Assembly: GCA_030427245.1 (NCBI GenBank)
Contig: JAUHXA010000002.1
Span: 62,001 to 126,000 of the forward strand
Length of the DNA stretch: 64,000 nucleotides
Source: Bacteroidia bacterium
GTDB taxonomy: Bacteria > Bacteroidota > Bacteroidia > Chitinophagales > UBA2359
Direction: 5' to 3'
The translations under genes and the position numbers were made by a program. Shown piece after piece: positions 1 through 64,000 of the stretch. A model generated the notes under the pieces. That model did no database searches. It saw nothing but the letters and a program-made list of their open reading frames with translations, and had not been told where the DNA came from. Numbering within the stretch: position 1 is the stretch's first letter; each line of letters starts with the position of its first letter.

Positions 1-546
1 AGCAATGATTACATAAGCCTCAATAAAACCCATGCCGAGTCCTTCTGTGAATAATGGCAACCAAATTCGGAGTGTGACTGCCGCAAAGGTCAGGGCATAA
101 CTGCGAATCATCCATTGTTGATGGAAAACGATTTTTTTCTTTTGAATGCTTGTGTAAGCATTGAAGGTGGTAAATAACCATAAGACTGCAAGTGAAGCAA
201 AACCGAGAATCGAGACGATTCCACCTGTTGCGAAAAGGGCAATGTACAGTCCTGCAATGCCACTCAATAAAACCGAAATGACATAAATTTTGCCCAAATT
301 GCGGTGTAGATTCATTCTATTTTGACGGAGTTTTAGGCTGAATTGCGACCAGCCTGTAAGCAAGGCTATTCCTCCCAATGCAATATGGGTGTAGAATAGA
401 AAATGCCAGAGGTAGTTTTGAAAAAGTTCGGGAGGTTTTCGGCCAAGTAAGCCTTGATTGGACATATCTACCACAAAGTAGAGTAAGGGATAAATGCCAA
501 TCATAGAAGCGAGAAGGGCGAAGAGAAGGAAGAGTAGTTTTTTCAA
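1..546 (-). CDS. DUF2306 family membrane protein (3' part cut by window edge)
   Basis: This is the N-terminal 182 codons of a polytopic inner-membrane protein that continues past the window start. Translation from a TTG (544-546) gives a hydrophobic N-terminus (MKKLLFLLFALLASMIGIYP), then further membrane segments with the phrases HRNLGKIYVISVLLSGIAG and HQQWMIRSYALTFAAV. These conserved His-rich phrases resemble DUF2306 (PF10067), a family of unknown function with several helices. An in-frame stop lies four codons upstream of the TTG, and no ATG occurs before codon 15, so TTG is the best start. It is transcribed away from pckA. Family assignment is by eye. Confidence 0.75.
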   Translation of the reverse strand, partial: MKKLLFLLFALLASMIGIYPLLYFVVDMSNQGLLGRKPPELFQNYLWHFLFYTHIALGGIALLTGWSQFSLKLRQNRMNLHRNLGKIYVISVLLSGIAGLYIALFATGGIVSILGFASLAVLWLFTTFNAYTSIQKKKIVFHQQWMIRSYALTFAAVTLRIWLPLFTEGLGMGFIEAYVIIA

Positions 547-776
547 AGTTTTGGGTTTTTAGTTCAAAAATAAAGGCAATTTACTACAATCGAAATTAAC
601 AATGACAAAAATCACTTTCCCAAAGGACTTATGCCTTTTGGGAACTCTAAAATCTATATTAAATTTAGTATTGAATTTTATTGGTGAAAGTTGCAAACAA
701 CTGAGATTTTAATCAACTATAAATCGAAGATTTTCACGTTTAAATTTTCACTTAGTCATCTAAAAAAATAATTTTT

Positions 777-2375
777 ATGAACTTTAATCTAAGTCAATAC
801 GGAATTGATGTTTCCGAAATTCATCGAAACTCTGCTGTCCCGTTACTATATGAAATTGCCTTCAAATATGAAAAGGGTACAGCTATGTCTGAGACAGGTG
901 CGTTGATGGTTTATTCTGGTGAAAAAACGGGCCGAAGCCCAAAAGACAAACGTATCGTCCGTAATCCTTCTTCTGAAAACAATATTGACTGGGGCGCAAT
1001 CAATATTGATTTAGATGAACATGTGTTTGATATCAATCGGGAACGTGCTATAGATTATCTCAATATTCTTCCAAGATTGTTTGTTGTAGATGCTTTTGCA
1101 GGTTGGGACGAAAAGTATCAAATTAAGGTAAGAATTATTTGCACAAGAGCTTATCATGCGCTTTTCATGCAAAATATGCTGATCATGCCCACTGAAGAGC
1201 AATTGCTCAACTTTGGAGAGCCTGACTATGTGATATTCAATGGGGGTGGATTTCCTGCAAATCGCCACACCTCGAAAATGACCTCCAAAACCAGTATCGA
1301 TGTTAATTTAGAAAAGAAAGAAATTGTCATTCTTGGAACAGAGTATGCGGGTGAAATGAAAAAAGGTATTTTCTCTGTCATGAATTACTTGATGCCTTTG
1401 AAGAATGTACTTCCCATGCACTGTTCCTGCAATGTGGGAGAAGACGGTAATGTGTCCATTTTGTTTGGTCTTTCGGGGACAGGTAAAACAACCTTAAGCG
1501 CAGACCCAAAACGCAAATTGATTGGTGACGATGAGCACTGCTGGACGGATGATGGAGTCTTCAATATCGAAGGAGGTTGTTATGCCAAAGCTATTGACCT
1601 TTCGGCTGAGAATGAGCCTGATATCTACAATGCTATAAGGTATGGAACGGTCCTCGAAAATGTGGTTTACGACCCCAAAACTCGAATGGTTGATTACTCC
1701 GATACTTCAATCACCCAAAACACACGGGCTTCTTACCCCATTCACTACATCGAAAATGTACAGATTCCTTGTGTAGCAGGTCATGCGAATCATGTCATTT
1801 TCTTGACTTGTGATGCATTTGGTATATTGCCTCCGGTGAGCGAATTGACTCCCGAACAAGCAGGTTATCACTTTATTTCGGGTTATACTGCTAAAGTTGC
1901 AGGTACTGAGATGGGCATAACAGAACCACAAGCCACTTTTTCGGCTAACTTCGGCGCAGCATTTATGATGTGGCATCCAAACAAATACGCTGAATTGTTG
2001 GCTGAAAAATTGAAGAAACACAATGCGAAAGCTTGGTTGGTCAATACAGGTTGGACAGGCGGAACTTATGGAATAGGGTCAAGAATTAAGTTGAAATATA
2101 CTCGTGCTATCATTGACGCAATTCACAATGGCGACTTTGATACGGTAGAAAAAGTTGTTGATCCTGAATTTGGATTTAAAATTCCAACAAGCTGTCCCGG
2201 CGTTCCTTCGGAGTTGTTGATTCCCAAAAATACTTGGAGTGATAAAACTGCTTATGACCAAATGAAGGAGAAATTGGTTGGTTTATTCCAAGAAAACTTC
2301 AAACAATTTGAAGCGAAAGCCAACCCTAAGATTACCCATGCAGGGCCTAAAGTTGGTGAAGTAATAAGCAATTGA
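777..2375 (+). CDS. pckA: Phosphoenolpyruvate carboxykinase (ATP)
   Basis: This enzyme converts oxaloacetate plus ATP to phosphoenolpyruvate, CO2 and ADP in the cytosol, the first committed step of gluconeogenesis. The 532 residues match the usual length of ATP-type PEPCK. Visible signatures are the oxaloacetate-binding phrase [15 protein letters not shown] near residue 47, the P-loop GLSGTGKTT starting at residue 231, and the kinase-2 segment [10 protein letters not shown] with its metal-binding Asp pair. The ATG follows an A-rich leader, as is common in Bacteroidota, where Shine-Dalgarno sequences are weak. The gene stands alone; an intrinsic terminator lies about 200 bases downstream. Confidence 0.97.
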
Positions 2376-2415
2376 TACGATACAGTTGAGTATAGGACAA
2401 AAGTATATTTGCTGG

Positions 2416-2498
2416 AAAACCTTATAGGTTTAAATCTTAAAACTTTATACAATTCTGTTGATAATGTGAATTTATATAAGGAAAAACCTATAAGGTTT
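2416..2498. repeat. Pair of inverted REP-like units downstream of pckA
   Basis: Two copies of one 15-16 base unit face each other: AAAACCTTATAGGTTT at 2416-2431 and AAAACCTATAAGGTTT at 2483-2498, about 50 bases apart. They share the core of the palindromes that flank the transposase gene just downstream, so they are probably mobilised copies of the same REP-like family. In RNA the pair could form a long-loop hairpin in the pckA 3' region. Confidence 0.75.
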
Positions 2499-2570
2499 AG
2501 GTTTTGAATCAGAAAAACGTTTTGCCCTGTACTGAGACGATATAGTTCATTCATGGGAAAATAAACAAAG

Positions 2571-2612
2571 AGGCTGCTTTACTCTAAAAAGTTAAAGCAG
2601 CCTTTTCTTTTT
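2571..2612 (+). terminator. Intrinsic terminator after pckA
   Basis: An 11-bp perfect stem (AGGCTGCTTTA at 2571-2581, TAAAGCAGCCT at 2593-2603) with an 11-base loop is followed by TTTCTTTTT. It lies about 200 bases past the pckA stop and ahead of the transposase gene, so it would end a pckA transcript that includes the REP-like pair. Confidence 0.85.
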
Positions 2613-2661
2613 ACTGAAGTGATAGAAAGGTAAAAAATTTGAAAAAAGGGCTTGCTCATTT

Positions 2662-2694
2662 AAACCTTATAGGTTTTGAAAACCTATAAGGTTT
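2662..2694. repeat. Perfect 16+1+16 palindrome, left flank of the transposase gene
   Basis: AAACCTTATAGGTTTT and its exact reverse complement are separated by a single G, giving a 33-base perfect palindrome. It sits 31 bases before the transposase start codon. A near-identical palindrome closes the other side of the gene, as expected for a REP-type element and its dedicated single-strand transposase. Confidence 0.9.
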
Positions 2695-2725
2695 GTTGGT
2701 GTTTGGTAAATAAAACAAGCGTATC

Positions 2726-3364
2726 ATGAGTCAAACAGATTACCGTCCTCAACTATACCCCAATCAATATTATCATTGTGTAAACCATGCTGTTGGAAGT
2801 GAATTATTGTTTCGAGAAGAAGCCAACTACCATTACTTTTTAGAGAAATATAGAAAATATATTGCTCCAATTACGACTACTTATGCTTATTGTCTGATGC
2901 CAAATCATTTTCATTTCCTAATTCGTATTCATTCAGAAGATAAAATTCAAAAACACCATCAAAAAATCAAGCCAAACGAGCCTTTAGATTTAGAGACCTT
3001 TGACTACCACAAATTCATTAGCCAACAATTCAGTAATTTTTTCAATGCGTATGCGAAAGCCTACAATAAACGTTTTTTGAGAAGGGGGGCATTGTTTGAA
3101 GATTATTTTAAACGCCCTACAGTTAAGGGGCGAATCCATTTTTTAAAAACCTTGCGATACATTCATCAAAACCCTGTGAAACACGGATTTGCAGTGAAGA
3201 TAGAAGAATGGAAATTCAATTCTTACCACGCTTATTTGAACACTCAAAAGAAGGGAAGGTATAAAAGAGAGGTATTCTTGTTATTTGAAGATGTGGAGGA
3301 TTTTAAACAGTTTCATCAATCCTACGGAGATGAAAAAGACCTTATAGGTTTTGAAAACCTATAA
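2726..3364 (+). CDS. REP-associated tyrosine transposase (IS200-like Y1 family)
   Basis: This 212-residue protein belongs to the Y1 transposase family (PF01797), in its REP-associated branch (RAYT). The metal-binding HUH motif is H61-F-H63 within CLMPNHFHFLI. The candidate nucleophilic tyrosines are Y109 and Y113 in NAYAKAYNKRFLRRGALF, and the C-terminal phrase LRYIHQNPVKHGFA is typical. RAYTs are domesticated single-strand nucleases thought to move or maintain REP palindromes. Perfect palindromes lie immediately upstream and across the stop codon. The last residues, DLIGFENL, are encoded by the right palindrome itself. The gene looks intact. Confidence 0.93.
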   Translation: MSQTDYRPQLYPNQYYHCVNHAVGSELLFREEANYHYFLEKYRKYIAPITTTYAYCLMPNHFHFLIRIHSEDKIQKHHQKIKPNEPLDLETFDYHKFISQQFSNFFNAYAKAYNKRFLRRGALFEDYFKRPTVKGRIHFLKTLRYIHQNPVKHGFAVKIEEWKFNSYHAYLNTQKKGRYKREVFLLFEDVEDFKQFHQSYGDEKDLIGFENL

Positions 3365-3369
3365 GGTCT
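3337..3369. repeat. Right-flank palindrome overlapping the transposase stop codon
   Basis: AGACCTTATAGGTTTT, a central G, and the exact reverse complement form a 33-base palindrome. It differs from the left copy (2662-2694) only at the outer bases, which changed in a compensating way (A-T to G-C), so pairing is kept. It supplies the last eight sense codons and the TAA of the transposase. It could also act as a terminator between the convergent transposase and susE genes. Confidence 0.9.
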
Positions 3370-3388
3370 AACAAACAATAATCATTTG

Positions 3389-5245
3389 TTACTCAAAAGA
3401 ATACTCTCGTGTATTCACATTTAGCGTAACCGTATAAGTACCCGCAGTAACAGGAATATTTCCCCCATCAATTGTACTTACACCAGAAGGAAAGTCAGCC
3501 CCTCCCCAATTGATAGGCCAATCGCCATTCGCTCTGAACTTGGCTTCACCATCCACCAATTCAAACGTACCTCGCACAATAGCAGGATTGTCCATATCAA
3601 CGGTCATATTCGTATCTTCTCCCCATCCTCCGGGCGTTGCGTCGCCAATAATACTTACTGTTGCAGGACCAAAGCTGTAATCACCTGTTACGGCATTTAT
3701 GCTAATCATATAGAGGCCTTTGCTAACAGGTATGTCGCTACCATCTTGTGTACCCAAACCAACAGGAAAATCGCCAGAACCCCAGTTGATGGGCCAATCG
3801 TTGTCGGCTCTGAATTTCGCTGAGCCATCATTGAGCCCCAATACCATTCGGTAAATACCACCGCCAACGTGCTTCATATCTGTATCGCCATCCCATCCTC
3901 CAGGCGTAGCGTCACCAATTACTCCTACAGGAGCTACTTCAAAACTGTATTCAAGTGTATTGGAATTGAAGCTGATGTTGTAAAGACCAGCCTCCACAAC
4001 AATATTGCTACCTCCCTGAACACCTACGCCATTTGGAAAGTCTGTACCTCCCCATTCAAGGTCGGTCCATGCATCATTTGCTCGGAATTTAAGTTCGCCT
4101 TCTTTCAGGGGAGCAGTGAGTGTATAGATGCCATCGCCATCGTCATCCTTCATATCTGTATCGGGCTCGTTCCAATCATTAGGTGTTGCAGAACCGATGA
4201 TTGCCAAAGTTTCGATTTTTGGTACATCTCGTACATATTCAAAACTATATGCCAAAGTTGCATCATTGAAAGTCACTTTGTAGTAGGCTTCATCCATGCT
4301 GAAAACGATATTAGAACCAAACTCCTCTGCAATACCATCGCCTTCATTGTCGCCATAGATTTTACCCATAGAATAAGGCATTTCTGAGAATCTGAATCGG
4401 TCTCCATTTACCAATGCGATTTCGTTCAATACCCAAGTATTGTCTTCTGTTTGGGTGAATGAATACGCTTCTCCCTGAAAATCGTTGAAGTTGCCATGTA
4501 AATATAAGCTTTGAAGATTGCTTTCAAGATTGACAGTAGGTGTAAGTGTGTAAGCCAGAGTCGCATCATTGAAGCGGAAATTGACTTCGCCTGTATATCC
4601 ACAATCTGTATCAGGACCACCCCCTGTGGTAACTTCTACCACACCATCACAATCGCTGTCACCCCAGTCGTCTTTACACCAATCTACACAGTTTTTGAGC
4701 TTCCATGCACCTCCTTCCAAGTTTACTCCTTTGAGTTCCCAAGTATTGTCCGCTACCAACTCAAAAGCATCTGCACCCCATCCATTGTATCCACCTGCCA
4801 AATACAATTCGTCTAAAACTGCAGCATACAAAGATGCGGTAATCTCAAAATTGACGGTTCTATCTACTGACTGACCTTTGGAATCACTCACATTGACGGT
4901 TAATTGATACATTCCAACTGCCAAAGTATCTGCGCCAAAACTGTTTCCTGCAATGACCAAAGAATCTGCTGTTCCCGATAAAGACTCGGTTACAGAGGTG
5001 ATTTGGTTTCCAGTTGCATCGGTCAAGGTAGCCGTTGCAGAAGCCAATGGTGAAATAGTACCATCTACAAAATGTACGGTAATGTCAAAGCCCCCCAAAA
5101 CTACTTTGGTTGCATCGGCAGGGCTGATACTCAATATCCCAGGAGCAAAATCGGTCAGTGCTGCTCTATCGATTTCTTCTTTTTGACAACCGATAAAGAC
5201 CAACACCCCGACAAAAAGTGTTAGTATTAATTTTATATTTTTCAT
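3389..5245 (-). CDS. SusE/SusF-like outer-membrane starch-binding lipoprotein
   Basis: This is probably a surface lipoprotein that binds alpha-glucan next to the SusC/SusD pore complex. It has a lipoprotein signal peptide ending VFIGCQKEE, then a SusE-type Ig-like N-domain (about 25-135). Five carbohydrate-binding-like repeats of about 90-100 residues follow. The last three share the phrases IGDATPGGW, KFRA-DWPINWG and a closing YSFE, characteristic of SusE/SusF CBMs, and W residues are well placed for sugar stacking. At 618 residues it is longer than SusE or SusF of Bacteroides thetaiotaomicron, consistent with extra CBM copies. It is the last gene of the susC-susD-susE operon. Maltooligosaccharide as ligand is inferred from family resemblance. 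Confidence 0.88.
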   Translation of the reverse strand: MKNIKLILTLFVGVLVFIGCQKEEIDRAALTDFAPGILSISPADATKVVLGGFDITVHFVDGTISPLASATATLTDATGNQITSVTESLSGTADSLVIAGNSFGADTLAVGMYQLTVNVSDSKGQSVDRTVNFEITASLYAAVLDELYLAGGYNGWGADAFELVADNTWELKGVNLEGGAWKLKNCVDWCKDDWGDSDCDGVVEVTTGGGPDTDCGYTGEVNFRFNDATLAYTLTPTVNLESNLQSLYLHGNFNDFQGEAYSFTQTEDNTWVLNEIALVNGDRFRFSEMPYSMGKIYGDNEGDGIAEEFGSNIVFSMDEAYYKVTFNDATLAYSFEYVRDVPKIETLAIIGSATPNDWNEPDTDMKDDDGDGIYTLTAPLKEGELKFRANDAWTDLEWGGTDFPNGVGVQGGSNIVVEAGLYNISFNSNTLEYSFEVAPVGVIGDATPGGWDGDTDMKHVGGGIYRMVLGLNDGSAKFRADNDWPINWGSGDFPVGLGTQDGSDIPVSKGLYMISINAVTGDYSFGPATVSIIGDATPGGWGEDTNMTVDMDNPAIVRGTFELVDGEAKFRANGDWPINWGGADFPSGVSTIDGGNIPVTAGTYTVTLNVNTREYSFE

Positions 5246-5280
5246 TTTATATTTTGATTGTTTGTTTGAATTAAAAATTG

Positions 5281-5313
5281 AAGTATCGGATACCTTGAAG
5301 GTATCCGATACTT
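5281..5313 (-). promoter_or_regulatory. Perfect 16-bp hairpin between susD and susE
   Basis: AAGTATCGGATACCTT, one G, and the exact reverse complement fill most of the short susD-susE spacer. The RNA hairpin would have no T-tract to act as a strong terminator, so it may stabilise the upstream susCD message or attenuate susE. The 16+1+16 layout matches the transposase palindromes, though the sequence differs. Confidence 0.7.
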
Positions 5314-5319
5314 ATTAAA

Positions 5320-6900
5320 TCAATAACCTGAATTCTGACTCAACTTGGTATTTGCTAACAATTCTGCAAACGGTATGGGCAATAGATTGCGGAAACTTTC
5401 AGTCGTAGTACCTTCTGCAACGCCTCCTTTCCAAGGCCATACGCCATTTTCGGTAAACAAATTGTAGCGAATCAAATCGGTGCGACGATGTCCTTCCCAA
5501 TACATTTCTCTGCCTCTTTCGTCTAAGATAAACTCCAAAGTCAAGTCACCTGCTGCAATATTCCCGCTGTCGTTATTGTAAGCACGTTCTCTCAATTGAT
5601 TGATGTAACCAACTGCGGTAGCCAAGTCACCCCCCGTGCCACCTCTTACTACTGCTTCGGCATACATCAAATAGATATCTGCCAAACGGAACATTGGGAA
5701 ATCGGTGTCAATGTGAGTCAAGTCAGAACCTATTTCGCCCTCTGAAGTCACATTCACATATTTAGGTACTGCGTAGCCATCATTGAAGCTGCTGATATCT
5801 TCGATTTCTTTGTTTTGACCATCGGTATAAAAAATGGCTCTTTCATCAATATCACCTGTTTCGTCAGGAAACAAATTGACCAAAGCACTTGTAGTTCTAA
5901 GACCGCCCCATCCACCATTTACGCCAAATTGTTCAGGATTTTCATCCATACTTCCACCAATAGGTGCATGAGTTAGATAGGTCATACCGCCCCAAGTTTG
6001 AGTGCTTTCTCCATCAAAAGGAATGGAAAAAATCAATTCATTGGACTTATGATTGTCTGCCATGAATAGATTTTGGTAAGTTTCCTCCAAACTAAACGCT
6101 CCACTATTAATGATTTTATTACATGCTGCTATACATTCACTATATCGCTCAGTGCCTGTGTAAACACCTGCATTGAGGTACAATTTAGCTTGTAATGCCC
6201 ACAACGCTGCTTGACTCGCTCTGCCATATTCTTGTTCGCCCGCAGCTACCATGTCGTTTTCGATAGCATTCAATTCGCTTTCGATGAAGTTGAAAACCGT
6301 TACACGGTCTGCTTGTGAAGGTGCTTCGGATCCTACGCTTGACTCCTCTGTGTAGAAAGGAATTTTTCCGAATAAATCAATTCCATGCCAGTAACTCAAA
6401 GCCCTCAAAAATCGAGCTTCTGCTCTATAAGCTTTTACATCTGACTGAACAGCAGCACTTACATCTCTTGCGCTTAGTTTGTCATCGGTACTTTCTCGAA
6501 TGAACTCGTTTGCCATAGAAACTTGGAAAAAGATGCGATAGTACATCGCTCTTACAAACTGATTGGCAGAAGTCCAAGTATGATTGTGCAAGTCGGGTAA
6601 ACCTTCATCTCCCCAACCAATGACTGCCTCATCGGTGGTGACTTCTTGAAACTGCCAGTATTGACGTAGGTAATTGGAAAAACCTTCGTCTAAGCTCGAA
6701 ATATCGGCTTCGCCCGCAGGGCCGTCTTGTCCTGTCACAGCAAGTCCAGCATAAACTTTGGCAATAAAAGCACGGTAAGCAGTTTCATCTTCAAAGAATA
6801 CATCGGGAGTTGTACTGTCTTTGGGGACTAAGTCTAAGTCGGTACAGGATGTCAATATAATGAATAGCGACATCAAAGAATAGATAAATATTTTTTTCAT
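5320..6900 (-). CDS. SusD-like outer-membrane glycan-binding lipoprotein (RagB/SusD)
   Basis: SusD-family lipoproteins form the lid of the SusC channel and capture oligosaccharides at the cell surface. This 526-residue protein has a lipoprotein signal peptide (FIILTSCTDLDL). An N-terminal TPR-like helical region follows (YRAEARFLRALSYWHGIDLFG is the classical SusD phrase), and the C-terminal half includes the usual ILDERGREMYWEGHRRTDLIRY. Length and domain order are normal. It is the second gene of the operon, 177 bases after susC with a hairpin in that gap, and pairs with the TonB-dependent transporter. Substrate is inferred only from the SusE neighbour. Confidence 0.96.
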   Translation of the reverse strand: MKKIFIYSLMSLFIILTSCTDLDLVPKDSTTPDVFFEDETAYRAFIAKVYAGLAVTGQDGPAGEADISSLDEGFSNYLRQYWQFQEVTTDEAVIGWGDEGLPDLHNHTWTSANQFVRAMYYRIFFQVSMANEFIRESTDDKLSARDVSAAVQSDVKAYRAEARFLRALSYWHGIDLFGKIPFYTEESSVGSEAPSQADRVTVFNFIESELNAIENDMVAAGEQEYGRASQAALWALQAKLYLNAGVYTGTERYSECIAACNKIINSGAFSLEETYQNLFMADNHKSNELIFSIPFDGESTQTWGGMTYLTHAPIGGSMDENPEQFGVNGGWGGLRTTSALVNLFPDETGDIDERAIFYTDGQNKEIEDISSFNDGYAVPKYVNVTSEGEIGSDLTHIDTDFPMFRLADIYLMYAEAVVRGGTGGDLATAVGYINQLRERAYNNDSGNIAAGDLTLEFILDERGREMYWEGHRRTDLIRYNLFTENGVWPWKGGVAEGTTTESFRNLLPIPFAELLANTKLSQNSGY

Positions 6901-7010
6901 TTTATGTATGTTTGTTTTTTTTTAGGAAATACTATTTACAAAGTAACAAAATAGAAGGTGATTTGTAAATAGATGTTGTGTCACTGACCTTACGAAAGAG
7001 CTTTTTGGAA

Positions 7011-7058
7011 GTAAGAGGTAGGATTTGACTTTTGATAATCTTAATTCCTACTTCTTAC
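7011..7058 (-). promoter_or_regulatory. Hairpin in the susC-susD spacer
   Basis: GTAAGAGGTAGGA (7011-7023) pairs with TCCTACTTCTTAC (7046-7058), with one G-U pair and a 22-base loop. It begins 20 bases after the susC stop. Such intra-operon hairpins can set the ratio of SusC to SusD message; no strong T-run follows. Confidence 0.55.
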
Positions 7059-7077
7059 CTCTTTCTTCCTACCTCCT

Positions 7078-10000
7078 TTATAGTCCAAGATTCAAACCAA
7101 AAATAAAGGTTTTTGCTCTTGGATATGGGTTGTTGTCAATTCCTGGATCTGCAATCCCTCCAGAACTTACCTCTGGGTCAGTACCTGTATATTCCGTCAT
7201 CGTAAATAGGTTTTGACCTGTTGCATACAATCTCAATTTCATGCCATTTGGCAAGTTGGGAATCGTATAGCCCAAAGTCAAGTTTTCCATACGAAGGAAT
7301 GAGGCATCCTGTACGTAGTAGTCAGAAAAATATTGAGGTCTTGTAAAGTTGGTTACTAAGACAGACTCATGTACATTGTTGAGGAAGCCTGCACCTTCAT
7401 TGATGCGGTCGAAATATCCTCTTTGAGAAGCATTGTTGTTATATACAAAGTTTCCGACATTGGCACGAAGTGTAAATCCTAAGTCGACTCCTTTGTAGTT
7501 CATGCTTGATGAAAAACCAAAAATCCAATCAGGAGCGGGTTTTTCGTAAGCACGTTTGTCCAAATCATTGACCATCCCATCGTTGTTCAAGTCTTCGTAA
7601 ATATCTGCCAAATCAGCCGTTCCATCATCATTGTAGTCTACACCATCTGCCAAAGGATTGCCATTATTATCCAGCTTGTGTTGGAAGACGTAGAAAGATC
7701 GAACAGGAGAGCCGACTTGATTGATTTGGACATTGTTACCTACTCCACCCGAAATACCACCAGTCAAAATACCTTGGTTGCTGATTCGGTCAATTGCCAA
7801 TACTTCGTTGTTGTTTTTAGCGGCATTGAAGCCAATGTTCCAATCAAAGTTGGCTGTATTCAATAGGTAGGCTTCTACAGCCAATTCAATTCCTGTGTTT
7901 TCGATTTCTCCGATATTGGTCAAAACTCTATCCGTCAAGTTGGTTCCCGCAGGTACATTGACGGTAAAGAGCAAATCATCGGTTGTTTTTTTGTAGTATT
8001 CAATCGAACCTGTGATTCTGCCATTGGCGATACCAAAGTCCACACCTACATTAAGAGTTGTTGTTTCTTCCCACTTCAAGTTGGCATCGTAACCATTTGG
8101 TCTTGCAGTTGTCACAAACTCATCTCCAAATTGGTAGCGTGCGTCAAACTGACTGAAAGAATAGCGTGGTAAGTATCCAAAGTTTGGAATCTCTTGGTTT
8201 CCAATTGTTCCGTAACCGACTCTTAGCTTCAAATCAGAAAAAGTATTGCTCAAACCGTCTGCAAAATCTTCTTGCATAATTCGCCAAGCAAAGGCATAAG
8301 AGGGGAAATTACCCCAGCGATTGGCTGGCCCAAATCGGGTAGAACCGTCTCGACGGAAGTTTACTGTAAATAGGTAACGGTCTAAAATGTTGTAGTTTAA
8401 TCGTCCGAAGAATGAAATCAGCTTGTTCTGAATCACAACATCTCCTCCTTCAAATTCGGTTGCAGATCTTGCATTGTCGATGCCAAATACATCGGTTGTC
8501 AAATCGTATCCTCTCAAAAAGAAGTATTCTTCGTTCCATTCTTGGTAGGAGTAACCTCCTGTCAAATCAATATCGTGCGAATCGCCAAGAGCCACTTTGT
8601 AGTTTAGGTAAGTCTCCAATAAAACACTGGTTCTGGTTGCATCTTCTGCTCGATGTTCTCCTGTGATATCTGATACCGAAGTATTAAGGTAAGTGGTAGG
8701 TTGGAATTTTCTTCTTTCGATGTTGGCAACGTCATACGCCAAATTCATTTTGGCAGACAAACCATCTACTACATCATCAAATTTGTAATTCAATCCTAAA
8801 CTACCAATGTTTCTAAAGGTCTTTCCTCTTGTCACTACCTGTTCGATACCTGATACTGGATTTCGAGGTGCATTGATGTTACCGTACTCAAAATAACCTC
8901 CCAATGCCGTATTCGTTGGGTCGAGGATGGCTTGTGTTGGGTCAAAACTCAACGCACTTCCTACCACTCCAATGTCAAACAAGTCTTTGGTGTAAGCACC
9001 TTTTAAGCTTGTATTGACATCCAATTTGTTGTTGAACAAAGATTGGTTCATGTTAGCCGAATAACTGGTACGTTGTGTTTCAGAACCTCTCACGATTCCT
9101 TCAATTTCTTGGAAACTACCCGACAAACGGTAGTTCAAGTTTTCGCCTCCCCCCATGAAACTCAAAGAGTGGTTTTGTCCTTTGCCTTTTTGAAGGGTTT
9201 GACTGTACCAATCGGTGTTCGAACTGCCCAAAGATTCAAGTGCTTGAGGTTTTTTGCCCGTCACTACATTGCGAAATTCATCAGCAGTCAACATTCCACT
9301 TTCTTCATTTGCGACTTCAGAAGTACTGACATACACACCGTACTCAATTTTACCTCTTTCACCTGCTTTTCCTCTTTTGGTAGTAATCAAGATTACACCG
9401 TTTGCGCCTCTCGAACCGTAAATGGCTGCGGCAGAAGCATCCTTCAATACTGTAAAAGTTTCGATGTCGTCTGGATTCAAGAAGTTCAAAGGATTTCTAC
9501 CTTTAGAGAACCCTCCTGGATCATGCGGTTTGTTGTCAATAGGGATCCCATCAATGACAATCAAAGGTTCATTTCCTGCGGTAATAGAAGTGCCACCTCT
9601 AATCCGAATAGCGGTTTGACCACCAGGTTCACCATTGCTGCCAATGATTTGTACCCCTGCAATTTTGCCTGTCAATAGCTGCTCAGGAGAAACAATTGCT
9701 CCTTTGTTGAAGTCTTCGCTGGATACCGCACTGACTACTCCCGTCACATCTTCTTTCTTCACTCCTCCGTAGCCCACTACGACTACTTCTTGTAGGTCTT
9801 GACCTGCTACTAAAACAACATCAATGGTGCTTTTTCCTTCAATATCAACTGTCTGAGATTGATAGCCAATAAAAGAAAATTGCAATTGAGTGGTTCCTTC
9901 TGGCACTGAAAGTGAGTAATGTCCGTCCAAATCGGATATCGTTCCTGTGATGGTATTTGGAATGATGATGTTTGCTCCAATGAGTGGCTCGTTGGTGTCA

Positions 10001-10104
10001 CCATCCGTCACCGTGCCACTGACGGTGTTTTGTGCATAGGCAAACTGACCATAAATCAGTAAGACCAACACGAATAGTAAGTTTGTAAGAAGTTTAAGTC
10101 TCAT
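7078..10104 (-). CDS. SusC-like TonB-dependent outer-membrane transporter
   Basis: This 22-strand barrel transporter imports glycan fragments across the outer membrane using TonB energy. The protein has a signal peptide (residues 1-25, ending GQFAYAQ). A carboxypeptidase-regulatory-like domain follows (NTVSGTVTDGDTNEPLIGAN to about residue 95), then the TonB-box-like stretch EVVVVGYG and the plug domain with the SusC signature GVILITTKRGK. The barrel ends in FGLNLGL. The length of 1008 residues is typical. It is the first gene of the susC-susD-susE operon and is divergent from a SusR-like regulator, so expression is probably induced by the imported glycan. Confidence 0.97.
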   Translation of the reverse strand: MRLKLLTNLLFVLVLLIYGQFAYAQNTVSGTVTDGDTNEPLIGANIIIPNTITGTISDLDGHYSLSVPEGTTQLQFSFIGYQSQTVDIEGKSTIDVVLVAGQDLQEVVVVGYGGVKKEDVTGVVSAVSSEDFNKGAIVSPEQLLTGKIAGVQIIGSNGEPGGQTAIRIRGGTSITAGNEPLIVIDGIPIDNKPHDPGGFSKGRNPLNFLNPDDIETFTVLKDASAAAIYGSRGANGVILITTKRGKAGERGKIEYGVYVSTSEVANEESGMLTADEFRNVVTGKKPQALESLGSSNTDWYSQTLQKGKGQNHSLSFMGGGENLNYRLSGSFQEIEGIVRGSETQRTSYSANMNQSLFNNKLDVNTSLKGAYTKDLFDIGVVGSALSFDPTQAILDPTNTALGGYFEYGNINAPRNPVSGIEQVVTRGKTFRNIGSLGLNYKFDDVVDGLSAKMNLAYDVANIERRKFQPTTYLNTSVSDITGEHRAEDATRTSVLLETYLNYKVALGDSHDIDLTGGYSYQEWNEEYFFLRGYDLTTDVFGIDNARSATEFEGGDVVIQNKLISFFGRLNYNILDRYLFTVNFRRDGSTRFGPANRWGNFPSYAFAWRIMQEDFADGLSNTFSDLKLRVGYGTIGNQEIPNFGYLPRYSFSQFDARYQFGDEFVTTARPNGYDANLKWEETTTLNVGVDFGIANGRITGSIEYYKKTTDDLLFTVNVPAGTNLTDRVLTNIGEIENTGIELAVEAYLLNTANFDWNIGFNAAKNNNEVLAIDRISNQGILTGGISGGVGNNVQINQVGSPVRSFYVFQHKLDNNGNPLADGVDYNDDGTADLADIYEDLNNDGMVNDLDKRAYEKPAPDWIFGFSSSMNYKGVDLGFTLRANVGNFVYNNNASQRGYFDRINEGAGFLNNVHESVLVTNFTRPQYFSDYYVQDASFLRMENLTLGYTIPNLPNGMKLRLYATGQNLFTMTEYTGTDPEVSSGGIADPGIDNNPYPRAKTFIFGLNLGL

Positions 10105-10517
10105 AATATTTACTTTGTGTTTGTATAAAAGTTATAGGATATTATTTTTTGAAAAGAATACTGTACTTCCAAGAATGAAAAAAAACGATAAGGGTTGTTT
10201 TACTACAGAGTAAAATTATCAAATAAAGATTTTTTTTTGATACTCAGAAATACTTCCTTGCAAATTTAACAAGCATTGAAGCCAAATGAAACATAATTGG
10301 AAGTGGAATAGAAAAAAGTGGATGACTTTAGAGGCAATTAAGGATTACACTTTTCATTTTCAAGTCATTAAATAAAACAAAGAAAATTCTAAAAGTGGAT
10401 GTCTTAAAAGTAATGTCCCTGCAATCTGTATCTGTATATTCTCCAAAAAAAATGTTATTTTGGCTTTTATTGTCCAATTTTAGCCTCACGAAATAAGGCG
10501 AAAAAAAACGAATACTA
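10105..10517. promoter_or_regulatory. Divergent control region between susC and the SusR-like regulator
   Basis: This 413-base AT-rich gap carries no convincing gene. It should contain the promoters of the sus operon (minus) and of the regulator (plus). On the minus strand a TAAATTTG (10268 down to 10261) fits the Bacteroidota -7 element TAnnTTTG, but no TTTG lies at the expected spacing, so it is only a candidate. No clear regulator-binding palindrome was recognised. Confidence 0.45.
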
Positions 10518-12278
10518 ATGCTAAAAAAGCTGAATGTAATATGGGGAATTCTGTTGTTGAATAGTTTTTCGCTTTGCAGCCAAGTAAATATTGATTCTTT
10601 GCTGAACGAACTTGACCAAGCGATAGTAAAACAAGATACCTATATTGCAGCAAAAGAATTTGAGATTGATGCTTTAAAAAAACAACTTCAAACAACAAAC
10701 GGATTATCTATTGAGGCTTATCATCTCAATAACAGACTGTATGAACACTACAAACAGTACAATTTCGATTCGGCATTGCACTACATTTATGCCAATTTGG
10801 ATTTGGCTGCAACATTGAACAGCCCCAACAAGATAGCAGAATCAAAGTTGGATTTGTCGGCTATTTTGACTACAACAGGTATGCCTCACGAGGCTATAGA
10901 AAATATGCAAACGATTCAAAAGAATCAATTGGTCAAAAATGGGTTATATGATTATTACTACACCTACAAACAGGCTTATCAAAAACTTTATGAATATACG
11001 CTGAATGAAAAATTTGCTCCTGACTATCGCCTTAAAACCAAACTTTACCAAGATTCTTTGCTGCAATCCGTTGCACCTGATTCTGATTCCTATTTATTGG
11101 AGGCTGGATTTTTGGCTTTTGAAGAAGGGAGTTTAGAAAAAGCGGAACAGATATACTTGGATTTGTGCAACAATAGGTTGACCTACGGAACGGCTATCTA
11201 TGCAAGGGTTGCAGGTACATTGGCCAGTATTTACGAACAGAAAGGTCAAAAAAGGCTTCAAAAGAAATATTTGATTTTATCGGCTATTTCGGATATTCAA
11301 GCAGTGGTGAAAGAAAATGCCTCTTTGACCTCTTTGGCCATGCTGTTGTATCAAGAAGGCGAAATCAATCGAGCCAATAGGTATATTGAATATGCTTTGG
11401 AGGATGCCAATTTTTACAATGCTCGTCTTCGAAAAATTGAAATATCAAAGGTTTATCCTATCATCAACAATGCTTATCAACTGCAAATCGAAAAGCAAAA
11501 AAACGAACTTCGGTTTGCGCTTACGGGCATCACAGCCATCTCACTATTGTTGATTATAGCGTTGGCATATATTTATCTGCAAATGCGAAAATTGGCGCAG
11601 GCTCGAAAAAATCTACACAATCTCAATCAAGGATTGGCCAATGCAAATACACAACTGAACGAACTCAATCAAACCTTGCAGTCGACAAACGAACAGTTGA
11701 GCGAATCAAATCAACAATTGAACCTCTCCAACGAACGGTCTAACACCTTGAACCAAGAATTGCAGCAATCAAATGAACGCCTAAACAAACTGAACAAGGA
11801 GCTTCAAGAAGCGAATTATATCAAGGAAGAATACATTGGTCATTTTTTGAATCAGTGTGCTGCCTATATTGACAAATTGGAAAATTACCGAAAAATAGTC
11901 CGCAATAAAGTGTTGACCAAACAATACAATCATTTGGTGAAACTAACGGAGCCTAATAGTTTCATCAAAACAGAATTGAAGGATTTTTACAATAGTTTTG
12001 ACAATGCCTTTCTTCGATTGTATCCAGATTTTGTAGACAAGTTCAATGCGCTTTTGGAGGAAAACAAACCTGTTTCACCTAAAAAAGGAGAATTACTCAA
12101 CACAGAACTTCGCATTTTTGCGCTTATTCGATTGGGAATCAGTGACAGCCACAAGATTGCAAATTTTCTGCGTTATTCGGTCAATACGATTTATAATTAT
12201 CGTGCAAAAATTAAGAATAAGTCGGCGGTGAAACGGGAACAGTTTGAGGAATATGTGATGGGGATTGGAGCTTTTTAA
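10518..12278 (+). CDS. SusR-like membrane-bound regulator (TPR, TM, coiled coil, C-terminal HTH; DUF6377-like)
   Basis: This is probably the transcriptional activator of the adjacent sus operon. The protein has a signal-like N-terminus, a periplasmic helical TPR-type region to about residue 325, and one transmembrane helix at about 333-355 (FALTGITAISLLLIIALAYI). A long cytoplasmic coiled coil follows (about 365-430), built of near-heptad repeats rich in L, N, Q and E. The C-terminus contains LRIFALIRLGISDSHKIANF and YSVNTIYNYRAKIKNKS, which read as a helix-turn-helix. The layout matches SusR-type/DUF6377 proteins that sense sugars in the periplasm. Its divergent position next to susC supports the role; direct DNA binding is inferred. 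Confidence 0.82.
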   Translation: MLKKLNVIWGILLLNSFSLCSQVNIDSLLNELDQAIVKQDTYIAAKEFEIDALKKQLQTTNGLSIEAYHLNNRLYEHYKQYNFDSALHYIYANLDLAATLNSPNKIAESKLDLSAILTTTGMPHEAIENMQTIQKNQLVKNGLYDYYYTYKQAYQKLYEYTLNEKFAPDYRLKTKLYQDSLLQSVAPDSDSYLLEAGFLAFEEGSLEKAEQIYLDLCNNRLTYGTAIYARVAGTLASIYEQKGQKRLQKKYLILSAISDIQAVVKENASLTSLAMLLYQEGEINRANRYIEYALEDANFYNARLRKIEISKVYPIINNAYQLQIEKQKNELRFALTGITAISLLLIIALAYIYLQMRKLAQARKNLHNLNQGLANANTQLNELNQTLQSTNEQLSESNQQLNLSNERSNTLNQELQQSNERLNKLNKELQEANYIKEEYIGHFLNQCAAYIDKLENYRKIVRNKVLTKQYNHLVKLTEPNSFIKTELKDFYNSFDNAFLRLYPDFVDKFNALLEENKPVSPKKGELLNTELRIFALIRLGISDSHKIANFLRYSVNTIYNYRAKIKNKSAVKREQFEEYVMGIGAF

Positions 12279-12325
12279 GGGAAGTTTTGATGTTCACTTT
12301 GACCATACATTATCTCCCTTGTTTG

Positions 12326-12667
12326 TTATTGTCTTGAAACAGCCTTCAGCCATTCCCCAATCAAATCTGCATTTACATCTTTCATGCTTCTGATTTTGAG
12401 GTTTCTAAAGGTTTTTCCGCTTCCTTCTAACAGGTTATCGGGATCTTCGATTTTGTCGAAATTGTAAAAGCCAAGCGTAATGTGCGCTTTTGCAGTTCTG
12501 AAATAGACAAAATCTTTTGGATTTCCGAAAACAGGAAAACCCCATTTGATTGCCTCCGAAACTCCTTCTACATTTTCGTGTATCAACTCTCTAAGGGTTT
12601 CTAATATCTCCACTTGCGATTCGGAAGCGTTGGCGATGTAGTCGGTTACTGTTTGGTTGAAGTTCAT
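12326..12667 (-). CDS. DUF1801 (YdhG-like) domain protein
   Basis: This small cytosolic protein of 113 residues has the DUF1801 hallmark arrangement: an N-terminal helix (LETLRELIHENV), then EAIKWGFPVF, the central phrase VYFRTAKAHITLGFYN, and a C-terminal GKTFRNLKIRSMKD. The fold resembles frataxin-like/YdhG proteins. The biochemical role is unknown, and no partner is evident. The ATG is preceded by an AT-rich leader and a MITE-like element lies upstream. The gene is intact and of normal family length. Confidence 0.85.
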   Translation of the reverse strand: MNFNQTVTDYIANASESQVEILETLRELIHENVEGVSEAIKWGFPVFGNPKDFVYFRTAKAHITLGFYNFDKIEDPDNLLEGSGKTFRNLKIRSMKDVNADLIGEWLKAVSRQ

Positions 12668-12769
12668 GTTATTCTATATTTTTTTTCATAATTGTTATTC
12701 TTCACAAGATTCCTTAAAACGAAAAGAAGTACTATAAGAATGCAAATATACCGTAATAATAGTAATCAG

Positions 12770-12902
12770 CATACTGCTGTACAAATTGATTTTTGAACCA
12801 CAAAAGTCTCAAAAGGGCACAAAAGAGATGGTTGAATTTCAGTCCTTTACTTTTGTTTTCTTTGTGCCTTTTGTGGTTGAATTAAAAATGTACAGTAGTA
12901 TG
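12770..12902. mobile_element. MITE-like element, copy A (133 bp)
   Basis: The element is bounded by CATACTGCTGTACA and TGTACAGTAGTATG, 13/14 matching terminal inverted repeats. The interior is also self-complementary: AACCACAAAAG...CTTTTGTGGTT, with nested AAGGGCACAAAAG and CTTTGTGCCTTTTG. It encodes nothing. A copy of the same 133-base length in reverse orientation lies at 53358-53490, and a degraded copy at 42171-42284. The transposase that moved it is not in this window. Confidence 0.85.
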
Positions 12903-12907
12903 AGTAA

Positions 12908-13321
12908 TCACTTCAATATACTAATTTTTCCAGACAAAACCTTAAGTTTATCATTTGATTGAAGTCGGATGAAATAGACATACACACCGATGTCCAAGCT
13001 TTTGTATTGGTATCTTCCATCCCACGAAAAATCACTATTTGACTCATACACTGCATTTCCCCATCTGTCATAGACGGCGGCATGAATGACTTCAAAACGG
13101 CAATTTGAAGTCATGGTTATTCGGTCATTTACTCCATTGTCGTCAGGTGAAAAGGCATTTGGAATGACGAATCTGCAATTGGTACATTCTTCGGTTTCTA
13201 AGCGAAAGGAACCTTCCGATTCACAAGCTCCCAATACGGTCTTGATGTTGTACAAACCTGCATCCTTCAATAGAATAGAATCCTTGGAATTAAACGATTT
13301 CAAAAGAATCAAAAAATCCAA
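12908..13321 (-). pseudogene. C-terminal fragment of a type IX-secreted protein (gliding-motility-type sorting domain)
   Basis: The reading frame holds the C-terminal type B sorting signal of the type IX secretion system (CHU_C / TIGR04131 family): CRFVIPNAFSPDDNGVNDRI, VYDRWGNAVYES, WDGRY, GVYVYFIRL, closing GKISILK. Such domains normally end proteins of many hundreds of residues with a signal peptide. Here only about 120 residues survive and there is no signal peptide. The first 15 or so residues are encoded antisense to the N-terminus of the neighbouring toxin-like gene. The parent gene was therefore probably cut by arrival of the toxin-antitoxin-like pair, with the junction near 13270-13290. 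Confidence 0.8.
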
Positions 13322-13706
13322 ACAGTTTGAGTTTGATTGGACATTGGAAAAGAAACATCATGTGTTCAAGATTGTTAAAAAAGAGAACTCCAATTCGACA
13401 AACGAAGAAATTTTAGGATTGATTTCTTTAATTGATTTTCCCAGTGAACTTCGCCTACATATCAACCTAATAGAAAATTCAAATGAGAATAAAGGTAAAA
13501 ACAAGAAGATAGATAGAATTGCAGGATGTTTATTGGCATTTGCTGTACAAGTGGCGTTTGAAAAGGGATATTTGGGCTTCGCATCTCTGATTCCCAAAAC
13601 ATTGTTGATTCCACTTTATGTCAACAAATACGGTTTTAGTAGGTATGGAAGGCAATTGGCAATCGAGAAAAAAGCGGCTATTGAGTTAATTCAAAAATAC
13701 TTATAA
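13284..13706 (+). CDS. GNAT-like toxin candidate, 5' end uncertain
   Basis: The frame encodes about 140 residues resembling small GNAT-type proteins found next to HTH antitoxins in Bacteroidota: FKRIKKSKQFEFDW near the start, IDRIAGCLLAFAVQVAFEKG as the central helix, and LYVNKYGFSRYGRQLAI near the end. The frame is open further upstream to an ATG at 13086, but that extension is antisense to the sorting-domain fragment and looks non-biological. A TTG at 13284 is the first plausible start, so a few N-terminal codons may have been lost at the junction. The downstream HTH gene starts one base after its stop, indicating one transcript. The toxin role is inferred from this pairing. Confidence 0.6.
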   Translation: MELNDFKRIKKSKQFEFDWTLEKKHHVFKIVKKENSNSTNEEILGLISLIDFPSELRLHINLIENSNENKGKNKKIDRIAGCLLAFAVQVAFEKGYLGFASLIPKTLLIPLYVNKYGFSRYGRQLAIEKKAAIELIQKYL

Positions 13707-13707
13707 T

Positions 13708-14238
13708 ATGAAGTACGAAAAAATCTATCAAAAATTGAAGCAACAGTTCAGCGACGAAGAAATCGTTGATTCTATGTTGATTCCTGCTGATTTGACCGAA
13801 AAAGAACAACAGGAATTGGCAAACGAAATGACAGCAATCAGAAAACAGAGTTTGAGAGAAACAACTGAAGAAGATAGAATTTTGGCAGATGTAATGAGGC
13901 TACGCTTTCAGATGGAGGCTTATGTAAAAAGCGATGGTTTTTCTTTTCAAAAAACATTTGGCAAATTCTTGGAGGAATACATCAGAGTACTCAAAAAAAC
14001 CAGACGAGAAATAGCAGAGGATTTGGCTATTCATTACACCAAATTGAGCCGCATTATCAATGACAAAGAAGAACCCAATATTGAATTGAGTTATCGTTTG
14101 GAAAAACATTCTGGTAACTTGATAAAAGCAGAAACTTGGTGGCGACTGACTGTTAAAAAACAGGCGTTTGTTATTTCTAAAGATGTGGAAACGAGAAGGA
14201 AGGAGCAACGAAAAGTGAGAAATTATTTAATCATGTAA
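13708..14238 (+). CDS. HTH (XRE/HigA-like) antitoxin candidate
   Basis: This 176-residue protein has a C-terminal helix-turn-helix of the XRE/HigA type: FGKFLEEYIRVLKKTRREIA, then LAIHYTKLSRIINDKEEPNI and YRLEKHSGNLIKAETWWRL. The last two phrases are strongly reminiscent of HigA antitoxins. The N-terminal 60 residues are acidic and helical and may hold the partner-binding part. It follows the GNAT-like gene with a single-base gap, so the pair is probably a toxin-antitoxin module with autoregulation. The order toxin-then-antitoxin matches higBA rather than most other type II systems. Confidence 0.72.
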   Translation: MKYEKIYQKLKQQFSDEEIVDSMLIPADLTEKEQQELANEMTAIRKQSLRETTEEDRILADVMRLRFQMEAYVKSDGFSFQKTFGKFLEEYIRVLKKTRREIAEDLAIHYTKLSRIINDKEEPNIELSYRLEKHSGNLIKAETWWRLTVKKQAFVISKDVETRRKEQRKVRNYLIM

Positions 14239-14250
14239 TTTCTCACTTTT
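14211..14250. terminator. Bidirectional intrinsic terminator overlapping the HTH stop codon
   Basis: AAAAGTGAGAAATTA (14211-14225) and its perfect reverse complement (14236-14250) form a 15-bp stem with a 10-base loop. The flanking A and T runs serve both strands. The stop codon of the HTH gene is in the right arm. It separates that gene from the convergent oxidoreductase. Confidence 0.75.
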
Positions 14251-14266
14251 AGTAATTATCCACTCA

Positions 14267-16777
14267 TTACAACTCCACAATCAACCCTTCATTCGCAGGA
14301 ATCTCCCCATTACAAACCGCTTGGTGAATCTCCGCCATTCCCTCCAAACCGTCAATTTTTCTGAATTTCATCCATTGACTTGTTTTCCCAATTGTTTCCA
14401 TCATAAAGGCATTGCTTTTTTGGTTGAACTTGGCAAAACCCCATTCCTTGATGCGTTTTTGGATGTGACCAGGCGCAAAGAAAAACTCACTTCTTTCGGT
14501 GATGATTCCCTTTTTGGGTTGGGCATTTGTCCAGTGCGTTAGACCGACATTGATGGTGAACTTCATGTTGTCGCCCAACTGTGTGTGCAAATCCACCAAT
14601 AGTTTTTGGTTTCCAGACATATCCACAATCACCGTTGGAACAGTTGGGTCAATCCCTTCAATGGCATTGTAGGTCGTCACTTCGTCGTAAATTCCCAACT
14701 TTTTGACCATTTCCACATTGCGTTGAGAAGTGACACCAATTACGGTTGGTGCGTTTTCATCAGCTTGCAGGGCATAGCCCAATCCAATACTGGTTTTGCT
14801 CGAAGCACTCAATACCAAAATCTGTTTTGCGCCATACCATTTGTTGTCTTGCAGGGCATCCCAAATACAGAAAGAGGTGAGATACAAGGGGTAAAGCAAA
14901 GCACGTCCTTTGTCCATTGCAGAAGAGTAGCCTTTTTCGGCTTTCACTCTGCGATACAAATTGTAGCCTTGTGGCAATTTGGAACGGTGTTCAGAACCTT
15001 CAATGAATTGCTGCTCAGAAACTTTGACAGGCTTCATCTTCAAGTGGCTTGCAGGTGGGAAATAACCAAAAAAGCGGTCGCCCACAGGAATCGAGTCCAC
15101 ATTTGATTCGACTACATCCGCAAATCCCCAAACGGGAATGATTCCCCAGCCATTGGTATCTTCGCCTGCGGGTGGAAAGAATCGCCAGTAACCCAATTGA
15201 TTTCCTGCCACAGCGTAGGTGATGTTGTTAGAGGTAAAAGCAAATTTGTCGATTTTGACCAAGAGTTCGCCCTCTCCTATTTCGAGGTCAGATTTAGGTG
15301 TTTCTGCCAAACGACCTTTGAAGAACATGTCCTTTCGGATTTGGAATTGAGGTCTTTGAAGGGTTTGTTTTTCGTTTTCGGCAGCGTCCAATTCTCGGAT
15401 AAACTGTTGGAGTTTCATCATGGCAGGCATGGCATAGTTTTTCATTTTCTTCAAAAGTGCTTGTTTTGGAGCATCTTCTTTGGAGGCATTTCTCACCATT
15501 TCACTGAATCCATCTAAGCGATTTTGTACCAGCCATTTGCGGAGGTCTTTGTATTGCGACCAAGTGAATTGGTTCATCATCAAAGCCGCCAACATTCGTA
15601 TCCAATCGGTATCGTGATTGGGCAAGGGAACGATGCCACAGATTTTGTTTTTCTCCTTTTCGTCTTCAAAATTCACTTCAATGTGAGCGACGAATGCGGC
15701 ACTAAAAACGGGCTGGTAAGAGCGCACTGTTTGTGGGGTGATGACATTGCCCTTGAAGATGGGAGTCTTTGGCAAATCGGAGCGAATCGGTGTTGCCGAA
15801 CAGTCGATGTGAATGTGTTGGGTGCTGGTTGGGATGGTGTCGTTTTTGAATACAATTTTATCGGCTTCAATGCTTTGCACTCGCCCTTTACGCACTACTT
15901 TTTTGATGCGACGCAATTCGGTGGCTTCTGCTTGACTAACCGTTGCGCCATGAAACATTTGTGGTCGAACGCTTTTATCGAGCCTCAAAAGCACGCCCGA
16001 TTCCTCCAAACGGTCAAACAAATCTTCAATAGAATTGGCTTTTGCTACGGCTTCAAATTGTGCCGCCTGTCCTCCCATTGTGGCTTCAAAAAATTCTTCT
16101 GTGGGTTGGATTTTTGCTCGGTCTATCAACCAAGCATCTCTGGACACTATCCATGTGATGTTGTCTGGATTTACCCGATTTTCCAATAGCCACAAACAAG
16201 CGTCAATCCCCGTTTTGCCGCCTCCTATGACCACAAAACCTTTTGGAGGTGTGGTAATTTTGGGCAAGTCATTGAGGGGCATGAATTGGACTTCGGGCGC
16301 TATGGTGAAGTTGGGTGTGTGGGTGGAAGGAACGGCTGTTTTTAGGTACGTTGCATCGACCAGTTTTTTGTTCACCTTCACTTCAAATTCTTCCCCTGTC
16401 ATCATGGAAGTGAATTTGTAATCGCCCTTGTATTCACACAATGGAAAATACTGTACTCTGCCTGTTGGTAAGAATTGATGGCGCATGACTTCATCAAAAT
16501 AGGCACTGACTTCTGCGCCTGTCGCCAAGTCGTGCAAGCCTTTGTTTAAGCCTACTTCGTCTTTGCGTCCTTTGCTCAATTCTTTGGAACTGACTCCATA
16601 AAACTGCGAGGGTTGGTGTAGGGTGACAAATGGATAGGCGACATTCCAATGTCCGCCGGGTTTGGCGTATCTATCGACGATGATGATGTTGAAGTTGGTT
16701 TCTGTGACCAATATATCGGCAAATGCCATTCCGACTGCGCCGCTTCCGACTATGAGGTAATCTGTTTCGAGTATCAT
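14267..16777 (-). CDS. Fusion of a FAD/NAD(P)-dependent monooxygenase-like domain with DUF2855
   Basis: Residues 1 to about 470 form a two-Rossmann flavoprotein. The FAD motif is DYLIVGSGAVGMAFAD at the N-terminus, PGGHWNVAYPFV follows, and a second nucleotide motif FVVIGGGKTGIDACL lies near residue 190. The arrangement resembles FMO-type or pyridine-nucleotide disulphide oxidoreductases. From about residue 500 to the end is DUF2855 (PF11017), an alcohol-dehydrogenase/quinone-reductase-like domain: YAVAGNQLGYWRFFPP, VWGFADVV, VLSASSKTSIGLGYAL. The fusion suggests coupled oxidation and reduction of one unknown substrate. The chosen ATG (MILETDYLIVGSG) directly precedes the FAD motif; an upstream in-frame ATG would add 19 residues unlike the family. 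Confidence 0.8.
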   Translation of the reverse strand: MILETDYLIVGSGAVGMAFADILVTETNFNIIIVDRYAKPGGHWNVAYPFVTLHQPSQFYGVSSKELSKGRKDEVGLNKGLHDLATGAEVSAYFDEVMRHQFLPTGRVQYFPLCEYKGDYKFTSMMTGEEFEVKVNKKLVDATYLKTAVPSTHTPNFTIAPEVQFMPLNDLPKITTPPKGFVVIGGGKTGIDACLWLLENRVNPDNITWIVSRDAWLIDRAKIQPTEEFFEATMGGQAAQFEAVAKANSIEDLFDRLEESGVLLRLDKSVRPQMFHGATVSQAEATELRRIKKVVRKGRVQSIEADKIVFKNDTIPTSTQHIHIDCSATPIRSDLPKTPIFKGNVITPQTVRSYQPVFSAAFVAHIEVNFEDEKEKNKICGIVPLPNHDTDWIRMLAALMMNQFTWSQYKDLRKWLVQNRLDGFSEMVRNASKEDAPKQALLKKMKNYAMPAMMKLQQFIRELDAAENEKQTLQRPQFQIRKDMFFKGRLAETPKSDLEIGEGELLVKIDKFAFTSNNITYAVAGNQLGYWRFFPPAGEDTNGWGIIPVWGFADVVESNVDSIPVGDRFFGYFPPASHLKMKPVKVSEQQFIEGSEHRSKLPQGYNLYRRVKAEKGYSSAMDKGRALLYPLYLTSFCIWDALQDNKWYGAKQILVLSASSKTSIGLGYALQADENAPTVIGVTSQRNVEMVKKLGIYDEVTTYNAIEGIDPTVPTVIVDMSGNQKLLVDLHTQLGDNMKFTINVGLTHWTNAQPKKGIITERSEFFFAPGHIQKRIKEWGFAKFNQKSNAFMMETIGKTSQWMKFRKIDGLEGMAEIHQAVCNGEIPANEGLIVEL

Positions 16778-16892
16778 TTTACTTTTTTGTTTTGAAGGCG
16801 ATTTGATTGTTTTTATTTCATTGCAAAGAAACAATGATTTGAGTTTAATTCCCTTGATGTAGGTTAAGTAGTGGAGGTTTTTGAAGTAAGAT

Positions 16893-17077
16893 GCCCCAAA
16901 GGGGCGAAAGCAATAGCGTAGGGCGATGCCCTACGAAACAAAAAGAGGCAATATTAGCCCTGAAAGGGCGAAAGCAAAGAATAGAGTAAAATGCTTCCGC
17001 CCTTTCAGGGCTAATATCACAATACGCTTGACACACAGGGCGTTGCCCTGTGCTATTGATACAACCCTTTCAGGGTT
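16893..17077. repeat. Cluster of small three-base-loop hairpins (REP-like)
   Basis: The 421-base gap between two minus genes holds at least five short perfect hairpins with three-base loops: GCCCC-AAA-GGGGC (16893), CGTAGGGC-GAT-GCCCTACG (16917), GCCCT-GAA-AGGGC (16957), CACAGGGC-GTT-GCCCTGTG (17034) and AACCCT-TTC-AGGGTT (17063). A larger inverted repeat joins ATATTAGCCCTGAAAGGGCG with its complement around 16995-17017. All share an AGGGC/GCCCT core. No gene is seen. The cluster looks like a nested REP or BIME-type element. Confidence 0.75.
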
Positions 17078-17198
17078 AATAAACAAGGTTTTTTCTTAGC
17101 TTTACGACTATGGAATATAGCCTCGACACTACAAATAGCGTCTGGGCTAGTCCCTTTCTATTTTCAAATAATTTTCGGTAAATATGACGAGAATTACA

Positions 17199-17792
17199 TC
17201 ACTCCTCTGCCAACTGTTTTCTGATTCGGCTGAGTGATTCGGGTTGAATGCCGAGATAGGAGGCAATGTATTTGAGGGGAATTTGTCGGAGGAGTTTGGG
17301 GTTTTGGTTTAAGAGTTGGAGGTATCTTTCTTTGGCGGATAGGGTGAGTAGGGAGATTTCTCGTTCTTCTTTTCTTCGGTAGATTCTTTCGGCATTGAGT
17401 CGTCCGATTCGCTCGGCGCTTTTGTATTGGTAACACAATTCTTCTAAGTCTGTTTTGTGGATGGACAAAACAGTGACGGGTGTCAATGCTTGAATCGCCA
17501 TCAAGGAAGGTCTTTGGGTCAGGAAGGAGTAGTAAGCGCTCACATAATCATGGTCAAACATAAAGGCGACCGAGATTTCTTCTCCGTCTTTGCTGCTGTA
17601 AAATCCTCGACAAGTGCCTTTGAAGATGATGGACAAATACTGCTCTACTTGTCCATGTTTGCATAGGTATTCTCCTTTTTTGAAGGTTCTTTCTTTGATA
17701 TGGCTGTTCATTGCAGCCCATTCCTCTTCGGATAGTTGTACGAGCTTGTTGAAGGTGGTTTTGAGTAGGTTGCTTTTGGAGGTTGGTGACAT
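17199..17792 (-). CDS. Crp/Fnr family transcriptional regulator
   Basis: This 197-residue protein has an N-terminal cyclic-nucleotide-binding-like beta roll (FKKGEYLCKHGQVEQYLSII, then FMFDHDYVSAYYSFL) and a C-terminal helix-turn-helix (PLKYIASYLGIQPESLSRIR). The pocket lacks the full cAMP-binding signature of E. coli Crp, and there are no N-terminal Fnr-type cysteines. It belongs to the Bacteroidota subgroup whose ligands are mostly unknown. It starts 10 bases after the DUF1772-like gene on the same strand, so the two may share a transcript. Confidence 0.92.
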   Translation of the reverse strand: MSPTSKSNLLKTTFNKLVQLSEEEWAAMNSHIKERTFKKGEYLCKHGQVEQYLSIIFKGTCRGFYSSKDGEEISVAFMFDHDYVSAYYSFLTQRPSLMAIQALTPVTVLSIHKTDLEELCYQYKSAERIGRLNAERIYRRKEEREISLLTLSAKERYLQLLNQNPKLLRQIPLKYIASYLGIQPESLSRIRKQLAEE

Positions 17793-17802
17793 GAGAGTTT
17801 CT

Positions 17803-18258
17803 TTAAATTAAAGCCAATGAAACCAATGAAAAAGAGAATGCAAAAAACTCCAAAACGATTCTTCCCCAGTGCCATTTTCCCCATCTGTCTAATTCAAGGG
17901 GAAGTTCTTCATGGGACAAACTTTCTTCTGCAAAGCTGGCATTTGCTTTTTTGAAGTACAAAAAATAGGTGGAGAAAAATAGAAGGGTGAAAACGCCCAT
18001 CAGAATGGGATAGAGTTGTTCTGTCCCGCACAAGTAGAGGGTATAGAATGTAGTAGCCAATGGAATTACAGTTGCTGCAATGGTCAAAGGGGCAAAAAAC
18101 TGATAGATTTTTTTACCATAAGTTTTGTGCATTTCAAAGAAATCTTTTGGATGCAAGGATTTCCAATGGGGTACAAATAGAACGCCTTCACAAATTTGTG
18201 CGCCTAAAAAAATGCCTAATATTCCTGCGGATAAAGCGTATAGAATGGTGATTAGCAT
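17803..18258 (-). CDS. Four-helix membrane protein, DUF1772-like
   Basis: This 151-residue polytopic protein has about four hydrophobic helices (residues about 3-28, 55-77, 84-102 and 130-150). The phrases SLHPKDFFEMHKTYGKKIY and LDRWGKWHWGRIVLEFFAF resemble the DUF1772 / anthrone oxygenase-like family, whose C-terminal conserved Trp-His is present. No function is established for bacterial members. It lies directly upstream of the Crp-family gene. The family call is tentative; it could be another small membrane family. Confidence 0.5.
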   Translation of the reverse strand: MLITILYALSAGILGIFLGAQICEGVLFVPHWKSLHPKDFFEMHKTYGKKIYQFFAPLTIAATVIPLATTFYTLYLCGTEQLYPILMGVFTLLFFSTYFLYFKKANASFAEESLSHEELPLELDRWGKWHWGRIVLEFFAFSFSLVSLALI

Positions 18259-18371
18259 GTTTGATTCGTTTTTGAAAAAATTTTGTTTTCAAATATTGGT
18301 TCTTTGACAATTTTTGCAAAGCTTATAAAGACTACCATAGTGCAATATAATCTAAATAAAGGGGAACTCGT

Positions 18372-18565
18372 GAAGTCCGTTAGGACTTGAATATTTGTAG
18401 AAAAATGAAGAAAGTAATAACAGAACTCCATCCCGATTCACCATCGGGACAGGTCTCAGTTCAACCCAAACAGAATAAGCAAATACTACTGTGATTCAAC
18501 TCCTAATGGAGTTGTGAGGCTCTCGTTTCTCTTTTTCTACAAATATTCGACTCCAAAAGGAGTCC
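18372..18565. repeat. Composite palindromic element, MITE-like (about 190 bp)
   Basis: An outer 17-bp perfect inverted repeat (GAATATTTGTAGAAAAA at 18389-18405 and its complement at 18532-18548) is flanked on each side by a small hairpin: AAGTCC-GTTA-GGACTT (18373) and GACTCC-AAAA-GGAGTC (18549). Inside are CAACTCC-TAAT-GGAGTTG (18497) and a stem-loop TCCCGA-TTCACCA-TCGGGA followed by CAGG (18431-18453). The latter belongs to the CCTGTCCCGA hairpin family found at four other sites in the window. It fills most of the gap between two minus genes and encodes nothing. Confidence 0.75.
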
Positions 18566-18699
18566 TAAATCAAAGTTGCCATTCTTGTAGTTTTTGTTGT
18601 ACTAGTCTTTACATCCTCCCCCCTACTTCTCCAAGATACTTCAATCCTTCCACATTCTCCAACATAAATTTTGGAATACTGTTTAAAAGATTTTGCCTC

Positions 18700-19227
18700 T
18701 CACAACTCCTTCACCAAATGAATATCCAAAGGCTCCAATTCAAATAATTCTTCATCCACTTCCTCTGCAATATCGCTCCCACAATTTCTATAAAAGTTAT
18801 ACGCAGACTGAGTTTCTGTTGAAGAAATGTACAAAGATTTTGCGCCTCTAAGTTTGGCTTCTCTACTCAAGTCGTCCATGATTCGTGTTCCAATTCCCTT
18901 TCTTCGATATTCCCTCGAAACATACATCAAATCCACTTGAAGTTGGTCCTTGTTTTTGCCTCGCCATTTGTGGGCAAGTACGCCAAATCCCACAAGGCGG
19001 CTTTGGTCAAATGCCCCAAAAGCTTTGCCTCCCTTTTCCAACTCACTCCTAAACCGAACGGTTAGTCTTTCTACTTCCTCCACACTCCAGTTTGGACATT
19101 CGTGTCCCGCTTTTATTTCTTTGAGTACCCCTTCCTCCATTTGATAGATGGAATGGATTCTTTCTGAACGGTCAATCTCTTGGATTTTTTCAGCATCTAT
19201 CAGATGCAACTCTCTAAATGTAATCAT
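18700..19227 (-). CDS. GNAT family N-acetyltransferase
   Basis: This 175-residue acetyltransferase has the acetyl-CoA-binding motif A: VDLMYVSREYRRKGIGTRIM (R-x-x-G-x-G type, about residues 98-117). Motif B follows as SLYISSTETQSAYNFYRNCG. The N-terminus (ITFRELHLIDAEKIQEIDRS) is the usual first strand and helix. The substrate cannot be told from sequence. It is a single-gene unit downstream of the export operon on the same strand but 60 bases away. Confidence 0.92.
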   Translation of the reverse strand: MITFRELHLIDAEKIQEIDRSERIHSIYQMEEGVLKEIKAGHECPNWSVEEVERLTVRFRSELEKGGKAFGAFDQSRLVGFGVLAHKWRGKNKDQLQVDLMYVSREYRRKGIGTRIMDDLSREAKLRGAKSLYISSTETQSAYNFYRNCGSDIAEEVDEELFELEPLDIHLVKEL

Positions 19228-19286
19228 CTGTAAGGACTATTTATAGCAACAAAAATACAGAAATCAACTCAAAAGCTTCCCTCCTA

Positions 19287-20699
19287 TTACTCCACCTCTC
19301 CCCAAAAAATTCCCGTAAAAAACAAATACTCCACCTTCGTCATTTGGTATTTTGCAGTCAATTCGATGAGCTTGATGCTCGCTTCGAGGTATTTTTCCTG
19401 TCGTTTGTTGAGTAGAAAAACCGAACTCTCGCCAAAGGAAAACTTCGTTCTTTCTGCATTCAAGAGGACTTCATAATTCCGAACATTTTGCGTTTGAAGG
19501 TTTACTTGCTGTTCCAAAAGGCGTTGTTTCGCCAAAGTCGCTTCCAGTTTGTTTTGCAGAGTATTTCGTTTGGAGGCAATATCCAGTTCCACCTCTTTGA
19601 TTTTGAGTTGATTTTCTTGAACGGCTGCCTTTTCACTCCTCATCAGCAAAGGCATCGAAAAGTCAAAACCCCATTTGTAGTTGGAAGTTGAATAATTGGG
19701 TGCAAGACTATTTTCGGAAGTGTTTAAAAGCGGATTGTATTTTACCTTCAATTTTGGTCTAAGTTTGTCCCTTTTCACCACTCCTTCAATTTCATATTGG
19801 GATATTTTCAGTTCCTTCTCCAAGATTTCGGGATGGTTCTCCATCATTTGCACCAAAGGCACTTCTACGGGTAGGGTAAAATCTGTTTCATTGAAGTTTT
19901 CGGGGATGGTCGAAGATTGAAGCTCAAGCGGTACTTGCTCGTACCACAAAAAATTCTCCAATTGCTGTTGGGTACTCAACAAGTTTATTTCATTGCTTTG
20001 AAGCTGATTCACACGGTCTTGCACAATCAGAAAAGCCTCCAAAGTATCAATTGCAGGTTTGTCGCCATTCCGAAACAGTTGTCGGGTAGCTTCCAAATAT
20101 TCTTCCGCCAAAACCCTGCCTCCTTCAATAATTTGCTGCGTATTGAAGACCAATTGCCAATTGAAGTAGGCCTGTGAAGCAGCAAACAGCAGCTCGTTGA
20201 GCATCATTTTACGCTCATTTTCTGCTGCCTTTTGAAATACTTCGGCTTGCTTCAATGCAGCCCTTCGCTCGTCTATCCGCAGTCCTTGCAGCAAATTGGC
20301 TTCAATACCTAGCGCCCAAAGTCCATTTTTATCGGTCTTATTTTCGGGATTCAAAAATACACCTTCCGTGTTCTCATACCCCCCTGCAATGGTCAATCCA
20401 TACCATGTAGGAATCTGAAACCCCGCTTCAAAAATTTTATAGTAGTGCTTGTCGGCAAAGTATTTTTCGTTCCAATTGGAGGACAACTTGGGGTCAAACT
20501 TACCTTTGGCGGACAACCAAGTTGTTTCTGCAAAATCAGATTGAAGGTCTGCTTGTTGAGAGAGAGGATGGTGCGCCAAGACATTCTTAAGAAAAGTATT
20601 GTAGGTCAATACAATCGAATCGCTCTGTGCCAAACTCGAAATACTCCCTACTAAAAAACAGCCTATTGCAGCGATGTGATACAAAAATGATTTCTTCAT
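19287..20699 (-). CDS. TolC-family outer-membrane efflux protein
   Basis: This 470-residue outer-membrane channel of the TolC/OEP family would complete a tripartite exporter with the HlyD and ABC proteins of the same operon. It has a signal peptide ending ISSLAQ, two repeats of the helical hairpin plus strand unit, and long helical stretches (SQYEIEGVVKRDKLRPKLKV, QNKLEATLAKQRLLEQQV) typical of the periplasmic tunnel. It starts two bases after the thioesterase stop. A preference for hydrophobic or peptide-like cargo is only inferred. Confidence 0.92.
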   Translation of the reverse strand: MKKSFLYHIAAIGCFLVGSISSLAQSDSIVLTYNTFLKNVLAHHPLSQQADLQSDFAETTWLSAKGKFDPKLSSNWNEKYFADKHYYKIFEAGFQIPTWYGLTIAGGYENTEGVFLNPENKTDKNGLWALGIEANLLQGLRIDERRAALKQAEVFQKAAENERKMMLNELLFAASQAYFNWQLVFNTQQIIEGGRVLAEEYLEATRQLFRNGDKPAIDTLEAFLIVQDRVNQLQSNEINLLSTQQQLENFLWYEQVPLELQSSTIPENFNETDFTLPVEVPLVQMMENHPEILEKELKISQYEIEGVVKRDKLRPKLKVKYNPLLNTSENSLAPNYSTSNYKWGFDFSMPLLMRSEKAAVQENQLKIKEVELDIASKRNTLQNKLEATLAKQRLLEQQVNLQTQNVRNYEVLLNAERTKFSFGESSVFLLNKRQEKYLEASIKLIELTAKYQMTKVEYLFFTGIFWGEVE

Positions 20700-20701
20700 T
20701 C

Positions 20702-21091
20702 TTAAATTGAGTCTTTCCGTAGTTCCATGTTTTCTAATGTCTTGCCATGTGGCGTAGCGACTCCATTTTCATCTACTTTCACAAACACAATGTTGTCAAT
20801 TGTGATGATGGTTTTCTTGCTGAATACATTTCTGACTTCACACGAGAAGGTGATGGAAGTCCGACCAATCGCCTTGAATGCCAAGCCAATTTCGACCACA
20901 TCGCCTTGTTTGCCCGAACTTACAAAGTTAATTTCTGACATGTATTTGGTAACGACCTCTTTGGAGTCGAGTTTGGTCATCGCATAGATGCCCGCTTCCT
21001 CGTCTATCCATCTGAGGAGTGCGCCGCCAAAAAGGGTGTTTCGGGCATTGAGATCTCCTGGCTTGATAAGTTTTCGGGAATAAAATTGCAT
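20702..21091 (-). CDS. Acyl-CoA thioesterase (hotdog fold, YciA-like)
   Basis: This small hotdog-fold hydrolase of 129 residues cleaves acyl-CoA thioesters. The diagnostic phrases are the N-terminal DLNARNTLFGGALLRWIDEEAG, with the catalytic Asn/Asp region read against the long helix, and the strand RTSITFSCEVRN. It lies inside the export operon: it starts directly after the HlyD stop codon and ends two bases before tolC. Its position suggests that an acylated compound is processed or exported, or simply that it is co-transcribed. The enzymatic call is firm, the link to export is inference. Confidence 0.9.
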   Translation of the reverse strand: MQFYSRKLIKPGDLNARNTLFGGALLRWIDEEAGIYAMTKLDSKEVVTKYMSEINFVSSGKQGDVVEIGLAFKAIGRTSITFSCEVRNVFSKKTIITIDNIVFVKVDENGVATPHGKTLENMELRKDSI

Positions 21092-22465
21092 TTACTTCAC
21101 AGATTTTAAGGGTGCCTTGCGTTTGATTTCGGATTCTTTCGCCCCTTTTTCATAAAAATCGGGGGGAAAGCCATTGAGTTGTCGCCACAGTTCGTACCAC
21201 AAAGGTACATCATTGAGCAGAATAAAAGCCCTTGTGCCAGAGCCAACTCTCAACAAACTCGGCCAAGGCTTTTCAGAATCGTTGGGCGAAATAATCAAAC
21301 GGTATTTGTTATTATCGCTGATAAATTGGTCAATCGCAAAGACTTCACCAGAGAAAGTGCCAAAAGAGGAATTGGGCCATCCACTGAATACCATTGCAGG
21401 CCATCCGTCAAATTGCAGTCGAACATTTTTGCCTTTTTCGAGTAGCGGCAAGTCTTGAGGTTTGACATACATTTCTACCGCTAAGTCATACACATCGGGC
21501 ATAATCGTCACAATGTCAGTGCCTTCTTTGATGATTTCACCCAGTCCTTTTTTGATGGCTTTGGTGACATAGCCAGCCTGCGGAGCGGTGATGTAGTAGA
21601 GTTTTTGACGTTCGCTGTAATTGCTCAGTTGGTTTTGAAGTTTTGAAGTTGTTGCAGTAGCATCGAGTTGATTAGACAATGCCGAAAACTTATCCGATTG
21701 CGATTTTGCCAACTTGTCTGCATAGTCACTTTGGACTGCCGAAAGTTCAATTTGAAGGTTTTGCAGTTCATTTTTTTGAGCAAGCAGCTTGTTTTCTTGC
21801 ACCGTCACTTTGGCTTGCGTTTCTTGCCATTTCAGCTTTTTAGTTTCCAAATCGGTCAAAGATTTCAAGCCCTTTTCGTAGAGTTCATTTGTCCGCACAA
21901 ACTGCTTTTCGGCAATGTCTTGGTTGGTTTTGAAGGCGACCAAATCCATGCTGTCGCTCGTGATTTTCATGTAAGCCTGCCTGATTTTGTTTTCTGTTTG
22001 CTGCAATTTGAACTTACGGGCTTCGAGTAGTGCGCTGTATTGTTCCTCCAAAGATTTGACTTTACCCGCATACGACCCCACACTTTCCGATTTTGCATTG
22101 ACCTGTTCCTGTGTTCGTTCCACCAATTCGGGGTCAAAATATTCGCTTTTCACCTCCGATACATATACAATCGTATCGCCCGCATTCACAAAATCGCCTT
22201 CTCTGACAAACCATTTTTCAAGCTTACCCGAAATAACCGACTGAATAGCCTGCGGTTTTTGGGCGGGTGATAAGGTGGTGACATAGCCTTTTCCTTGAAT
22301 GTTTTGAGTCCAAGGAAGAAACAGACAGATGGCTGCAATGGCGATGATTCCCAGTGCAACGTACAATGGCAATTTGCTTATTTCCTTCCTACGCAAGAGG
22401 TTAAATGCCTTAGAATCCTGCAAATTAACCAATGCGTTGATGCTGTTTTCCGAAATATTTAGCAT
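21092..22465 (-). CDS. HlyD-family periplasmic adaptor (membrane fusion protein)
   Basis: This 457-residue adaptor links the inner-membrane ABC protein with TolC. One N-terminal membrane helix (LYVALGIIAIAAICLFLPW, about 33-51) is followed by a biotinyl-lipoyl half domain (GYVTTLSPAQKPQAIQSVIS), a long coiled-coil hairpin (about 120-300), the second lipoyl half (YITAPQAGYVTKAIKKGLGE) and a beta-barrel. Its stop codon abuts the start of the thioesterase, and 19 bases separate it from the ABC gene upstream, so translation is probably coupled. Confidence 0.93.
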   Translation of the reverse strand: MLNISENSINALVNLQDSKAFNLLRRKEISKLPLYVALGIIAIAAICLFLPWTQNIQGKGYVTTLSPAQKPQAIQSVISGKLEKWFVREGDFVNAGDTIVYVSEVKSEYFDPELVERTQEQVNAKSESVGSYAGKVKSLEEQYSALLEARKFKLQQTENKIRQAYMKITSDSMDLVAFKTNQDIAEKQFVRTNELYEKGLKSLTDLETKKLKWQETQAKVTVQENKLLAQKNELQNLQIELSAVQSDYADKLAKSQSDKFSALSNQLDATATTSKLQNQLSNYSERQKLYYITAPQAGYVTKAIKKGLGEIIKEGTDIVTIMPDVYDLAVEMYVKPQDLPLLEKGKNVRLQFDGWPAMVFSGWPNSSFGTFSGEVFAIDQFISDNNKYRLIISPNDSEKPWPSLLRVGSGTRAFILLNDVPLWYELWRQLNGFPPDFYEKGAKESEIKRKAPLKSVK

Positions 22466-22484
22466 GGGTTATTTTCTTCTTATA

Positions 22485-24122
22485 CTAAGTGAGTTCAATA
22501 ATTTGGGTACTTTTTTTCTTCCAATAAGGATATTCTCCCACTACAAGAACCGTCCAATCGTGTTTTGGGTGCATGATGTAGTCTATTATTTTGTTTTTCT
22601 CATCATCCTCTACTGATTGCAATGGTTCTTCCATAATGACAAGTTTTGGTTTGTGAACAATCGTTCGGGCAATCAACAACTTCTGAATGATGCTTCGAGG
22701 CAATTGTTTCCCTTCTGGTTTGATGGATGTATCTATACCTTTGGGCTGTTTGCCGATGTATTTCTTCAAGCCCAATCGATTGATGACTTCAAAAAAATCT
22801 TCGTTTAAAATAGGTCTGCCCAACGTGATGTTTTCATAAATTGTTCCTTCAAAAAGTTGATTGGATGGAAAATAGAATCCAATGTTTTTAAATAGCATTT
22901 CCTTTTTGAAGTTGTGAATTGGCATCTGATTCATCAATATTTCTCCTTCGTCAAAATCGTAGAGTCCTGCAATGAGATGTAATAAGGTAGATTTTCCGCT
23001 TCCACTGTTTCCTTCAATCGTCACCTTTGCGCCCGCTTCAATCGAAAAAGAAAGATTCTTAATAAGTTTCCGCTTCATATCTGGATAACCAAATTCCAAA
23101 TTGTTCACTTCCAAAGAAATGCCACTTTCAGAAGATATGGTTAGTTCCCCTTCTTTTTGGTCTAAGTCCAAATCCGTTACATAGCCTATTTTCTCCAAGG
23201 CGGTCAATACATCGTAAATCGTGTCAATAATCCGAATTATTTTCTCGACTGAGTTGATAATCAATATAATAATAATTTCTGCCGCTACAAACTGACCAAT
23301 GTTCATTTGTTCTTGAAACACCAAAATACTCCCTAATATCAACAATCCAGCCGCAACGATGATTTTGAAGCCAATGAAATATTGAAACTGCCCCACCAAT
23401 ACCTTAAAGTGATTTTCCCTTGCTTTAAGATAATTGATGGCTATATTATCTGTTTTCTGTAAATGAAAATTAGTATCTGAGGCAAGCTTAAAACTCTTAT
23501 TGGTTCTTGCCGTTTCTTCTAACCAATGCGCCAATTGGTATTTGTATTTACTCTCTTTTAGACTCGTTTCTAATCCTTTTGGCCCTGTTATTTTAAAAAT
23601 AAGCCACAATAGAAAGCATAGAAAAATGCCTAAGATGATGAAATAGGAACTATAAATCGCCAACAAAAGAAGACCAAAAATAACTTGAAAGGAGGCCAAA
23701 GAAAAGTCAATCAATATTTTGGGAAGTCCTTTTTGGATGGTTAGCGTATCAAAAAACCTGTTGACCAACTCAGGAGCATGAATCTGATCCAATTCAGAAA
23801 GTTTGATTTTGGGAATTCGGAAAGCAAACTCAAAAGAAGAACGGGCAAAAATATTCTGCTGAATATCTTCTACAATACGCAATTGGAGTACCTGTAAGGT
23901 ACCCGTAATCGCAATACCAATCAATACAAAACTGACCAGTATCATCCAAGAAGTAGAAACATCTCCCCCTTGAATCAAATTAATAATAGCCTGTATTCCA
24001 AGTGGAAGTGAGAGGTTTACCAAACCATTCATTACGGCGTACAAGTAAATTTGGTATATTTCCTTTTGGAAGGGTGTTAAGAGTCTCCAAAACCTCGATA
24101 CAGGGCTTACTCCTTCTTTCAT
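22485..24122 (-). CDS. ABC transporter, fused membrane and ATPase domains, with degenerate ATPase motifs
   Basis: Type I exporter half-transporter: six-helix membrane domain (about 20-310) and nucleotide-binding domain (about 335-545). Walker A is normal (EGNSGSGKST). Other motifs deviate: the Q-loop region reads IGFYFPSNQLF with no glutamine at the usual place, the LSGGQ signature is replaced by LPRSIIQKL, Walker B is LVIMEEP, and the switch histidine region is TVLVVGEYP without His. There is no N-terminal C39 peptidase domain. It may bind ATP but hydrolyse it poorly, or work as an asymmetric partner. The chosen ATG (MKEGVSPVSRFW) fits the family; an upstream start would add 22 unusual residues. 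It is the first gene of a four-gene operon. Confidence 0.88.
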   Translation of the reverse strand: MKEGVSPVSRFWRLLTPFQKEIYQIYLYAVMNGLVNLSLPLGIQAIINLIQGGDVSTSWMILVSFVLIGIAITGTLQVLQLRIVEDIQQNIFARSSFEFAFRIPKIKLSELDQIHAPELVNRFFDTLTIQKGLPKILIDFSLASFQVIFGLLLLAIYSSYFIILGIFLCFLLWLIFKITGPKGLETSLKESKYKYQLAHWLEETARTNKSFKLASDTNFHLQKTDNIAINYLKARENHFKVLVGQFQYFIGFKIIVAAGLLILGSILVFQEQMNIGQFVAAEIIIILIINSVEKIIRIIDTIYDVLTALEKIGYVTDLDLDQKEGELTISSESGISLEVNNLEFGYPDMKRKLIKNLSFSIEAGAKVTIEGNSGSGKSTLLHLIAGLYDFDEGEILMNQMPIHNFKKEMLFKNIGFYFPSNQLFEGTIYENITLGRPILNEDFFEVINRLGLKKYIGKQPKGIDTSIKPEGKQLPRSIIQKLLIARTIVHKPKLVIMEEPLQSVEDDEKNKIIDYIMHPKHDWTVLVVGEYPYWKKKSTQIIELT

Positions 24123-24329
24123 AACAACTATTATGGTAATTTTAGAACATTCAATACTTCTAAATTTTGTTATTAGCATTAACAACAACTTCTAATAATA
24201 GTTTAATCCTAAATAACAGTAAGATTATTAGGTACAAATGACTAAAGCGCATTTTCTTCCATTTAAAAAGAATAATCCTTATTTTGCAGCTTCAAATTAC
24301 TTTTAATTAAAACCAATTTAACAACACAA

Positions 24330-25133
24330 ATGGAAACCCTATTAGATAATGTTTTTACCCTCTTTATGCTCGTCATGTTACAAGCGGTATTGGGATTCGA
24401 CAACTTACTATATATTTCTTTGGAGTCCAAGAATGCGCCTGCCGAAAAACAGTCTTATGTGCGAAAAGTAGGTATCGGCATGGCAATCGTCTTGCGTATT
24501 ATTTTATTGTTTGTTTTATTAAGTGTGATTGGATACTTCCAAGAATCACTTTTTAGCATACACATTGGAGACAAAATACATGGCTCATTCAACCTTCATA
24601 GCCTAATTGTGTTGTTGGGAGGTGGCTTCATTATTTACACTGCCATGAAAGAAATTTGGCACATGATTTCGCTTCATGCTGAAAATGAAGAAGGACATAT
24701 AGAGCGAAAAAGCAAAACCACAGGACAAGTTATAGCGATGATTGTATTGATGAATCTCGTTTTTTCCTTCGATTCCATTCTATCTGCAATGGCTTTAACC
24801 GATGTTTTTTGGGTAATGGCTACGGCAATTATTATTGGCGGAATTTTGATGATATGGTTGGCGGACAGGGTTTCCGACTTTTTGCAGAAAAATAGGATGT
24901 ACGAAGTTTTGGGCTTGTTTGTCTTGTTTTTGGTAGGGATTATGTTGCTTTCGGAAGGGGGGCATTTGGCACACATCAAATTGTGGGGCAGTGAAGTACA
25001 CGCAATGAGTAAAGGAACGTTCTATTTCATTTTGTTCATTATGGTCATTACCGACGTTGTCCAAGGTCGTTATCAGAAAAAACTATTGCAGCAAGCAGAG
25101 GCGCAGAAGAGGGCATTGCAGAATAAGGCTTAG
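24330..25133 (+). CDS. TerC-family integral membrane protein
   Basis: This 267-residue protein of about seven helices belongs to the TerC/Alx family, implicated in metal (Mn) export and loading of secreted proteins. The two signature Asp motifs are visible: GFDNLLYISL at residues about 24-33 and FSFDSILSAMALTD in the second half. The hydrophilic loop around residue 120 and the basic C-terminal tail are normal. The TAG stop forms part of the terminus of a MITE-like element that starts at this point. Confidence 0.93.
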   Translation: METLLDNVFTLFMLVMLQAVLGFDNLLYISLESKNAPAEKQSYVRKVGIGMAIVLRIILLFVLLSVIGYFQESLFSIHIGDKIHGSFNLHSLIVLLGGGFIIYTAMKEIWHMISLHAENEEGHIERKSKTTGQVIAMIVLMNLVFSFDSILSAMALTDVFWVMATAIIIGGILMIWLADRVSDFLQKNRMYEVLGLFVLFLVGIMLLSEGGHLAHIKLWGSEVHAMSKGTFYFILFIMVITDVVQGRYQKKLLQQAEAQKRALQNKA

Positions 25134-25280
25134 GCAAATTCAAAACCTGTCCCGAAACCTCGGGATTAAAAAACTCAAATGCAAAACTTGTCCCGAATTT
25201 TAATCGGGATTCAAACAATACTTTGTAAGCGAGCAAAGTAAATTGCAGAAATGCCTAATTTAATATTTTAGTTTGCCTTA
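25130..25280. mobile_element. GGCAAA-ended MITE-like element, copy 1 (151 bp)
   Basis: The element runs from TTAGGCAAA to TTTGCCTTA, short inverted ends. It contains two stem-loops (CCTG-TCCCGA-AACC-TCGGGA at 25146 and TCCCGA-ATTTTAA-TCGGGA at 25191) and the conserved stretch AATACTTTGTAAGCGAGCAA. A 126-base copy at 59995-60120 is near identical but lacks about 25 bases around the second stem-loop. The terC stop codon lies within the left end. It encodes nothing. The bases just right of it (25281-25370) are a low-complexity run of GTGATT- and CTGACTCC-type repeats. Confidence 0.85.
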
Positions 25281-25379
25281 GTGATTAGAGAGCAGTGATT
25301 GGTAATTGGTGATTCAATTATCCCTATCCTCGTCCCTGACTCCTGACTGCTGACTCCTCGCACCTAATAAAACATTTCT

Positions 25380-25817
25380 ATGCACTTCAAAATAAAAACA
25401 GCCGTTGAACAAGAGTATCAAAGCGTCTTTATGGGCTTTGACAAACGGCTGTTTTTAGCACTCAATCCTCCTTTGATGCCCCTCAAATTGCTGCGATTCG
25501 ATGGCTGCAAAACGGGGGATGAAGTACATTTGCAGTTGGCTTTTGGCATGAAGTGGATCAGTTTGGTGACTGATTTTCAAGAGCGAGAAAACGAGATTTT
25601 TTTCATTGACGAAGGCGTTCAACTGCCCTTTTTTCTCACCTATTGGCGACACAAACACCGCATTGTCAAAGACAAAGTCGGTTCTGGCACTATTTTGATA
25701 GACGACATCACCTATCGAAGTTCATCTAAAGTCATGGATTATTTGTTGTATCCTTTTTTGTGGATGCAATTTAAATATCGAAGTCCTGTTTATCGGAGGC
25801 TGTTTAGAGGTGATTAG
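25380..25817 (+). CDS. SRPBCC-superfamily (START-like) ligand-binding protein
   Basis: This 145-residue cytosolic protein begins with the strand MHFKIKTAVEQEYQSVFMGF and continues with alternating strands such as GDEVHLQLAFGMKWISLVTD and GSGTILIDDITYRS. A C-terminal helix follows (VMDYLLYPFLWMQFKYRSPV). This is the beta-sheet plus long helix pattern of SRPBCC/START-like proteins. Ligand and function are unknown. It is convergent with the HupE gene, with only 23 bases between stops. Confidence 0.7.
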   Translation: MHFKIKTAVEQEYQSVFMGFDKRLFLALNPPLMPLKLLRFDGCKTGDEVHLQLAFGMKWISLVTDFQERENEIFFIDEGVQLPFFLTYWRHKHRIVKDKVGSGTILIDDITYRSSSKVMDYLLYPFLWMQFKYRSPVYRRLFRGD

Positions 25818-25840
25818 GTTGATAGTTGAAATGGACTCTA

Positions 25841-26902
25841 TCAAAACCCCATCACCCGTTCTATCAACCAAAAAGCGGCAACTGTTCCAATCACATACGG
25901 CGCAATTTTCCAAGTCCATTTAGGAAGGCTAAAGCTAAAATTGAAGTTCACTTTTCTCCAAAAAGCAAGGACAGCAATGCAAACTGCAATAAACAGCAAT
26001 TGCCCAATTTCTACACCTACATTGAAGGTCAGCAAAGCCAATGGAATGTTTTGTTGTGGAAAACCTATCTCAGACAAAGCTCCTGCAAAACCAAATCCAT
26101 GCAACAATCCAAAAACGAAAGCTACCAACCACGGATATTGCACCGTCAAGCTGTCTCCTTTGCCCTGTCGAAAAAACACATATTCCCTCGCCAAAAAGAC
26201 AATGCTCAATGCAATCACTGCTTCAACGGGTGCTTGTGGAATATGCACTAAATTCATGGAAGCCAATGCCAAAGTAATGCTGTGGGCAATTGTAAAAGCT
26301 GTTACGGTCTTAATCAAAGCGGCAAAACTTTGCACCAAAAGCAGCAAGCACAATACAAACAACAAATGATCTATACCCCACAAAATATGCTCAATTCCCA
26401 ATATCAAATACAACTTCGCCACTTCCCAAACACTCGGCTCTATTGGTATGATTTCCTGAGGGTGGTCGGGCTGCAAAAGCAGCGTATAGGAGGTATTGTT
26501 GGCTAAATTGATTTGGACGAGTACATCTACCAAAGTCAGTTCCAAACCTTCAATCCCTATTTTTTGCCCATTCAGTGACTGCTTGTAAGTGCCTGTGTAG
26601 TAGCGAATATAGGCATCTGATAGAAAGTTGTCGCTTGTTTGTGTAAGCGTAAATCCTTCGGGAAATTTTGGAGTAATTTTGGGAGCTTTGTTGCCAACCA
26701 ATGGGATTTTCCAAGTGATTTGGTATTCGGTTAGTGTATCTTCATTTTGGTTGATTTCAAGGTAGGCAGGACGAATTTCGTGAGCCATTGAAGGGAGGGA
26801 AAACAGAGAAAACCATAAAAGAATGATGCATCTACATTTACTAAGCTTTTGAAGTTTAGTAAACGTAAAAATTATTCTACTTTTTTTGTAGTTAGTAACC
26901 AT
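25841..26902 (-). CDS. HupE/UreJ-2 family membrane protein
   Basis: The protein has an N-terminal signal peptide ending FSLPSMAHEIRP, a beta-rich periplasmic domain (about 40-165) and a C-terminal six-helix domain. The HupE/UreJ signatures are GIEHILWGIDHLLFVL, AHSITLALA, FGLLHGFGFAGAL and FNVGVEIGQL, with conserved His residues likely to bind metal. Family members are proposed nickel or cobalt transporters, but this long form with the periplasmic domain has no proven role. It follows a parvulin-type PPIase gene, a pairing that recurs in many bacteria. Only 44 bases separate them, so they are probably one operon. Confidence 0.88.
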   Translation of the reverse strand: MVTNYKKSRIIFTFTKLQKLSKCRCIILLWFSLFSLPSMAHEIRPAYLEINQNEDTLTEYQITWKIPLVGNKAPKITPKFPEGFTLTQTSDNFLSDAYIRYYTGTYKQSLNGQKIGIEGLELTLVDVLVQINLANNTSYTLLLQPDHPQEIIPIEPSVWEVAKLYLILGIEHILWGIDHLLFVLCLLLLVQSFAALIKTVTAFTIAHSITLALASMNLVHIPQAPVEAVIALSIVFLAREYVFFRQGKGDSLTVQYPWLVAFVFGLLHGFGFAGALSEIGFPQQNIPLALLTFNVGVEIGQLLFIAVCIAVLAFWRKVNFNFSFSLPKWTWKIAPYVIGTVAAFWLIERVMGF

Positions 26903-26946
26903 TATCCTTCTCTTTTTAATTTTCTATCAGCGAATATCTGCACCAT

Positions 26947-27780
26947 CTACAAATCTGTGATAACTTTGTATTGCTTCCTCAAATTGTCAAACAGTTCGCT
27001 ACTGTATTTCATCTGTTGATTCGCCTTCCAATCCTGCAAAACCTTGGTTTTTATATCTTCAAAAGGCAACAAATCCGTAGCCTCTATTTTTTCAATATAG
27101 ACCAAATGCACTCCATATCCCGACCGAATCGGTTTGGTCCACCCCTCTCCCACTACTTCAAACAAAACACCTACAAACTCCTGTCCGAACAATTGCCGAA
27201 CATGGTCAATGTCTCTTGCAGCATAATACGTCTGGAGGTGAAAAGAGTCTCCGATTCTGCTTTTATCTATCGAATCAAAATCTTGGTTTTCAATTTTTTT
27301 CAAACTATTTTCGGCATCTTTTTGAGGTGTAGAACGGGTGTCGGGATTGAAGTAGAATTGGTAAAAACTGATGGTTTTTGGGCTTTGGTACAATTGCGGA
27401 TTTTCATTGTAGAATTGCAGCAATAGTTCGTCTGAGGCTCGCTGCGGTGTGGTTAAGTCTTTTACCAAAAACTCATATTTTTGTTTAAGTCGGCGGCGAA
27501 TGATTTCGTCATTGTGGTCCAAATTCATCCGCAAAGCTTCTCGGTAAAAAATCTCGGCCTTGACCTCTCCTTCAATCAAGCCTTGAAGAGTGAGGCTATC
27601 AGGAGGATAGCCCCAATTTTGTTGGTAAGATTTAGACAATCTGTCTATATCGCTTTCATCTATTAGAATCTCATAATCACTGGCTTGTTCTTCATTTTGG
27701 TTCAAAAAACCATACAAAACAAATAGCAAGCCGCCTAAGAACAGGAAATGAATCAGTGGGTCTTTGAGGAGTTTGGTCAT
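26947..27780 (-). CDS. Membrane-anchored parvulin-type peptidyl-prolyl isomerase
   Basis: One N-terminal helix (LIHFLFLGGLLFVLYGFL) anchors a periplasmic protein of about 278 residues. A SurA/PpiC-like N-domain (GLIEGEVKAEIFYREALRMN) precedes a parvulin domain of diverged type (ISFYQFYFNPD, then KPIRSGYGVHLVYIEKIEA). The last phrase is the conserved parvulin end strand. It would assist folding of exported proteins. The ATG giving MTKLLKDPL is preferred; a start 12 codons earlier overlaps the CAP gene and adds polar residues ahead of the helix. It lies between the CAP-domain and HupE genes. Confidence 0.85.
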   Translation of the reverse strand: MTKLLKDPLIHFLFLGGLLFVLYGFLNQNEEQASDYEILIDESDIDRLSKSYQQNWGYPPDSLTLQGLIEGEVKAEIFYREALRMNLDHNDEIIRRRLKQKYEFLVKDLTTPQRASDELLLQFYNENPQLYQSPKTISFYQFYFNPDTRSTPQKDAENSLKKIENQDFDSIDKSRIGDSFHLQTYYAARDIDHVRQLFGQEFVGVLFEVVGEGWTKPIRSGYGVHLVYIEKIEATDLLPFEDIKTKVLQDWKANQQMKYSSELFDNLRKQYKVITDL

Positions 27781-27790
27781 GATATTTGTT

Positions 27791-28426
27791 TTATTCGCTT
27801 GGTGGCACAGCACCAAATACCTGAGTCACATAAATTCCCTTTTCCTTGCTATTATACACAGCAGCCGTACCGACTCTGAAAAAATCTTTGTGAATCAAAT
27901 TGTCATAATGCCCCGGTGAATTTTTCCAATTTATGGCAATATCCTTTGCAGCTTCATTGTAGGTAGGAGCTTCAATATCAATGATTTTCCCGTTTTGTTT
28001 GACGATGGTGAAGCCCAAAAATTGCAGATTTTCGCCGACCATTCGATGCGTACAGCCAAAAACCCTGCTGCGATCCATAACGGTTTTTTGGTCTTTATTT
28101 CGCTGTTGATGAGAAAGCTTGCCGTTTTTCGAAACATAATTGTTTTGCAGCTCTGCAGCCTTGCGTAAACATTTGTCTTTTTCCAAAGCAGTACGCTTTT
28201 TTTTAGACCTCAATTCGTTGATTTGTTCGTGTACCAAATCCTCCAATAAAGAAACATCAAAACGGTCTATATCAATGGTTTCTTCTGCTTTATTTCGGTC
28301 AATGGGTCTGTTCACTTCTGTTTCGTTTTCGTCAATAACAATTGGAGGGGATTGGTTTTGGGTATTCAAAAAGCAGGCATTCATCAACACCACAATCCAA
28401 ATAGTCAACATGATTTTAAAAGTCAT
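27791..28426 (-). CDS. CAP-domain (SCP/PR1-like) lipoprotein
   Basis: This 211-residue exported protein has a signal peptide ending LMNACFLN, a likely lipoprotein site. A charged linker precedes a CAP domain (PF00188) from about residue 60. Typical CAP phrases are VHEQINELRSKK, LRKAAELQNNYVSKNGKLSH, MVGENLQF, IAINWKNSPGHYDNLI and GIYVTQVFG. Bacterial CAP proteins have few proven functions. It precedes the PPIase gene by 10 bases, suggesting one envelope-related operon. Confidence 0.88.
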   Translation of the reverse strand: MTFKIMLTIWIVVLMNACFLNTQNQSPPIVIDENETEVNRPIDRNKAEETIDIDRFDVSLLEDLVHEQINELRSKKKRTALEKDKCLRKAAELQNNYVSKNGKLSHQQRNKDQKTVMDRSRVFGCTHRMVGENLQFLGFTIVKQNGKIIDIEAPTYNEAAKDIAINWKNSPGHYDNLIHKDFFRVGTAAVYNSKEKGIYVTQVFGAVPPSE

Positions 28427-28439
28427 AGGTTAAGTCAAA

Positions 28440-29702
28440 TCAAAATTTAAAAAATCGTTTTTTAATTGCCTTCACATCTATCAAGACAAGGATGGTCAGC
28501 AACAAGAATGGCAGGGCATTCGTCCTATAACGCACAATTGCGCCCAAATTATCTACAATTAGCCCGACAAAAATGTAAAAAGAAACACTAAAAAACAATG
28601 CAAAGTAAAAAATGGCTAATTCTTCGTGTCTCGGAAATGTATTTCTGAACACGACTGCTATCAGTATCAATGCTAAAAAACTCCATGTTTCGAGCATTGA
28701 CAATGCCCGTCTAAGTGAATTGACATCGCCCAAATGTGGTCGAAAGAGTGTGTTATACAGAGCGTTAGGGGAATGTTGTAATAAACTCAATGCGCTTGGT
28801 TCTAGTAGGGCAATATCAATGTCCGCATCTCCTTGACTGTGTTCGGCAAAATAATGGCGGGTATCTGCAATTTTCGCAAAAATATTGAAGGGTGAATAGA
28901 GACTGATTAGTTGGGCTGCTATCAAAGCCATAAAATATACACCTAAATATTTGATCAGTATTTGTTTAGGCTGCCGATAGGTCCAATAACAGGCAATCAT
29001 TGCAGGAATCAAAAGCCCAATGACATAAGGACGCAGCATGACCAAAAACAAGGCATTGAAGAGTATAATGAGACTCCTTTTTATATTAAAGCCATTTTGG
29101 AGTATTTGATGGAAATGATAGACAATCAATCCCATACAAAAGTAGGTAAGTCCGTCTTTGTGGATTCCCGATGTCCAAAATACAATGGAAGGTGTGCAAA
29201 ATAAGAAAAAGGCAATCAGTTTGGATTTAGAATTGAAGTAAGCCGAAAAAGTTCGATAGAGTCCAATGATTCCTACATAGGATAGAAAAGCCCAAAAGAG
29301 TACATGGACGCTGTAATAATTTCCTGCAATCAAGTGAATGAGTGCATCTACCCTCAAAACACTGTAATAACGCCAATCTGTCCAACCAACGATATCTTCA
29401 ACATAGCTCGCCAAATAAGGAGGTATAGGCCGATTGATGCCTCCAAATACCAATTCTACAAAATAGGCGGGATGGTCAAAAAAACTCTCATAAACCGTAT
29501 GACTGTCCTTCAAAAATGACCATGTATCACCACCATTGTAGTAGTAAAGATGCAAATAACCATACAAACAACCTGCGGCAACTTTCAGCCAAAAAACTGA
29601 TAATAAAACTTTTGTAGGAAGTTCGCTTTTTTTGAAGAAAGGTAATTTACCGACAATAATGCTTAATAAGCTTCCATAAATGATGAAAAGAAATAACTGC
29701 AA
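28440..29702 (-). CDS. Polytopic membrane protein of unknown function (polymerase/glycosyltransferase-like topology)
   Basis: This 420-residue protein has about ten hydrophobic helices and no soluble domain. The periplasmic loop HLYYYNGGDTWSFLKDSH and the downstream TSGIHKDGLTYFCMGLI are the most striking phrases. The pattern resembles O-antigen polymerase or GT39-like membrane enzymes seen in Bacteroidota, but no motif proves it. A TTG start is used here because the frame closes two codons upstream and no ATG lies near the N-terminus. It lies 13 bases upstream of the CAP-domain gene and may lead that transcript. Confidence 0.6.
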   Translation of the reverse strand: MQLFLFIIYGSLLSIIVGKLPFFKKSELPTKVLLSVFWLKVAAGCLYGYLHLYYYNGGDTWSFLKDSHTVYESFFDHPAYFVELVFGGINRPIPPYLASYVEDIVGWTDWRYYSVLRVDALIHLIAGNYYSVHVLFWAFLSYVGIIGLYRTFSAYFNSKSKLIAFFLFCTPSIVFWTSGIHKDGLTYFCMGLIVYHFHQILQNGFNIKRSLIILFNALFLVMLRPYVIGLLIPAMIACYWTYRQPKQILIKYLGVYFMALIAAQLISLYSPFNIFAKIADTRHYFAEHSQGDADIDIALLEPSALSLLQHSPNALYNTLFRPHLGDVNSLRRALSMLETWSFLALILIAVVFRNTFPRHEELAIFYFALFFSVSFYIFVGLIVDNLGAIVRYRTNALPFLLLTILVLIDVKAIKKRFFKF

Positions 29703-29788
29703 ATGTTAATTTTTGTCAAAGATAAAAATAACCGAGCGCATTTAGATTTATTTTATCCATGCTTCAATCTGCAATGAAAATTAATTTT

Positions 29789-29796
29789 TACCTTTG
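29789..29796 (+). promoter_or_regulatory. Bacteroidota-type -7 element of the lpxD promoter
   Basis: TACCTTTG fits the TAnnTTTG consensus and is followed four bases later by the ATG at 29801. Transcription would start at or just before that codon, giving a nearly leaderless lpxD message. The -33 element is weak (TCTG at 17 bases upstream). The site decides the start codon, because an earlier in-frame ATG would lie upstream of the promoter. Confidence 0.5.
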
Positions 29797-29800
29797 CACT

Positions 29801-30856
29801 ATGCAATTTACAGCACAACAATTAAGTGTTTTACTGAATGGAACAGTAATTGGCGACCCAAATACTAAGGTTCACGATGTCGCTAAAATTGAAGAAGCAA
29901 AAGAAGGGCAATTGAGTTTTATTGCAAATCCTAAGTATACCTCGTATATCTATACCACAGATGCTTCTATCTTGATTGTCAATGATGACTTCTTGATAGA
30001 AAAAGAGGTCAAACCTACCCTTATCAAAGTACCGAATGCCTACTCCGCTTTCACGACTTTGCTCGAAAAATATCAATCTCTCGTGCAACGAAAAGTGGGT
30101 ATTGAAGCACCTTCTTATATAGAAGAGTCGGCTACAATTGGTGAAAAACCCTATATTGGTGCATTTGCTTACATTGGCAAAAATGCCCATATTGGCAAAA
30201 ACGTTCAATTGCATCCCCATGTCTACATTGGTGACAATGTGAAGATTGGAGACAATACGACCTTATATACTGGTGTAAAAGTTTACCACGATTGCGAGAT
30301 TGGAAACGATTGTATCGTTCATGCCAATGCAGTGATTGGAGGTGATGGTTTTGGCTTTGCGCCACAATCGGATGGCAGTTACCAAAAAATTCCCCAATTG
30401 GGAAAGGTCATCGTGAAAGATAAGGTAGAAATTGGAGCCAATACGACGATTGACCGAGCTACAATGGGCGTAACGCTTATTGAAGAAGGAGTGAAACTGG
30501 ACAATCTGGTACAGATCGCCCACAATGTGGTGATAGGTGAACATACCGTTATTGCTTCGCAATCGGGTGTGTCGGGCAGTACCAAGATTGGAAAACACTG
30601 CATATTGGCGGGACAAGTGGGAATCATCGGACACTTAGAAATTGCGGATTACACCATCATCGGTGCACAAAGTGGTGTGAGCAATTCGGTAAAAGAACCC
30701 AACACGACAGTATTGGGTTCTCCTATTATGGATCTCAGACATGCTCGAAGGGTCTATGTTACTTATAGGAATTTGCCTCAATTGGCAAAGAAAGTTAATG
30801 ACTTAGAAAAAAGAATCAAAGAATTATCAGCTAACTCTGACAAAAGCCATCAATAA
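29801..30856 (+). CDS. lpxD: UDP-3-O-(3-hydroxyacyl)glucosamine N-acyltransferase
   Basis: LpxD adds the second acyl chain to the lipid A precursor. An N-terminal uridine-binding domain ([20 protein letters not shown] to about residue 100) precedes a left-handed beta helix of many hexapeptide repeats ([20 protein letters not shown]). The catalytic-region phrase [11 protein letters not shown] and the [19 protein letters not shown] block are typical. A C-terminal helix closes the 351 residues. The ATG at MQFTAQ is chosen on family N-termini and promoter position. Its stop codon is immediately followed by the lpxC-fabZ start. Confidence 0.95.
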
Positions 30857-32251
30857 ATGACAACTTTTCAACATACTATCCAAAAAGAAGTAAGTATCAA
30901 CGGTGTAGGTTTACACACAGGAGAAGAGGTAAAAATGGTTTTCAAACCTGCTCCTGCTGATTATGGAATCCGATTTAAGCGAGTAGATTTAGAAAATCAA
31001 CCCATTATCAAAGCAGATGCCGACTTTGTCACCGATGTTCAAAGGGGTACGACCTTAGAACGCAATAAGGTGAAAATAAGTACAGTAGAACATGCTTTGG
31101 CTGCATTGGTCGGATTGGAGATTGACAATGTGATGATTGAATTGGACAGCCAGGAAGTGCCCATCATGGATGGCAGTTCTCAGCCTTTCGTGGAAGCACT
31201 TTTGGATGCTATTCCCGAAAAACAAGATGCCAAAAAACAGTTCTTTAAGATCACCGAAAACATCTATTATCACGACAAGGAGAAAGATGCAGAAATGATG
31301 ATCTTACCAGCAGATGATTACCAAGTGACGGTAATGATTGACTTCAATTCGCCTGTATTGGGCAAGCAACATGCAACTTTGCAGCAGTTGAAGGACTTTA
31401 AGGATGAGATATCATCGGCTCGTACTTTCTGTTTTTTACACGAATTGGAATTGCTCTTGCAAAATAATCTAATCAAAGGAGGTGACCTGAGTAATGCAAT
31501 TGTCGTTGTAGATAGAGAGGTAAGTGATGAAGAACTCAACCGTTTGGCGACTTTGTTTAATAAACCTTCGGTTCGGGTCAGACGGGAAGGATATTTGAGT
31601 AATGTAGAATTGCGGCATAAAAACGAGCCTGCTCGTCACAAACTGCTGGATGTAGTGGGCGATTTGGCCTTGATTGGCACACCTATTCAGGGTCGAGTGA
31701 TTGCCACAAAACCAGGTCATGCAACTAATATCGCTTTTGCTCAAAAAATCAAAAAACACATCAAAGAGAACAAACATTTGATTGGCGCACCTGTTTATGA
31801 TCCTAGTATTCCGCCTCTTTACAATATTGAGCAAATAAAAGGTTTATTGCCACATCGTTCTCCTTTTTTGTTGATAGACAAAATAATTGACCTAAATAAG
31901 ACAACCGTAGTGGGGGTAAAAAGTGTTACTTACAATGAACCCTTTTTTAGAGGACATTTTCCTCATCAAGCAGTAATGCCGGGAGTATTAATTTTGGAGG
32001 CGATGGCTCAAACGGGCGGCATTCTGGTATTGAACCAAGTACCTGATCCTGAAAACTATATCACTTATTTTCTGAAAATTTCGGAAGCGAGATTTAGAAA
32101 TATGGTTGTACCTGGAGATACATTGATTTTTAAAATGGAATTGTTGGCACCTATTCGTAGAGGATTGTGCGAAATGAAGGCAACGGCTTATGTTGGCAAA
32201 AAAATTGCAGCAGAAGCACTTATGACTGCGCAGGTACGAAAACACAAGTAA
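30857..32251 (+). CDS. lpxC-fabZ: Bifunctional LpxC deacetylase - FabZ dehydratase
   Basis: The fused enzyme has an LpxC part (about 1-310) that removes acetate from UDP-acyl-GlcNAc, the committed step of lipid A synthesis, and a FabZ part (about 315-464) that dehydrates 3-hydroxyacyl-ACP. LpxC zinc ligands are visible as H79 (TVEHALAALVG) and the pair H261/D265 (RHKLLDVVGDLALIG). FabZ shows LPHRSPFLLIDKI, the catalytic H367 in RGHFPHQAVMPG, and E381 in LILEAMAQTGG. The fusion is a known Bacteroidota feature and couples competition for the same 3-hydroxyacyl-ACP pool. It lies between lpxD and lpxA in one operon. Confidence 0.97.
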   Translation: MTTFQHTIQKEVSINGVGLHTGEEVKMVFKPAPADYGIRFKRVDLENQPIIKADADFVTDVQRGTTLERNKVKISTVEHALAALVGLEIDNVMIELDSQEVPIMDGSSQPFVEALLDAIPEKQDAKKQFFKITENIYYHDKEKDAEMMILPADDYQVTVMIDFNSPVLGKQHATLQQLKDFKDEISSARTFCFLHELELLLQNNLIKGGDLSNAIVVVDREVSDEELNRLATLFNKPSVRVRREGYLSNVELRHKNEPARHKLLDVVGDLALIGTPIQGRVIATKPGHATNIAFAQKIKKHIKENKHLIGAPVYDPSIPPLYNIEQIKGLLPHRSPFLLIDKIIDLNKTTVVGVKSVTYNEPFFRGHFPHQAVMPGVLILEAMAQTGGILVLNQVPDPENYITYFLKISEARFRNMVVPGDTLIFKMELLAPIRRGLCEMKATAYVGKKIAAEALMTAQVRKHK

Positions 32252-32297
32252 AACAATCACATTGAGTTATTATTATTACTATCAATAATTTTTTATA

Positions 32298-33170
32298 ATG
32301 GCGAATATTTCGGATAAATCGGAAGTACATCCCAATGCTATAATTGGAAAAAATGTAACAATAGGTCCTTTTTGTTACATTGAAGAAGGCGTTGAAATAG
32401 GAGAAGGAACAGTTATCGAACCTCATGTAATTATTTATGAAGGCACGACTATTGGTAAGCATTGCCGCATTTTTCCAGGAGCAGTCATTGGAGCGATTCC
32501 ACAAGACTTGAAATACAAAGGAGAAAAAACAACCGTTGAAATCGGAGATTATACTGCCATTAGAGAATATGTCACCATCAACAAAGGAACTGCTTATTCA
32601 GGAAAAACTGTTGTTGGAAGTCACTGCTTGCTAATGGCTTATGTACATATAGCACATGACTGTATTTTGGGTAATCACGTCATTTTGGCCAATGATGTAA
32701 ACTTAGCAGGACATGTAGAGATTGAAGATTGGGCGATTTTGGAAGGAACGGTAGCCGTTCAGCAATTTATCCGTATTGGTCGTCATAGCTTTATTGCAGG
32801 AGGCTCCTTGGTTCGTAAGAATGTGCCTCCCTATGTGAAGGCAGCTCGAGAACCGCTTTCTTATGCGGGTATCAATTCTGTGGGTTTGAACCGACGTGGA
32901 TTTGAAGACAAAAAGATTCGAATTATTCAAGACATCTATCGAGAGATTTTTATTCGCCGCCAAAATATGGCTACTGCGCTCGAAATAATTGAAACAGAAC
33001 AGCCAAACTGTGAAGAGAAAGAGTTTATTCTCTCATTCATCCGCAATTCGCCAAAGGGAATTATGAAAAGCTTCAATTCATTGATAAACCCCTCAACTTC
33101 AACAAATGGGACTTATCCAAATGGCAATGGTTCTACGCATGGCAAGGTGATTGTAGGTAGTGATGCATGA
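32298..33170 (+). CDS. lpxA: Acyl-ACP--UDP-N-acetylglucosamine O-acyltransferase
   Basis: LpxA catalyses the first acylation of UDP-GlcNAc in lipid A synthesis. The hexapeptide-repeat beta helix is clear (HPNAIIGKNVTIGPFCYIEE), with the catalytic His region MAYVHIAHDCILGNHVILAN and the LEGTVAVQQFIRIGRHSFIAGG loop. The C-terminal helical domain is followed by an unusual 25-residue tail rich in N, G, S and T (NPSTSTNGTYPNGNGSTHGK), making 290 residues against about 255-265 usually. It follows lpxC-fabZ after 46 AT-rich bases. Confidence 0.95.
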   Translation: MANISDKSEVHPNAIIGKNVTIGPFCYIEEGVEIGEGTVIEPHVIIYEGTTIGKHCRIFPGAVIGAIPQDLKYKGEKTTVEIGDYTAIREYVTINKGTAYSGKTVVGSHCLLMAYVHIAHDCILGNHVILANDVNLAGHVEIEDWAILEGTVAVQQFIRIGRHSFIAGGSLVRKNVPPYVKAAREPLSYAGINSVGLNRRGFEDKKIRIIQDIYREIFIRRQNMATALEIIETEQPNCEEKEFILSFIRNSPKGIMKSFNSLINPSTSTNGTYPNGNGSTHGKVIVGSDA

Positions 33171-33279
33171 TTACTTTTCAGTTGATGTGTAAAGACCTGT
33201 GTATTGTCATTGAATCACAAATAATCAAACTTCGTCTATCCTCTATTCGGCTGATAACCTATGATTTTTGAAGTTTGCC

Positions 33280-33987
33280 TTAGCTTGTCCATTGTCCATG
33301 CGCTATCCCCACCAGCCACCACTTACCGTGATGTGCTTCAAAAAACAAACGCAAGCTTCCCCAATCCAGTCCTCCAAAGTCTGGATTCGTGCCTTCTAAG
33401 TAGTATTCTACCATCAGGGCATTGGGATAGGCTTTTTGCCAATTGTCTATCATATTTCCTGTACCTTCCGTATCGTTGTACTTTATTTTGGTGCTTGTTT
33501 TGTAGTCTTTGTTGTAAATATACTTTTCGTAATACGACGGAAAATCCAAAGAAATAGGCCCACCTTCTCCATCCTGAATTCCCCAGTTCACCACACTTGA
33601 ATCTGCCCAAGCATGCATAATTTGGGTGGCGGAATACACTTGGTCTTTCTTTAGATCAATGTAGGAGTAGGGAGAAAAACGCACTCCTTGAACAGGATGA
33701 ACGTATTGCTTGCCGAGGGTCGCAAAAGCTTTTTGGCTTATAAGTTGGACAATATCTTTTGATTTCACTTCAATAATCGCTTTCACAGCATCAGAGGGCA
33801 GTTTTGAAGAAAGCATGGTAAGCGTGTCAATACTTTGGGCTTCTACTTCTTCCATTTTTGCTTTGCTTATTTCTTCTTCTTCTTTGGGCTGATGTTTTTG
33901 AGAAGTTTTATTGGGCTTATTGGGTTTGTTGCAGGCTACTAAATAAAACAGTGCGAGGAGGCACAAACCTAGAATTTTTTTCTGCAT
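33280..33987 (-). CDS. Lipoprotein of unknown function
   Basis: This 235-residue exported protein has a signal peptide with a lipobox (LFYLVACNKPN), a Lys/Pro/Glu-rich linker (KPNKPNKTSQKHQPKEEEE) and a globular domain from about residue 60. The phrase HPVQGVRFSPYSYIDLKKDQ recurs in Bacteroidota lipoproteins near cell-envelope genes, but no function is known. The C-terminus (FFEAHHGKWWLVGIAHGQWTS) is aromatic-rich. It is convergent with lpxA, and no terminator was recognised in the 109-base gap. Confidence 0.75.
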   Translation of the reverse strand: MQKKILGLCLLALFYLVACNKPNKPNKTSQKHQPKEEEEISKAKMEEVEAQSIDTLTMLSSKLPSDAVKAIIEVKSKDIVQLISQKAFATLGKQYVHPVQGVRFSPYSYIDLKKDQVYSATQIMHAWADSSVVNWGIQDGEGGPISLDFPSYYEKYIYNKDYKTSTKIKYNDTEGTGNMIDNWQKAYPNALMVEYYLEGTNPDFGGLDWGSLRLFFEAHHGKWWLVGIAHGQWTS

Positions 33988-34074
33988 ATTTAATGATGGG
34001 TTTAGGTATAAAATGATTACAGTTTTGACGATTCATCCCAAGAAAGGAATCGAAAGGCGCTTGAATCTCAATCC

Positions 34075-34105
34075 TTTGAATTGAGAACGAAAATGGTTAT
34101 ATTTG
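34075..34105 (+). promoter_or_regulatory. Bacteroidota-type promoter of the TPR gene pair
   Basis: TTTG (34075-34078) and TATATTTG (34098-34105) are separated by 19 bases, an excellent match to the Bacteroidota primary sigma factor consensus (-33 TTTG, -7 TAnnTTTG). It would start transcription near 34112 and leave a leader of about 100 bases before the 931-residue TPR gene. Confidence 0.65.
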
Positions 34106-34215
34106 TTAAACGAGGTCTTCTCCTGTCTCAAAGATTTTCGTTTTCAAACCCTTCTAGCTGCAAAACATCTAAGAGATAAAGAATCAATCATTAAACCTAA
34201 ACAAAATCATTCGAT

Positions 34216-37011
34216 ATGAAAAAATTACTCCTTTACTCTTGGATACTTTGTTTTTTAGCGGTCAATTTACAGCTATTAGCTCAAACAAACAATAAGTCAC
34301 TGAAAAATCGCCGTCCTACCACCCGAACCGATATTGACGGAGCTAGTCAAGCCGACCGCCCTAACAAAAGAGCCTGTTTAGAACAATCCTCCTCCAGCAC
34401 CCTTCGATTTCAAAACCAAGTATATACACTTACCTATCTAAAGCATATTTCGCCACGCATAGAACAGAATGGACATTACTATTCAGATGTAATAATAGAG
34501 CTGGAAAGAATCAGCCCTACGATTGATTATAAAGGGTTTGACCTCAGTGATTTATTCAGAGAAAATATAGAAATAACGGCTCGATTACAGCGAATGAACG
34601 AACAAGGAGAGGTAGCCCATACCAAAACTTTCAGCGGATTATTGTCTGAAAATGAAGTAGTTTGGCGATACGATTACCCCGACTTCAATAGCTCCAAAAA
34701 CTGCCCATTGAAGCTACAAGAAGTCAGCTTCAGCCTAAAAAACAGTAGCAATTTGCAGAAGCGCATACAACTCGTGGATGAATACGATAGGCAAATGGAG
34801 AAATTAACCACCTACTCCAATGAATTACAGAGCTTAAGCGAGCCAGATTTGCAGCGTATGAGCCAACAAGTGGATGAAATAAACAACCTATCTTACAAAA
34901 TAAAAGCATTGGAGCGTTACGATTTTAGCCCTTTGAATCTGCCTCCAAACAGCAGCGAAGATTTTGCCTATCAACTGAGCATCTTACAGACACAATACAA
35001 TGACTTGCAAGCCAGCTTGCCAACTATTTACTACGATGCAGGGATTCAAAAACTGCGTTATCCCGCCGAAGCTAAAAAATATTTTGAAGCAACCCTTCGA
35101 TTGAACCCACAACACATTGGAGCAAGAAACGAAATGGCAAATATTCATTTTGCAGCAAACGAAATAGGAGCTTTTTTGCAAGACATTGAAGAGCTGGAAA
35201 AACTTCGATACGATGGCAACGACCGTTTGGTGAACAAAGCCTTCAATTGGTTTTTGGATGCAGCCAGTCATCAGTCCAATCACCCAACAGAATACGAAGC
35301 AGCTTTGGCAATATACGAAGATGCCAAAGTCCTCTGCAAATATGGCTATGTACGAGACTGTTATGCACAACTCGAAGACCGCAAAATGCACACCGTTGAA
35401 AAAGTAAGCATGAAGAAAACACAATTGTATGAGACAATGCTCTACGATGCCATGCAAGCCGCTAACTACAATCGCTTTGGAGATGCTCAAAACCTACTCA
35501 AACAAGCGGCGCTTTATCAACAAAACAACGATTCTTGGGTGCCTCTAACCGTCAGTACGCACCAAACCCTTTCGCATGTTTACTGCACGATGATCAACGA
35601 TGCTACTCAACAAATACAAAAAGGAGCACTTACTGAAGCCCGTCAATCTTTGGATCAAGTCAATGTACTCGAAAGCGATTGGAGCTATTGGAGTTGGACT
35701 CGAAACAATGCAACTTGTAGTGGACAATTGGAGCAGGCATACAGCAATTTGTATCAGTCTTATTTAAAAAAATCAACTCAACTGAGTTACAGCAGCAACT
35801 TCAATGCTGCTCGACAATCTTTGGCAGAAGCACAGGATTTGTGTCGCAAGCAACAACTCAACTGCGGCAACGACTTAGAAATCGCCCGCTTCAAAATTCA
35901 AGAGGAGGAATACAAACAGACCATCGAAAAGGGACAGCAACAGTTTCGCAATCGACAATATTCGGAAGCAGTTCGATATTTTGAAACAGCCGAAAGTATT
36001 TGCAGTCAAGATGACCGAATCACCTGCGCCAATTCTTTAGCTGGAGGGTTGTATGATTCTTATTTTGCTCTGGCTCAACAGAAAGCATCCAACAAAGACT
36101 ACGAAAAGGCAACCGAATATTTTCGCAAACTCCAACAAAACATAGACCGTTACCAACCGAGCAATTACGCCACTTTGCAGCGTCAAATCATGGAAGCTAT
36201 GCAGGGCGTTGGAGAAGCCTATATTAGTGATAAGATGATAGCGGTCGAACAAGCTATTCGCAAAAATGAACTTTGGGAGGCCAACAATATTCGAGACGAA
36301 ATTGACGATTTGGTGACGACCTATCATCTTCAATCCAATCGAACAATTGGTGATAAGATGGAGCAAATCAACGGTCAAATTCAATCCCAACACTGTATCA
36401 ATACCAAAAGAGATATTTCAGACCGTTATTTGAAAGCAAAAGAATTGGCAGACAATCAACAATTTACCATTGCCAATGCAACAGTCGGCACTGCCCTCCA
36501 ATTGATAAATGAAAACCCAGATTGTCAAATTACAACGACTAAATTAATAACCCTTCAAAACCAGATTTTACCCGCAGTAGAATACCAAGAAATGTTGGAA
36601 CATGTCAATGTTTTGGTGAAAAACTACAAATACAAGGAGGCCATTGAAGAATATTTGAAGATAAGCGAACATGCCGAAAAACACCAATTGGCCGCCAATT
36701 TGAAGATTCAACATCCCAGCCTCTATACTTTTTTGCAGCAGTCCGATATCGGATGGCTGCAAGTAGCAGGCGTTCAGCATTTTCACCAACAAGAAGATTG
36801 GGTCAAAACCCGTTCATTATTGCGAATTTTGGCGACCAATCATTCTTCCAAGTCTGCCAAAAAATATTTCACCACTTTGGGAACAGAGTTGGCTCGTGCG
36901 GATAGAATCAACAAAACTTTCGATACCAAAGAGTCAGGTGCAGAACACTACCAACTCAATGAGTTCAAAGTATATAAGAAGTTCCGAAAGGCATATTGGA
37001 AGGTTTGGTGA
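34216..37011 (+). CDS. Large exported TPR-like helical protein
   Basis: The 931 residues begin with a signal peptide (LLLYSWILCFLAVNLQLLAQ). A beta-rich N-terminal part (about 55-185) includes SDVIIELERISPTIDYKGF. The rest is almost all helical, with degenerate TPR units such as AEAKKYFEATLRLNPQHIGA and GQQQFRNRQYSEAVRYFETA. Cysteines recur in pairs in the middle (LCKYGYVRDCYAQ, SICSQDDRITCAN), possibly disulphides. It probably acts as a periplasmic scaffold; nothing catalytic is seen. The next gene, also TPR-bearing, follows on the same strand, and a TPR-CHAT gene converges from the other side. Confidence 0.75.
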   Translation: MKKLLLYSWILCFLAVNLQLLAQTNNKSLKNRRPTTRTDIDGASQADRPNKRACLEQSSSSTLRFQNQVYTLTYLKHISPRIEQNGHYYSDVIIELERISPTIDYKGFDLSDLFRENIEITARLQRMNEQGEVAHTKTFSGLLSENEVVWRYDYPDFNSSKNCPLKLQEVSFSLKNSSNLQKRIQLVDEYDRQMEKLTTYSNELQSLSEPDLQRMSQQVDEINNLSYKIKALERYDFSPLNLPPNSSEDFAYQLSILQTQYNDLQASLPTIYYDAGIQKLRYPAEAKKYFEATLRLNPQHIGARNEMANIHFAANEIGAFLQDIEELEKLRYDGNDRLVNKAFNWFLDAASHQSNHPTEYEAALAIYEDAKVLCKYGYVRDCYAQLEDRKMHTVEKVSMKKTQLYETMLYDAMQAANYNRFGDAQNLLKQAALYQQNNDSWVPLTVSTHQTLSHVYCTMINDATQQIQKGALTEARQSLDQVNVLESDWSYWSWTRNNATCSGQLEQAYSNLYQSYLKKSTQLSYSSNFNAARQSLAEAQDLCRKQQLNCGNDLEIARFKIQEEEYKQTIEKGQQQFRNRQYSEAVRYFETAESICSQDDRITCANSLAGGLYDSYFALAQQKASNKDYEKATEYFRKLQQNIDRYQPSNYATLQRQIMEAMQGVGEAYISDKMIAVEQAIRKNELWEANNIRDEIDDLVTTYHLQSNRTIGDKMEQINGQIQSQHCINTKRDISDRYLKAKELADNQQFTIANATVGTALQLINENPDCQITTTKLITLQNQILPAVEYQEMLEHVNVLVKNYKYKEAIEEYLKISEHAEKHQLAANLKIQHPSLYTFLQQSDIGWLQVAGVQHFHQQEDWVKTRSLLRILATNHSSKSAKKYFTTLGTELARADRINKTFDTKESGAEHYQLNEFKVYKKFRKAYWKVW

Positions 37012-37128
37012 TTTTCTTTACCTTGCATTATCCTTTGGAAGGAGGCAAGAAAATGGGTGGGAGACAAAATAATTTGAAGCTTAAAACTCACCTCCCTCCT
37101 CTTGCGTCCAAAGCCTAATCAATGTAAC

Positions 37129-38442
37129 ATGACAACAAAACAACAATATTTTGAGGCAGTCAAAAAACTGTCCTACAACAATCATAAAACTTATTCATTA
37201 GACGACCTTCAACAAATTGCCAGTAATTTGGGAATGGGACAAGAATCGTGGAACGGACTGCAAAAGGAGTTTCAAGACTCGCTGATGCGTGGCAAAGGCT
37301 ATATGAAATATGAAAACTGGGATGATGCCCTTCAAGAATTGAAGCACGCCGAAGAAATCAACCCTTTTCACTTGGGAGTTTTGATGGAAATATCAGAATC
37401 CTACAAGCAGCTTTGGCTCAAAAACGCTTCTCCAATTGACGAAGAGTTGGCAGAACAGTACGCCAAACGTTGCCTGCAAATCCAACCCAGTCATGAGCGT
37501 TCCCTTCAATTGATTTCGAGCCTAAAAGCTCCTACAAACGACAAGGGAAAATCTAAGCCCAATTGGTGGAGGAAGTGGGCAGCTTTGGTCGTTTTATTGT
37601 TGGTAATAGGCAATATTTTGGTCTTGACCATCAGCAAGAAAACACAGTCCGTTACTCCTTTAGATACCTCCGATAAAACCTCGGAATCGGATATGACCGT
37701 GGACAATGAAAACATAAGCTATGGCAATGTGCGGGTGGACATTCGCTACGACAACACCAACAAAGGATTGAAGTGGTTGATTGAAGACAGTTACTTTCAA
37801 GAATTTGAAAAATCGTTTGGTTACACCTTAAAGATGAATGTTTTGCCGCAAGGAGTGCAACTGACCCGTTTGCGAATCAATGTCACCCTTTTTGATGAAA
37901 ACCGTCAGGAAGTGTATTCACAAGAAAAACAAGTGGTTTCCAACGAAACCTATCGTAACGATGATTTTATACCTGTGGTCATGACCCTCTACAACGAAGT
38001 CTTGCCCGTTCCGAAAGTCGTGTCCGCCGAAGTTTCGGTGACAGATATGAAAATGGACATTCTCTCAGAATCGTATCCCGTTTCTCCCAAAAAACAATTC
38101 GCTTGGGGTGTGAAAAAACCCGACAATATGAACATCGAAATCAGGGAACGGTATTCAAAATTGACGGCAAGTTTGAACAAAAAAAGTTCTTATCACCATT
38201 TAATTTTGGAGGTCACCAACATGGGAAAATATCCTATCACAGAGTTAAAAGTCGGTGTTTCATGGGTGAATCATGACCCCAAAATGGTCGAAGCAATTGA
38301 AACCTTTTTGGTCTCCCCTTCTTCCACAACTGCCCTAAAGCCTGGGCAACGATTCATTTTAGATCGCACTTTTGAAGTGAAAGGTTATACGCCCGAAATG
38401 CTGCAGTCTTTTGGAATTTCGGTGACGGAGTTGAAGTATTGA
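37129..38442 (+). CDS. TPR protein with one membrane helix and a beta-rich C-terminal domain
   Basis: This protein of about 437 residues has a cytosolic N-terminal part with one or two TPR units (YMKYENWDDALQELKHAEEI) and a membrane helix at about residues 148-168 (WAALVVLLLVIGNILVLTI). An extracytoplasmic region made of two beta-sandwich-like stretches follows (VRVDIRYDNTNKGLKWLIED and HLILEVTNMGKYPITELKVG). Topology suggests it carries a signal or a scaffold across the inner membrane. The ATG at MTTKQQYFEAV is preferred over an upstream TTG. It lies 117 bases after the large TPR gene and is probably co-transcribed. Confidence 0.72.
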   Translation: MTTKQQYFEAVKKLSYNNHKTYSLDDLQQIASNLGMGQESWNGLQKEFQDSLMRGKGYMKYENWDDALQELKHAEEINPFHLGVLMEISESYKQLWLKNASPIDEELAEQYAKRCLQIQPSHERSLQLISSLKAPTNDKGKSKPNWWRKWAALVVLLLVIGNILVLTISKKTQSVTPLDTSDKTSESDMTVDNENISYGNVRVDIRYDNTNKGLKWLIEDSYFQEFEKSFGYTLKMNVLPQGVQLTRLRINVTLFDENRQEVYSQEKQVVSNETYRNDDFIPVVMTLYNEVLPVPKVVSAEVSVTDMKMDILSESYPVSPKKQFAWGVKKPDNMNIEIRERYSKLTASLNKKSSYHHLILEVTNMGKYPITELKVGVSWVNHDPKMVEAIETFLVSPSSTTALKPGQRFILDRTFEVKGYTPEMLQSFGISVTELKY

Positions 38443-38473
38443 ACAAATTCTGAATAATGAATTTTAGAAACCG

Positions 38474-41400
38474 TCAAGAACCAATCAATAAATAACCCGC
38501 CCAATCCTGCACACTGCTTGCTTTTTCCTTCAATAAAAACAACTTCGATTTCCGCAAAGCAGCCGAGTAGGAATCACCTTCGAGTATGTATTCAAACAGC
38601 TTTTTGACCAACAAACTGCTGCTATGGTCGGGAATGTCGAATTGAGTAAAAATGATGTTGCTCGCGCCCGCATACAAAAACCCTCGATTGATGGCCATCA
38701 TGCCTTCCCCTTTTTGCAGCTTACCAATGCCACTGCTGCAACTACTCAAAACGACCAAATCAGCCTGCAAATCCAAATGATACGTGTCGGAAGTATAAAG
38801 AAGGTAATTGTTTTGAGTTGTATCTATGTGTTCAGGTGTTTGAAGGTTTGAGTGTTTGTCCTCTTCTCCCATTTCCCACTTCTCACTTCCCACTTCTCGC
38901 TTCTCATTCCCCATTTCCCACTTCTCGCTTCCCACCTCTTTCCTTTTAGCCAAATAAATCCCCGACAAACCTGCTTCCTCATCTTCCACAAACCCATGTG
39001 TCGAAATCAACACGTATTTGTGTTTAGAAGCCTCTTTGATAAGGTTGGCTTTGGAGGCAGAAGCATACAGAAATGCTTTGGCATCTAAGGACTTATCCTG
39101 AAATAGTTGGTACACTTCCTTAACCTCCGTTTCGGTACTGGGCAAATTCTGCAATGCCACTTCTCCCGCACGATTGCTCCTCAAAACCCGACTTTTTCCT
39201 TTCCTGCTTTCCAATTCGAGTTCTACCCCTTCGATGCTATTGAAGCTCACAGGGGCAAAACCCAAAAAAGAATTTTGGCGAACAGACGTTGATTGGCTTT
39301 GCTGCAATTTACTGATTAACAAAGCCGTAGAATAATGATAACTAATTTCGTAATAGTGAATCAAATATGGAAGTTGAGCAAAGGAAGGACTAACAATAGC
39401 GTCTACATCGTTGGCAGTCAAGAGAGCTTCAAAAGGTAAATAATCCAACAAATCGTGGCGAAGCACAATCATTTTTTGAGGAATCACAGTAGGCAAACCG
39501 TGTTTGTCCAAAACAGGCGCAAGGAGTAGTTCATATAGTTCCGTACTCGCTTCCACATAATCATCTATATCCATCAAACTGATTGCATCTTGAAAATCCA
39601 ATATGGTCTCTTCCAAATCATTGGATTTTTCCATCTGATGAACTTCATAACTATCAGAAGTAATCTCAAAAATAAAAATGTATTTCTCCGACACATAGTA
39701 AGACAAAAGTAAAGTTGTCGAATCTACTTTGTTTTCTGCTTGTTGGTTTTTCAGTTCTTTTTGAAGCTCTTGAACACCCAATATGGGCATTTTGTACTTC
39801 AACTGATAATATTCGGGGTACTCTCGTTCCAACTGAGCAGTTAAGATTTCGTGTTGTCGAGTTGCCTGAAAAAGCTTTTTTTGAAGTTGTCGGAGAACAA
39901 GAGACTCAGAGGTGATTTTGATTTGTTTTTCGAGTTCCGAAACTTTGATTTCCAAAGATTTTACCTCTTTTAAAACCTCTGCGGGAATATTACTTTGATG
40001 CTTAGCCCTATTTTTTTGCAGCGAAGACAACAACGACATCGCCTTTCCCTGCTCTGCAAACAAAAATGCCTCTTCCAAAGCCTCTTTTTCTTCTGTTTCC
40101 TGATACATCATCAAAGCGATTTCGATGGCAAGATCGAAAAAAGAGGCAGCTTCTTGCGACAAAAAAAGTTGCTCTTTTTCAGCACTTTGCTGCTGTCGAA
40201 TCTGCCCCAGTAATTGTATCAACTGTTGACTGTGTTCATAAGCTGCTTGAATCGCTTGAAGGCTTTGATTTTGCTCATACAACTCACAAAAAATTTCGGC
40301 TTTTCCTACAATAGGTTTAGACAATCTTTCATGCGATAACTGATTATCAATCGAAGGCTTTTGATAAATATGGGATTCACTTACCTCCTCCAATGGCAAG
40401 TTACAAAGGCTGTTAATTGATTTTTGATACGACTGCAATGCTTGCTCGTATTCCTTCTGCTGATGATAATAACGTCCAATATAATCAAACAACCTTGCCG
40501 TTTGTTTGTGGTAATCACCATAAGTCTGCTGATAAATCTTCAATGCTTTGTGAAAATAGTCTAAGCATTTTTCGGGCTGTATTTCCAAAAAACACTTTCC
40601 CAATTCTGCAAAATTGTAGGCCAAATCGGGGTGATTTTCCCCCAACAAATCCAATTGAAGTCGAACCGCAGACTGAAAAGGAGCAATCGCTTCTTTAGGA
40701 TTGCCTTCTTTTAGATAGGTATCTGCAATTTGAGAAAGACAATGAGCAATAGTAGGATGCCCAGCAGGATACACTTTCTGTCTGATAGCCAAAGCTTTCT
40801 GGCTACACTCTCTGGCTTTGGCGTAGTCAAATAGTACTAAATAGCATGAGGAAACATCTGTATACGAATACGAAACCATTAAATGCTCAGGGCCATACTG
40901 ATGAATACGAATCTCAAGCGCATATTGAAAAAACAAGAGGGCTTTTTTATAGTTTCGGCTCGTATGGTGACAACGCCCCAATGCGCTGTAAGAAAAAGCA
41001 AAATGTGGGTGATTGGGCGGCAAGACAGCTTGACGAATCTCCAAACTTTTTTGATAATAAGTCAAAGCATCTTGCACCGAGCTTTGGGCATAGGCACAGT
41101 TTCCCAAATTGCTGTATGCTTTGGCGGTATCTTGGTGCTGTTCACCATAGTTGGTTTGATATACTTGAAGGGCTAACCAAAAATAGTGCTGTGCAATGGG
41201 GTAATTGGCTTGGTAATAAGCCGCAGCAGCCAACTGATTGTACACATCTCCTACTTCAATGGCAGACACAAAGACAAAAGGTTTTGTTTTTTGCAATGCG
41301 CTGATCAACAAGCTTTCGGCAAGCGTGTATTTGGATGTTTTGATATAAAAAACAGCCCATTGAATTATAGCCTGCAAATACAATTCCCACTCATTTTGCG

Positions 41401-41527
41401 CTTCAAATTGGATGGCTGCCTCCTCCAAGAATAACTCTATGGGTTCGGTCAACTGATTTTGCTCCAAAAGATTCTTCGCCTTTTGGAGCAAATCTTGAGT
41501 CTCCTGCAATGGTGATTTATTTGCCAT
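38474..41527 (-). CDS. TPR-CHAT protease (caspase-like)
   Basis: In this 1017-residue protein, residues about 10-400 hold eight or more TPR units of the Kinesin-light-chain type (AYSNLGNCAYAQSSVQDALTYY). A helical linker follows, then a C-terminal CHAT domain. The caspase-like dyad is H844 in LISTHGFVED and C930 in VVLSSCSSGIG, and the phrase AGASNIIFTQFDIPD is typical. CHAT proteases cleave partner proteins and serve in cell death and defence (for example TPR-CHAT in type III-E CRISPR and gasdermin loci). A small unknown gene lies 25 bases upstream. Between His and Cys sits a repetitive acidic insertion. Substrate and trigger are unknown. Confidence 0.93.
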   Translation of the reverse strand: MANKSPLQETQDLLQKAKNLLEQNQLTEPIELFLEEAAIQFEAQNEWELYLQAIIQWAVFYIKTSKYTLAESLLISALQKTKPFVFVSAIEVGDVYNQLAAAAYYQANYPIAQHYFWLALQVYQTNYGEQHQDTAKAYSNLGNCAYAQSSVQDALTYYQKSLEIRQAVLPPNHPHFAFSYSALGRCHHTSRNYKKALLFFQYALEIRIHQYGPEHLMVSYSYTDVSSCYLVLFDYAKARECSQKALAIRQKVYPAGHPTIAHCLSQIADTYLKEGNPKEAIAPFQSAVRLQLDLLGENHPDLAYNFAELGKCFLEIQPEKCLDYFHKALKIYQQTYGDYHKQTARLFDYIGRYYHQQKEYEQALQSYQKSINSLCNLPLEEVSESHIYQKPSIDNQLSHERLSKPIVGKAEIFCELYEQNQSLQAIQAAYEHSQQLIQLLGQIRQQQSAEKEQLFLSQEAASFFDLAIEIALMMYQETEEKEALEEAFLFAEQGKAMSLLSSLQKNRAKHQSNIPAEVLKEVKSLEIKVSELEKQIKITSESLVLRQLQKKLFQATRQHEILTAQLEREYPEYYQLKYKMPILGVQELQKELKNQQAENKVDSTTLLLSYYVSEKYIFIFEITSDSYEVHQMEKSNDLEETILDFQDAISLMDIDDYVEASTELYELLLAPVLDKHGLPTVIPQKMIVLRHDLLDYLPFEALLTANDVDAIVSPSFAQLPYLIHYYEISYHYSTALLISKLQQSQSTSVRQNSFLGFAPVSFNSIEGVELELESRKGKSRVLRSNRAGEVALQNLPSTETEVKEVYQLFQDKSLDAKAFLYASASKANLIKEASKHKYVLISTHGFVEDEEAGLSGIYLAKRKEVGSEKWEMGNEKREVGSEKWEMGEEDKHSNLQTPEHIDTTQNNYLLYTSDTYHLDLQADLVVLSSCSSGIGKLQKGEGMMAINRGFLYAGASNIIFTQFDIPDHSSSLLVKKLFEYILEGDSYSAALRKSKLFLLKEKASSVQDWAGYLLIGS
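38866..38943 (-). repeat. Low-complexity repeat inside the CHAT domain gene
   Basis: A pyrimidine-rich plus-strand run built from TTCCCACTTCTCGC-like units appears twice with minor changes. Read in frame on the minus strand it adds EVGSEKWEMG twice, at about residues 862-887, between the catalytic His and Cys. The run resembles simple intergenic repeats and looks like an in-frame expansion. Confidence 0.8.
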
Positions 41528-41552
41528 GTTTCAAAGCAAAGTTAAACAGAAT

Positions 41553-42038
41553 TTAGCTCATAGGAGTTGGTTGCTGTACTTCAAAAAGAATGGTAGTTTC
41601 GACAGGTACTTCCAACCTTGTAGTAGTGCTTATAAAAACAATAGGAGGATTTTGAGGGTCTGCAAACTCACCCAAACTGACCGTATTCGATTGAAAATGG
41701 TGTACTTGCCCATTTACATCAACAGACACCAAGTTCATCATCAAAAGATTAATATCTCCCTTTCGGCTATTCGAACGAAGCCCCATATACTCAAAATGTA
41801 TGGTTGCGATGCTGCCTCTTGGAATCGTTATTTCATTTATGACAGTGGTTTCTGCAACAGGCAGCTGCAAATTGGCAGACCCCATACCCAATTGATAAAA
41901 TTCAAAAGCAGGCAAAGAAATCGTCAAGATTTGCGCTGAACTTGCCATTTGCATAGAAGTGTCATGGCTTCTTTGAGGAGCAAAAGCTGGGCTATTCGTG
42001 TGATTTGTAGCGGGGTCAAAAGGCATTGAAGTGTTCAT
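41553..42038 (-). CDS. Small protein of unknown function upstream of TPR-CHAT
   Basis: This 161-residue protein has no signal peptide or membrane helix. The N-terminal 35 residues are polar and Met/Ser/Pro-rich. The rest is predicted beta-rich by eye (ILTISLPAFEFYQLGMGSAN, VINEITIPRGSIATIHFEYM, TRLEVPVETTILFEVQQP), suggesting a beta-sandwich. It ends 25 bases before the TPR-CHAT start on the same strand, so both are probably on one transcript. It could be a substrate, regulator or effector of the protease. No family was recognised. Confidence 0.65.
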   Translation of the reverse strand: MNTSMPFDPATNHTNSPAFAPQRSHDTSMQMASSAQILTISLPAFEFYQLGMGSANLQLPVAETTVINEITIPRGSIATIHFEYMGLRSNSRKGDINLLMMNLVSVDVNGQVHHFQSNTVSLGEFADPQNPPIVFISTTTRLEVPVETTILFEVQQPTPMS

Positions 42039-42170
42039 GGATTGAAGGTTTTAATGAGGTTTTAAAATCAAATTCACCCAATAAGACGATTTTGATTTGT
42101 GGTTTCCGACACTTTTTGGTTTTCCATCAAAAAAATTAAAATCAATTTAGCCTTTTGAAGTTTGCTTTTT

Positions 42171-42284
42171 GATAGTACATTGAATTTCTTCACAAGGCAC
42201 AAAGAATACAAAAGTAAAGAACTGAAACTCAACCATCACTTTTGATACTTTTGTGGTTCAAAAATCATTTTGTACAGTAGTATG
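42171..42284. mobile_element. MITE-like element, copy B (degraded)
   Basis: The right end TGTACAGTAGTATG and the interior CACTTTTGATACTTTTGTGGTT and GGCACAAAGAATACAAAAGT match copies A and C. The left terminus is eroded (GATAGTACATTG in place of CATACTACTGTACA), and about 20 bases are missing. It lies in the 264-base gap ahead of the small gene and the TPR-CHAT gene. Nothing else is seen in the gap. Confidence 0.75.
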
Positions 42285-42302
42285 GCTTTGTATTTGAATT
42301 AC

Positions 42303-43412
42303 CTATACCCTCACATACCAACGCCGTTTATCCATCCAAACCGCTACTGCCCAACAAATCAGCGTCCATGCCAAAGCAAACAAAAACGCCCCCAAATAAT
42401 CCCCCGTCGGGCGGAAAATGGTTTGGTAAATGGCATTGTAGAGATTGCCGTGTGCTTCACTCGGAATCCAAAGCAAGAGAATCACTCCAAATTCAGACAG
42501 CAAATAAATGAACAAGGGATTTTTACCCATTGGAGTGAAAAAGTGCAAACGAGAATTGTCTTCTTTTCTCGCATCCAACAACTCATGCAAACTCAACAAC
42601 ATCCAAACCGAGATGCCAGAGGTCAGCAAAACATAAGAACTCGTCCACAGTTTTTTGTTGATAGGAAAACCATAATGCCACAAAAATCCTGTTGCCGCCA
42701 ATGCCCCTGCAATCAGAGCCAAGCGAAAACGTAGCTGCATATCTTTTGGCTTTTGTCGAAGCCAAAACACCGTTGCATATCCCGCCACCACATTGCCGAT
42801 ACAAGGCAGCGTACTCAACAATCCTTCTGGGTCAAAAGGCACTCCTTCCCCTTTGTACAGATGGTTTTCACCCAATAGCACCATATCCAACAAATGCGCT
42901 GCATTGCCGCTCATCGTCAAATCACCAAAACCCCATAATATTCCCCAATAAGCCACCAAAATTCCCAAAGTGATATACAACACCTTTCGCAGTGAAAAAT
43001 GGTACAATAACAAGGCTGATAAGCCATAAGCCAAAGCAATTCGCTGTAATACGCCCATGATACGGGTCTCTCCAATGGGGCGAAAAACCAAACCTCCCTC
43101 TTTCCAATCGGTGAACGGAAACCAATACATCAAAAAGCCCAACAGAAAAATAATGGCAGTTCGCACCAAAATTTTTCGATGTACTTCGCTACTCGTTTTT
43201 TCAGCTTTCCAGCGTTCCATCACTATTGCCAAAGATGCGCCAACTGCAAATAAAAAGGAAGGAAAAACCAAATCGGTTGGGGTGAATCCGTGCCATTTAG
43301 CGTGTAGCAAAGGAGCATAAGTTGTTCCCCAATTGCCCGAAGAATTGACAATGATCATGAAAAAAACGGTCATGCCCCGAAAGACATCTAAGGATTGTAA
43401 GCGTTGTTGCAT
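42303..43412 (-). CDS. Heparan-alpha-glucosaminide N-acetyltransferase-like membrane protein (DUF5009 type)
   Basis: This protein of about 369 residues with ten or so membrane helices opens with LQSLDVFRGMTVFFMIIVNS, the signature of HGSNAT-like/DUF5009 acyltransferases. Other family phrases are WHGFTPTDLVFPSFLFAVG, IMGVLQRIALAYGLSALL and FFTPMGKNPLFIYLLSEFG. Such proteins move an acetyl group across the membrane onto amino sugars. The start MQQRLQSLDVFRG fits the family; upstream in-frame codons lie in palindromic DNA. It is divergent from the Gfo/Idh/MocA gene, and the two may act on the same sugar. Confidence 0.88.
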   Translation of the reverse strand: MQQRLQSLDVFRGMTVFFMIIVNSSGNWGTTYAPLLHAKWHGFTPTDLVFPSFLFAVGASLAIVMERWKAEKTSSEVHRKILVRTAIIFLLGFLMYWFPFTDWKEGGLVFRPIGETRIMGVLQRIALAYGLSALLLYHFSLRKVLYITLGILVAYWGILWGFGDLTMSGNAAHLLDMVLLGENHLYKGEGVPFDPEGLLSTLPCIGNVVAGYATVFWLRQKPKDMQLRFRLALIAGALAATGFLWHYGFPINKKLWTSSYVLLTSGISVWMLLSLHELLDARKEDNSRLHFFTPMGKNPLFIYLLSEFGVILLLWIPSEAHGNLYNAIYQTIFRPTGDYLGAFLFALAWTLICWAVAVWMDKRRWYVRV

Positions 43413-43460
43413 CGTTTGTTTGTTTAGAGTGAAATAGCTATCTTGGTTCAGAAGAAAGTA

Positions 43461-43580
43461 GATGGTAAGGTGTAATCTTTGAAGTATGAAAAGAGCCTGT
43501 GCCGAAACCTCGGCATGACATCTTACCATCGGTTTGGAGATTACACCTTCTCGTTTCCTCGAAGATGTCACCTCCAAACC
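43461..43580. repeat. Interleaved complementary blocks in a divergent promoter gap
   Basis: Four pairs of complementary 9-12 base blocks interlock: GATGGTAAG (43461) with CTTACCATC (43522); AAGGTGTAATCT (43467) with AGATTACACCTT (43538); TGACATCTT (43516) with AAGATGTCA (43562); and GGTTTGGAG (43531) with CTCCAAACC (43572). Pairs cross rather than nest, so alternative or pseudoknot-like folds are possible. A stem-loop TGCCGA-AACC-TCGGCA sits inside at 43500. The region separates divergent genes and holds their promoters. Confidence 0.7.
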
Positions 43581-43614
43581 TCATATTGCAAAGTACAAAA
43601 TCAATTCCAAAAAA

Positions 43615-44985
43615 ATGAAAAAACAAGTATCTCGCAGAAACCTTCTCAAAACCATGAGCCTCGCAGCAGGCGGCTTTTTTGTGACTCCACTTCAAGGCTT
43701 TGACGAACTCGGCAATCACCTACACTTTCCCGACCCCAAACAATATCCCAACCCCGAAAAACCCGTCACCGCCATTACCCTCGGCGCAGGTAATCGAGGA
43801 AATGTCTATGGAAACTATGCCTCCAAATACCCCGAACAATTGGACATTGTGGGCGTAGCTGAACCCATCAAAATCCGCAACGACCGCTACCTCAAACAGC
43901 ACGATATTCCCAAAAAACACAGTTTTGTGACTTGGGAACACGTTTTTGAAATGCCTAAATTTGCGGATGCGATTATTATTACCACACCCGATGATTTGCA
44001 CTATGGTCCCTGTATGAAGGCTTTGGAAATGGGCTACGATGTGCTGCTCGAAAAACCGATTTCACCGAGTGAAAAGGAATGTCGAGATATTTTGGACTTG
44101 GCAGAAAAAACGGGGCGAATCGTGGCGGTTTGTCATGTATTGCGGTATGCGCCTTATTTTGTCGAATTGCGGAAATTGATACAAAATGGCAGTATTGGCG
44201 AATTGGTCAGTGTCCAACATTTTGAACCCATCGAACACGTTCACATGGCGCATAGTTTTGTGCGGGGCAATTGGCACAACAGCAAGGCAACGACTCCCAT
44301 CATCCTCGCTAAGTCTTGCCACGACCTCGATATTTTGCGTTGGATGATTGGCAAACCTTGCGAAAAAATCACCGCTTTTGGAGGATTGAAGTGGTTCAGA
44401 GAAGAAAACAAACCCGAAGGCGCAACGCCTCGCTGTATGGACGGCTGCAAGGTCGAAAAAGAATGCCCTTACAGTGCCATGAAAATTTATTACCGTGACC
44501 GACAACGCACCTACGTTTTTGACCTGCCCGAAGACAAGGAAAAACACGGTGAGGCAATTCTCGAATACCTCCGCACCACCAACTACGGTCGCTGCGTCTA
44601 TCAGATGGAAAACGATCAAGCCGACCATTATGTGGTTAATATGCAGTTTGCAGAGGGTATCACGGCATCCTTCAGCATGGAGGCTTTCACTTCTTATCAC
44701 GGTCGCCGTACCCGCATCATGGGCAGTCATGGCGACATCGTGGGCGATATGTCGCAGTTTGTCCACACCGATTTTTTGACGGGTGAAAAGACCGAATGGA
44801 AAATGGAAACGGATGGTCATGGTGGCGGTGATTGGAATTTGGTGGCGGATTGGATTCAGGCGGTTGCCAAGCAAGACAAAAATTTGCTAACTTCGGGTAT
44901 TGATGCTTCGGTCGAGAGTCACATCATGGGTTTTGTGGCGGAGAAGAGTCGATTGGCGGGAACGGTGGAGGAGGTGAGGCTGTAG
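43615..44985 (+). CDS. Gfo/Idh/MocA-family oxidoreductase with Tat signal
   Basis: NAD(P)-dependent sugar or inositol dehydrogenase-like protein. The N-terminus has a twin-arginine signal (VSRRNLLKTMSLAAGGFFVT), so it is likely exported folded with its cofactor. A Rossmann domain follows (ITLGAGNRGNVYGNYA), with AIIITTPDDLHYGPCMKALE and the canonical GYDVLLEKPISPSEKE bearing the catalytic-region Lys. The C-terminal Gfo/Idh/MocA domain includes a cysteine-containing insertion (CMDGCKVEKECPYSAMK). The ATG at MKKQVSRRN is set by the Tat motif. Exported members often act on glycan-derived sugars. Confidence 0.92.
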   Translation: MKKQVSRRNLLKTMSLAAGGFFVTPLQGFDELGNHLHFPDPKQYPNPEKPVTAITLGAGNRGNVYGNYASKYPEQLDIVGVAEPIKIRNDRYLKQHDIPKKHSFVTWEHVFEMPKFADAIIITTPDDLHYGPCMKALEMGYDVLLEKPISPSEKECRDILDLAEKTGRIVAVCHVLRYAPYFVELRKLIQNGSIGELVSVQHFEPIEHVHMAHSFVRGNWHNSKATTPIILAKSCHDLDILRWMIGKPCEKITAFGGLKWFREENKPEGATPRCMDGCKVEKECPYSAMKIYYRDRQRTYVFDLPEDKEKHGEAILEYLRTTNYGRCVYQMENDQADHYVVNMQFAEGITASFSMEAFTSYHGRRTRIMGSHGDIVGDMSQFVHTDFLTGEKTEWKMETDGHGGGDWNLVADWIQAVAKQDKNLLTSGIDASVESHIMGFVAEKSRLAGTVEEVRL

Positions 44986-44999
44986 GTTCTGAATTCCTA

Positions 45000-46250
45000 T
45001 CACAAAATATACTTCACAAGAAAATAGGTTCTATGAGTTGGTGACGAAATGGTACTTATATCTGAAACTCCTTTTGTCTTTTCATACCTACCTTCAATAT
45101 TGAAGTTTCCAATCTGAGCACTTATTGAACACAGCAATCCAAATTCATATCCGCTCAGATTATCAATCAATTTACCATTTACAAAAGTCACTGTTTCAGG
45201 TTGAGAAATATCCCGATAATAGTATTTATTTGTGACTTCATTGAGCCGTCTTGCATTAGACACACCAATACCTACATTGAAAGGTGAACTTTTGATTTGA
45301 TATTGTAGCAGTGCATTTAGTTTTAGGTATGAGAGTTCTAATTCTATATCCGTTACTCTATAGAATTCATTCGTCTTGACTTCCTCATAATTAGCTTGCA
45401 CTGAATAACGGGTAAACAAGATGTCTGTATATAGAAACCACCTTTTTTTGTTGAAAGGGAATGCAAATTTATAAGATATACCAAACGTTGGAAGAATAGA
45501 ATTGTTGAACTCTGCTCCATCAATGTTTCGGTATCCATATTCATCACTTTTCATATCTAACGAAGTGAAATTAGCTCCTACAACCAGTCCAACATTAAAA
45601 GTTTTTTTTGTTGGTTTTTTCTCAAAATCCAACTCCTTATCAGTACAATCATAATAATGTTTGAATAACTTCTTCAAACTCTTACTTCTATAAGTAGTCT
45701 TGTTCAATTCCAAACGAATATCTTCACAATCTTCAAGATACGTCAATAATTGCCAAATATAACCTTTGAATTCTGTTGTAGAGGTCTCGTTATTTTTGAA
45801 GTACTCCTTGTATTGAAGCAATTCATAGTTTTCATCTTTTGAAATGTAAAAGTTGATATTCTTGCCTGTATAGAGATAAAGGCCATTACCCGTCTTACCT
45901 TCTATTACCGTTTCCAGAAAAACGGTATCGATTGTGATGTTTAGTTTTTTATCGGAATCAAGTGATTTAAGCAGACGAGAACTCTCCTCTACTTCAACTA
46001 TTGCACTCGTATAATAAGATTCTTCTACACTAAATCCTTTTAGGTCTTTGGGTTGATATAATTTAGGCGTAGCTTCAAGGCTTTTTTTGAAGTAGATTTG
46101 TTTTGGGCTTTGCCTATTAAATTGATAGGTAATATATCCTTCAATAATTTCGCCTTGAAGATTGGAGATTCTTCCAGGTTTATAGTTGGTTTGTGCGGTA
46201 GCATTGAAGGTAAAAAGAAATAAAATTGAGAAAACGAAATTAACTCTCAT
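45000..46250 (-). CDS. Outer-membrane beta-barrel protein of unknown function
   Basis: This 416-residue exported protein has a signal peptide ending FTFNATAQ. An N-terminal domain (about 20-200) begins YKPGRISNLQGEIIEGYITY, a phrase common in Bacteroidota proteins of unknown role. From about residue 215 it becomes barrel-like with alternating strands (FNVGLVVGANFTSLDMKSDE) and ends in the aromatic strand RTYFLVKYIL. It fits the porin-family OMP_b-brl group. A good promoter lies 60 bases upstream. Confidence 0.72.
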   Translation of the reverse strand: MRVNFVFSILFLFTFNATAQTNYKPGRISNLQGEIIEGYITYQFNRQSPKQIYFKKSLEATPKLYQPKDLKGFSVEESYYTSAIVEVEESSRLLKSLDSDKKLNITIDTVFLETVIEGKTGNGLYLYTGKNINFYISKDENYELLQYKEYFKNNETSTTEFKGYIWQLLTYLEDCEDIRLELNKTTYRSKSLKKLFKHYYDCTDKELDFEKKPTKKTFNVGLVVGANFTSLDMKSDEYGYRNIDGAEFNNSILPTFGISYKFAFPFNKKRWFLYTDILFTRYSVQANYEEVKTNEFYRVTDIELELSYLKLNALLQYQIKSSPFNVGIGVSNARRLNEVTNKYYYRDISQPETVTFVNGKLIDNLSGYEFGLLCSISAQIGNFNIEGRYEKTKGVSDISTISSPTHRTYFLVKYIL

Positions 46251-46310
46251 CGTATTTTGAATTTATAGTTTTAAAATTTGACTCTATCAAAGTCATCCCT
46301 ACTATAAACG

Positions 46311-46342
46311 CAAAAATAGAGAAAGGTAAACACATAAGGCAA
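46311..46342 (-). promoter_or_regulatory. Promoter of the beta-barrel gene
   Basis: On the minus strand TATTTTTG (46318 to 46311) matches TAnnTTTG, with a TTG about 21 bases upstream (46342 to 46340). Transcription would start near 46304, giving a leader of about 54 bases. Confidence 0.45.
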
Positions 46343-46459
46343 GTTCAGGTCTGTAAGCAAATTGTTATTGGGCTTTTAAAGTTGTTGCTTTTGAAAAAGT
46401 CTTTTGTTTCACACTTACTCAATTCTTTAACACTCAAACTTCAAAAGCCTGTTTATTAT

Positions 46460-46899
46460 TTAGTCCTCTTCTTCAAATCCTACAACTGTTCCTTCAAAAA
46501 CAAGCTCAGTAAAGTCTTCGTCACTCAACCAATAGTCAGAGGTAATCAATCTATAAGAATTGCCTTCAATTTTGTCTAACTCCCATAGGATATCCTCTGC
46601 TGTGGGAATTTTCCATTGTAGGCTTTGTAGAGTAGTTGATTGATATTGAAAAACTCATGATGTAATGAAATTTCTGGATATTCTTCAAAAATTTTGTCCA
46701 GCAACATATCATGAGATATTTGACTTATTTGCCCCTCTGATAAACTGTTCGACATTCTATACTCCATCAATATAGACGCTGCTTCGGGAGGTTCATAGTC
46801 CGTAATAGCCATGAACAACAACTCTCTCAAATCCTCTTTTGCAGAAGATTCTGCATCTGGAAAACCAAATTTCTTTAGTAGCTCAATATAATCATTCAT
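46460..46899 (-). pseudogene. Small acidic protein gene with an apparent frameshift
   Basis: The first frame gives 107 residues (MNDYIELLKKFGFPDAESSA to HHEFFNINQLLYKAYNG) and then an unconvincing tail. A shift of one base near 46615 opens a second frame that continues well to 46460: WKIPTAEDILWELDKIEGNS, ITSDYWLSDEDFTELVFEGT, ending VVGFEEED. Together they give an acidic protein of about 146 residues. The family was not recognised; length and charge resemble small immunity-type or SMI1-like proteins, but that is only a resemblance. It may be a true pseudogene, a programmed shift or a sequencing error. Confidence 0.65.
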
Positions 46900-46913
46900 T
46901 TGGGTGAAAATTC

Positions 46914-47789
46914 TTACTTTGTAGGAACCACTCCCAAAGTTTCAAATCCCTTCAATGTCACCTCACTCCGAAGTCTTGGGAACATCTTCATATCAAAAGC
47001 CTCATTCGGTTCCACATTGGTCGCAAAGAAATAGACCTTTCCTTCTGCCTCCAAATATCCCACAAACCAACCCACATTGTTGCCGTTGCGGATAGACCAA
47101 CCCGTTTTGCCGCTTAGTTTATAGTCTTCATTTTCGTCAATGACCATGAGGCGTTTCATAATCGTTTCGGTTCTTTTTGTGATGGGAAGTTGGGAATTGT
47201 AAAATCGGGTGAAAAAGTCCATTTGTTGAAATTGGGTGATATTGGAGTTGCCTTCAAGCCAAAAGTGGTCAATAGTAGCCGAATCCACCAAGATGTTTCC
47301 ATTGGCATAATCGAATTTTTGAAGGTGGGCTTTCATTCTTTCTACGCCAATTTTTCGAGCGATTTCTTGGTAACAAGGCACACAGGAGAAGTGAAAAGCA
47401 TCTCTGAAAATCAAATCTTGCTCCCAGTTTTTCAAACGTCTTTTTTTGCCATCCCATTTGAAGAGTGTGCTGTCGTTTTCGACTACGCCTGTTTCGAGCG
47501 CAATGATAGAATTGGGAACTTTGAAGGTGGAAGCAGGTAGGAAACCTTTGGTGCAGCGATTGAAGTCGTTGGAGTGATAGGTTTTGGCGGCAACATCGTA
47601 AATCAAAATCGAGCCTTTCATCTCTGCGCTGTCCAGTATTTGCTGAAAAGCGGGCTCTATTTTTCTACTAATCGTGTCTTTTTCAGATTCTTCTTTTTCG
47701 GATGAAGGAAGAGTTTGCTCTGTATTTGAAGGGTTTGAAGTACAGGCTGCGAGGAAGATAAAAAGCAAAAAATATATTTTGAGATTCAT
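46914..47789 (-). CDS. Class D (OXA-like) beta-lactamase, lipoprotein
   Basis: This serine beta-lactamase hydrolyses beta-lactam antibiotics in the periplasm. All class D motifs are present: S87-T-F-K90 (active-site Ser and carboxylatable Lys) in LPASTFKVPNS, S135-C-V137 (the S-x-V motif), the omega-loop FWLEGNSNI, K228-T-G230 in LSGKTGWS, and the downstream WFVGYLE. A lipoprotein signal (FIFLAACTSNP) suggests membrane anchoring. The start MNLKIYFLLF is preferred over an ATG three codons earlier. It lies 14 bases upstream of the frameshifted small gene. It is a chromosomal gene with no adjacent integron or IS. Confidence 0.93.
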   Translation of the reverse strand: MNLKIYFLLFIFLAACTSNPSNTEQTLPSSEKEESEKDTISRKIEPAFQQILDSAEMKGSILIYDVAAKTYHSNDFNRCTKGFLPASTFKVPNSIIALETGVVENDSTLFKWDGKKRRLKNWEQDLIFRDAFHFSCVPCYQEIARKIGVERMKAHLQKFDYANGNILVDSATIDHFWLEGNSNITQFQQMDFFTRFYNSQLPITKRTETIMKRLMVIDENEDYKLSGKTGWSIRNGNNVGWFVGYLEAEGKVYFFATNVEPNEAFDMKMFPRLRSEVTLKGFETLGVVPTK

Positions 47790-47895
47790 TTCAAACAATT
47801 AAAACATTAAGAAAAAATAAGTATTTATTTCACACATCCTCCCTCTCGCTATTCACTTCTTTCGTCCAAAGACCAATATTTATTGAAAAGCCAAA

Positions 47896-48852
47896 TCACC
47901 GCACCAATTCAAGCACCTCTTTTGCACATCCCCACGCCACCGTAAAGCCACTTCCACCATGTCCATAATTGTGAACAATAGGACGGTGCAATTCTCGCTC
48001 CAATCGAATCTCCGAGCGATAGGGTCGCAAACCCACATAACTACCCAACACTTTTCGCCCCTTCAATTTGGGCTGCAATCGCTCGCAACGCTCCAAAATA
48101 TCCGCCACCACTTGCTCATTTACCTCCAAATCATATTGATGCGCTTCAGCCGTACCTCCCAAAACAATGCAGTCTTTTCGAGGCATCATATACGCCAAAG
48201 CATTCTGACCTGCTTCGTCTGCCAAATATCTGATTTCTTCATTGGTAGCAGCCTCCAATTGGACAATGTGTCCTTGAATGGGATAAACCCCGATGTCTTC
48301 ACACAGATTTTTTGCACCTAAACCTGTACAATTTATCAAAACAGATTCCGCATTTTCCTGCAAAACCTCTTCAAAACTATTTATCCGCCTTATTTCAATC
48401 AACCCACCTTTTTCTTTAAATCGCTGCAATAAATACTGCATGTAAATAGGCGTTTCTATCATCGGAACATTCGCAATATGAGCTTGTGCATAGCCTTTGG
48501 GAAGTTCCGATTGTTCAGCTTTGCGGTAAGCATTGGGCGGTAACTCTGCTGCCCACCAAGGAGCTTCATCCGTAAGCGATTGTTCCAAAACAAACCAATC
48601 CACAAAATGAACACCCGTTGCAGTATCTTTCGCCAATTCTTGGTAAATGGCATAAGATTCCATGCTCCACTTCAATACCAAATCTTGCGGGTTGACTTTG
48701 TAGGGAAACCATATTGCAGCCGCTTTATTGGAAGTTGTATGGGGCGGTAATTGGGCAGCAATGATTTGAACATCAGTATATCCTGCCTCCAATAGACAGA
48801 TGCCTGTTGTCAAACCCGAAACGCCGCAGCCGAGGATGGTGAATGAGGGCAT
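47896..48852 (-). CDS. D-amino-acid oxidase-like FAD oxidoreductase
   Basis: This protein of about 318 residues has an N-terminal FAD Rossmann motif (FTILGCGVSGLTTGICLLEA). DAAO-family features include NKAAAIWFPY, INCTGLGAKNL, the substrate-region phrase YMMPRKDCIVLGGT and the C-terminal pair SYVGLRPYRSEIRLE (substrate carboxylate Arg) and HNYGHGGSGFTVAWG. It would oxidise D-amino acids to imino acids with O2. True DAAO is uncommon in bacteria. An ATG at the FAD motif is chosen; upstream in-frame codons run into the TonB-like gene. Confidence 0.88.
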   Translation of the reverse strand: MPSFTILGCGVSGLTTGICLLEAGYTDVQIIAAQLPPHTTSNKAAAIWFPYKVNPQDLVLKWSMESYAIYQELAKDTATGVHFVDWFVLEQSLTDEAPWWAAELPPNAYRKAEQSELPKGYAQAHIANVPMIETPIYMQYLLQRFKEKGGLIEIRRINSFEEVLQENAESVLINCTGLGAKNLCEDIGVYPIQGHIVQLEAATNEEIRYLADEAGQNALAYMMPRKDCIVLGGTAEAHQYDLEVNEQVVADILERCERLQPKLKGRKVLGSYVGLRPYRSEIRLERELHRPIVHNYGHGGSGFTVAWGCAKEVLELVR

Positions 48853-48875
48853 AGTATGCGAGAATTTAACGATAG

Positions 48876-49640
48876 TTATTTTGCTACTCCAACAGGACGA
48901 ATATTCAAAAGGTTGGTTACGCAATTTTCCATATTTCCAACAGTTAATACAAATTCTTGTTGTACTTTGAGGCCATTCACATATTCTGCTGGCTTCCAAT
49001 TTGGCATATTGCAGATGGCCTTTACCAATAGTGCATCTATTTTTTCATTTTTAGAGGTCTCAAATACATGCACATTGCCTATTTGACCTATTTCGTCAAT
49101 GGTGAATTTTATGGCAGCTAAATCATACCCCTTGAAAGTATACTTGGGAATTTTATCAATGGCCTTGTTCTTTAAGTATTGAGTCAATTGTTGCTGCCCA
49201 CCAACATATTTTGCTTCACTCTCAGGCTCGACCGTAAATGTAAATCGAATTTCCTTTGCATCATTGTGCGACAATGTATTCTCAGGCATGTAATGTACCT
49301 TAACTTCAATGTCAGTACCTAAGTCAGCCTCATTCATCTGGTCTTTTTGTTCTTGGCTAAGGGTATCCGTTTTCCCTACCGCTTTCCTCACCCGCCCTTT
49401 ATAAATTGTCAAAATCTCAACGGAAATATATTCTCTTATCCAAGAGGATGGGTAATTTGGATTGAGATTTGGCAGGGTATGGGCTTTCTGCAATTTTTCT
49501 TTTGTAATCGAAATAGGCGGATAAATCCTATTCACTTCAAAACTCAGTTCATTCGTTAAGCTATTTTGTGACGAAGCAAAATGAGGGCAAGTAAGAGCAA
49601 ATAAAAGAAATGCAAAGAGCTTTTTTTGGAGATTTTTCAT
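48876..49640 (-). CDS. Exported protein with a TonB C-terminal-like domain
   Basis: This 254-residue protein has a signal peptide (FLLFALTCPHFASSQ), a beta-rich middle part and a C-terminal domain resembling the TonB C-terminus: AIKFTIDEIGQIGNVHVFET followed by CNMPNWKPAEYVNGLKVQQE. In Bacteroidota such domains also occur in non-TonB proteins. There is no uncleaved N-terminal anchor or Pro-rich linker, so an energy-transducing role is doubtful. It is followed by the DAAO gene 23 bases on. Confidence 0.75.
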   Translation of the reverse strand: MKNLQKKLFAFLLFALTCPHFASSQNSLTNELSFEVNRIYPPISITKEKLQKAHTLPNLNPNYPSSWIREYISVEILTIYKGRVRKAVGKTDTLSQEQKDQMNEADLGTDIEVKVHYMPENTLSHNDAKEIRFTFTVEPESEAKYVGGQQQLTQYLKNKAIDKIPKYTFKGYDLAAIKFTIDEIGQIGNVHVFETSKNEKIDALLVKAICNMPNWKPAEYVNGLKVQQEFVLTVGNMENCVTNLLNIRPVGVAK

Positions 49641-49755
49641 GGTGCTAATGGATTGTTGATTGTGAAACTAAGTTAGCTAAAAAATTCACGCGGATACACT
49701 GTTTTAAAAGGGTTTAACAGGTTATTAACAAGCATTTCTTCGACCTATAACTTAA

Positions 49756-50976
49756 TCACCCCACCTCTACAATATGCCCCACAAACTCCGCATCATCATC
49801 AATAATCAAATCATCCTGTCGCCGAAAACACAAAGCACAAGCCTCCCCTGTCCAGTAGATACTCGGTTGATAGCGGTATTCTTCGTGGTCCTCATTGAAG
49901 TCGGCCAATTCTTGATAGACCGAATCTTGGTCGCCAAAGTCACCCTCCGTTTCGTATTCGGGTTTTTTTGAGCCATTGTGGAAAGAAACATTTTCTCCCA
50001 TTCTCCCAAAAATTGGTTTACGGACGTATTTGTGGTTGTAAAAGTCGTGAGCATGGAAAGTGGTCTTCAATAGATGGGCATGTATGGGCGACAGGTCGTA
50101 CATATATTTCATGATCGCTTTCGATTGCAGCAACATCGAATAAGCAGGATTCATGATCACACACAAACGATTGCGGACGATTTTCTCCAAAATATCCCAC
50201 AATTCAGGTTCATCATAAGCGATGATGTCCCACGGCGTGAACTTGTACCAAAAATCATAACGGGTATATTCACCCGTTTTGGCCTGCATAAAAATGCCTT
50301 CCTCTTCCGAAAAAATCACCTCCTCCAAAACACTGTGTTTTATTTGGGTAAAACCCGCCATTTTTGCCGCCCGTTCAATCACCCGCATATTCAACACATC
50401 CTCTTCATATCCAAAGGTCGTCACCAAAAGATTGGCAGCTTTATCGGGATTTTGCTGCAATAGTTTTTGGAACTTTTGCTTCAAACCATGAACCAACAAG
50501 TTGAAGGGACGATGCTTCAACTGCTCATTTTCCAGTTCCCAATACAATTCTTGAATCAAAGCCGTTTCGGGCATGAGCGAACAAGTATCCGCATTGATTT
50601 CCAACATTTTGAGAACCTTGTTGTCAATCCCCCCTGCAAAATCAAAGCGACCTACCAAGTAGTTGTCCTTTTCGTGTTGAAGTGAATAGACAATCAAGGG
50701 AATAGCATGTCGAGGAATCCCCGCTTCTTTCCACGCCTTTCGATCCACAATTCGCTGTGCGGCTTCCATTGCCAAGCCAAAAAGTTCGGCTGACGCTGCT
50801 CGCATATTGTCGAGTTCAGCACGATTGACCCGCACAAAATCGTCACTAAAATACCCTTCGTTTTCGTCTGCTACAAACCACTCCAAGCCTTCTTTGCGAA
50901 GTTCGTGACGAGGAAGTGGCGGCACTGCAATGAGTCTACTATCCACCTGATGAACGAGTTGAACGACCTCCACCAA
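49756..50976 (-). CDS. Glutathionylspermidine synthase-like ATP-grasp ligase (YgiC/YjfC family)
   Basis: This 406-residue protein is homologous to the synthetase half of glutathionylspermidine synthase (PF03738), an ATP-grasp enzyme that forms amide bonds between a carboxylate and a polyamine amine. Family phrases include LKMLEINADTCSLMPETALI, WYKFTPWDIIAYDEPELWDI, LCVIMNPAYSMLLQSKAIMK, KPIFGRMGENVSF and QPSIYWTGEACALCFRRQDD. No amidase domain is fused. The gene overlaps the YgiB-like gene by 38 bases, a pairing like E. coli ygiB-ygiC, and SpeE- and SpeD-like genes lie divergently next door. The acceptor is unknown. Confidence 0.9.
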   Translation of the reverse strand: MVEVVQLVHQVDSRLIAVPPLPRHELRKEGLEWFVADENEGYFSDDFVRVNRAELDNMRAASAELFGLAMEAAQRIVDRKAWKEAGIPRHAIPLIVYSLQHEKDNYLVGRFDFAGGIDNKVLKMLEINADTCSLMPETALIQELYWELENEQLKHRPFNLLVHGLKQKFQKLLQQNPDKAANLLVTTFGYEEDVLNMRVIERAAKMAGFTQIKHSVLEEVIFSEEEGIFMQAKTGEYTRYDFWYKFTPWDIIAYDEPELWDILEKIVRNRLCVIMNPAYSMLLQSKAIMKYMYDLSPIHAHLLKTTFHAHDFYNHKYVRKPIFGRMGENVSFHNGSKKPEYETEGDFGDQDSVYQELADFNEDHEEYRYQPSIYWTGEACALCFRRQDDLIIDDDAEFVGHIVEVG

Positions 50977-51469
50977 AGCCCGATTTTCCAGAAGCTGGAC
51001 GGGTACGAGTGGTGCGAGCCGCAGTTTGCTGCATTTTGTTTCCTGCTTGTTGATTCACACGCTGATGTGTTTTGGGGTCGGTATAGGCACTTGCTCGTGG
51101 TCGGCTTGCCATCGAACGTCCCATAAAATACCCCATCAATCCATAAGAGGCTGCTGTCCAGATTCCTCCGTGTGCCCCACCAACTTGTGATTGTTGCATC
51201 AAACGTATTTCAGCGAGGGTAAAAGTGTCGACTTTTGCATCCATGTACTTGGCAACGACCAAACTTTGAGAAGTATCTGCAATCGTTTGTTCGTCTTCAA
51301 TTTTGAACAAATCCTTTTCGACTTCTTGCAAGACAGTTATCAAGCCCTCTGTGGGCAATACGACCTCCTCTGTCACCGTTTCGCTACCACCACATGCAGT
51401 GAGAAGAAAAAAGGTGAAGGCAGTTAAAAAAGACAGCCGAGAAAGGAGTATTTTCTTTGTTTGCTTCAT
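50939..51469 (-). CDS. YgiB/YjfM-like lipoprotein (DUF1190 type)
   Basis: This 176-residue lipoprotein has a signal peptide with a lipobox (FFLLTACGGSE) and a middle region with QVGGAHGGIWTAASYGLMGY. The C-terminal tail is rich in Gly, Ser, Arg and Thr (SGKSGFGGGRSTRSSGG). Tail composition and the partner gene match the YgiB/YjfM family. Its C-terminal coding end overlaps the ATP-grasp ligase start, implying coupled translation. The Gly/Arg-rich tail could be a target of conjugation, which is speculation. Confidence 0.75.
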   Translation of the reverse strand: MKQTKKILLSRLSFLTAFTFFLLTACGGSETVTEEVVLPTEGLITVLQEVEKDLFKIEDEQTIADTSQSLVVAKYMDAKVDTFTLAEIRLMQQSQVGGAHGGIWTAASYGLMGYFMGRSMASRPRASAYTDPKTHQRVNQQAGNKMQQTAARTTRTRPASGKSGFGGGRSTRSSGG

Positions 51470-51506
51470 AAGTTAAACATTTATGTTTGCTGAGATGTAT
51501 GTGTGA

Positions 51507-51535
51507 CAAATATAGTGTTTTTCATACAAATCAAA
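51507..51535 (-). promoter_or_regulatory. Promoter of the ygiB-ygiC-like pair
   Basis: On the minus strand TTTG (51535 to 51532), 17 bases, then TATATTTG (51514 to 51507), fits the Bacteroidota consensus with slightly short spacing. Transcription would start near 51500, giving a leader of about 30 bases. Confidence 0.55.
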
Positions 51536-51725
51536 TCTTTAAATAAAAAAGAGACTCCACAAGTTCGCTATCAACTAAAGAAAATTTCATAGTTCCAATC
51601 AATGAAATGAATTCAAAGTGAAAAACTTTTGAAGTCTCAACTTAACTAAGAACCAACACATAGAAAAGAAAGTTTCACAAGTTGGTTATATTGTGCGCTT
51701 AATTTTTTACCCAAAAAACATCCAT

Positions 51726-53276
51726 ATGCTTCAAGAAGCAAGCCCAAGAGAACGGCTCGTATTTTTCCTAACGGTTTTCATTGCAGGGCTCTGTTCGTTG
51801 ATTTACGAACTACTTATAAGCACAACTTCCTCCTATTTTTTGGGAGACAGTGTAACGCAATTTTCGCTCACGATAGGTGTGTATATGGCTGCAATGGGTT
51901 TGGGATCTTACCTTTCGCAGTTCATTGAAGACGACTTGTTGGATTGGTTTGTAAAGATTGAAGTCCTGTTGGGTTTGACGGGTGGCGTAAGTGTACCTGT
52001 ATTGTATTTCGTTTTTGGCAATCTGACCACTTTTGAGTATCAGTTTATTATGTTGGCTTTGACCACAGTGATAGGCACTTTGACGGGTTTCGAGATTCCT
52101 CTATTGGTGCGTATTTTGAAGAAACACTATCCATTGAAATCCAATTTGGCTTATGTGTTGAGTTTGGATTATATTGGCGCATTGTTGGCGACCTTGCTGT
52201 TTCCTTTTTTGTTGTTGCCCTTTGTGGGAATTTTTCGAACATCTTTAGCGTTTGGTTTGGTGAATGTGTTATTGGGATTGTTTATCTATCGTTTTTTCAC
52301 CCAAGAACTATCGGTCAAACGTAAGCAGGGACTGCAATGGGCAGCTATGGCAGTAGTGCTTCTGTTTGTGATGATGGGCATTTTTGCAGGAAAATTGTTG
52401 AAGCATTGGGAAGATGATTTTTACACCAGTCAACTGATTTACTCCAAACAAACACCTTACCAAGACCTCGTTTTGACCAAAAACAAAGACGACTTGCACC
52501 TGTACATCAATCACATCATACAGTTTTCATCTTTGGACGAATACCGCTATCATGAAGCCTTGGGTTTGTTGCCTTTGAATGTCGCACCTGTCAAAAAAAA
52601 GGTCTTGATTTTGGGAGGTGGTGAAGGTTTATTGGCGAGGGAGGTATTGAAGTTTCAGGAGGTAGAGTCGGTGAAAATTGTGGATTTGGATGCGGCGGTT
52701 TTTCACTTGGCAAAGGAAAATACGCACATTCGCAACTTGAACAATGCCGCTCTCTTCAATGCAAAAGTGGAGTTGATTGCAGAAGATGCCATGCAGTTTT
52801 TGCAGCAAACGGACGAAAAATTTGATGTCATTTTATCGGATTTGCCCGACCCCTCCAATGAATCCTTGTCGAGACTGTACAGTACGATATTTTATAAATT
52901 GATACAACGTCGCTTGACCAAAGAGGGCATTTTTGCGACTCAAGCCACTGGTCCTTTTCACACGCACAAGGCGTTTTGGTGCATTCACGAAACATTGAAA
53001 GCGAGCGGCTTTGAGTATATTTACCCCTATCATGCCTATGTCCCTTCGTTTGGGGATTGGGGGTTTGTGATAGCGAGTCACAGTGAATTGCAGCCACATG
53101 TTTTTGAAGCGAAAGTTCCTACAAAATATTTGGACAGTTTACAGGTTTCAAAAATGTTTTACTTTGAAAAGGACATTGACCGACCCGATGATATTGCCGT
53201 TAATCGAATGGACGATGCGGTGTTGATGCACTATTTTTTGGAGGATTGGCGGAGATGGCAGAAGAAGGAACATTGA
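51726..53276 (+). CDS. Membrane-embedded aminopropyltransferase (spermidine synthase-like)
   Basis: The 516 residues divide into an N-terminal domain of about six or seven membrane helices (FIAGLCSLIYELLISTTSSY is the conserved start) and a C-terminal SpeE-type Rossmann domain from about residue 235. The SAM-site phrase is KVLILGGGEGLLAREVLKFQ, followed by VKIVDLDAAV, IAEDAMQFL and the catalytic-loop DVILSDLPDPSNESLSRLYS. It would transfer aminopropyl from decarboxylated SAM to a polyamine or membrane-associated acceptor. SpeD, which makes that donor, is the next gene. The ATG at MLQEASPRERL is preferred over an upstream GTG. Confidence 0.9.
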   Translation: MLQEASPRERLVFFLTVFIAGLCSLIYELLISTTSSYFLGDSVTQFSLTIGVYMAAMGLGSYLSQFIEDDLLDWFVKIEVLLGLTGGVSVPVLYFVFGNLTTFEYQFIMLALTTVIGTLTGFEIPLLVRILKKHYPLKSNLAYVLSLDYIGALLATLLFPFLLLPFVGIFRTSLAFGLVNVLLGLFIYRFFTQELSVKRKQGLQWAAMAVVLLFVMMGIFAGKLLKHWEDDFYTSQLIYSKQTPYQDLVLTKNKDDLHLYINHIIQFSSLDEYRYHEALGLLPLNVAPVKKKVLILGGGEGLLAREVLKFQEVESVKIVDLDAAVFHLAKENTHIRNLNNAALFNAKVELIAEDAMQFLQQTDEKFDVILSDLPDPSNESLSRLYSTIFYKLIQRRLTKEGIFATQATGPFHTHKAFWCIHETLKASGFEYIYPYHAYVPSFGDWGFVIASHSELQPHVFEAKVPTKYLDSLQVSKMFYFEKDIDRPDDIAVNRMDDAVLMHYFLEDWRRWQKKEH

Positions 53277-53357
53277 AAATTCAAAGCACAAATGCAAACT
53301 CAAAAGCTTAATGATAAGCGTTTGAAATAAAACGAAAAATCACTTAACCTTCAATAT

Positions 53358-53490
53358 CATACTACTGTACATTTTTAATTCAACCACAAAAGGCACAAAG
53401 AAAACAAAAGTAAAGAACTGAAATTCAACCATCTCTTTTGTGCCCTTTTGAGACTTTTGTGGTTCAAAAATCATTTTGTACAGCAGTATG
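53358..53490. mobile_element. MITE-like element, copy C (133 bp), ending on the speD start codon
   Basis: This is the reverse-oriented equivalent of copy A with the same length: CATACTACTGTACA to TGTACAGCAGTATG. The interior is nearly identical to copy A. The last three bases, ATG, serve as the probable start codon of speD. The element therefore lies between the aminopropyltransferase gene and speD and may supply the speD leader or promoter. Confidence 0.85.
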
Positions 53491-53901
53491 CTTCAATATA
53501 TACTAAAATCAAATTCGACTGTTCTTAATTTGAAAGCTCTTGGAAAACATATTATTTTGGAACTCTACGATTGTCCTTCCGACTTATTGAGCGACCCCAT
53601 TGAAGTGCAACGCATCTTGGAAACGGCTGCTTTGACGATGGGTGCAACAATTGTGGAAAGCAGATTCCATCACTTTTCACCTCTCGGTGTTTCGGGTGTG
53701 ATCATCATCATGGAAAGTCACCTCACGATTCATACATGGCCCGAATATGGCTATGCGGCGGTGGACATTTTCACTTGTGGAATTTTGGATATTGAAGCGG
53801 GAGTGGATTTGATGAGCAGGGAATTGAAGGCGAAGAAGGTGGAGAGGGAGATGATTGAGAGGGGGAAGAAACTCCCAATTCAAAGTACAAATTTAAAGTA
53901 A
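53488..53901 (+). CDS. speD: S-adenosylmethionine decarboxylase proenzyme
   Basis: SpeD makes decarboxylated SAM, the aminopropyl donor of spermidine synthesis. This 137-residue class 1 prokaryotic form shows the self-processing site in MESHLTIHTWPEYGYAAVDI, where the Ser of ESH becomes the pyruvoyl group, and the conserved FTCG just after. The core family start ALGKHIILELYDC is preceded by about 17 extra residues. The ATG is the last codon of the MITE-like element; a TTG at 53530 would give MKALGKHI and is an equally reasonable native start. Confidence 0.93.
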   Translation: MLQYILKSNSTVLNLKALGKHIILELYDCPSDLLSDPIEVQRILETAALTMGATIVESRFHHFSPLGVSGVIIIMESHLTIHTWPEYGYAAVDIFTCGILDIEAGVDLMSRELKAKKVEREMIERGKKLPIQSTNLK

Positions 53902-53968
53902 ACTTTTTTTGATTGAAACCATTGAATAAGCAAAAGTGTTTTAGGGGAAATGAAAATATCTATATTGT

Positions 53969-54238
53969 ATGAAGACCATTACCATACCAGAAGCTGAATA
54001 CCTGCAAATGCAGCAAACCATCAATATGCTTCAACAACAATTGACAATGCTCAAAGATGAAAGTTTTTTGGCAAAACTAAATTTAGCGTATCACTTGTTT
54101 GTTACTCCCATAAGAGTAACAGAAAATATCGAATCCTTCAAACCCGTTTCATTAAAACGAGGTTCTGCAAAAAAAATGATTACTTATATGGCAGATGATT
54201 TTACTGCTCTTATAGATGATTTCAACGAGTATATGTAA
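53969..54238 (+). CDS. Antitoxin candidate of a VapBC-like pair
   Basis: This 89-residue protein starts MKTITIPEAEYLQMQQTINM, a short strand plus coiled-coil helix, and ends with VSLKRGSAKKMITYMADDFT, a phrase like DUF2281-type antitoxins (with D-F and an acidic end) that pair with PIN toxins. The next gene, a PIN-domain protein, starts two bases after its stop. Repression of its own promoter is likely but not visible. Confidence 0.78.
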   Translation: MKTITIPEAEYLQMQQTINMLQQQLTMLKDESFLAKLNLAYHLFVTPIRVTENIESFKPVSLKRGSAKKMITYMADDFTALIDDFNEYM

Positions 54239-54240
54239 TA

Positions 54241-54609
54241 ATGGAAATACTTTTGGACACGCATATTTTACTTTGGCACTTGACTGACAACCCCAATTTG
54301 AGTCGAGAAAAAAGCGACTTAATTGAAAATCCTTCAAATAGTATCTTTTTCAGTATGGCTAGTTTATGGGAAATAGCCATCAAAACGAGTATTGGAAAAT
54401 TAACTGTCACTGCTCCAATTGAAAACCTTGTTCCTATTGAAGTACAAATTCTGCAAATTAATATCCCGCATTTGAAAATAATGCAATCCTTACCATTTCA
54501 TCATAAAGACCCTTTTGATAGACTTATTATTTCCCAAGCTATTGCAGAAAACTTAGTGCTAATGACTGATGATGAAAAATTTAAATACTATAATATTCAC
54601 CTAATATGA
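54241..54609 (+). CDS. PIN-domain toxin (VapC-like ribonuclease)
   Basis: This 122-residue PIN-domain nuclease has the first acidic residue in EILLDTHILLWHLTD, the middle acid in ASLWEIAIKT, and the C-terminal DPFDRLIISQAIAENLVLMTDDEKF, matching the VapC subgroup with LLDTH and DPFDR. These Asp/Glu residues bind the metal used for RNA cleavage. All appear intact, so the toxin should be active and held by the upstream antitoxin. No frameshift is seen. Confidence 0.9.
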   Translation: MEILLDTHILLWHLTDNPNLSREKSDLIENPSNSIFFSMASLWEIAIKTSIGKLTVTAPIENLVPIEVQILQINIPHLKIMQSLPFHHKDPFDRLIISQAIAENLVLMTDDEKFKYYNIHLI

Positions 54610-54841
54610 AATTGATTTTTTTGTAAAAGAGATGGTTTTTCTTAGCACAGTCTTTGCGAACCTTAGCTTCAGAATGCAGAGAATTGCAAAGCTTAATCCT
54701 CCCCCCTATTTGTGTAGTTATATTCGACATGAAAATGGTGGATATTTGCAGTTGGCAGATTTGTTAGATTTTCAAAAGACCAAATTTCTCCTTATTTTCA
54801 CTAAAATAACGATTCCCGTTATTTATAGATGAATACTCTCT

Positions 54842-57800
54842 ATGAAATCCAAATTATTTTCCATCTGTTTGTGTAGCCTTTTTGCCTTCAATCTGTGGGC
54901 ACAAGACTACAAAATTGAGCATTTGTCTCTTGAAGACGGGCTTTCCCAAAGCATCGTGTATTCCATCACACAAGACCACAAAGGGTTCATGTGGTTTGGC
55001 ACACAAGACGGACTCAACCGCTACGATGGCTACACCTTCAAGGTCTATAAACCCCAACCATTTGACAGCACGTCTCTGCGTAACAACTCCATCACCGCTG
55101 TTTTGACTGACAAAAATGGACAGCTTTGGGTTGGAACTTCTTGGGGCGGCTTGCATTTGTATGACCCGATTCACGACCATTTTCGACGCTTTTATTCTCA
55201 CCCCGAAGACAGCACAAGCATCTGCAACAGCCGAATTTGGAGTATGCACGAAGGCAAAAGGGGGATATGGATAGGTACAGCGAATGGCTTCAACTTGATG
55301 GAAGTTGAAGGAAACAATGCCCAAAACTATCAAGTTCGTTTTCACAGATTTTTGTATGAACCCGATGTTGAGAAAGGCGAACAGAAGCTTTTCATACACG
55401 CATTATACGAAGACCCCAAAGGAGACTTGTGGGTAGCGGGCAAGAATGAATTGTTGAAATATGAGTTTTCAAAAAGCGAAAACCTACGTGATGCACCCGT
55501 TGTTTCCTTTGAAGTAGATGCCGTAAAAACCGCAAAATCATATTCCAAATACACAGCTCAGCAGGTAAGCGATGCTCCTAAGCCTGCAAATATCAGCGAC
55601 AAACTTTCTTCCTCTTTCATTAGTGATTTTACTACCGATCAAAATGGGAATTTATGGATTGCAACGGGTTATGGTTTGAATAGGTATTTAGAGGAAAACA
55701 ATACTTTTGAGCGATTTTACTACCATTCTGAAATGCCCAATGGCTTGCCGAGCAATAGAATTACACACATCATTTGTGCTTCAAATGGTGACTTGTGGTT
55801 GGGAACAGGTGGGGACGGAGTCAGTCGCATCAAAGCCAGGTCGCTGCCCGCCAAAAATGAAGTGACAAAAACACTGGAGTTTGACCATTATACTGCTGGA
55901 AATAAAGACAACCCTTTATCAATTAACAGCATAGAAGTTATTTACGAAGACCAATGGAACGAAGGAGTGATATGGGTAGGAACGATGGTAGGAGGATTGA
56001 ATAAATTAACCCCTATTACCAAACGTTTTAAAAGCATTAAACTGAATGAAGCTCCTTACAATGAATGGGGTATGAGCAGTGCCGTTTTTTGCACCTTCAA
56101 AGATAAACAAGACCGAATTTGGATGGGAACAGAGGAAGGTATTTTGGTCTATCATCCCAAGACTCAAGAACATCAATTACTTTCTGCGGACAAAAGTAAC
56201 CCCAATGCTTTGCAGTACAATTTTTGCTCAACGATGATGGGCGACGATTCCGACAATCTTTGGGTTGGAGCGAATCATGGACTCTACAAAGTGGTAGAAC
56301 CACAACCCAATCAATTCCAATTCAAGCGATACTTGCCCTCCATAGACTGCGACGATTACAGCACTTCCTGCATTTATCCTGCTCCCAATGGACTGCTGTA
56401 TATCGGCACTCGTTCGGGAATGAGTGTCTTCGACCCGATTGAAGACGAAATGCTCGGCTGCCCAATCGTACTTGATACAATGGCATACCACAGCAAAGGC
56501 TACAAAGTCACCGACTTTATGCAGGATGATAAAGGAAAATTGTGGATAAGCACTTTGTATGGTTTGATAGTCATTGAAGATTTTGAAGCGGCTTGGAAAA
56601 ACTGCGAATTGCACTCCAAATTGAAGATTTATTACCACGAAGAAGACAATCCCAATAGCCTGTGGGACAGCTATGTTTCGGATTTGGAGCAAGACGATGC
56701 AGGGGATATTTGGGCTGCAACGAGCAGCGGCATCGTCAAAATCATTCAGGAAGGAGACAATTTGCGTTTTGAAGCCTTAACCGAAAAAGATGGTTTGTCG
56801 AACAACATGGTCTATGGCATGTTGAAAGATCCAAAAACGGGTAATTTTTGGTTGAGCAGCAATGGTGGATTAACCAAATTTAATCCCATCGAAAAAACAT
56901 TTGACAATTACACCATGCACGATGGGCTGCAAAACAATGAATTCAATAGTTGCGCTTTTACGAGAGCCTATGATGGAGAAATGATTTTTGGAGGCATCGA
57001 TGGCATCAGCCGTTTTTATCCCGAAGAAATTCGATACGATACGATTCCTCCAAGAGTGTTGATTACCTCCTTGACCTACAACAAAGACAAGCAATTGGAT
57101 TTGCTCTACCAAACACCTGAAAAAATCGAACTACCCTACAACAAAAGCCACTTTTCGATAAGTTTTTTGGGCATAGACTATGCAAACCCACATGGAAATC
57201 AATATGCCTACTTACTAGAAGGACTTCATGAAGATTGGATTCCTGCAGGGACGAATCGGAAGGTAAATTTTTCGGATTTATCACCAGGAGATTACACTTT
57301 TCGGGTCAAAGCCTGCAATGGAGATGGAATTTGGAACGAAGAAGGAGCTGCGATACAATTGGCTATTTTGCCACCTTTCTGGATGACCTCTTGGTTTTAT
57401 GCCTTGATAGTCTTGTCCTTTTTGGCTATATTGTGGTATTTGCACAAATCAAGCGTGAAGCGCAAAATCGAAAAAGTAGTCGAAATCGAAAAGATTCGCA
57501 AAAATGCCGCCGCCGATTTTCACGATGAATTGGGACACAAATTGACCATCATTTCTTTGTTCAGTGAAATTGTGAAAGACAAGCTCACAGGCAGGGTGGA
57601 CAACGAAGTCAGTCCACATTTGGACAAGGTAATTAAAACCTCGAATGAGCTGTATTTTTCGATGAAAGATTTGTTGTGGGCATTGGATCCTTCAAAGGAT
57701 TCGATTTACGATTTGGCGATTATGCTCAAAGATTTTGGCGACGAACTGTTCGACAAAACAGGGGTCAATTTCCATTCTGAAGGCATTCGTCCTCTGCTAA

Positions 57801-58120
57801 AAACCCGCAAATTGCCGATGCACTACAAACGTCATATTGTGTTGATTTTCAAAGAAGCGATGAACAACACTTTGAAGCATGCCAACTGCCACAATACCCT
57901 CCTTGCTTTTGATTACAATGGAAATGGGCATTTGGCGATTTCCTTCAAAGATGATGGCGATGGTTTTGAAATTCCGAAAGTGAACGAAGGCAATGGTTTA
58001 CTCAACATTCAAGACCGTGCTGAGCGCATCAATGCCGATTTGGTGATTCATCCACAGACTGAAGGAACGGCAGTAGTTTTGGAATGTAATTTGGATGCAG
58101 AGGTGAAAAATTATTTTTGA
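54842..58120 (+). CDS. Two-component sensor kinase with periplasmic beta-propeller (Reg_prop / Y_Y_Y)
   Basis: The 1092 residues start with a signal peptide (FSICLCSLFAFNLWAQ). About 14 Reg_prop strands forming two seven-bladed propellers follow (GFMWFGTQDGLNRYDGYTFK, QLWVGTSWGGLHLYDP), then a Y_Y_Y domain (YAYLLEGLHEDWIPAGTNRK) and a membrane helix at about 844-864 (SWFYALIVLSFLAILWYL). The HisKA_3 domain has H894 in AADFHDELGHKLT and is followed by a HATPase (FKEAMNNTLKHANC, DDGDGF, GNGLLNI). Unlike the hybrid systems of many gut Bacteroides, it has no receiver or AraC domain; the NarL-type regulator is a separate downstream gene. The ligand is unknown. Confidence 0.94.
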   Translation: MKSKLFSICLCSLFAFNLWAQDYKIEHLSLEDGLSQSIVYSITQDHKGFMWFGTQDGLNRYDGYTFKVYKPQPFDSTSLRNNSITAVLTDKNGQLWVGTSWGGLHLYDPIHDHFRRFYSHPEDSTSICNSRIWSMHEGKRGIWIGTANGFNLMEVEGNNAQNYQVRFHRFLYEPDVEKGEQKLFIHALYEDPKGDLWVAGKNELLKYEFSKSENLRDAPVVSFEVDAVKTAKSYSKYTAQQVSDAPKPANISDKLSSSFISDFTTDQNGNLWIATGYGLNRYLEENNTFERFYYHSEMPNGLPSNRITHIICASNGDLWLGTGGDGVSRIKARSLPAKNEVTKTLEFDHYTAGNKDNPLSINSIEVIYEDQWNEGVIWVGTMVGGLNKLTPITKRFKSIKLNEAPYNEWGMSSAVFCTFKDKQDRIWMGTEEGILVYHPKTQEHQLLSADKSNPNALQYNFCSTMMGDDSDNLWVGANHGLYKVVEPQPNQFQFKRYLPSIDCDDYSTSCIYPAPNGLLYIGTRSGMSVFDPIEDEMLGCPIVLDTMAYHSKGYKVTDFMQDDKGKLWISTLYGLIVIEDFEAAWKNCELHSKLKIYYHEEDNPNSLWDSYVSDLEQDDAGDIWAATSSGIVKIIQEGDNLRFEALTEKDGLSNNMVYGMLKDPKTGNFWLSSNGGLTKFNPIEKTFDNYTMHDGLQNNEFNSCAFTRAYDGEMIFGGIDGISRFYPEEIRYDTIPPRVLITSLTYNKDKQLDLLYQTPEKIELPYNKSHFSISFLGIDYANPHGNQYAYLLEGLHEDWIPAGTNRKVNFSDLSPGDYTFRVKACNGDGIWNEEGAAIQLAILPPFWMTSWFYALIVLSFLAILWYLHKSSVKRKIEKVVEIEKIRKNAAADFHDELGHKLTIISLFSEIVKDKLTGRVDNEVSPHLDKVIKTSNELYFSMKDLLWALDPSKDSIYDLAIMLKDFGDELFDKTGVNFHSEGIRPLLKTRKLPMHYKRHIVLIFKEAMNNTLKHANCHNTLLAFDYNGNGHLAISFKDDGDGFEIPKVNEGNGLLNIQDRAERINADLVIHPQTEGTAVVLECNLDAEVKNYF

Positions 58121-58129
58121 TGTGGTTTT

Positions 58130-58161
58130 ATTGCTGAATTGCTGAATTGCTGAATTGCTGA
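58130..58161. repeat. Tandem repeat ATTGCTGA x 4 between kinase and regulator genes
   Basis: Four perfect copies of the 8-base unit ATTGCTGA fill the short gap between the kinase stop and the response-regulator start. Copy number changes could alter spacing or translation coupling between the two genes. Confidence 0.95.
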
Positions 58162-58193
58162 AAATACAATTGCCAACACAAAAACACAATAGT

Positions 58194-58826
58194 ATGTACA
58201 AACCCATAACTGTAGCCCTTGTAGAAGACAACCGAGACATTCGTCAAGGATTGCGATTGATTATTGACAGCACCAAAGATTTTTTGTGTTTAGGAGCTTA
58301 TCCAGATGCAGAAACAGCACTTCCCGCTATCGTCGAACGCAAGCCCGATGTCGTATTGATGGACATTGTGCTGCCTGGTATGTCGGGGATTGAATGTGTC
58401 AAAACCATCAAAGAAAAAGCCCCTGATATTGACATCATTATGTTGACGGTTCGTTCGGATGACGATTCTGTTTTTCAGTCTTTGCAGGCAGGAGCTTGTG
58501 GTTATCTGACTAAAAACACTCCTCCTAGTCGTCTCTTAGAAGCCATCAAGGAAGTGCAAAATGGTGGCGCACCTATGAGTTCCAATGTTGCTCGTATGGT
58601 CGTTGGCTCCTTCAATGCGTTCCGCAATCCTTCCCACAATCTCACAAGTCGAGAACAGGAAGTATTAGACCAACTCTGTAAAGGAAAAAGCTACAAGATG
58701 ATTGCCGATGTGTTGTTTGTGAGTCAAGATACGGTGCGTTACCACATCAAGAATATCTACAAAAAATTGCAGGTGAACTCGAAGTCGGAGGCGGTGATAA
58801 AAGCATTGAAGAACAACATCGTATAG
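58194..58826 (+). CDS. NarL/LuxR-type response regulator
   Basis: This 210-residue regulator has a receiver domain (VALVEDNRDIRQGL, phosphoacceptor D57 in VVLMDIVLPGMSGIE, K in YLTKNTPPSRLL) and a LuxR-type helix-turn-helix (LTSREQEVLDQLCKGKSYKM, then VSQDTVRYHIKNIYKKL). It should receive phosphate from the upstream sensor kinase. The ATG at MYKPITVALVED is chosen by alignment with receiver N-termini; an earlier start would read through the tandem repeat. Confidence 0.94.
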   Translation: MYKPITVALVEDNRDIRQGLRLIIDSTKDFLCLGAYPDAETALPAIVERKPDVVLMDIVLPGMSGIECVKTIKEKAPDIDIIMLTVRSDDDSVFQSLQAGACGYLTKNTPPSRLLEAIKEVQNGGAPMSSNVARMVVGSFNAFRNPSHNLTSREQEVLDQLCKGKSYKMIADVLFVSQDTVRYHIKNIYKKLQVNSKSEAVIKALKNNIV

Positions 58827-58878
58827 GTATTTCGATGAGTGATTAAAGATTGGTTTATTAGCTTGTACTCATCACAAA

Positions 58879-59883
58879 TCACCATTTACCAGTCACCACT
58901 TTATCCAAAAAACGATAAGTTTCCCCCTTCACCGCATCCAAGTCATTCACTTGAAAATCACACAACAAAACGTGTGTGTTTGCATCGGGAAAAGCGACCA
59001 ACTTTTTTTGATTTGTAGGTGTAGAGACCGACTCAAAGAAATTATTTGCAGCATCAACAGAGATAATGTTGTCTCGAAGCGTGTCGTTTTTGTAGTAGTA
59101 GCCTACAAAAAGTGGTTGATGAATCTTTTCAAAAACAGACATTTTCATCGTTTCATCGAGTAAATACTGTACGGCTACCAATCCCTCCAAACGATATTCC
59201 ATCGTCCAATATTTTTTCATTTGAGGCAGGTCGGTTTGGATTTTGCGATAATTGCTGCCCATAACCTTTCGAGCAATTTGCAAGCCCCAGGGATAGGAAA
59301 GCAATTTTCCAGAAGGGTCTTCTAAACTGATAAGTGGCGCATAAAATAGCAGTGCATCTACATTTGAAGGATTGTAGGCAGCCAAATACGCACTCAGTGT
59401 AGCTCCCGTTGAAGAAGCCATTACAATAGTTTTTTCACCCAATAAATTGCCTATTGCAATCGCCTCTTTCACACTGTCTATCAAATCTTTGGGAGTCAAC
59501 TTCACAAAACTTTCTTTGCCTTCCATGCCATGTCCCGACAATCGAGCCAAATACAAATTGAAGCCATACTTCGCTGCAATCTCTTGTATAACGGGAGTTG
59601 CAGCCATAGGACTTGCCGAAAAACCATGTACAAACACTATGCTGTAAGACGTTTTTGAAGGAATAGAATCAGCCCAAATCACTCGTGCTTCATTGTTTTC
59701 CTTCAATAAAAAGGTAGCTTCTTTTTTTTGCACGTATTGGTCTATCTCGGTCAAGGGAATCGTCAAAGCTTCTACCTTTTCTTCAATAACAGGGTATTGT
59801 GGTTTAGGCCCTAAAACGAAAGCACCTATCACAAAGGCTAAGAAAAGGAGGAAGAGGTATCTTTTACGGATGGGGAATTTCAT
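58879..59883 (-). CDS. Membrane-anchored alpha/beta hydrolase
   Basis: This 334-residue protein has an uncleaved N-terminal helix (YLFLLFLAFVIGAFVLG) and an alpha/beta-hydrolase domain. The oxyanion-site phrase is FVHGFSASP, the nucleophile elbow VMASSTGATLSAYL has A-x-S-x-G in place of G-x-S-x-G, an Asp lies in KNDTLRDN, and the His in DANTHVLLCDF. The LYLARLSGHGME phrase resembles carboxylesterase/monoacylglycerol lipase relatives. The substrate is unknown. It is convergent with the response-regulator gene. Confidence 0.85.
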   Translation of the reverse strand: MKFPIRKRYLFLLFLAFVIGAFVLGPKPQYPVIEEKVEALTIPLTEIDQYVQKKEATFLLKENNEARVIWADSIPSKTSYSIVFVHGFSASPMAATPVIQEIAAKYGFNLYLARLSGHGMEGKESFVKLTPKDLIDSVKEAIAIGNLLGEKTIVMASSTGATLSAYLAAYNPSNVDALLFYAPLISLEDPSGKLLSYPWGLQIARKVMGSNYRKIQTDLPQMKKYWTMEYRLEGLVAVQYLLDETMKMSVFEKIHQPLFVGYYYKNDTLRDNIISVDAANNFFESVSTPTNQKKLVAFPDANTHVLLCDFQVNDLDAVKGETYRFLDKVVTGKW

Positions 59884-59994
59884 AAAATTCTAGTAAATGA
59901 GGACAAAGCTTTTTGATATTGAAGAATACAGGCACGACATACACCTTAGTATTTTCAAAACAAAATTCTGTTTTCAAAAGCCTGAATCGAAGAC

Positions 59995-60120
59995 TTAGGC
60001 AAATTCAAAACCTGTCCCGAAACCTCGGGATTAAAAACTCAAATGCAAATTCAAACAATACTTTGTAAGCGAGCAAAGTAAATTGCAGAAATGTCTAATT
60101 TAATATTTTAGTTTGCCTTA
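59995..60120. mobile_element. GGCAAA-ended MITE-like element, copy 2 (126 bp)
   Basis: The copy matches 25130-25280 base for base over long stretches, from TTAGGCAAATTCAAAACCTG to TTTAGTTTGCCTTA, but lacks about 25 bases containing the second stem-loop. It carries CCTG-TCCCGA-AACC-TCGGGA at 60011. The last three bases, TTA, are the stop codon (TAA, minus strand) of the lipoprotein gene that begins at 60672. Confidence 0.87.
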
Positions 60121-60672
60121 TTTCCAAGGCTTATCATTCAAGCCTTTTTTCATTTCCTTCAATATCGCATCGGTTACATTCCTGACTGCCAGATTGTAGA
60201 GGTCAAGGGTAAATGCTTCGGTGGTTTTTCGAGTTGGGTTATCATAGCGAATTTCTGCATGAGATTTGAAAGGTAATTTTTCGGTTGGTATGGTCACTTC
60301 TAATTCACCTTTGAAGGTAACAGACTCCAATGCAGAGTTGTAAATTTTTACCTCCCCCTTCAAAATCCTAAATTCAAAATTGGCTTCAATACCTCCAGTT
60401 TTGGAAGTTTTTTGGATAATAGCTTCAATTTCAGACCTATTAGTTGAACTTAGCATGGGATTTCCCACCCATTCTTGTTTTTTCATTCCCCACATCATCG
60501 GCATCAAGGGCGTATTTCGGGCATCAACTATGTCGACCGACAATACCTCAAAAGGCAATTCTACTGTATTGGTAGAGTAGTCTTCGGGTAAGATGTTTTT
60601 GGTGGTACGACAACTGATAGAAAAAAGTAGGAAAAAAGTGATTAGGAGAGTGAAAGCGTTTAGGTTTTTCAT
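60118..60672 (-). CDS. Lipoprotein of unknown function
   Basis: This protein of about 184 residues has a lipoprotein signal peptide (FTLLITFFLLFSISCRTTKN). The mature domain is beta-rich (VELPFEVLSVDIVDARNTPL, FEFRILKGEVKIYNSALESV) and ends with a helix (NVTDAILKEMKKGLNDKPWK). No family was recognised. The start MKNLNAF is set by the signal peptide; the frame is open further upstream but runs through a terminator-like hairpin. Its TAA stop coincides with the end of a MITE-like element. Confidence 0.75.
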   Translation of the reverse strand: MKNLNAFTLLITFFLLFSISCRTTKNILPEDYSTNTVELPFEVLSVDIVDARNTPLMPMMWGMKKQEWVGNPMLSSTNRSEIEAIIQKTSKTGGIEANFEFRILKGEVKIYNSALESVTFKGELEVTIPTEKLPFKSHAEIRYDNPTRKTTEAFTLDLYNLAVRNVTDAILKEMKKGLNDKPWK

Positions 60673-60738
60673 GTTTGGTTTCGTGTTTTTAAACATTGAA
60701 TTCATTCTGACAATGAATGATTGTTTGTAAAATAAAGA

Positions 60739-60809
60739 AAGACTTCGGAAGGTTCTTCTATTTAACAAACAGTTATTGATTTTGTTAAGAAACAAACTTC
60801 CGAAGTCTT
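60739..60809 (-). terminator. Long-loop hairpin, probable minus-strand terminator
   Basis: AAGACTTCGGAAG and its perfect reverse complement (60739-60751, 60797-60809) enclose a 45-base loop. On the minus strand the stem is followed by TTTCTTTATTTT. It lies just downstream of the small 26-residue frame and upstream of the lipoprotein start. Confidence 0.55.
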
Positions 60810-60846
60810 GAATTGTACTCGTAATTGATTGAATTTGAAGATGGAA

Positions 60847-60927
60847 TTATTTTCCTTTCTCCAACCAAATACCGACAAACAAAGAACCGACAATCAAAAA
60901 AGCGATGGTTGAAAATGCCCAGACCAT
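60847..60927 (-). CDS. Putative 26-residue single-helix membrane protein
   Basis: A short frame begins with ATG and encodes Met-Val-Trp followed by one membrane helix (AFSTIAFLIVGSLFVGIWLE) and the basic end Lys-Gly-Lys. The composition is that of small membrane proteins such as CydX or KdpF types, though no family matched. It sits alone in a 460-base gap between the lipoprotein start and the CDGSH gene, with a terminator-like hairpin right downstream. Support is limited to helix character and context. Confidence 0.42.
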   Translation of the reverse strand: MVWAFSTIAFLIVGSLFVGIWLEKGK

Positions 60928-61133
60928 AGTATTGTTATTTAATTAAGTGATGAAATTTTTTAATTTAGTATATTTAAGAGGTTTTGATACCTCACTTCTA
61001 TTAAATAGACCGCAAATTTAACCAATTGTCAGTAGGAAGGATATAATTTTCAGAAAAATAGTCGTAGATACCCATCAAAAGTTCTAATTTGAGCCACATT
61101 TTATTTTTTCATTTCTAAAAATCAACACAACAG

Positions 61134-61382
61134 ATGAAAGAGAAACTACCTATAATTGCCCAAAAGTCCCCTTACAAGATTGACATTGAGGCAGATAAAA
61201 ATTATGCTTGGTGTACCTGCGGCAAAAGCGACAAGCAACCTTTTTGTGATGGTTCACACAAACCCACAAATATGCGCCCGAAAGTGGTGAAATTTGAAGA
61301 GGCTAAAACGGTGTTTTGGTGTGGATGTAAACATACAACCAACGAACTTGGTTTGTGCGATGGCACACACAAAAGTCTTTAA
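61134..61382 (+). CDS. CDGSH-type iron-sulphur protein with two zinc-finger-like motifs
   Basis: This 82-residue protein has two CDGSH motifs: WCTCGKSDKQPFCDGSH (about 26-42) and WCGCKHTTNELGLCDGTH (about 62-79). Each should bind a [2Fe-2S] cluster through three Cys and one His, as in mitoNEET-like proteins. The second motif lacks the usual Pro before Cys. Roles in redox or cluster transfer are known for the family, not for this protein. It is a single-gene unit; a sigma-54-like promoter and terminator lie downstream. Confidence 0.93.
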   Translation: MKEKLPIIAQKSPYKIDIEADKNYAWCTCGKSDKQPFCDGSHKPTNMRPKVVKFEEAKTVFWCGCKHTTNELGLCDGTHKSL

Positions 61383-61538
61383 ATGACTACACAAGTGTTC
61401 ACAAAAATAACACCGCTGCCTAAAAATAAACCCCTCTTTTGGTCGAGCATATAAAACATGCGCTTAATATGTCATAAAAATATCATAAAACCCAACAGGA
61501 GCTATTAGTTTTGATTCGACTTCCTTTTTGGAAGATGT

Positions 61539-61554
61539 TGGCACAGCGTTTGTA
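61539..61554 (+). promoter_or_regulatory. Sigma-54-like promoter (-24/-12)
   Basis: TGGCAC, five bases, TTGTA matches the sigma-54 consensus (TGGCAC-N5-TTGCA) except T for C at the -12 pair. It lies in a 272-base gene gap and points to the right, where only a short stretch and an intrinsic terminator follow. Transcription would start near 61565. Confidence 0.55.
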
Positions 61555-61564
61555 TAATACTAAA

Positions 61565-61637
61565 CGGTTTTAGATTTTTATGGTTAAGTAAATTAGTGGT
61601 TAATTTTAGGGGTAGCTGGTAACTACCCCTTTTTTTA
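61565..61637 (+). ncRNA. Candidate small RNA, about 70 nt
   Basis: The stretch between the predicted sigma-54 start and a strong terminator has no plausible reading frame. It would yield an AT-rich transcript of about 70 bases ending in the hairpin AGGGGTAG/CTACCCCT. Alternatively the terminator only serves the CDGSH gene upstream. Confidence 0.35.
61608..61637 (+). terminator. Intrinsic terminator
   Basis: AGGGGTAG (61608-61615), a 7-base loop and CTACCCCT (61623-61630), then seven T, form a strong rho-independent terminator on the plus strand. It ends transcripts from the CDGSH gene and from the sigma-54-like promoter. The convergent minus gene ends 18 bases away. Confidence 0.9.
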
Positions 61638-61654
61638 TTTTAGCTTTGAAATCC

Positions 61655-62476
61655 TCAATATCCAACCTGCTGTACTTCTATTTTATTGAACCACCATCTC
61701 CCACCATTGTCCTCATTTTGCACATTCAAATTAATGTAGCCATTACCATCTGCTTCCAAAATCACCTGAAATTCGTACACTTCCAAACTGTTACTTTTGG
61801 GAGGTTTAGAAAGACTGATAGCCGTATTTTCCCCATCCATTGCATAGTTTAAATTCAATGAAACTTGTTTACTTCGTTTATCAGGCATCATACGAGTATG
61901 AGCAGTCACAATGTAACTTTTGCCTTTTTGTACCGCAAAAGAAACAACAGCACTACTTCGATACATCATGGCTTCATTTGAAATAAAATTCACCTCATAA
62001 GGCGACTTCAACAACAGACTAGCTTGTCCTTGCACAATCGGTTGCAAGACAGTCAATGAAATGATTTTGCTTAGCGGCTTCAATCGAGTCAATGCTACTT
62101 GATTGGAACTGGCAGGAGCTTCTTTTCTCATGGCCATTGTAGAAGTAGATTTTCTCGAATAGTTGGCTGCATCACCTGATATACTGCCTTGATTCAATTG
62201 ACGAGTTTGCATCTCAGAGGGATTAAAGTTGGGTGCGGTTTTGATAGGTTGAGTGGTGATGTGATTACCCGAAATACGTAGAACCAACAAATCTTTGTCG
62301 TGTCCGCTTGAAGGAACGGTGTTGCGACTCGCCTTGATTCTCAAATCATCACCATTGCCCGAACTTGTTGTGCTTTGTTGACTGACTCTATTTTGTGCTT
62401 GAAGGTCGCTTGTGAAAAACAACCCTAAAAGCATACTTACATAAAAAAATGTGGAAACGGAGAAGGAAAGTTTCAT
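61655..62476 (-). CDS. Exported protein of unknown function with a beta-sandwich-like C-terminus
   Basis: This 273-residue protein has a signal peptide (FFYVSMLLGLFFTSDLQAQ), a long Ser/Thr/Asn-rich low-complexity middle region to about residue 125 (RVSQQSTTSSGNGDDLRI), and a C-terminal beta-rich domain (about 155-270). The latter reads AVVSFAVQKGKSYIVTAHTR, LNLNYAMDGENTAISLSKPP and GGRWWFNKIEVQQV, resembling carbohydrate-binding-module folds. No exact family was recognised. No sorting domain is present. Confidence 0.7.
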   Translation of the reverse strand: MKLSFSVSTFFYVSMLLGLFFTSDLQAQNRVSQQSTTSSGNGDDLRIKASRNTVPSSGHDKDLLVLRISGNHITTQPIKTAPNFNPSEMQTRQLNQGSISGDAANYSRKSTSTMAMRKEAPASSNQVALTRLKPLSKIISLTVLQPIVQGQASLLLKSPYEVNFISNEAMMYRSSAVVSFAVQKGKSYIVTAHTRMMPDKRSKQVSLNLNYAMDGENTAISLSKPPKSNSLEVYEFQVILEADGNGYINLNVQNEDNGGRWWFNKIEVQQVGY

Positions 62477-62583
62477 GGTTTAAATGGTTTGTTTAAGAAA
62501 AAATGAAAAAGGGTTTGTTCGAAGTTAACCTAGTTTATTCAGATTAACAATCTTTTCTGTTCTTTATGATAAGACTATAACGA

Positions 62584-63114
62584 ATGTTACCGCTTTACTA
62601 TTATTTTTTTCCTCTGAGCTTCAATATCAGCAGCGGATTGCTTCACACAAGCCGCACAGAGAGAGATTCGGAAGGGGATTTGCAGACCTCCAAAATCGAA
62701 TTTGCCCCCAATTGGAGTGGCAACTTTACGGTTTCCTACCAAATCAAAAAAATCGGTTTGAGCATAGACTATACTGGTTGGGTCACTGGCAAAATGACCC
62801 TTCTCGAAGTGTTTGATGTCGAGCCACTGACAGGTAATTTGCTGTCGACTCCTCGGACAACTACTTCAAAAACCTACACCATCCAAAACCTGCAATTGAC
62901 CAAAGAGTTTCAAGCTTCAAATGCTGATTCTGGACAATCGTGGAAAGTCTATACGGGCATCAAAAATCTATTTGATTGGCGGCAACAAAGCCCACTTGTT
63001 GGCTTCAATGACCCCAATTTTCCAACGGGTTTCAGCCCGCATTTTGATACGGCTTATGCTTATGGGCCGATTCATGGGAGGGAAGTGTATTTGGGGGTGA
63101 AATGGAGGTGGTGA
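62584..63114 (+). pseudogene. C-terminal remnant of a TonB-dependent receptor
   Basis: About 170 residues correspond to the last strands of an outer-membrane TonB-dependent receptor: IEFAPNWSGNFTVSYQIKKI, LSIDYTGWVTGKM, YTIQNLQLTKEF, WKVYTGIKNLFDWRQQSP and the closing GREVYLGVKWRW with a terminal aromatic. Intact members have 600-1000 residues with signal peptide, plug and barrel. Here the upstream sequence is AT-rich intergenic DNA with no plug or signal, so the 5' part has been deleted. Homology starts near 62605; the ATG at 62584 is accidental. Confidence 0.8.
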
Positions 63115-63374
63115 TATAGGGATATTTTTTCAAAAAAAACTTCAATCAAATTTTCGTTATAAACAATTGACAATAAAATAGTTTCCTGTTTTAATCTCCA
63201 TCTTCCCCAATAATTGTAATTCTTTTTCAAAAAAACTCCAATCAAAATCTTCAATCCGACCTTTCCAATTCGTCTATTACAAACATCAGGCAAACAGAAA
63301 GATTTAATTAAAATTTTGCCTTAAAGGTTGAATACGTTTTCAACCCTTTTTTTAAACCTTTAAATGTTATTATT

Positions 63375-63647
63375 ATGTCAATGAAGATTTATGTAGGCAA
63401 TCTGCCTTTTACCGCAACAGAAGATGAACTTAGAGACTTATTTAGTGAATATGGCGCTGTTGAGAGTGTCAATATTGTATCAGATAGAGAAACAGGACAA
63501 CCAAGAGGTTTTGGTTTTGTTGAGATGTCAAGTGGAGCAGATGAGGCAATTTCGGCTTTGCATCAAAAAGAGATGGGGGGTAGAACTCTAAATGTCACTC
63601 CAGGAAGACCAACACCGGGCAGAGATCATTCTCGCCCTAGTTGGTAA
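63375..63647 (+). CDS. Single-RRM RNA-binding protein
   Basis: This 90-residue protein has one RNA recognition motif: RNP2 as IYVGNLPF at residues 5-12 and RNP1 as RGFGFVEM near residue 44, with both aromatic positions intact. A short Gly/Pro/Arg tail (TPGRPTPGRDHSRPSW) follows. Bacterial single-RRM proteins of this type are known in cyanobacteria and Bacteroidota, where they affect RNA stability or cold response. It is a single-gene unit; a leader of some 60 AT-rich bases precedes it. Confidence 0.93.
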   Translation: MSMKIYVGNLPFTATEDELRDLFSEYGAVESVNIVSDRETGQPRGFGFVEMSSGADEAISALHQKEMGGRTLNVTPGRPTPGRDHSRPSW

Positions 63648-63670
63648 TTGATTACCTTTTTGACGAATAG

Positions 63671-63832
63671 TACAATCACTTTAGCTCGGTGGAAACGGCT
63701 GGCGAAATGTCGGAAGAGGAACTCTATTGTATGTTTTATGCCTATGATGTTACGGGCGAAAAAGAAAGCATTGACATCAATGAATATACAGCTTTTATGA
63801 AGGATGTGTACAATCCAATAGAAGTAGTATAG
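63671..63832 (+). pseudogene. Short acidic frame, probable gene remnant
   Basis: The frame following a stop at 63668-63670 reads YNHFSSVETAGEMSEEELYC and continues FYAYDVTGEKESIDINEYTA to IEVV and a TAG. From the ATG at 63707 it would give 41 residues. The acidic, helix-like composition looks like the C-terminal piece of a larger protein, but no parent was recognised. It may also be a real small gene. Confidence 0.4.
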
Positions 63833-63855
63833 TTATTTGATTGTCTATCCAACTA

Positions 63856-63898
63856 AAGAAGGTCAGCAAGTTTTGAAACTTCCTGATCTTCTTTGTTT
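63856..63898. terminator. Terminator-like hairpin between convergent genes
   Basis: AAGAAGGTCAGCAAG (63856-63870) pairs with CTTCCTGATCTTCTT (63879-63893) with one mismatch and one G-U pair, followed by GTTTTT. It separates the plus-strand remnant from the minus-strand CHAT gene. Confidence 0.65.
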
Positions 63899-63899
63899 T

Positions 63900-64000
63900 T
63901 TATCCTCCAATCAACGCATACCCCGCCCAATCTTCTGGCGTTTTCATTTTTTGCTCAATCAATGCCAACTTCGCTTTCCGCAAAGCAATCGCATAATCCT
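63900..64000 (-). CDS. C-terminus of a second CHAT-domain protein (cut by window edge)
   Basis: The last 32 codons read (from the edge inwards) DYAIALRKAKLALIEQ, KMKTPEDWAGYALIGG and TAA. This is the conserved end of CHAT proteases and closely parallels the end of the TPR-CHAT protein at 38474 (YSAALRKSKLFLLKEK, VQDWAGYLLIGS). The catalytic residues would lie outside the window. Whether it also carries TPRs cannot be seen. Confidence 0.85.
   Translation of the reverse strand, partial: DYAIALRKAKLALIEQKMKTPEDWAGYALIGG

Follow-up and report, generated by a model that had tools for sequence, protein, structure and literature searches.

The window analysed here is a 64-kb stretch of DNA, in which four open reading frames, for a ligase, a lipoprotein, a membrane-bound SpeE and SpeD, were verified at positions 49756-53901. 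The features of the locus are as follows:

49756..50976, minus strand: PF03738 ATP-grasp amide ligase of the YgiC/YjfC/GspS-synthetase type, without amidase domain; probable start codon GTG at 50946
50939..51469, minus strand: membrane lipoprotein with lipobox LLTAC and a folded body at about residues 31-158, candidate carrier protein
50942..50980, minus strand: lipoprotein residues 164-176, GFGGGRSTRSSGG-stop, a tail predicted to be disordered yet conserved, candidate polyamine acceptor
51470..51692, no strand: intergenic DNA that separates the lipoprotein-ligase genes from the divergently oriented membrane-SpeE gene
51693..53276, plus strand: membrane aminopropyltransferase with seven predicted transmembrane (TM) helices and a C-terminal SpeE domain, predicted to be extracytoplasmic
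53476..53901, plus strand: SpeD, class 1b S-adenosylmethionine decarboxylase, with E80/S81 processing site, H86, C101 and Pro89

The overlap of the lipoprotein and ligase genes, noticed already in a preliminary description of this DNA, exists, but its size is likely 8 nt (GTGGATAG, within the last codons of the lipoprotein) when the ligase starts at GTG 50946, and not the 38 nt given by the longest ORF. A scan for promoters and terminators remained near chance, with 11 promoter-like sequences against 9.4 expected and 5 terminator-like against 4.2.

The ligase matches PF03738 (GSP_synth) with an E-value of 1.8e-74 and 251.6 bits (curated cut-off 29.3), and as this is its sole Pfam match, the amidase domain of a bifunctional GspSA is absent. 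GspS and trypanothione synthetase, both of which use glutathione as substrate, are its structurally solved relatives; GspS attaches spermidine to the C-terminal Gly carboxylate of glutathione. Identity to the E. coli ligases YgiC and YjfC is 22-23%; RefSeq names these two peptide--spermidine ligases, an activity which they reportedly have, judging by the title of Pederick et al. 2023. In an alignment of 7 sequences including YgiC, YjfC and GspS, residues R110, D112, E126, N128, K286, K320, R325, Q355 and R385 are invariant with these three enzymes, and R110, D112, E126, N128, K286, K320 and Q355 are those which we take to be the ATP-grasp metal and ATP residues. Judged by this alignment the active site is intact, which removes the doubt, raised in advance by the preliminary description, that these residues might be lacking.

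The lipoprotein carries the lipobox LLTAC and a G/S/R-rich tail. It had been called YgiB-like, a name that suits its position, its tail and its being a lipoprotein. A family match does not back the name, since the window protein has no Pfam match, including DUF1190 (PF06693), which both E. coli YgiB and YjfM do match. In the AlphaFold2 model the blocks of the body from residue 41 to 150 average a pLDDT of at least 90, except 91-100 (71), while Foldseek gave for this body no match with E below 0.7. Profile comparison joined the bodies of window-type, Cytophagales and Campylobacterota carriers to one another at 98.3-99.9% probability; the DUF1190 and small (110-126 aa) carriers, in groups of 2 and 3 rows, had no significant body match, and the window body reached 8.8% against a DUF1190 profile of just 2 rows. 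A GYMMGR-like motif is common to the carriers and YgiB and hints at remote homology.

The preliminary description had missed that the C-terminal tail of the lipoprotein is its best-conserved part, although predicted to be disordered: mean pairwise identity is 0.74 at residues 164-176 compared with 0.39 for the body (27-158), in which the best 13-residue window reaches 0.56. AlphaFold2 predicts the tail to be disordered (pLDDT < 50 at residues 162-170 and 174-176), low values that stem from an alignment of just 14 rows. The typical end is GFG..STRS.GG and the broader pattern G[FY]G-x(2-6)-[KR]S-x-[KR]S-x-GG-COOH; the upstream G[FY]G and S residues are conserved as well, and conservation extends to the last residue and the position of the stop.

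A G/S/R-rich C-terminal tail with Gly-Gly, encoded upstream of a PF03738 ligase, is a trait defined in this analysis, without a published definition, which the window lipoprotein shares with YgiB (..SSRSMGG) and YjfM (..SARGHWGG), ygiB and yjfM lying directly upstream of ygiC and yjfC, respectively. Gly-Gly ends 52 of 71 ligase partners, the two E. coli proteins included, a count inflated by the choice of partners partly for their G/S/R-rich tail (under those criteria a partner was lacking at 23 of 94 ligase loci). The last residue is G, S or A in 71/71, and the 19 partners without Gly-Gly end in SS, GS, GA, SG, HS, HG, VS, RS or IS, so that Gly would not be the acceptor in every partner. Of the other ORFs in loci L036-L115, 1059 in number, 7 end in Gly-Gly, two of these seven being partner copies, and a profile search of 119 genomes gave 13 lipoprotein places, 11 ending in GG and 2 in SG.

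Gene overlap could in principle produce a Gly-Gly ending, if the GGN GGN codons served the ligase gene downstream as ribosome-binding site or start codon. The GTG start of the window ligase does fall within the terminal Gly codons of the lipoprotein, and overlaps of a few bases with the ligase are common among the partners. Against this, Gly-Gly is kept in 14 of 23 partners with gaps of at least 25 nt (31 to 469 nt in these 14), all four Gly codons occur at the tail end, and the G[FY]G and S residues farther upstream are conserved too. In genome G001 the 7.8-kb contig that carries the lipoprotein has no ligase, and the end is still GG; in G002 two lipoproteins, both GG, lie on a contig other than that of the ligase, where a contig break may part them from it, but the nearer stop would even then be > 270 nt away. 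We rejected the overlap or Shine-Dalgarno origin as extremely improbable, largely refuted by these distant and unlinked loci.

Co-occurrence ties the lipoprotein to the ligase. Its family was found in 11 of 119 relatives' genomes, and each of these 11 belongs to the 14 genomes in which a PF03738 ligase is present (Fisher p 3e-13, a value that ignores phylogeny). Membrane SpeE lies near ligase and lipoprotein in 16 distinct loci, selected from the surveyed set for membrane SpeE beside ligase and mostly Saprospiraceae-type records; the lipoprotein-ligase genes diverge from membrane SpeE in 15 of the 16, and in 12 SpeD is present too, its position shifting within the cluster. Cultured bearers of the quartet include Portibacter and Neolewinella. 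The ORFs, the Pfam matches and this co-occurrence in related genomes, whose absence the preliminary description had named as a refutation, agree that the four-gene locus is real and belongs together, as had been proposed. The wider unit is, nevertheless, the ligase-lipoprotein pair, which in Cytophagales, Campylobacterota and E. coli often stands without nearby SpeD or membrane SpeE; membrane SpeE had no match in 4 of 5 pair-bearing Cytophagales-type genomes examined.

SpeD matches PF02675 (AdoMet_dc, E 1.6e-37), and its S81, H86 and C101 align with the processing Ser and catalytic His/Cys of the T. maritima enzyme. According to PMC10407285 a Pro residue tells AdoMet decarboxylase (AdoMetDC) from ADC, and Pro89 was taken as that residue. 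By these residues the active site is intact and the protein is a class 1b AdoMet decarboxylase; a neofunctionalised ADC/ODC is not favoured, the processing and catalytic residues and Pro89 being kept.

The other gene of this strand encodes an N-terminal membrane region followed by a match to PF01564 (Spermine_synth, E 3.7e-37); the membrane region has seven TM helices in the structure model, unlike a soluble cytoplasmic enzyme. Ten residues (Q277, D282, E283, Y286, H287, E288, D333, D365, D383 and D386) are conserved in 41/41 homologs and presumably form the aminopropyltransferase active site, which by this measure is intact. The homologs also share an N-in charge bias (41/41), and by these charge patterns the SpeE domain is predicted to lie on the outer face of the inner membrane, beyond the cytoplasm, which suggests aminopropylation in the envelope. 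The earlier assignment as a membrane-bound aminopropyltransferase stands on helices and active-site residues, but with the domain outside by charge bias the simple order in which its product feeds the ligase is only putative. We know of no supply of decarboxylated AdoMet outside the cytoplasm.

SpeD and membrane SpeE might instead do a job independent of the ligase, e.g. aminopropylation of lipid or glycan, and adjoin the pair through shared regulation; we regard this as possible, if on the doubtful side. Full-length membrane SpeE was found in 27 of 374 genomes of the phylum, just 4 of them also with ligase, and in loci L030, L031, L032 and L034 it lies beside DUF350; moreover, the genome of the window has a homospermidine-type cluster of its own. 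On the other hand, three pair-bearing genomes (G478, G479, G480) retain a high-scoring membrane SpeE (755-786 bits) though it does not adjoin the pair there, and SpeD stays in the cluster in those 12 of 16 loci despite its changes of position. DUF350 (PF03994, YjfL), the PSP-associated operon partner, has no match anywhere in the own genome.

The homospermidine-type cluster, located elsewhere in the genome, consists of PLP-decarboxylase, SpeY-type and arginase-family genes. Its decarboxylase scores 96.9 and 54.8 bits, below the speA cut-off of 624.1, and its product may be assigned by analogy only. Because of this separate cluster SpeD and SpeE are probably not the bulk triamine route, and the idea that the genome depends on the locus for triamine is weakened. 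The locus as an ordinary spermidine pathway for the cytoplasmic pool is very unlikely: the active-site residues of SpeD and of the SpeE domain are kept, nspC has no match in the genome and the only other PF01564 match is weak (40 bits), but besides the separate cluster, the fusion of the SpeE domain to seven TM helices and its predicted extracytoplasmic position speak against it, as does the polyamine-independent role which Li et al. 2019 report in their title for AdoMetDC.

With moderate confidence and on sequence grounds we favour reading the locus as a protein-polyamine conjugation module, in which the ligase would amidate the lipoprotein tail with a polyamine. That the tail might be an acceptor had been suggested before; its conservation and the GG ends strengthen this and narrow the putative site to the C-terminal Gly carboxylate. 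We infer conjugation to the Gly-Gly tail from the way in which GspS uses the C-terminal Gly. With ATP the ligase would phosphorylate this carboxylate, which would then be joined to a polyamine amine by an amide bond, the chemistry that GspS performs on the glutathione Gly. The mature lipoprotein is outside the cytoplasm and ATP inside, so the reaction would have to precede or accompany export, the ligase acting on the prolipoprotein in the cytoplasm. With less confidence, from neighbourhood and co-occurrence, we place SpeD and SpeE in the same pathway: SpeD may make decarboxylated AdoMet, and membrane SpeE may elongate a polyamine with aminopropyl groups at the membrane, its substrate being perhaps the amine already conjugated. 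Such a pathway would yield a lipoprotein whose tail is strongly cationic and could bind anionic material of the envelope. A more speculative version, which we think distinctly improbable, is a factory spanning the inner membrane: the ligase would prime the prolipoprotein Gly with a short polyamine, periplasm-facing SpeE would lengthen it after export with decarboxylated AdoMet crossing via the transporter-like membrane part, and the lipoprotein would become an envelope carrier of a long cationic chain.

Alternatively, the ligase could make a small polyamine-peptide metabolite like glutathionylspermidine, with the lipoprotein tail docking the ligase or the lipoprotein sensing the product. The solved relatives GspS and trypanothione synthetase are of this kind, R325 and R385, common with GspS, are kept, and a docking motif would show tail conservation too. 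Conservation up to the last residue and stop is unusual for an internal docking motif, however; no separate peptide gene was seen among the four genes (ORFs of at least 80 aa), and the lipoprotein was found solely with the ligase (11/11 genomes). We judge this alternative unlikely. Lipoprotein amidation, in turn, fits GspS chemistry as well as a tail that is conserved to its last residue and accompanies the ligase in Bacteroidota, in Campylobacterota and in E. coli. If true, bacteria perform C-terminal polyamine amidation of envelope lipoproteins, and if the topology reading is also true, aminopropyl chemistry outside the cytoplasm.

YgiB-YgiC and YjfM-YjfC are widespread pairs for which we know of no agreed physiological substrate, and the proposed reaction would give E. 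coli YgiB-YgiC a directly testable job. They resemble the locus in ligase family, in the partner gene directly upstream and in its G/S/R-rich tail with GG; they differ in the DUF1190 body of the partner (no significant profile match), in ligase identity (22-23%) and in having, within the stretches examined, no SpeD or SpeE annotated alongside, while the window has both. The synthetase part of GspSA (EC 6.3.1.8) is related in sequence and shares conserved residues with the window ligase, but GspSA has the amidase domain and its acceptor is glutathione, where that of the window ligase is probably a protein tail. According to PMC12506659, YgiC has no GspS activity.

That the product is undescribed, as had been stated, is only partly so, given the RefSeq ligase names, the related neighbourhoods in Ravi et al. 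2024 and the connection between ligase and AdoMetDC, the latter credited by PMC11237479 to Li et al. 2019; the carrier-tail reading was not found among the literature matches listed, Pederick et al. 2023 being covered through its title and through citing papers. Ravi et al. 2024 (PMC11237479), on PspA/CesT-Tir and polyamine operons, describe one operon group in which a 7TM-fused SpeE domain is accompanied by DUF350, DUF4178 and a lipoprotein, and another that pairs a GspS-like ATP-grasp ligase with a lipoprotein of the DUF1190 family; the passages covered mention neither a protein acceptor nor the C-terminus of the lipoprotein. There the enzymes fall into separate groups, whereas the locus unites both with SpeD in a compact quartet, in a genome without DUF350. 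PMC12270671 describes spermidine conjugated to the C-terminal -LGG of SUMO, with +127.147 Da as the mass of the spermidine amide. Like the proposed product, this is an amide of a polyamine with the Gly-Gly at the C-terminus of a protein; the SUMO case uses eukaryotic E1/E2 chemistry on a non-envelope protein, while the reaction proposed here would use an ATP-grasp ligase on an envelope lipoprotein.

All four genes from which a polyamine-conjugation locus had been proposed in the preliminary description are present in the window, with unchanged coordinates; the lipoprotein had no match in Pfam.

49756-50976, minus strand: PF03738 ATP-grasp ligase (Pfam match)
50939-51469, minus strand: lipoprotein, upstream of the ligase (no Pfam match)
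51693-53276, plus strand: membrane-fused SpeE (Spermine_synth, Pfam match), divergent from lipoprotein and ligase
53476-53901, plus strand: SpeD (AdoMet_dc, Pfam match)

The likely ligase start is a GTG at 50946, with an 8-nt overlap with the last lipoprotein codons. An element of 85 bp just before speD (53381-53465) has inverted-repeat ends (AACCACAAAAG..) and a second, inverted copy at 12795-12879 (84/85 positions identical); it may be a small mobile element or a repeat. Next to speD, 53969-54609 holds a small ORF and then a protein with a PIN domain (PF01850), probably a toxin-antitoxin pair. The lipoprotein encoded at 46914-47798 contains a transpeptidase domain (PF00905), has STFK and KTG motifs and is possibly class D beta-lactamase-like.

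Among solved proteins, the ligase matched the E. coli ligases YjfC and YgiC, glutathionylspermidine synthetase (GspS) and trypanothione synthetase; the named ligase closest to it, at 51% identity, belongs to a Saprospiraceae MAG. As proposed, it lacks an amidase domain, none being found in the Pfam search. In the alignment with YgiC, YjfC and GspS (22-23% identity) R110, D112, E126, N128, K286, K320, R325, Q355 and R385 are invariant, and these nine columns, presumably those that contact metal, ATP and substrate in GspS, suggest that the ATP-grasp metal and ATP residues, whose loss had been named as counting against the proposal, are kept. In genome G020 an otherwise complete quartet has its ligase (L024:11939-13234, also L071) split by an in-frame stop, despite which lipoprotein, SpeE and SpeD look intact.

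The most conserved part of the lipoprotein is its C-terminal tail. The typical end, G[FY]G..[KR]S.[KR]S.GG-stop, was found in nine lipoproteins from relatives and in a set of fourteen that includes named records, the exceptions being L021 (ending FSG) and L022 (NFGSRSSTRSFGG). Mean pairwise identity (n=14) is 0.74 in residues 164-176 versus 0.39 in the body, where the highest 13-residue window reaches at most 0.56. In AlphaFold2 models based on an alignment of 14 rows only, ten-residue blocks from 41 to 150 have mean scores of at least 90, except 91-100 (71), and residues 162-170 and 174-176 score below 50. Since the tail seems flexible but is best conserved, it looks, as modelled, like a linear substrate or binding motif.

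We screened 94 ligase loci, having dropped duplicates (L071, L073) and partial loci (L116, L028), for a partner, meaning a putative carrier lipoprotein encoded upstream on the same strand, whose N-terminus is hydrophobic and whose tail is rich in G/S/T/R/K/N/P. Such a partner was found at 71 loci, E. coli and the window counted in, and its last residue is G, S or A in all 71 (GG 52, SS 5, GS 5, HS 2, GA 2, and VS, SG, HG, RS and IS one each). GG ends only 7 of 1059 other long ORFs (L036-L115), two of them partner copies, a contrast inflated by the choice of partners by tail composition. Lipoproteins found by profile at 13 places, three of which also supplied profile rows, form a cleaner set: 11 end in GG and two, both in G007, in SG. 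Of the 23 loci lacking a partner, L019, L046 and L113 lie at contig ends, L082 has a partner-like ORF whose tail is aberrant, and L057 has a G/S/R tail that ends in SG but was excluded by the hydrophobicity filter. Tail-bearing ORFs lie further upstream at L049, L052, L064 and L065 (ending SS) and at L087 (ending GG); at the rest no partner was found. In E. coli, YgiB (C-terminus ..SSRSMGG) and YjfM (C-terminus ..RGGYGRSSSARGHWGG) are encoded directly upstream of ygiC and yjfC, respectively, whose products RefSeq names peptide--spermidine ligases. Partners in further genomes end in GG (G273, G185), GGG (G208), GS (G296) and SS or HA (G207, G265, G444). In other Bacteroidota (L016, L017, L126, L127) the partner has about 110-121 aa, and its R-G-rich tail closes with SS or HA, not GG.

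That the GG end arises because the terminal Gly codons serve as a ribosome-binding site or start is very unlikely in view of distant and unlinked GG loci. GG ends 14 of 23 partners with gaps of at least 25 nt (31 to 469 nt in those 14), and all four Gly codons are in use at partner ends. In G001 a lipoprotein ending GG lies on a 7.8-kb contig with no ligase, and no lipoprotein of the window-type family was found on the ligase contig (19.5 kb read). G002 has two GG-ending lipoproteins on a contig other than that of its ligase; ligase and lipoproteins each sit at a contig edge, so that linkage across a break is possible, which would still leave over 270 nt between the nearer lipoprotein stop and the ligase.

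Among 119 related genomes, this one included, matches were found to PF03738 in 14, to SpeD in 18 and to PF01564 in 84, most of the PF01564 matches being weak. The lipoprotein profile hit 11 genomes, each among the 14 with ligase (Fisher p 3e-13, kinship ignored); in the remaining three (G063, G106, G114) the ligase is preceded, at 11 to 339 nt, by a small lipoprotein of another kind. From the loci surveyed, 16 distinct ones were selected in which a full-length membrane SpeE lies close to the ligase (L071 and L073 excluded as duplicates). The arrangement is divergent in 15, and 12 also carry SpeD, placed behind SpeE, behind the ligase or convergently to the ligase; at the other four (L021, L022, L023, L029) the contig always ends close to the cluster, on one side or both. 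The ligase-lipoprotein pair stands apart from SpeE in L041, L042, L045 and L056, with a high-scoring membrane SpeE still encoded in G478 (seemingly on the same contig by its number, some 23 kb off), G479 and G480, and a partial one, not beside the pair, in G481. In 374 genomes of the phylum (at least 90% completeness) the ligase occurs in 30 (18 above 250 bits) and full-length membrane SpeE (>400 bits) in 27, together only in G000, G048, G060 and G273, adjacent in three of these four. Because the pair is often apart from SpeE and both share so few genomes, pair and membrane SpeE are separate, wider units. Their joining is seen mostly in Saprospiraceae-type records, plus one Chitinophagales-labelled (L071) and one Aquimarina MAG (L109). 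At L021:1129-6750 (G007) a single strand encodes the ligase, a tandem pair of lipoproteins that each end in FSG, a soluble SpeE-like protein and membrane SpeE.

The SpeE domain is closest to Thermus triamine/agmatine aminopropyltransferase and thermospermine synthase, with active-site residues conserved in 41/41 homologs. Seven helices of at least 23 residues precede it in the structure model; by hydropathy alone, helices 5 and 6 run together. Mean K+R per loop (n=41) is N 2.9, L1 0.5, L2 2.6, L3 0.2, L4 2.7, L5 0.6 and L6 3.4, charge favouring N-in in all 41 proteins; L2 of the window protein itself has no K or R. Given this pattern and seven helices, the aminopropyltransferase domain is predicted, as a prediction only, to lie outside the cytoplasm; a mis-counted helix would reverse the side. 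In SpeD the E80/S81 cleavage site is intact, as are H86 and C101, and the HTWPE position holds a Pro, by which PMC10407285 appears to separate AdoMetDC from ADC.

The genome also encodes a separate cluster of a PLP decarboxylase (PF02784, scoring below the speA cut-off), a SpeY-type deoxyhypusine-synthase-like protein (PF01916) and an arginase-family protein (PF00491); neither an nspC match nor DUF350 was found in this genome. Because this homospermidine-type cluster is separate, SpeD and SpeE of the quartet probably have a dedicated role. A polyamine-independent role for AdoMetDC is reportedly the subject of the title of Li et al. 2019. The cluster would be expected to make homospermidine, by analogy with PMC10407285.

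Most likely, the lipoprotein tail would be activated by the ligase at its C-terminal Gly carboxylate and joined there to a polyamine. GspS puts spermidine on the Gly of glutathione. Peptide-spermidine ligase activity is said to figure in the title of Pederick et al. 2023; among the open-access matches listed, none visibly links the lipoprotein C-terminus to the ligase, and that paper may. As ATP is cytoplasmic, conjugation would come before or during export, which the gene overlap would suit; SpeE could act before or after the ligase. A C-terminal Gly-polyamine product is feasible, since PMC12270671 describes SUMO carrying spermidine on its -LGG end. Peptide-spermidine ligase activity and the broader neighbourhoods are already known: YgiC and YjfC are characterised peptidylpolyamine synthetases according to PMC12568646, and Ravi et al. 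2024 (PMC11237479) describe the neighbourhoods and credit the ligase-AdoMetDC link to Li et al. 2019. At L030, L031, L032 and L034 a ligase-less membrane SpeE adjoins a DUF350 protein, which corresponds to another arrangement in PMC11237479.
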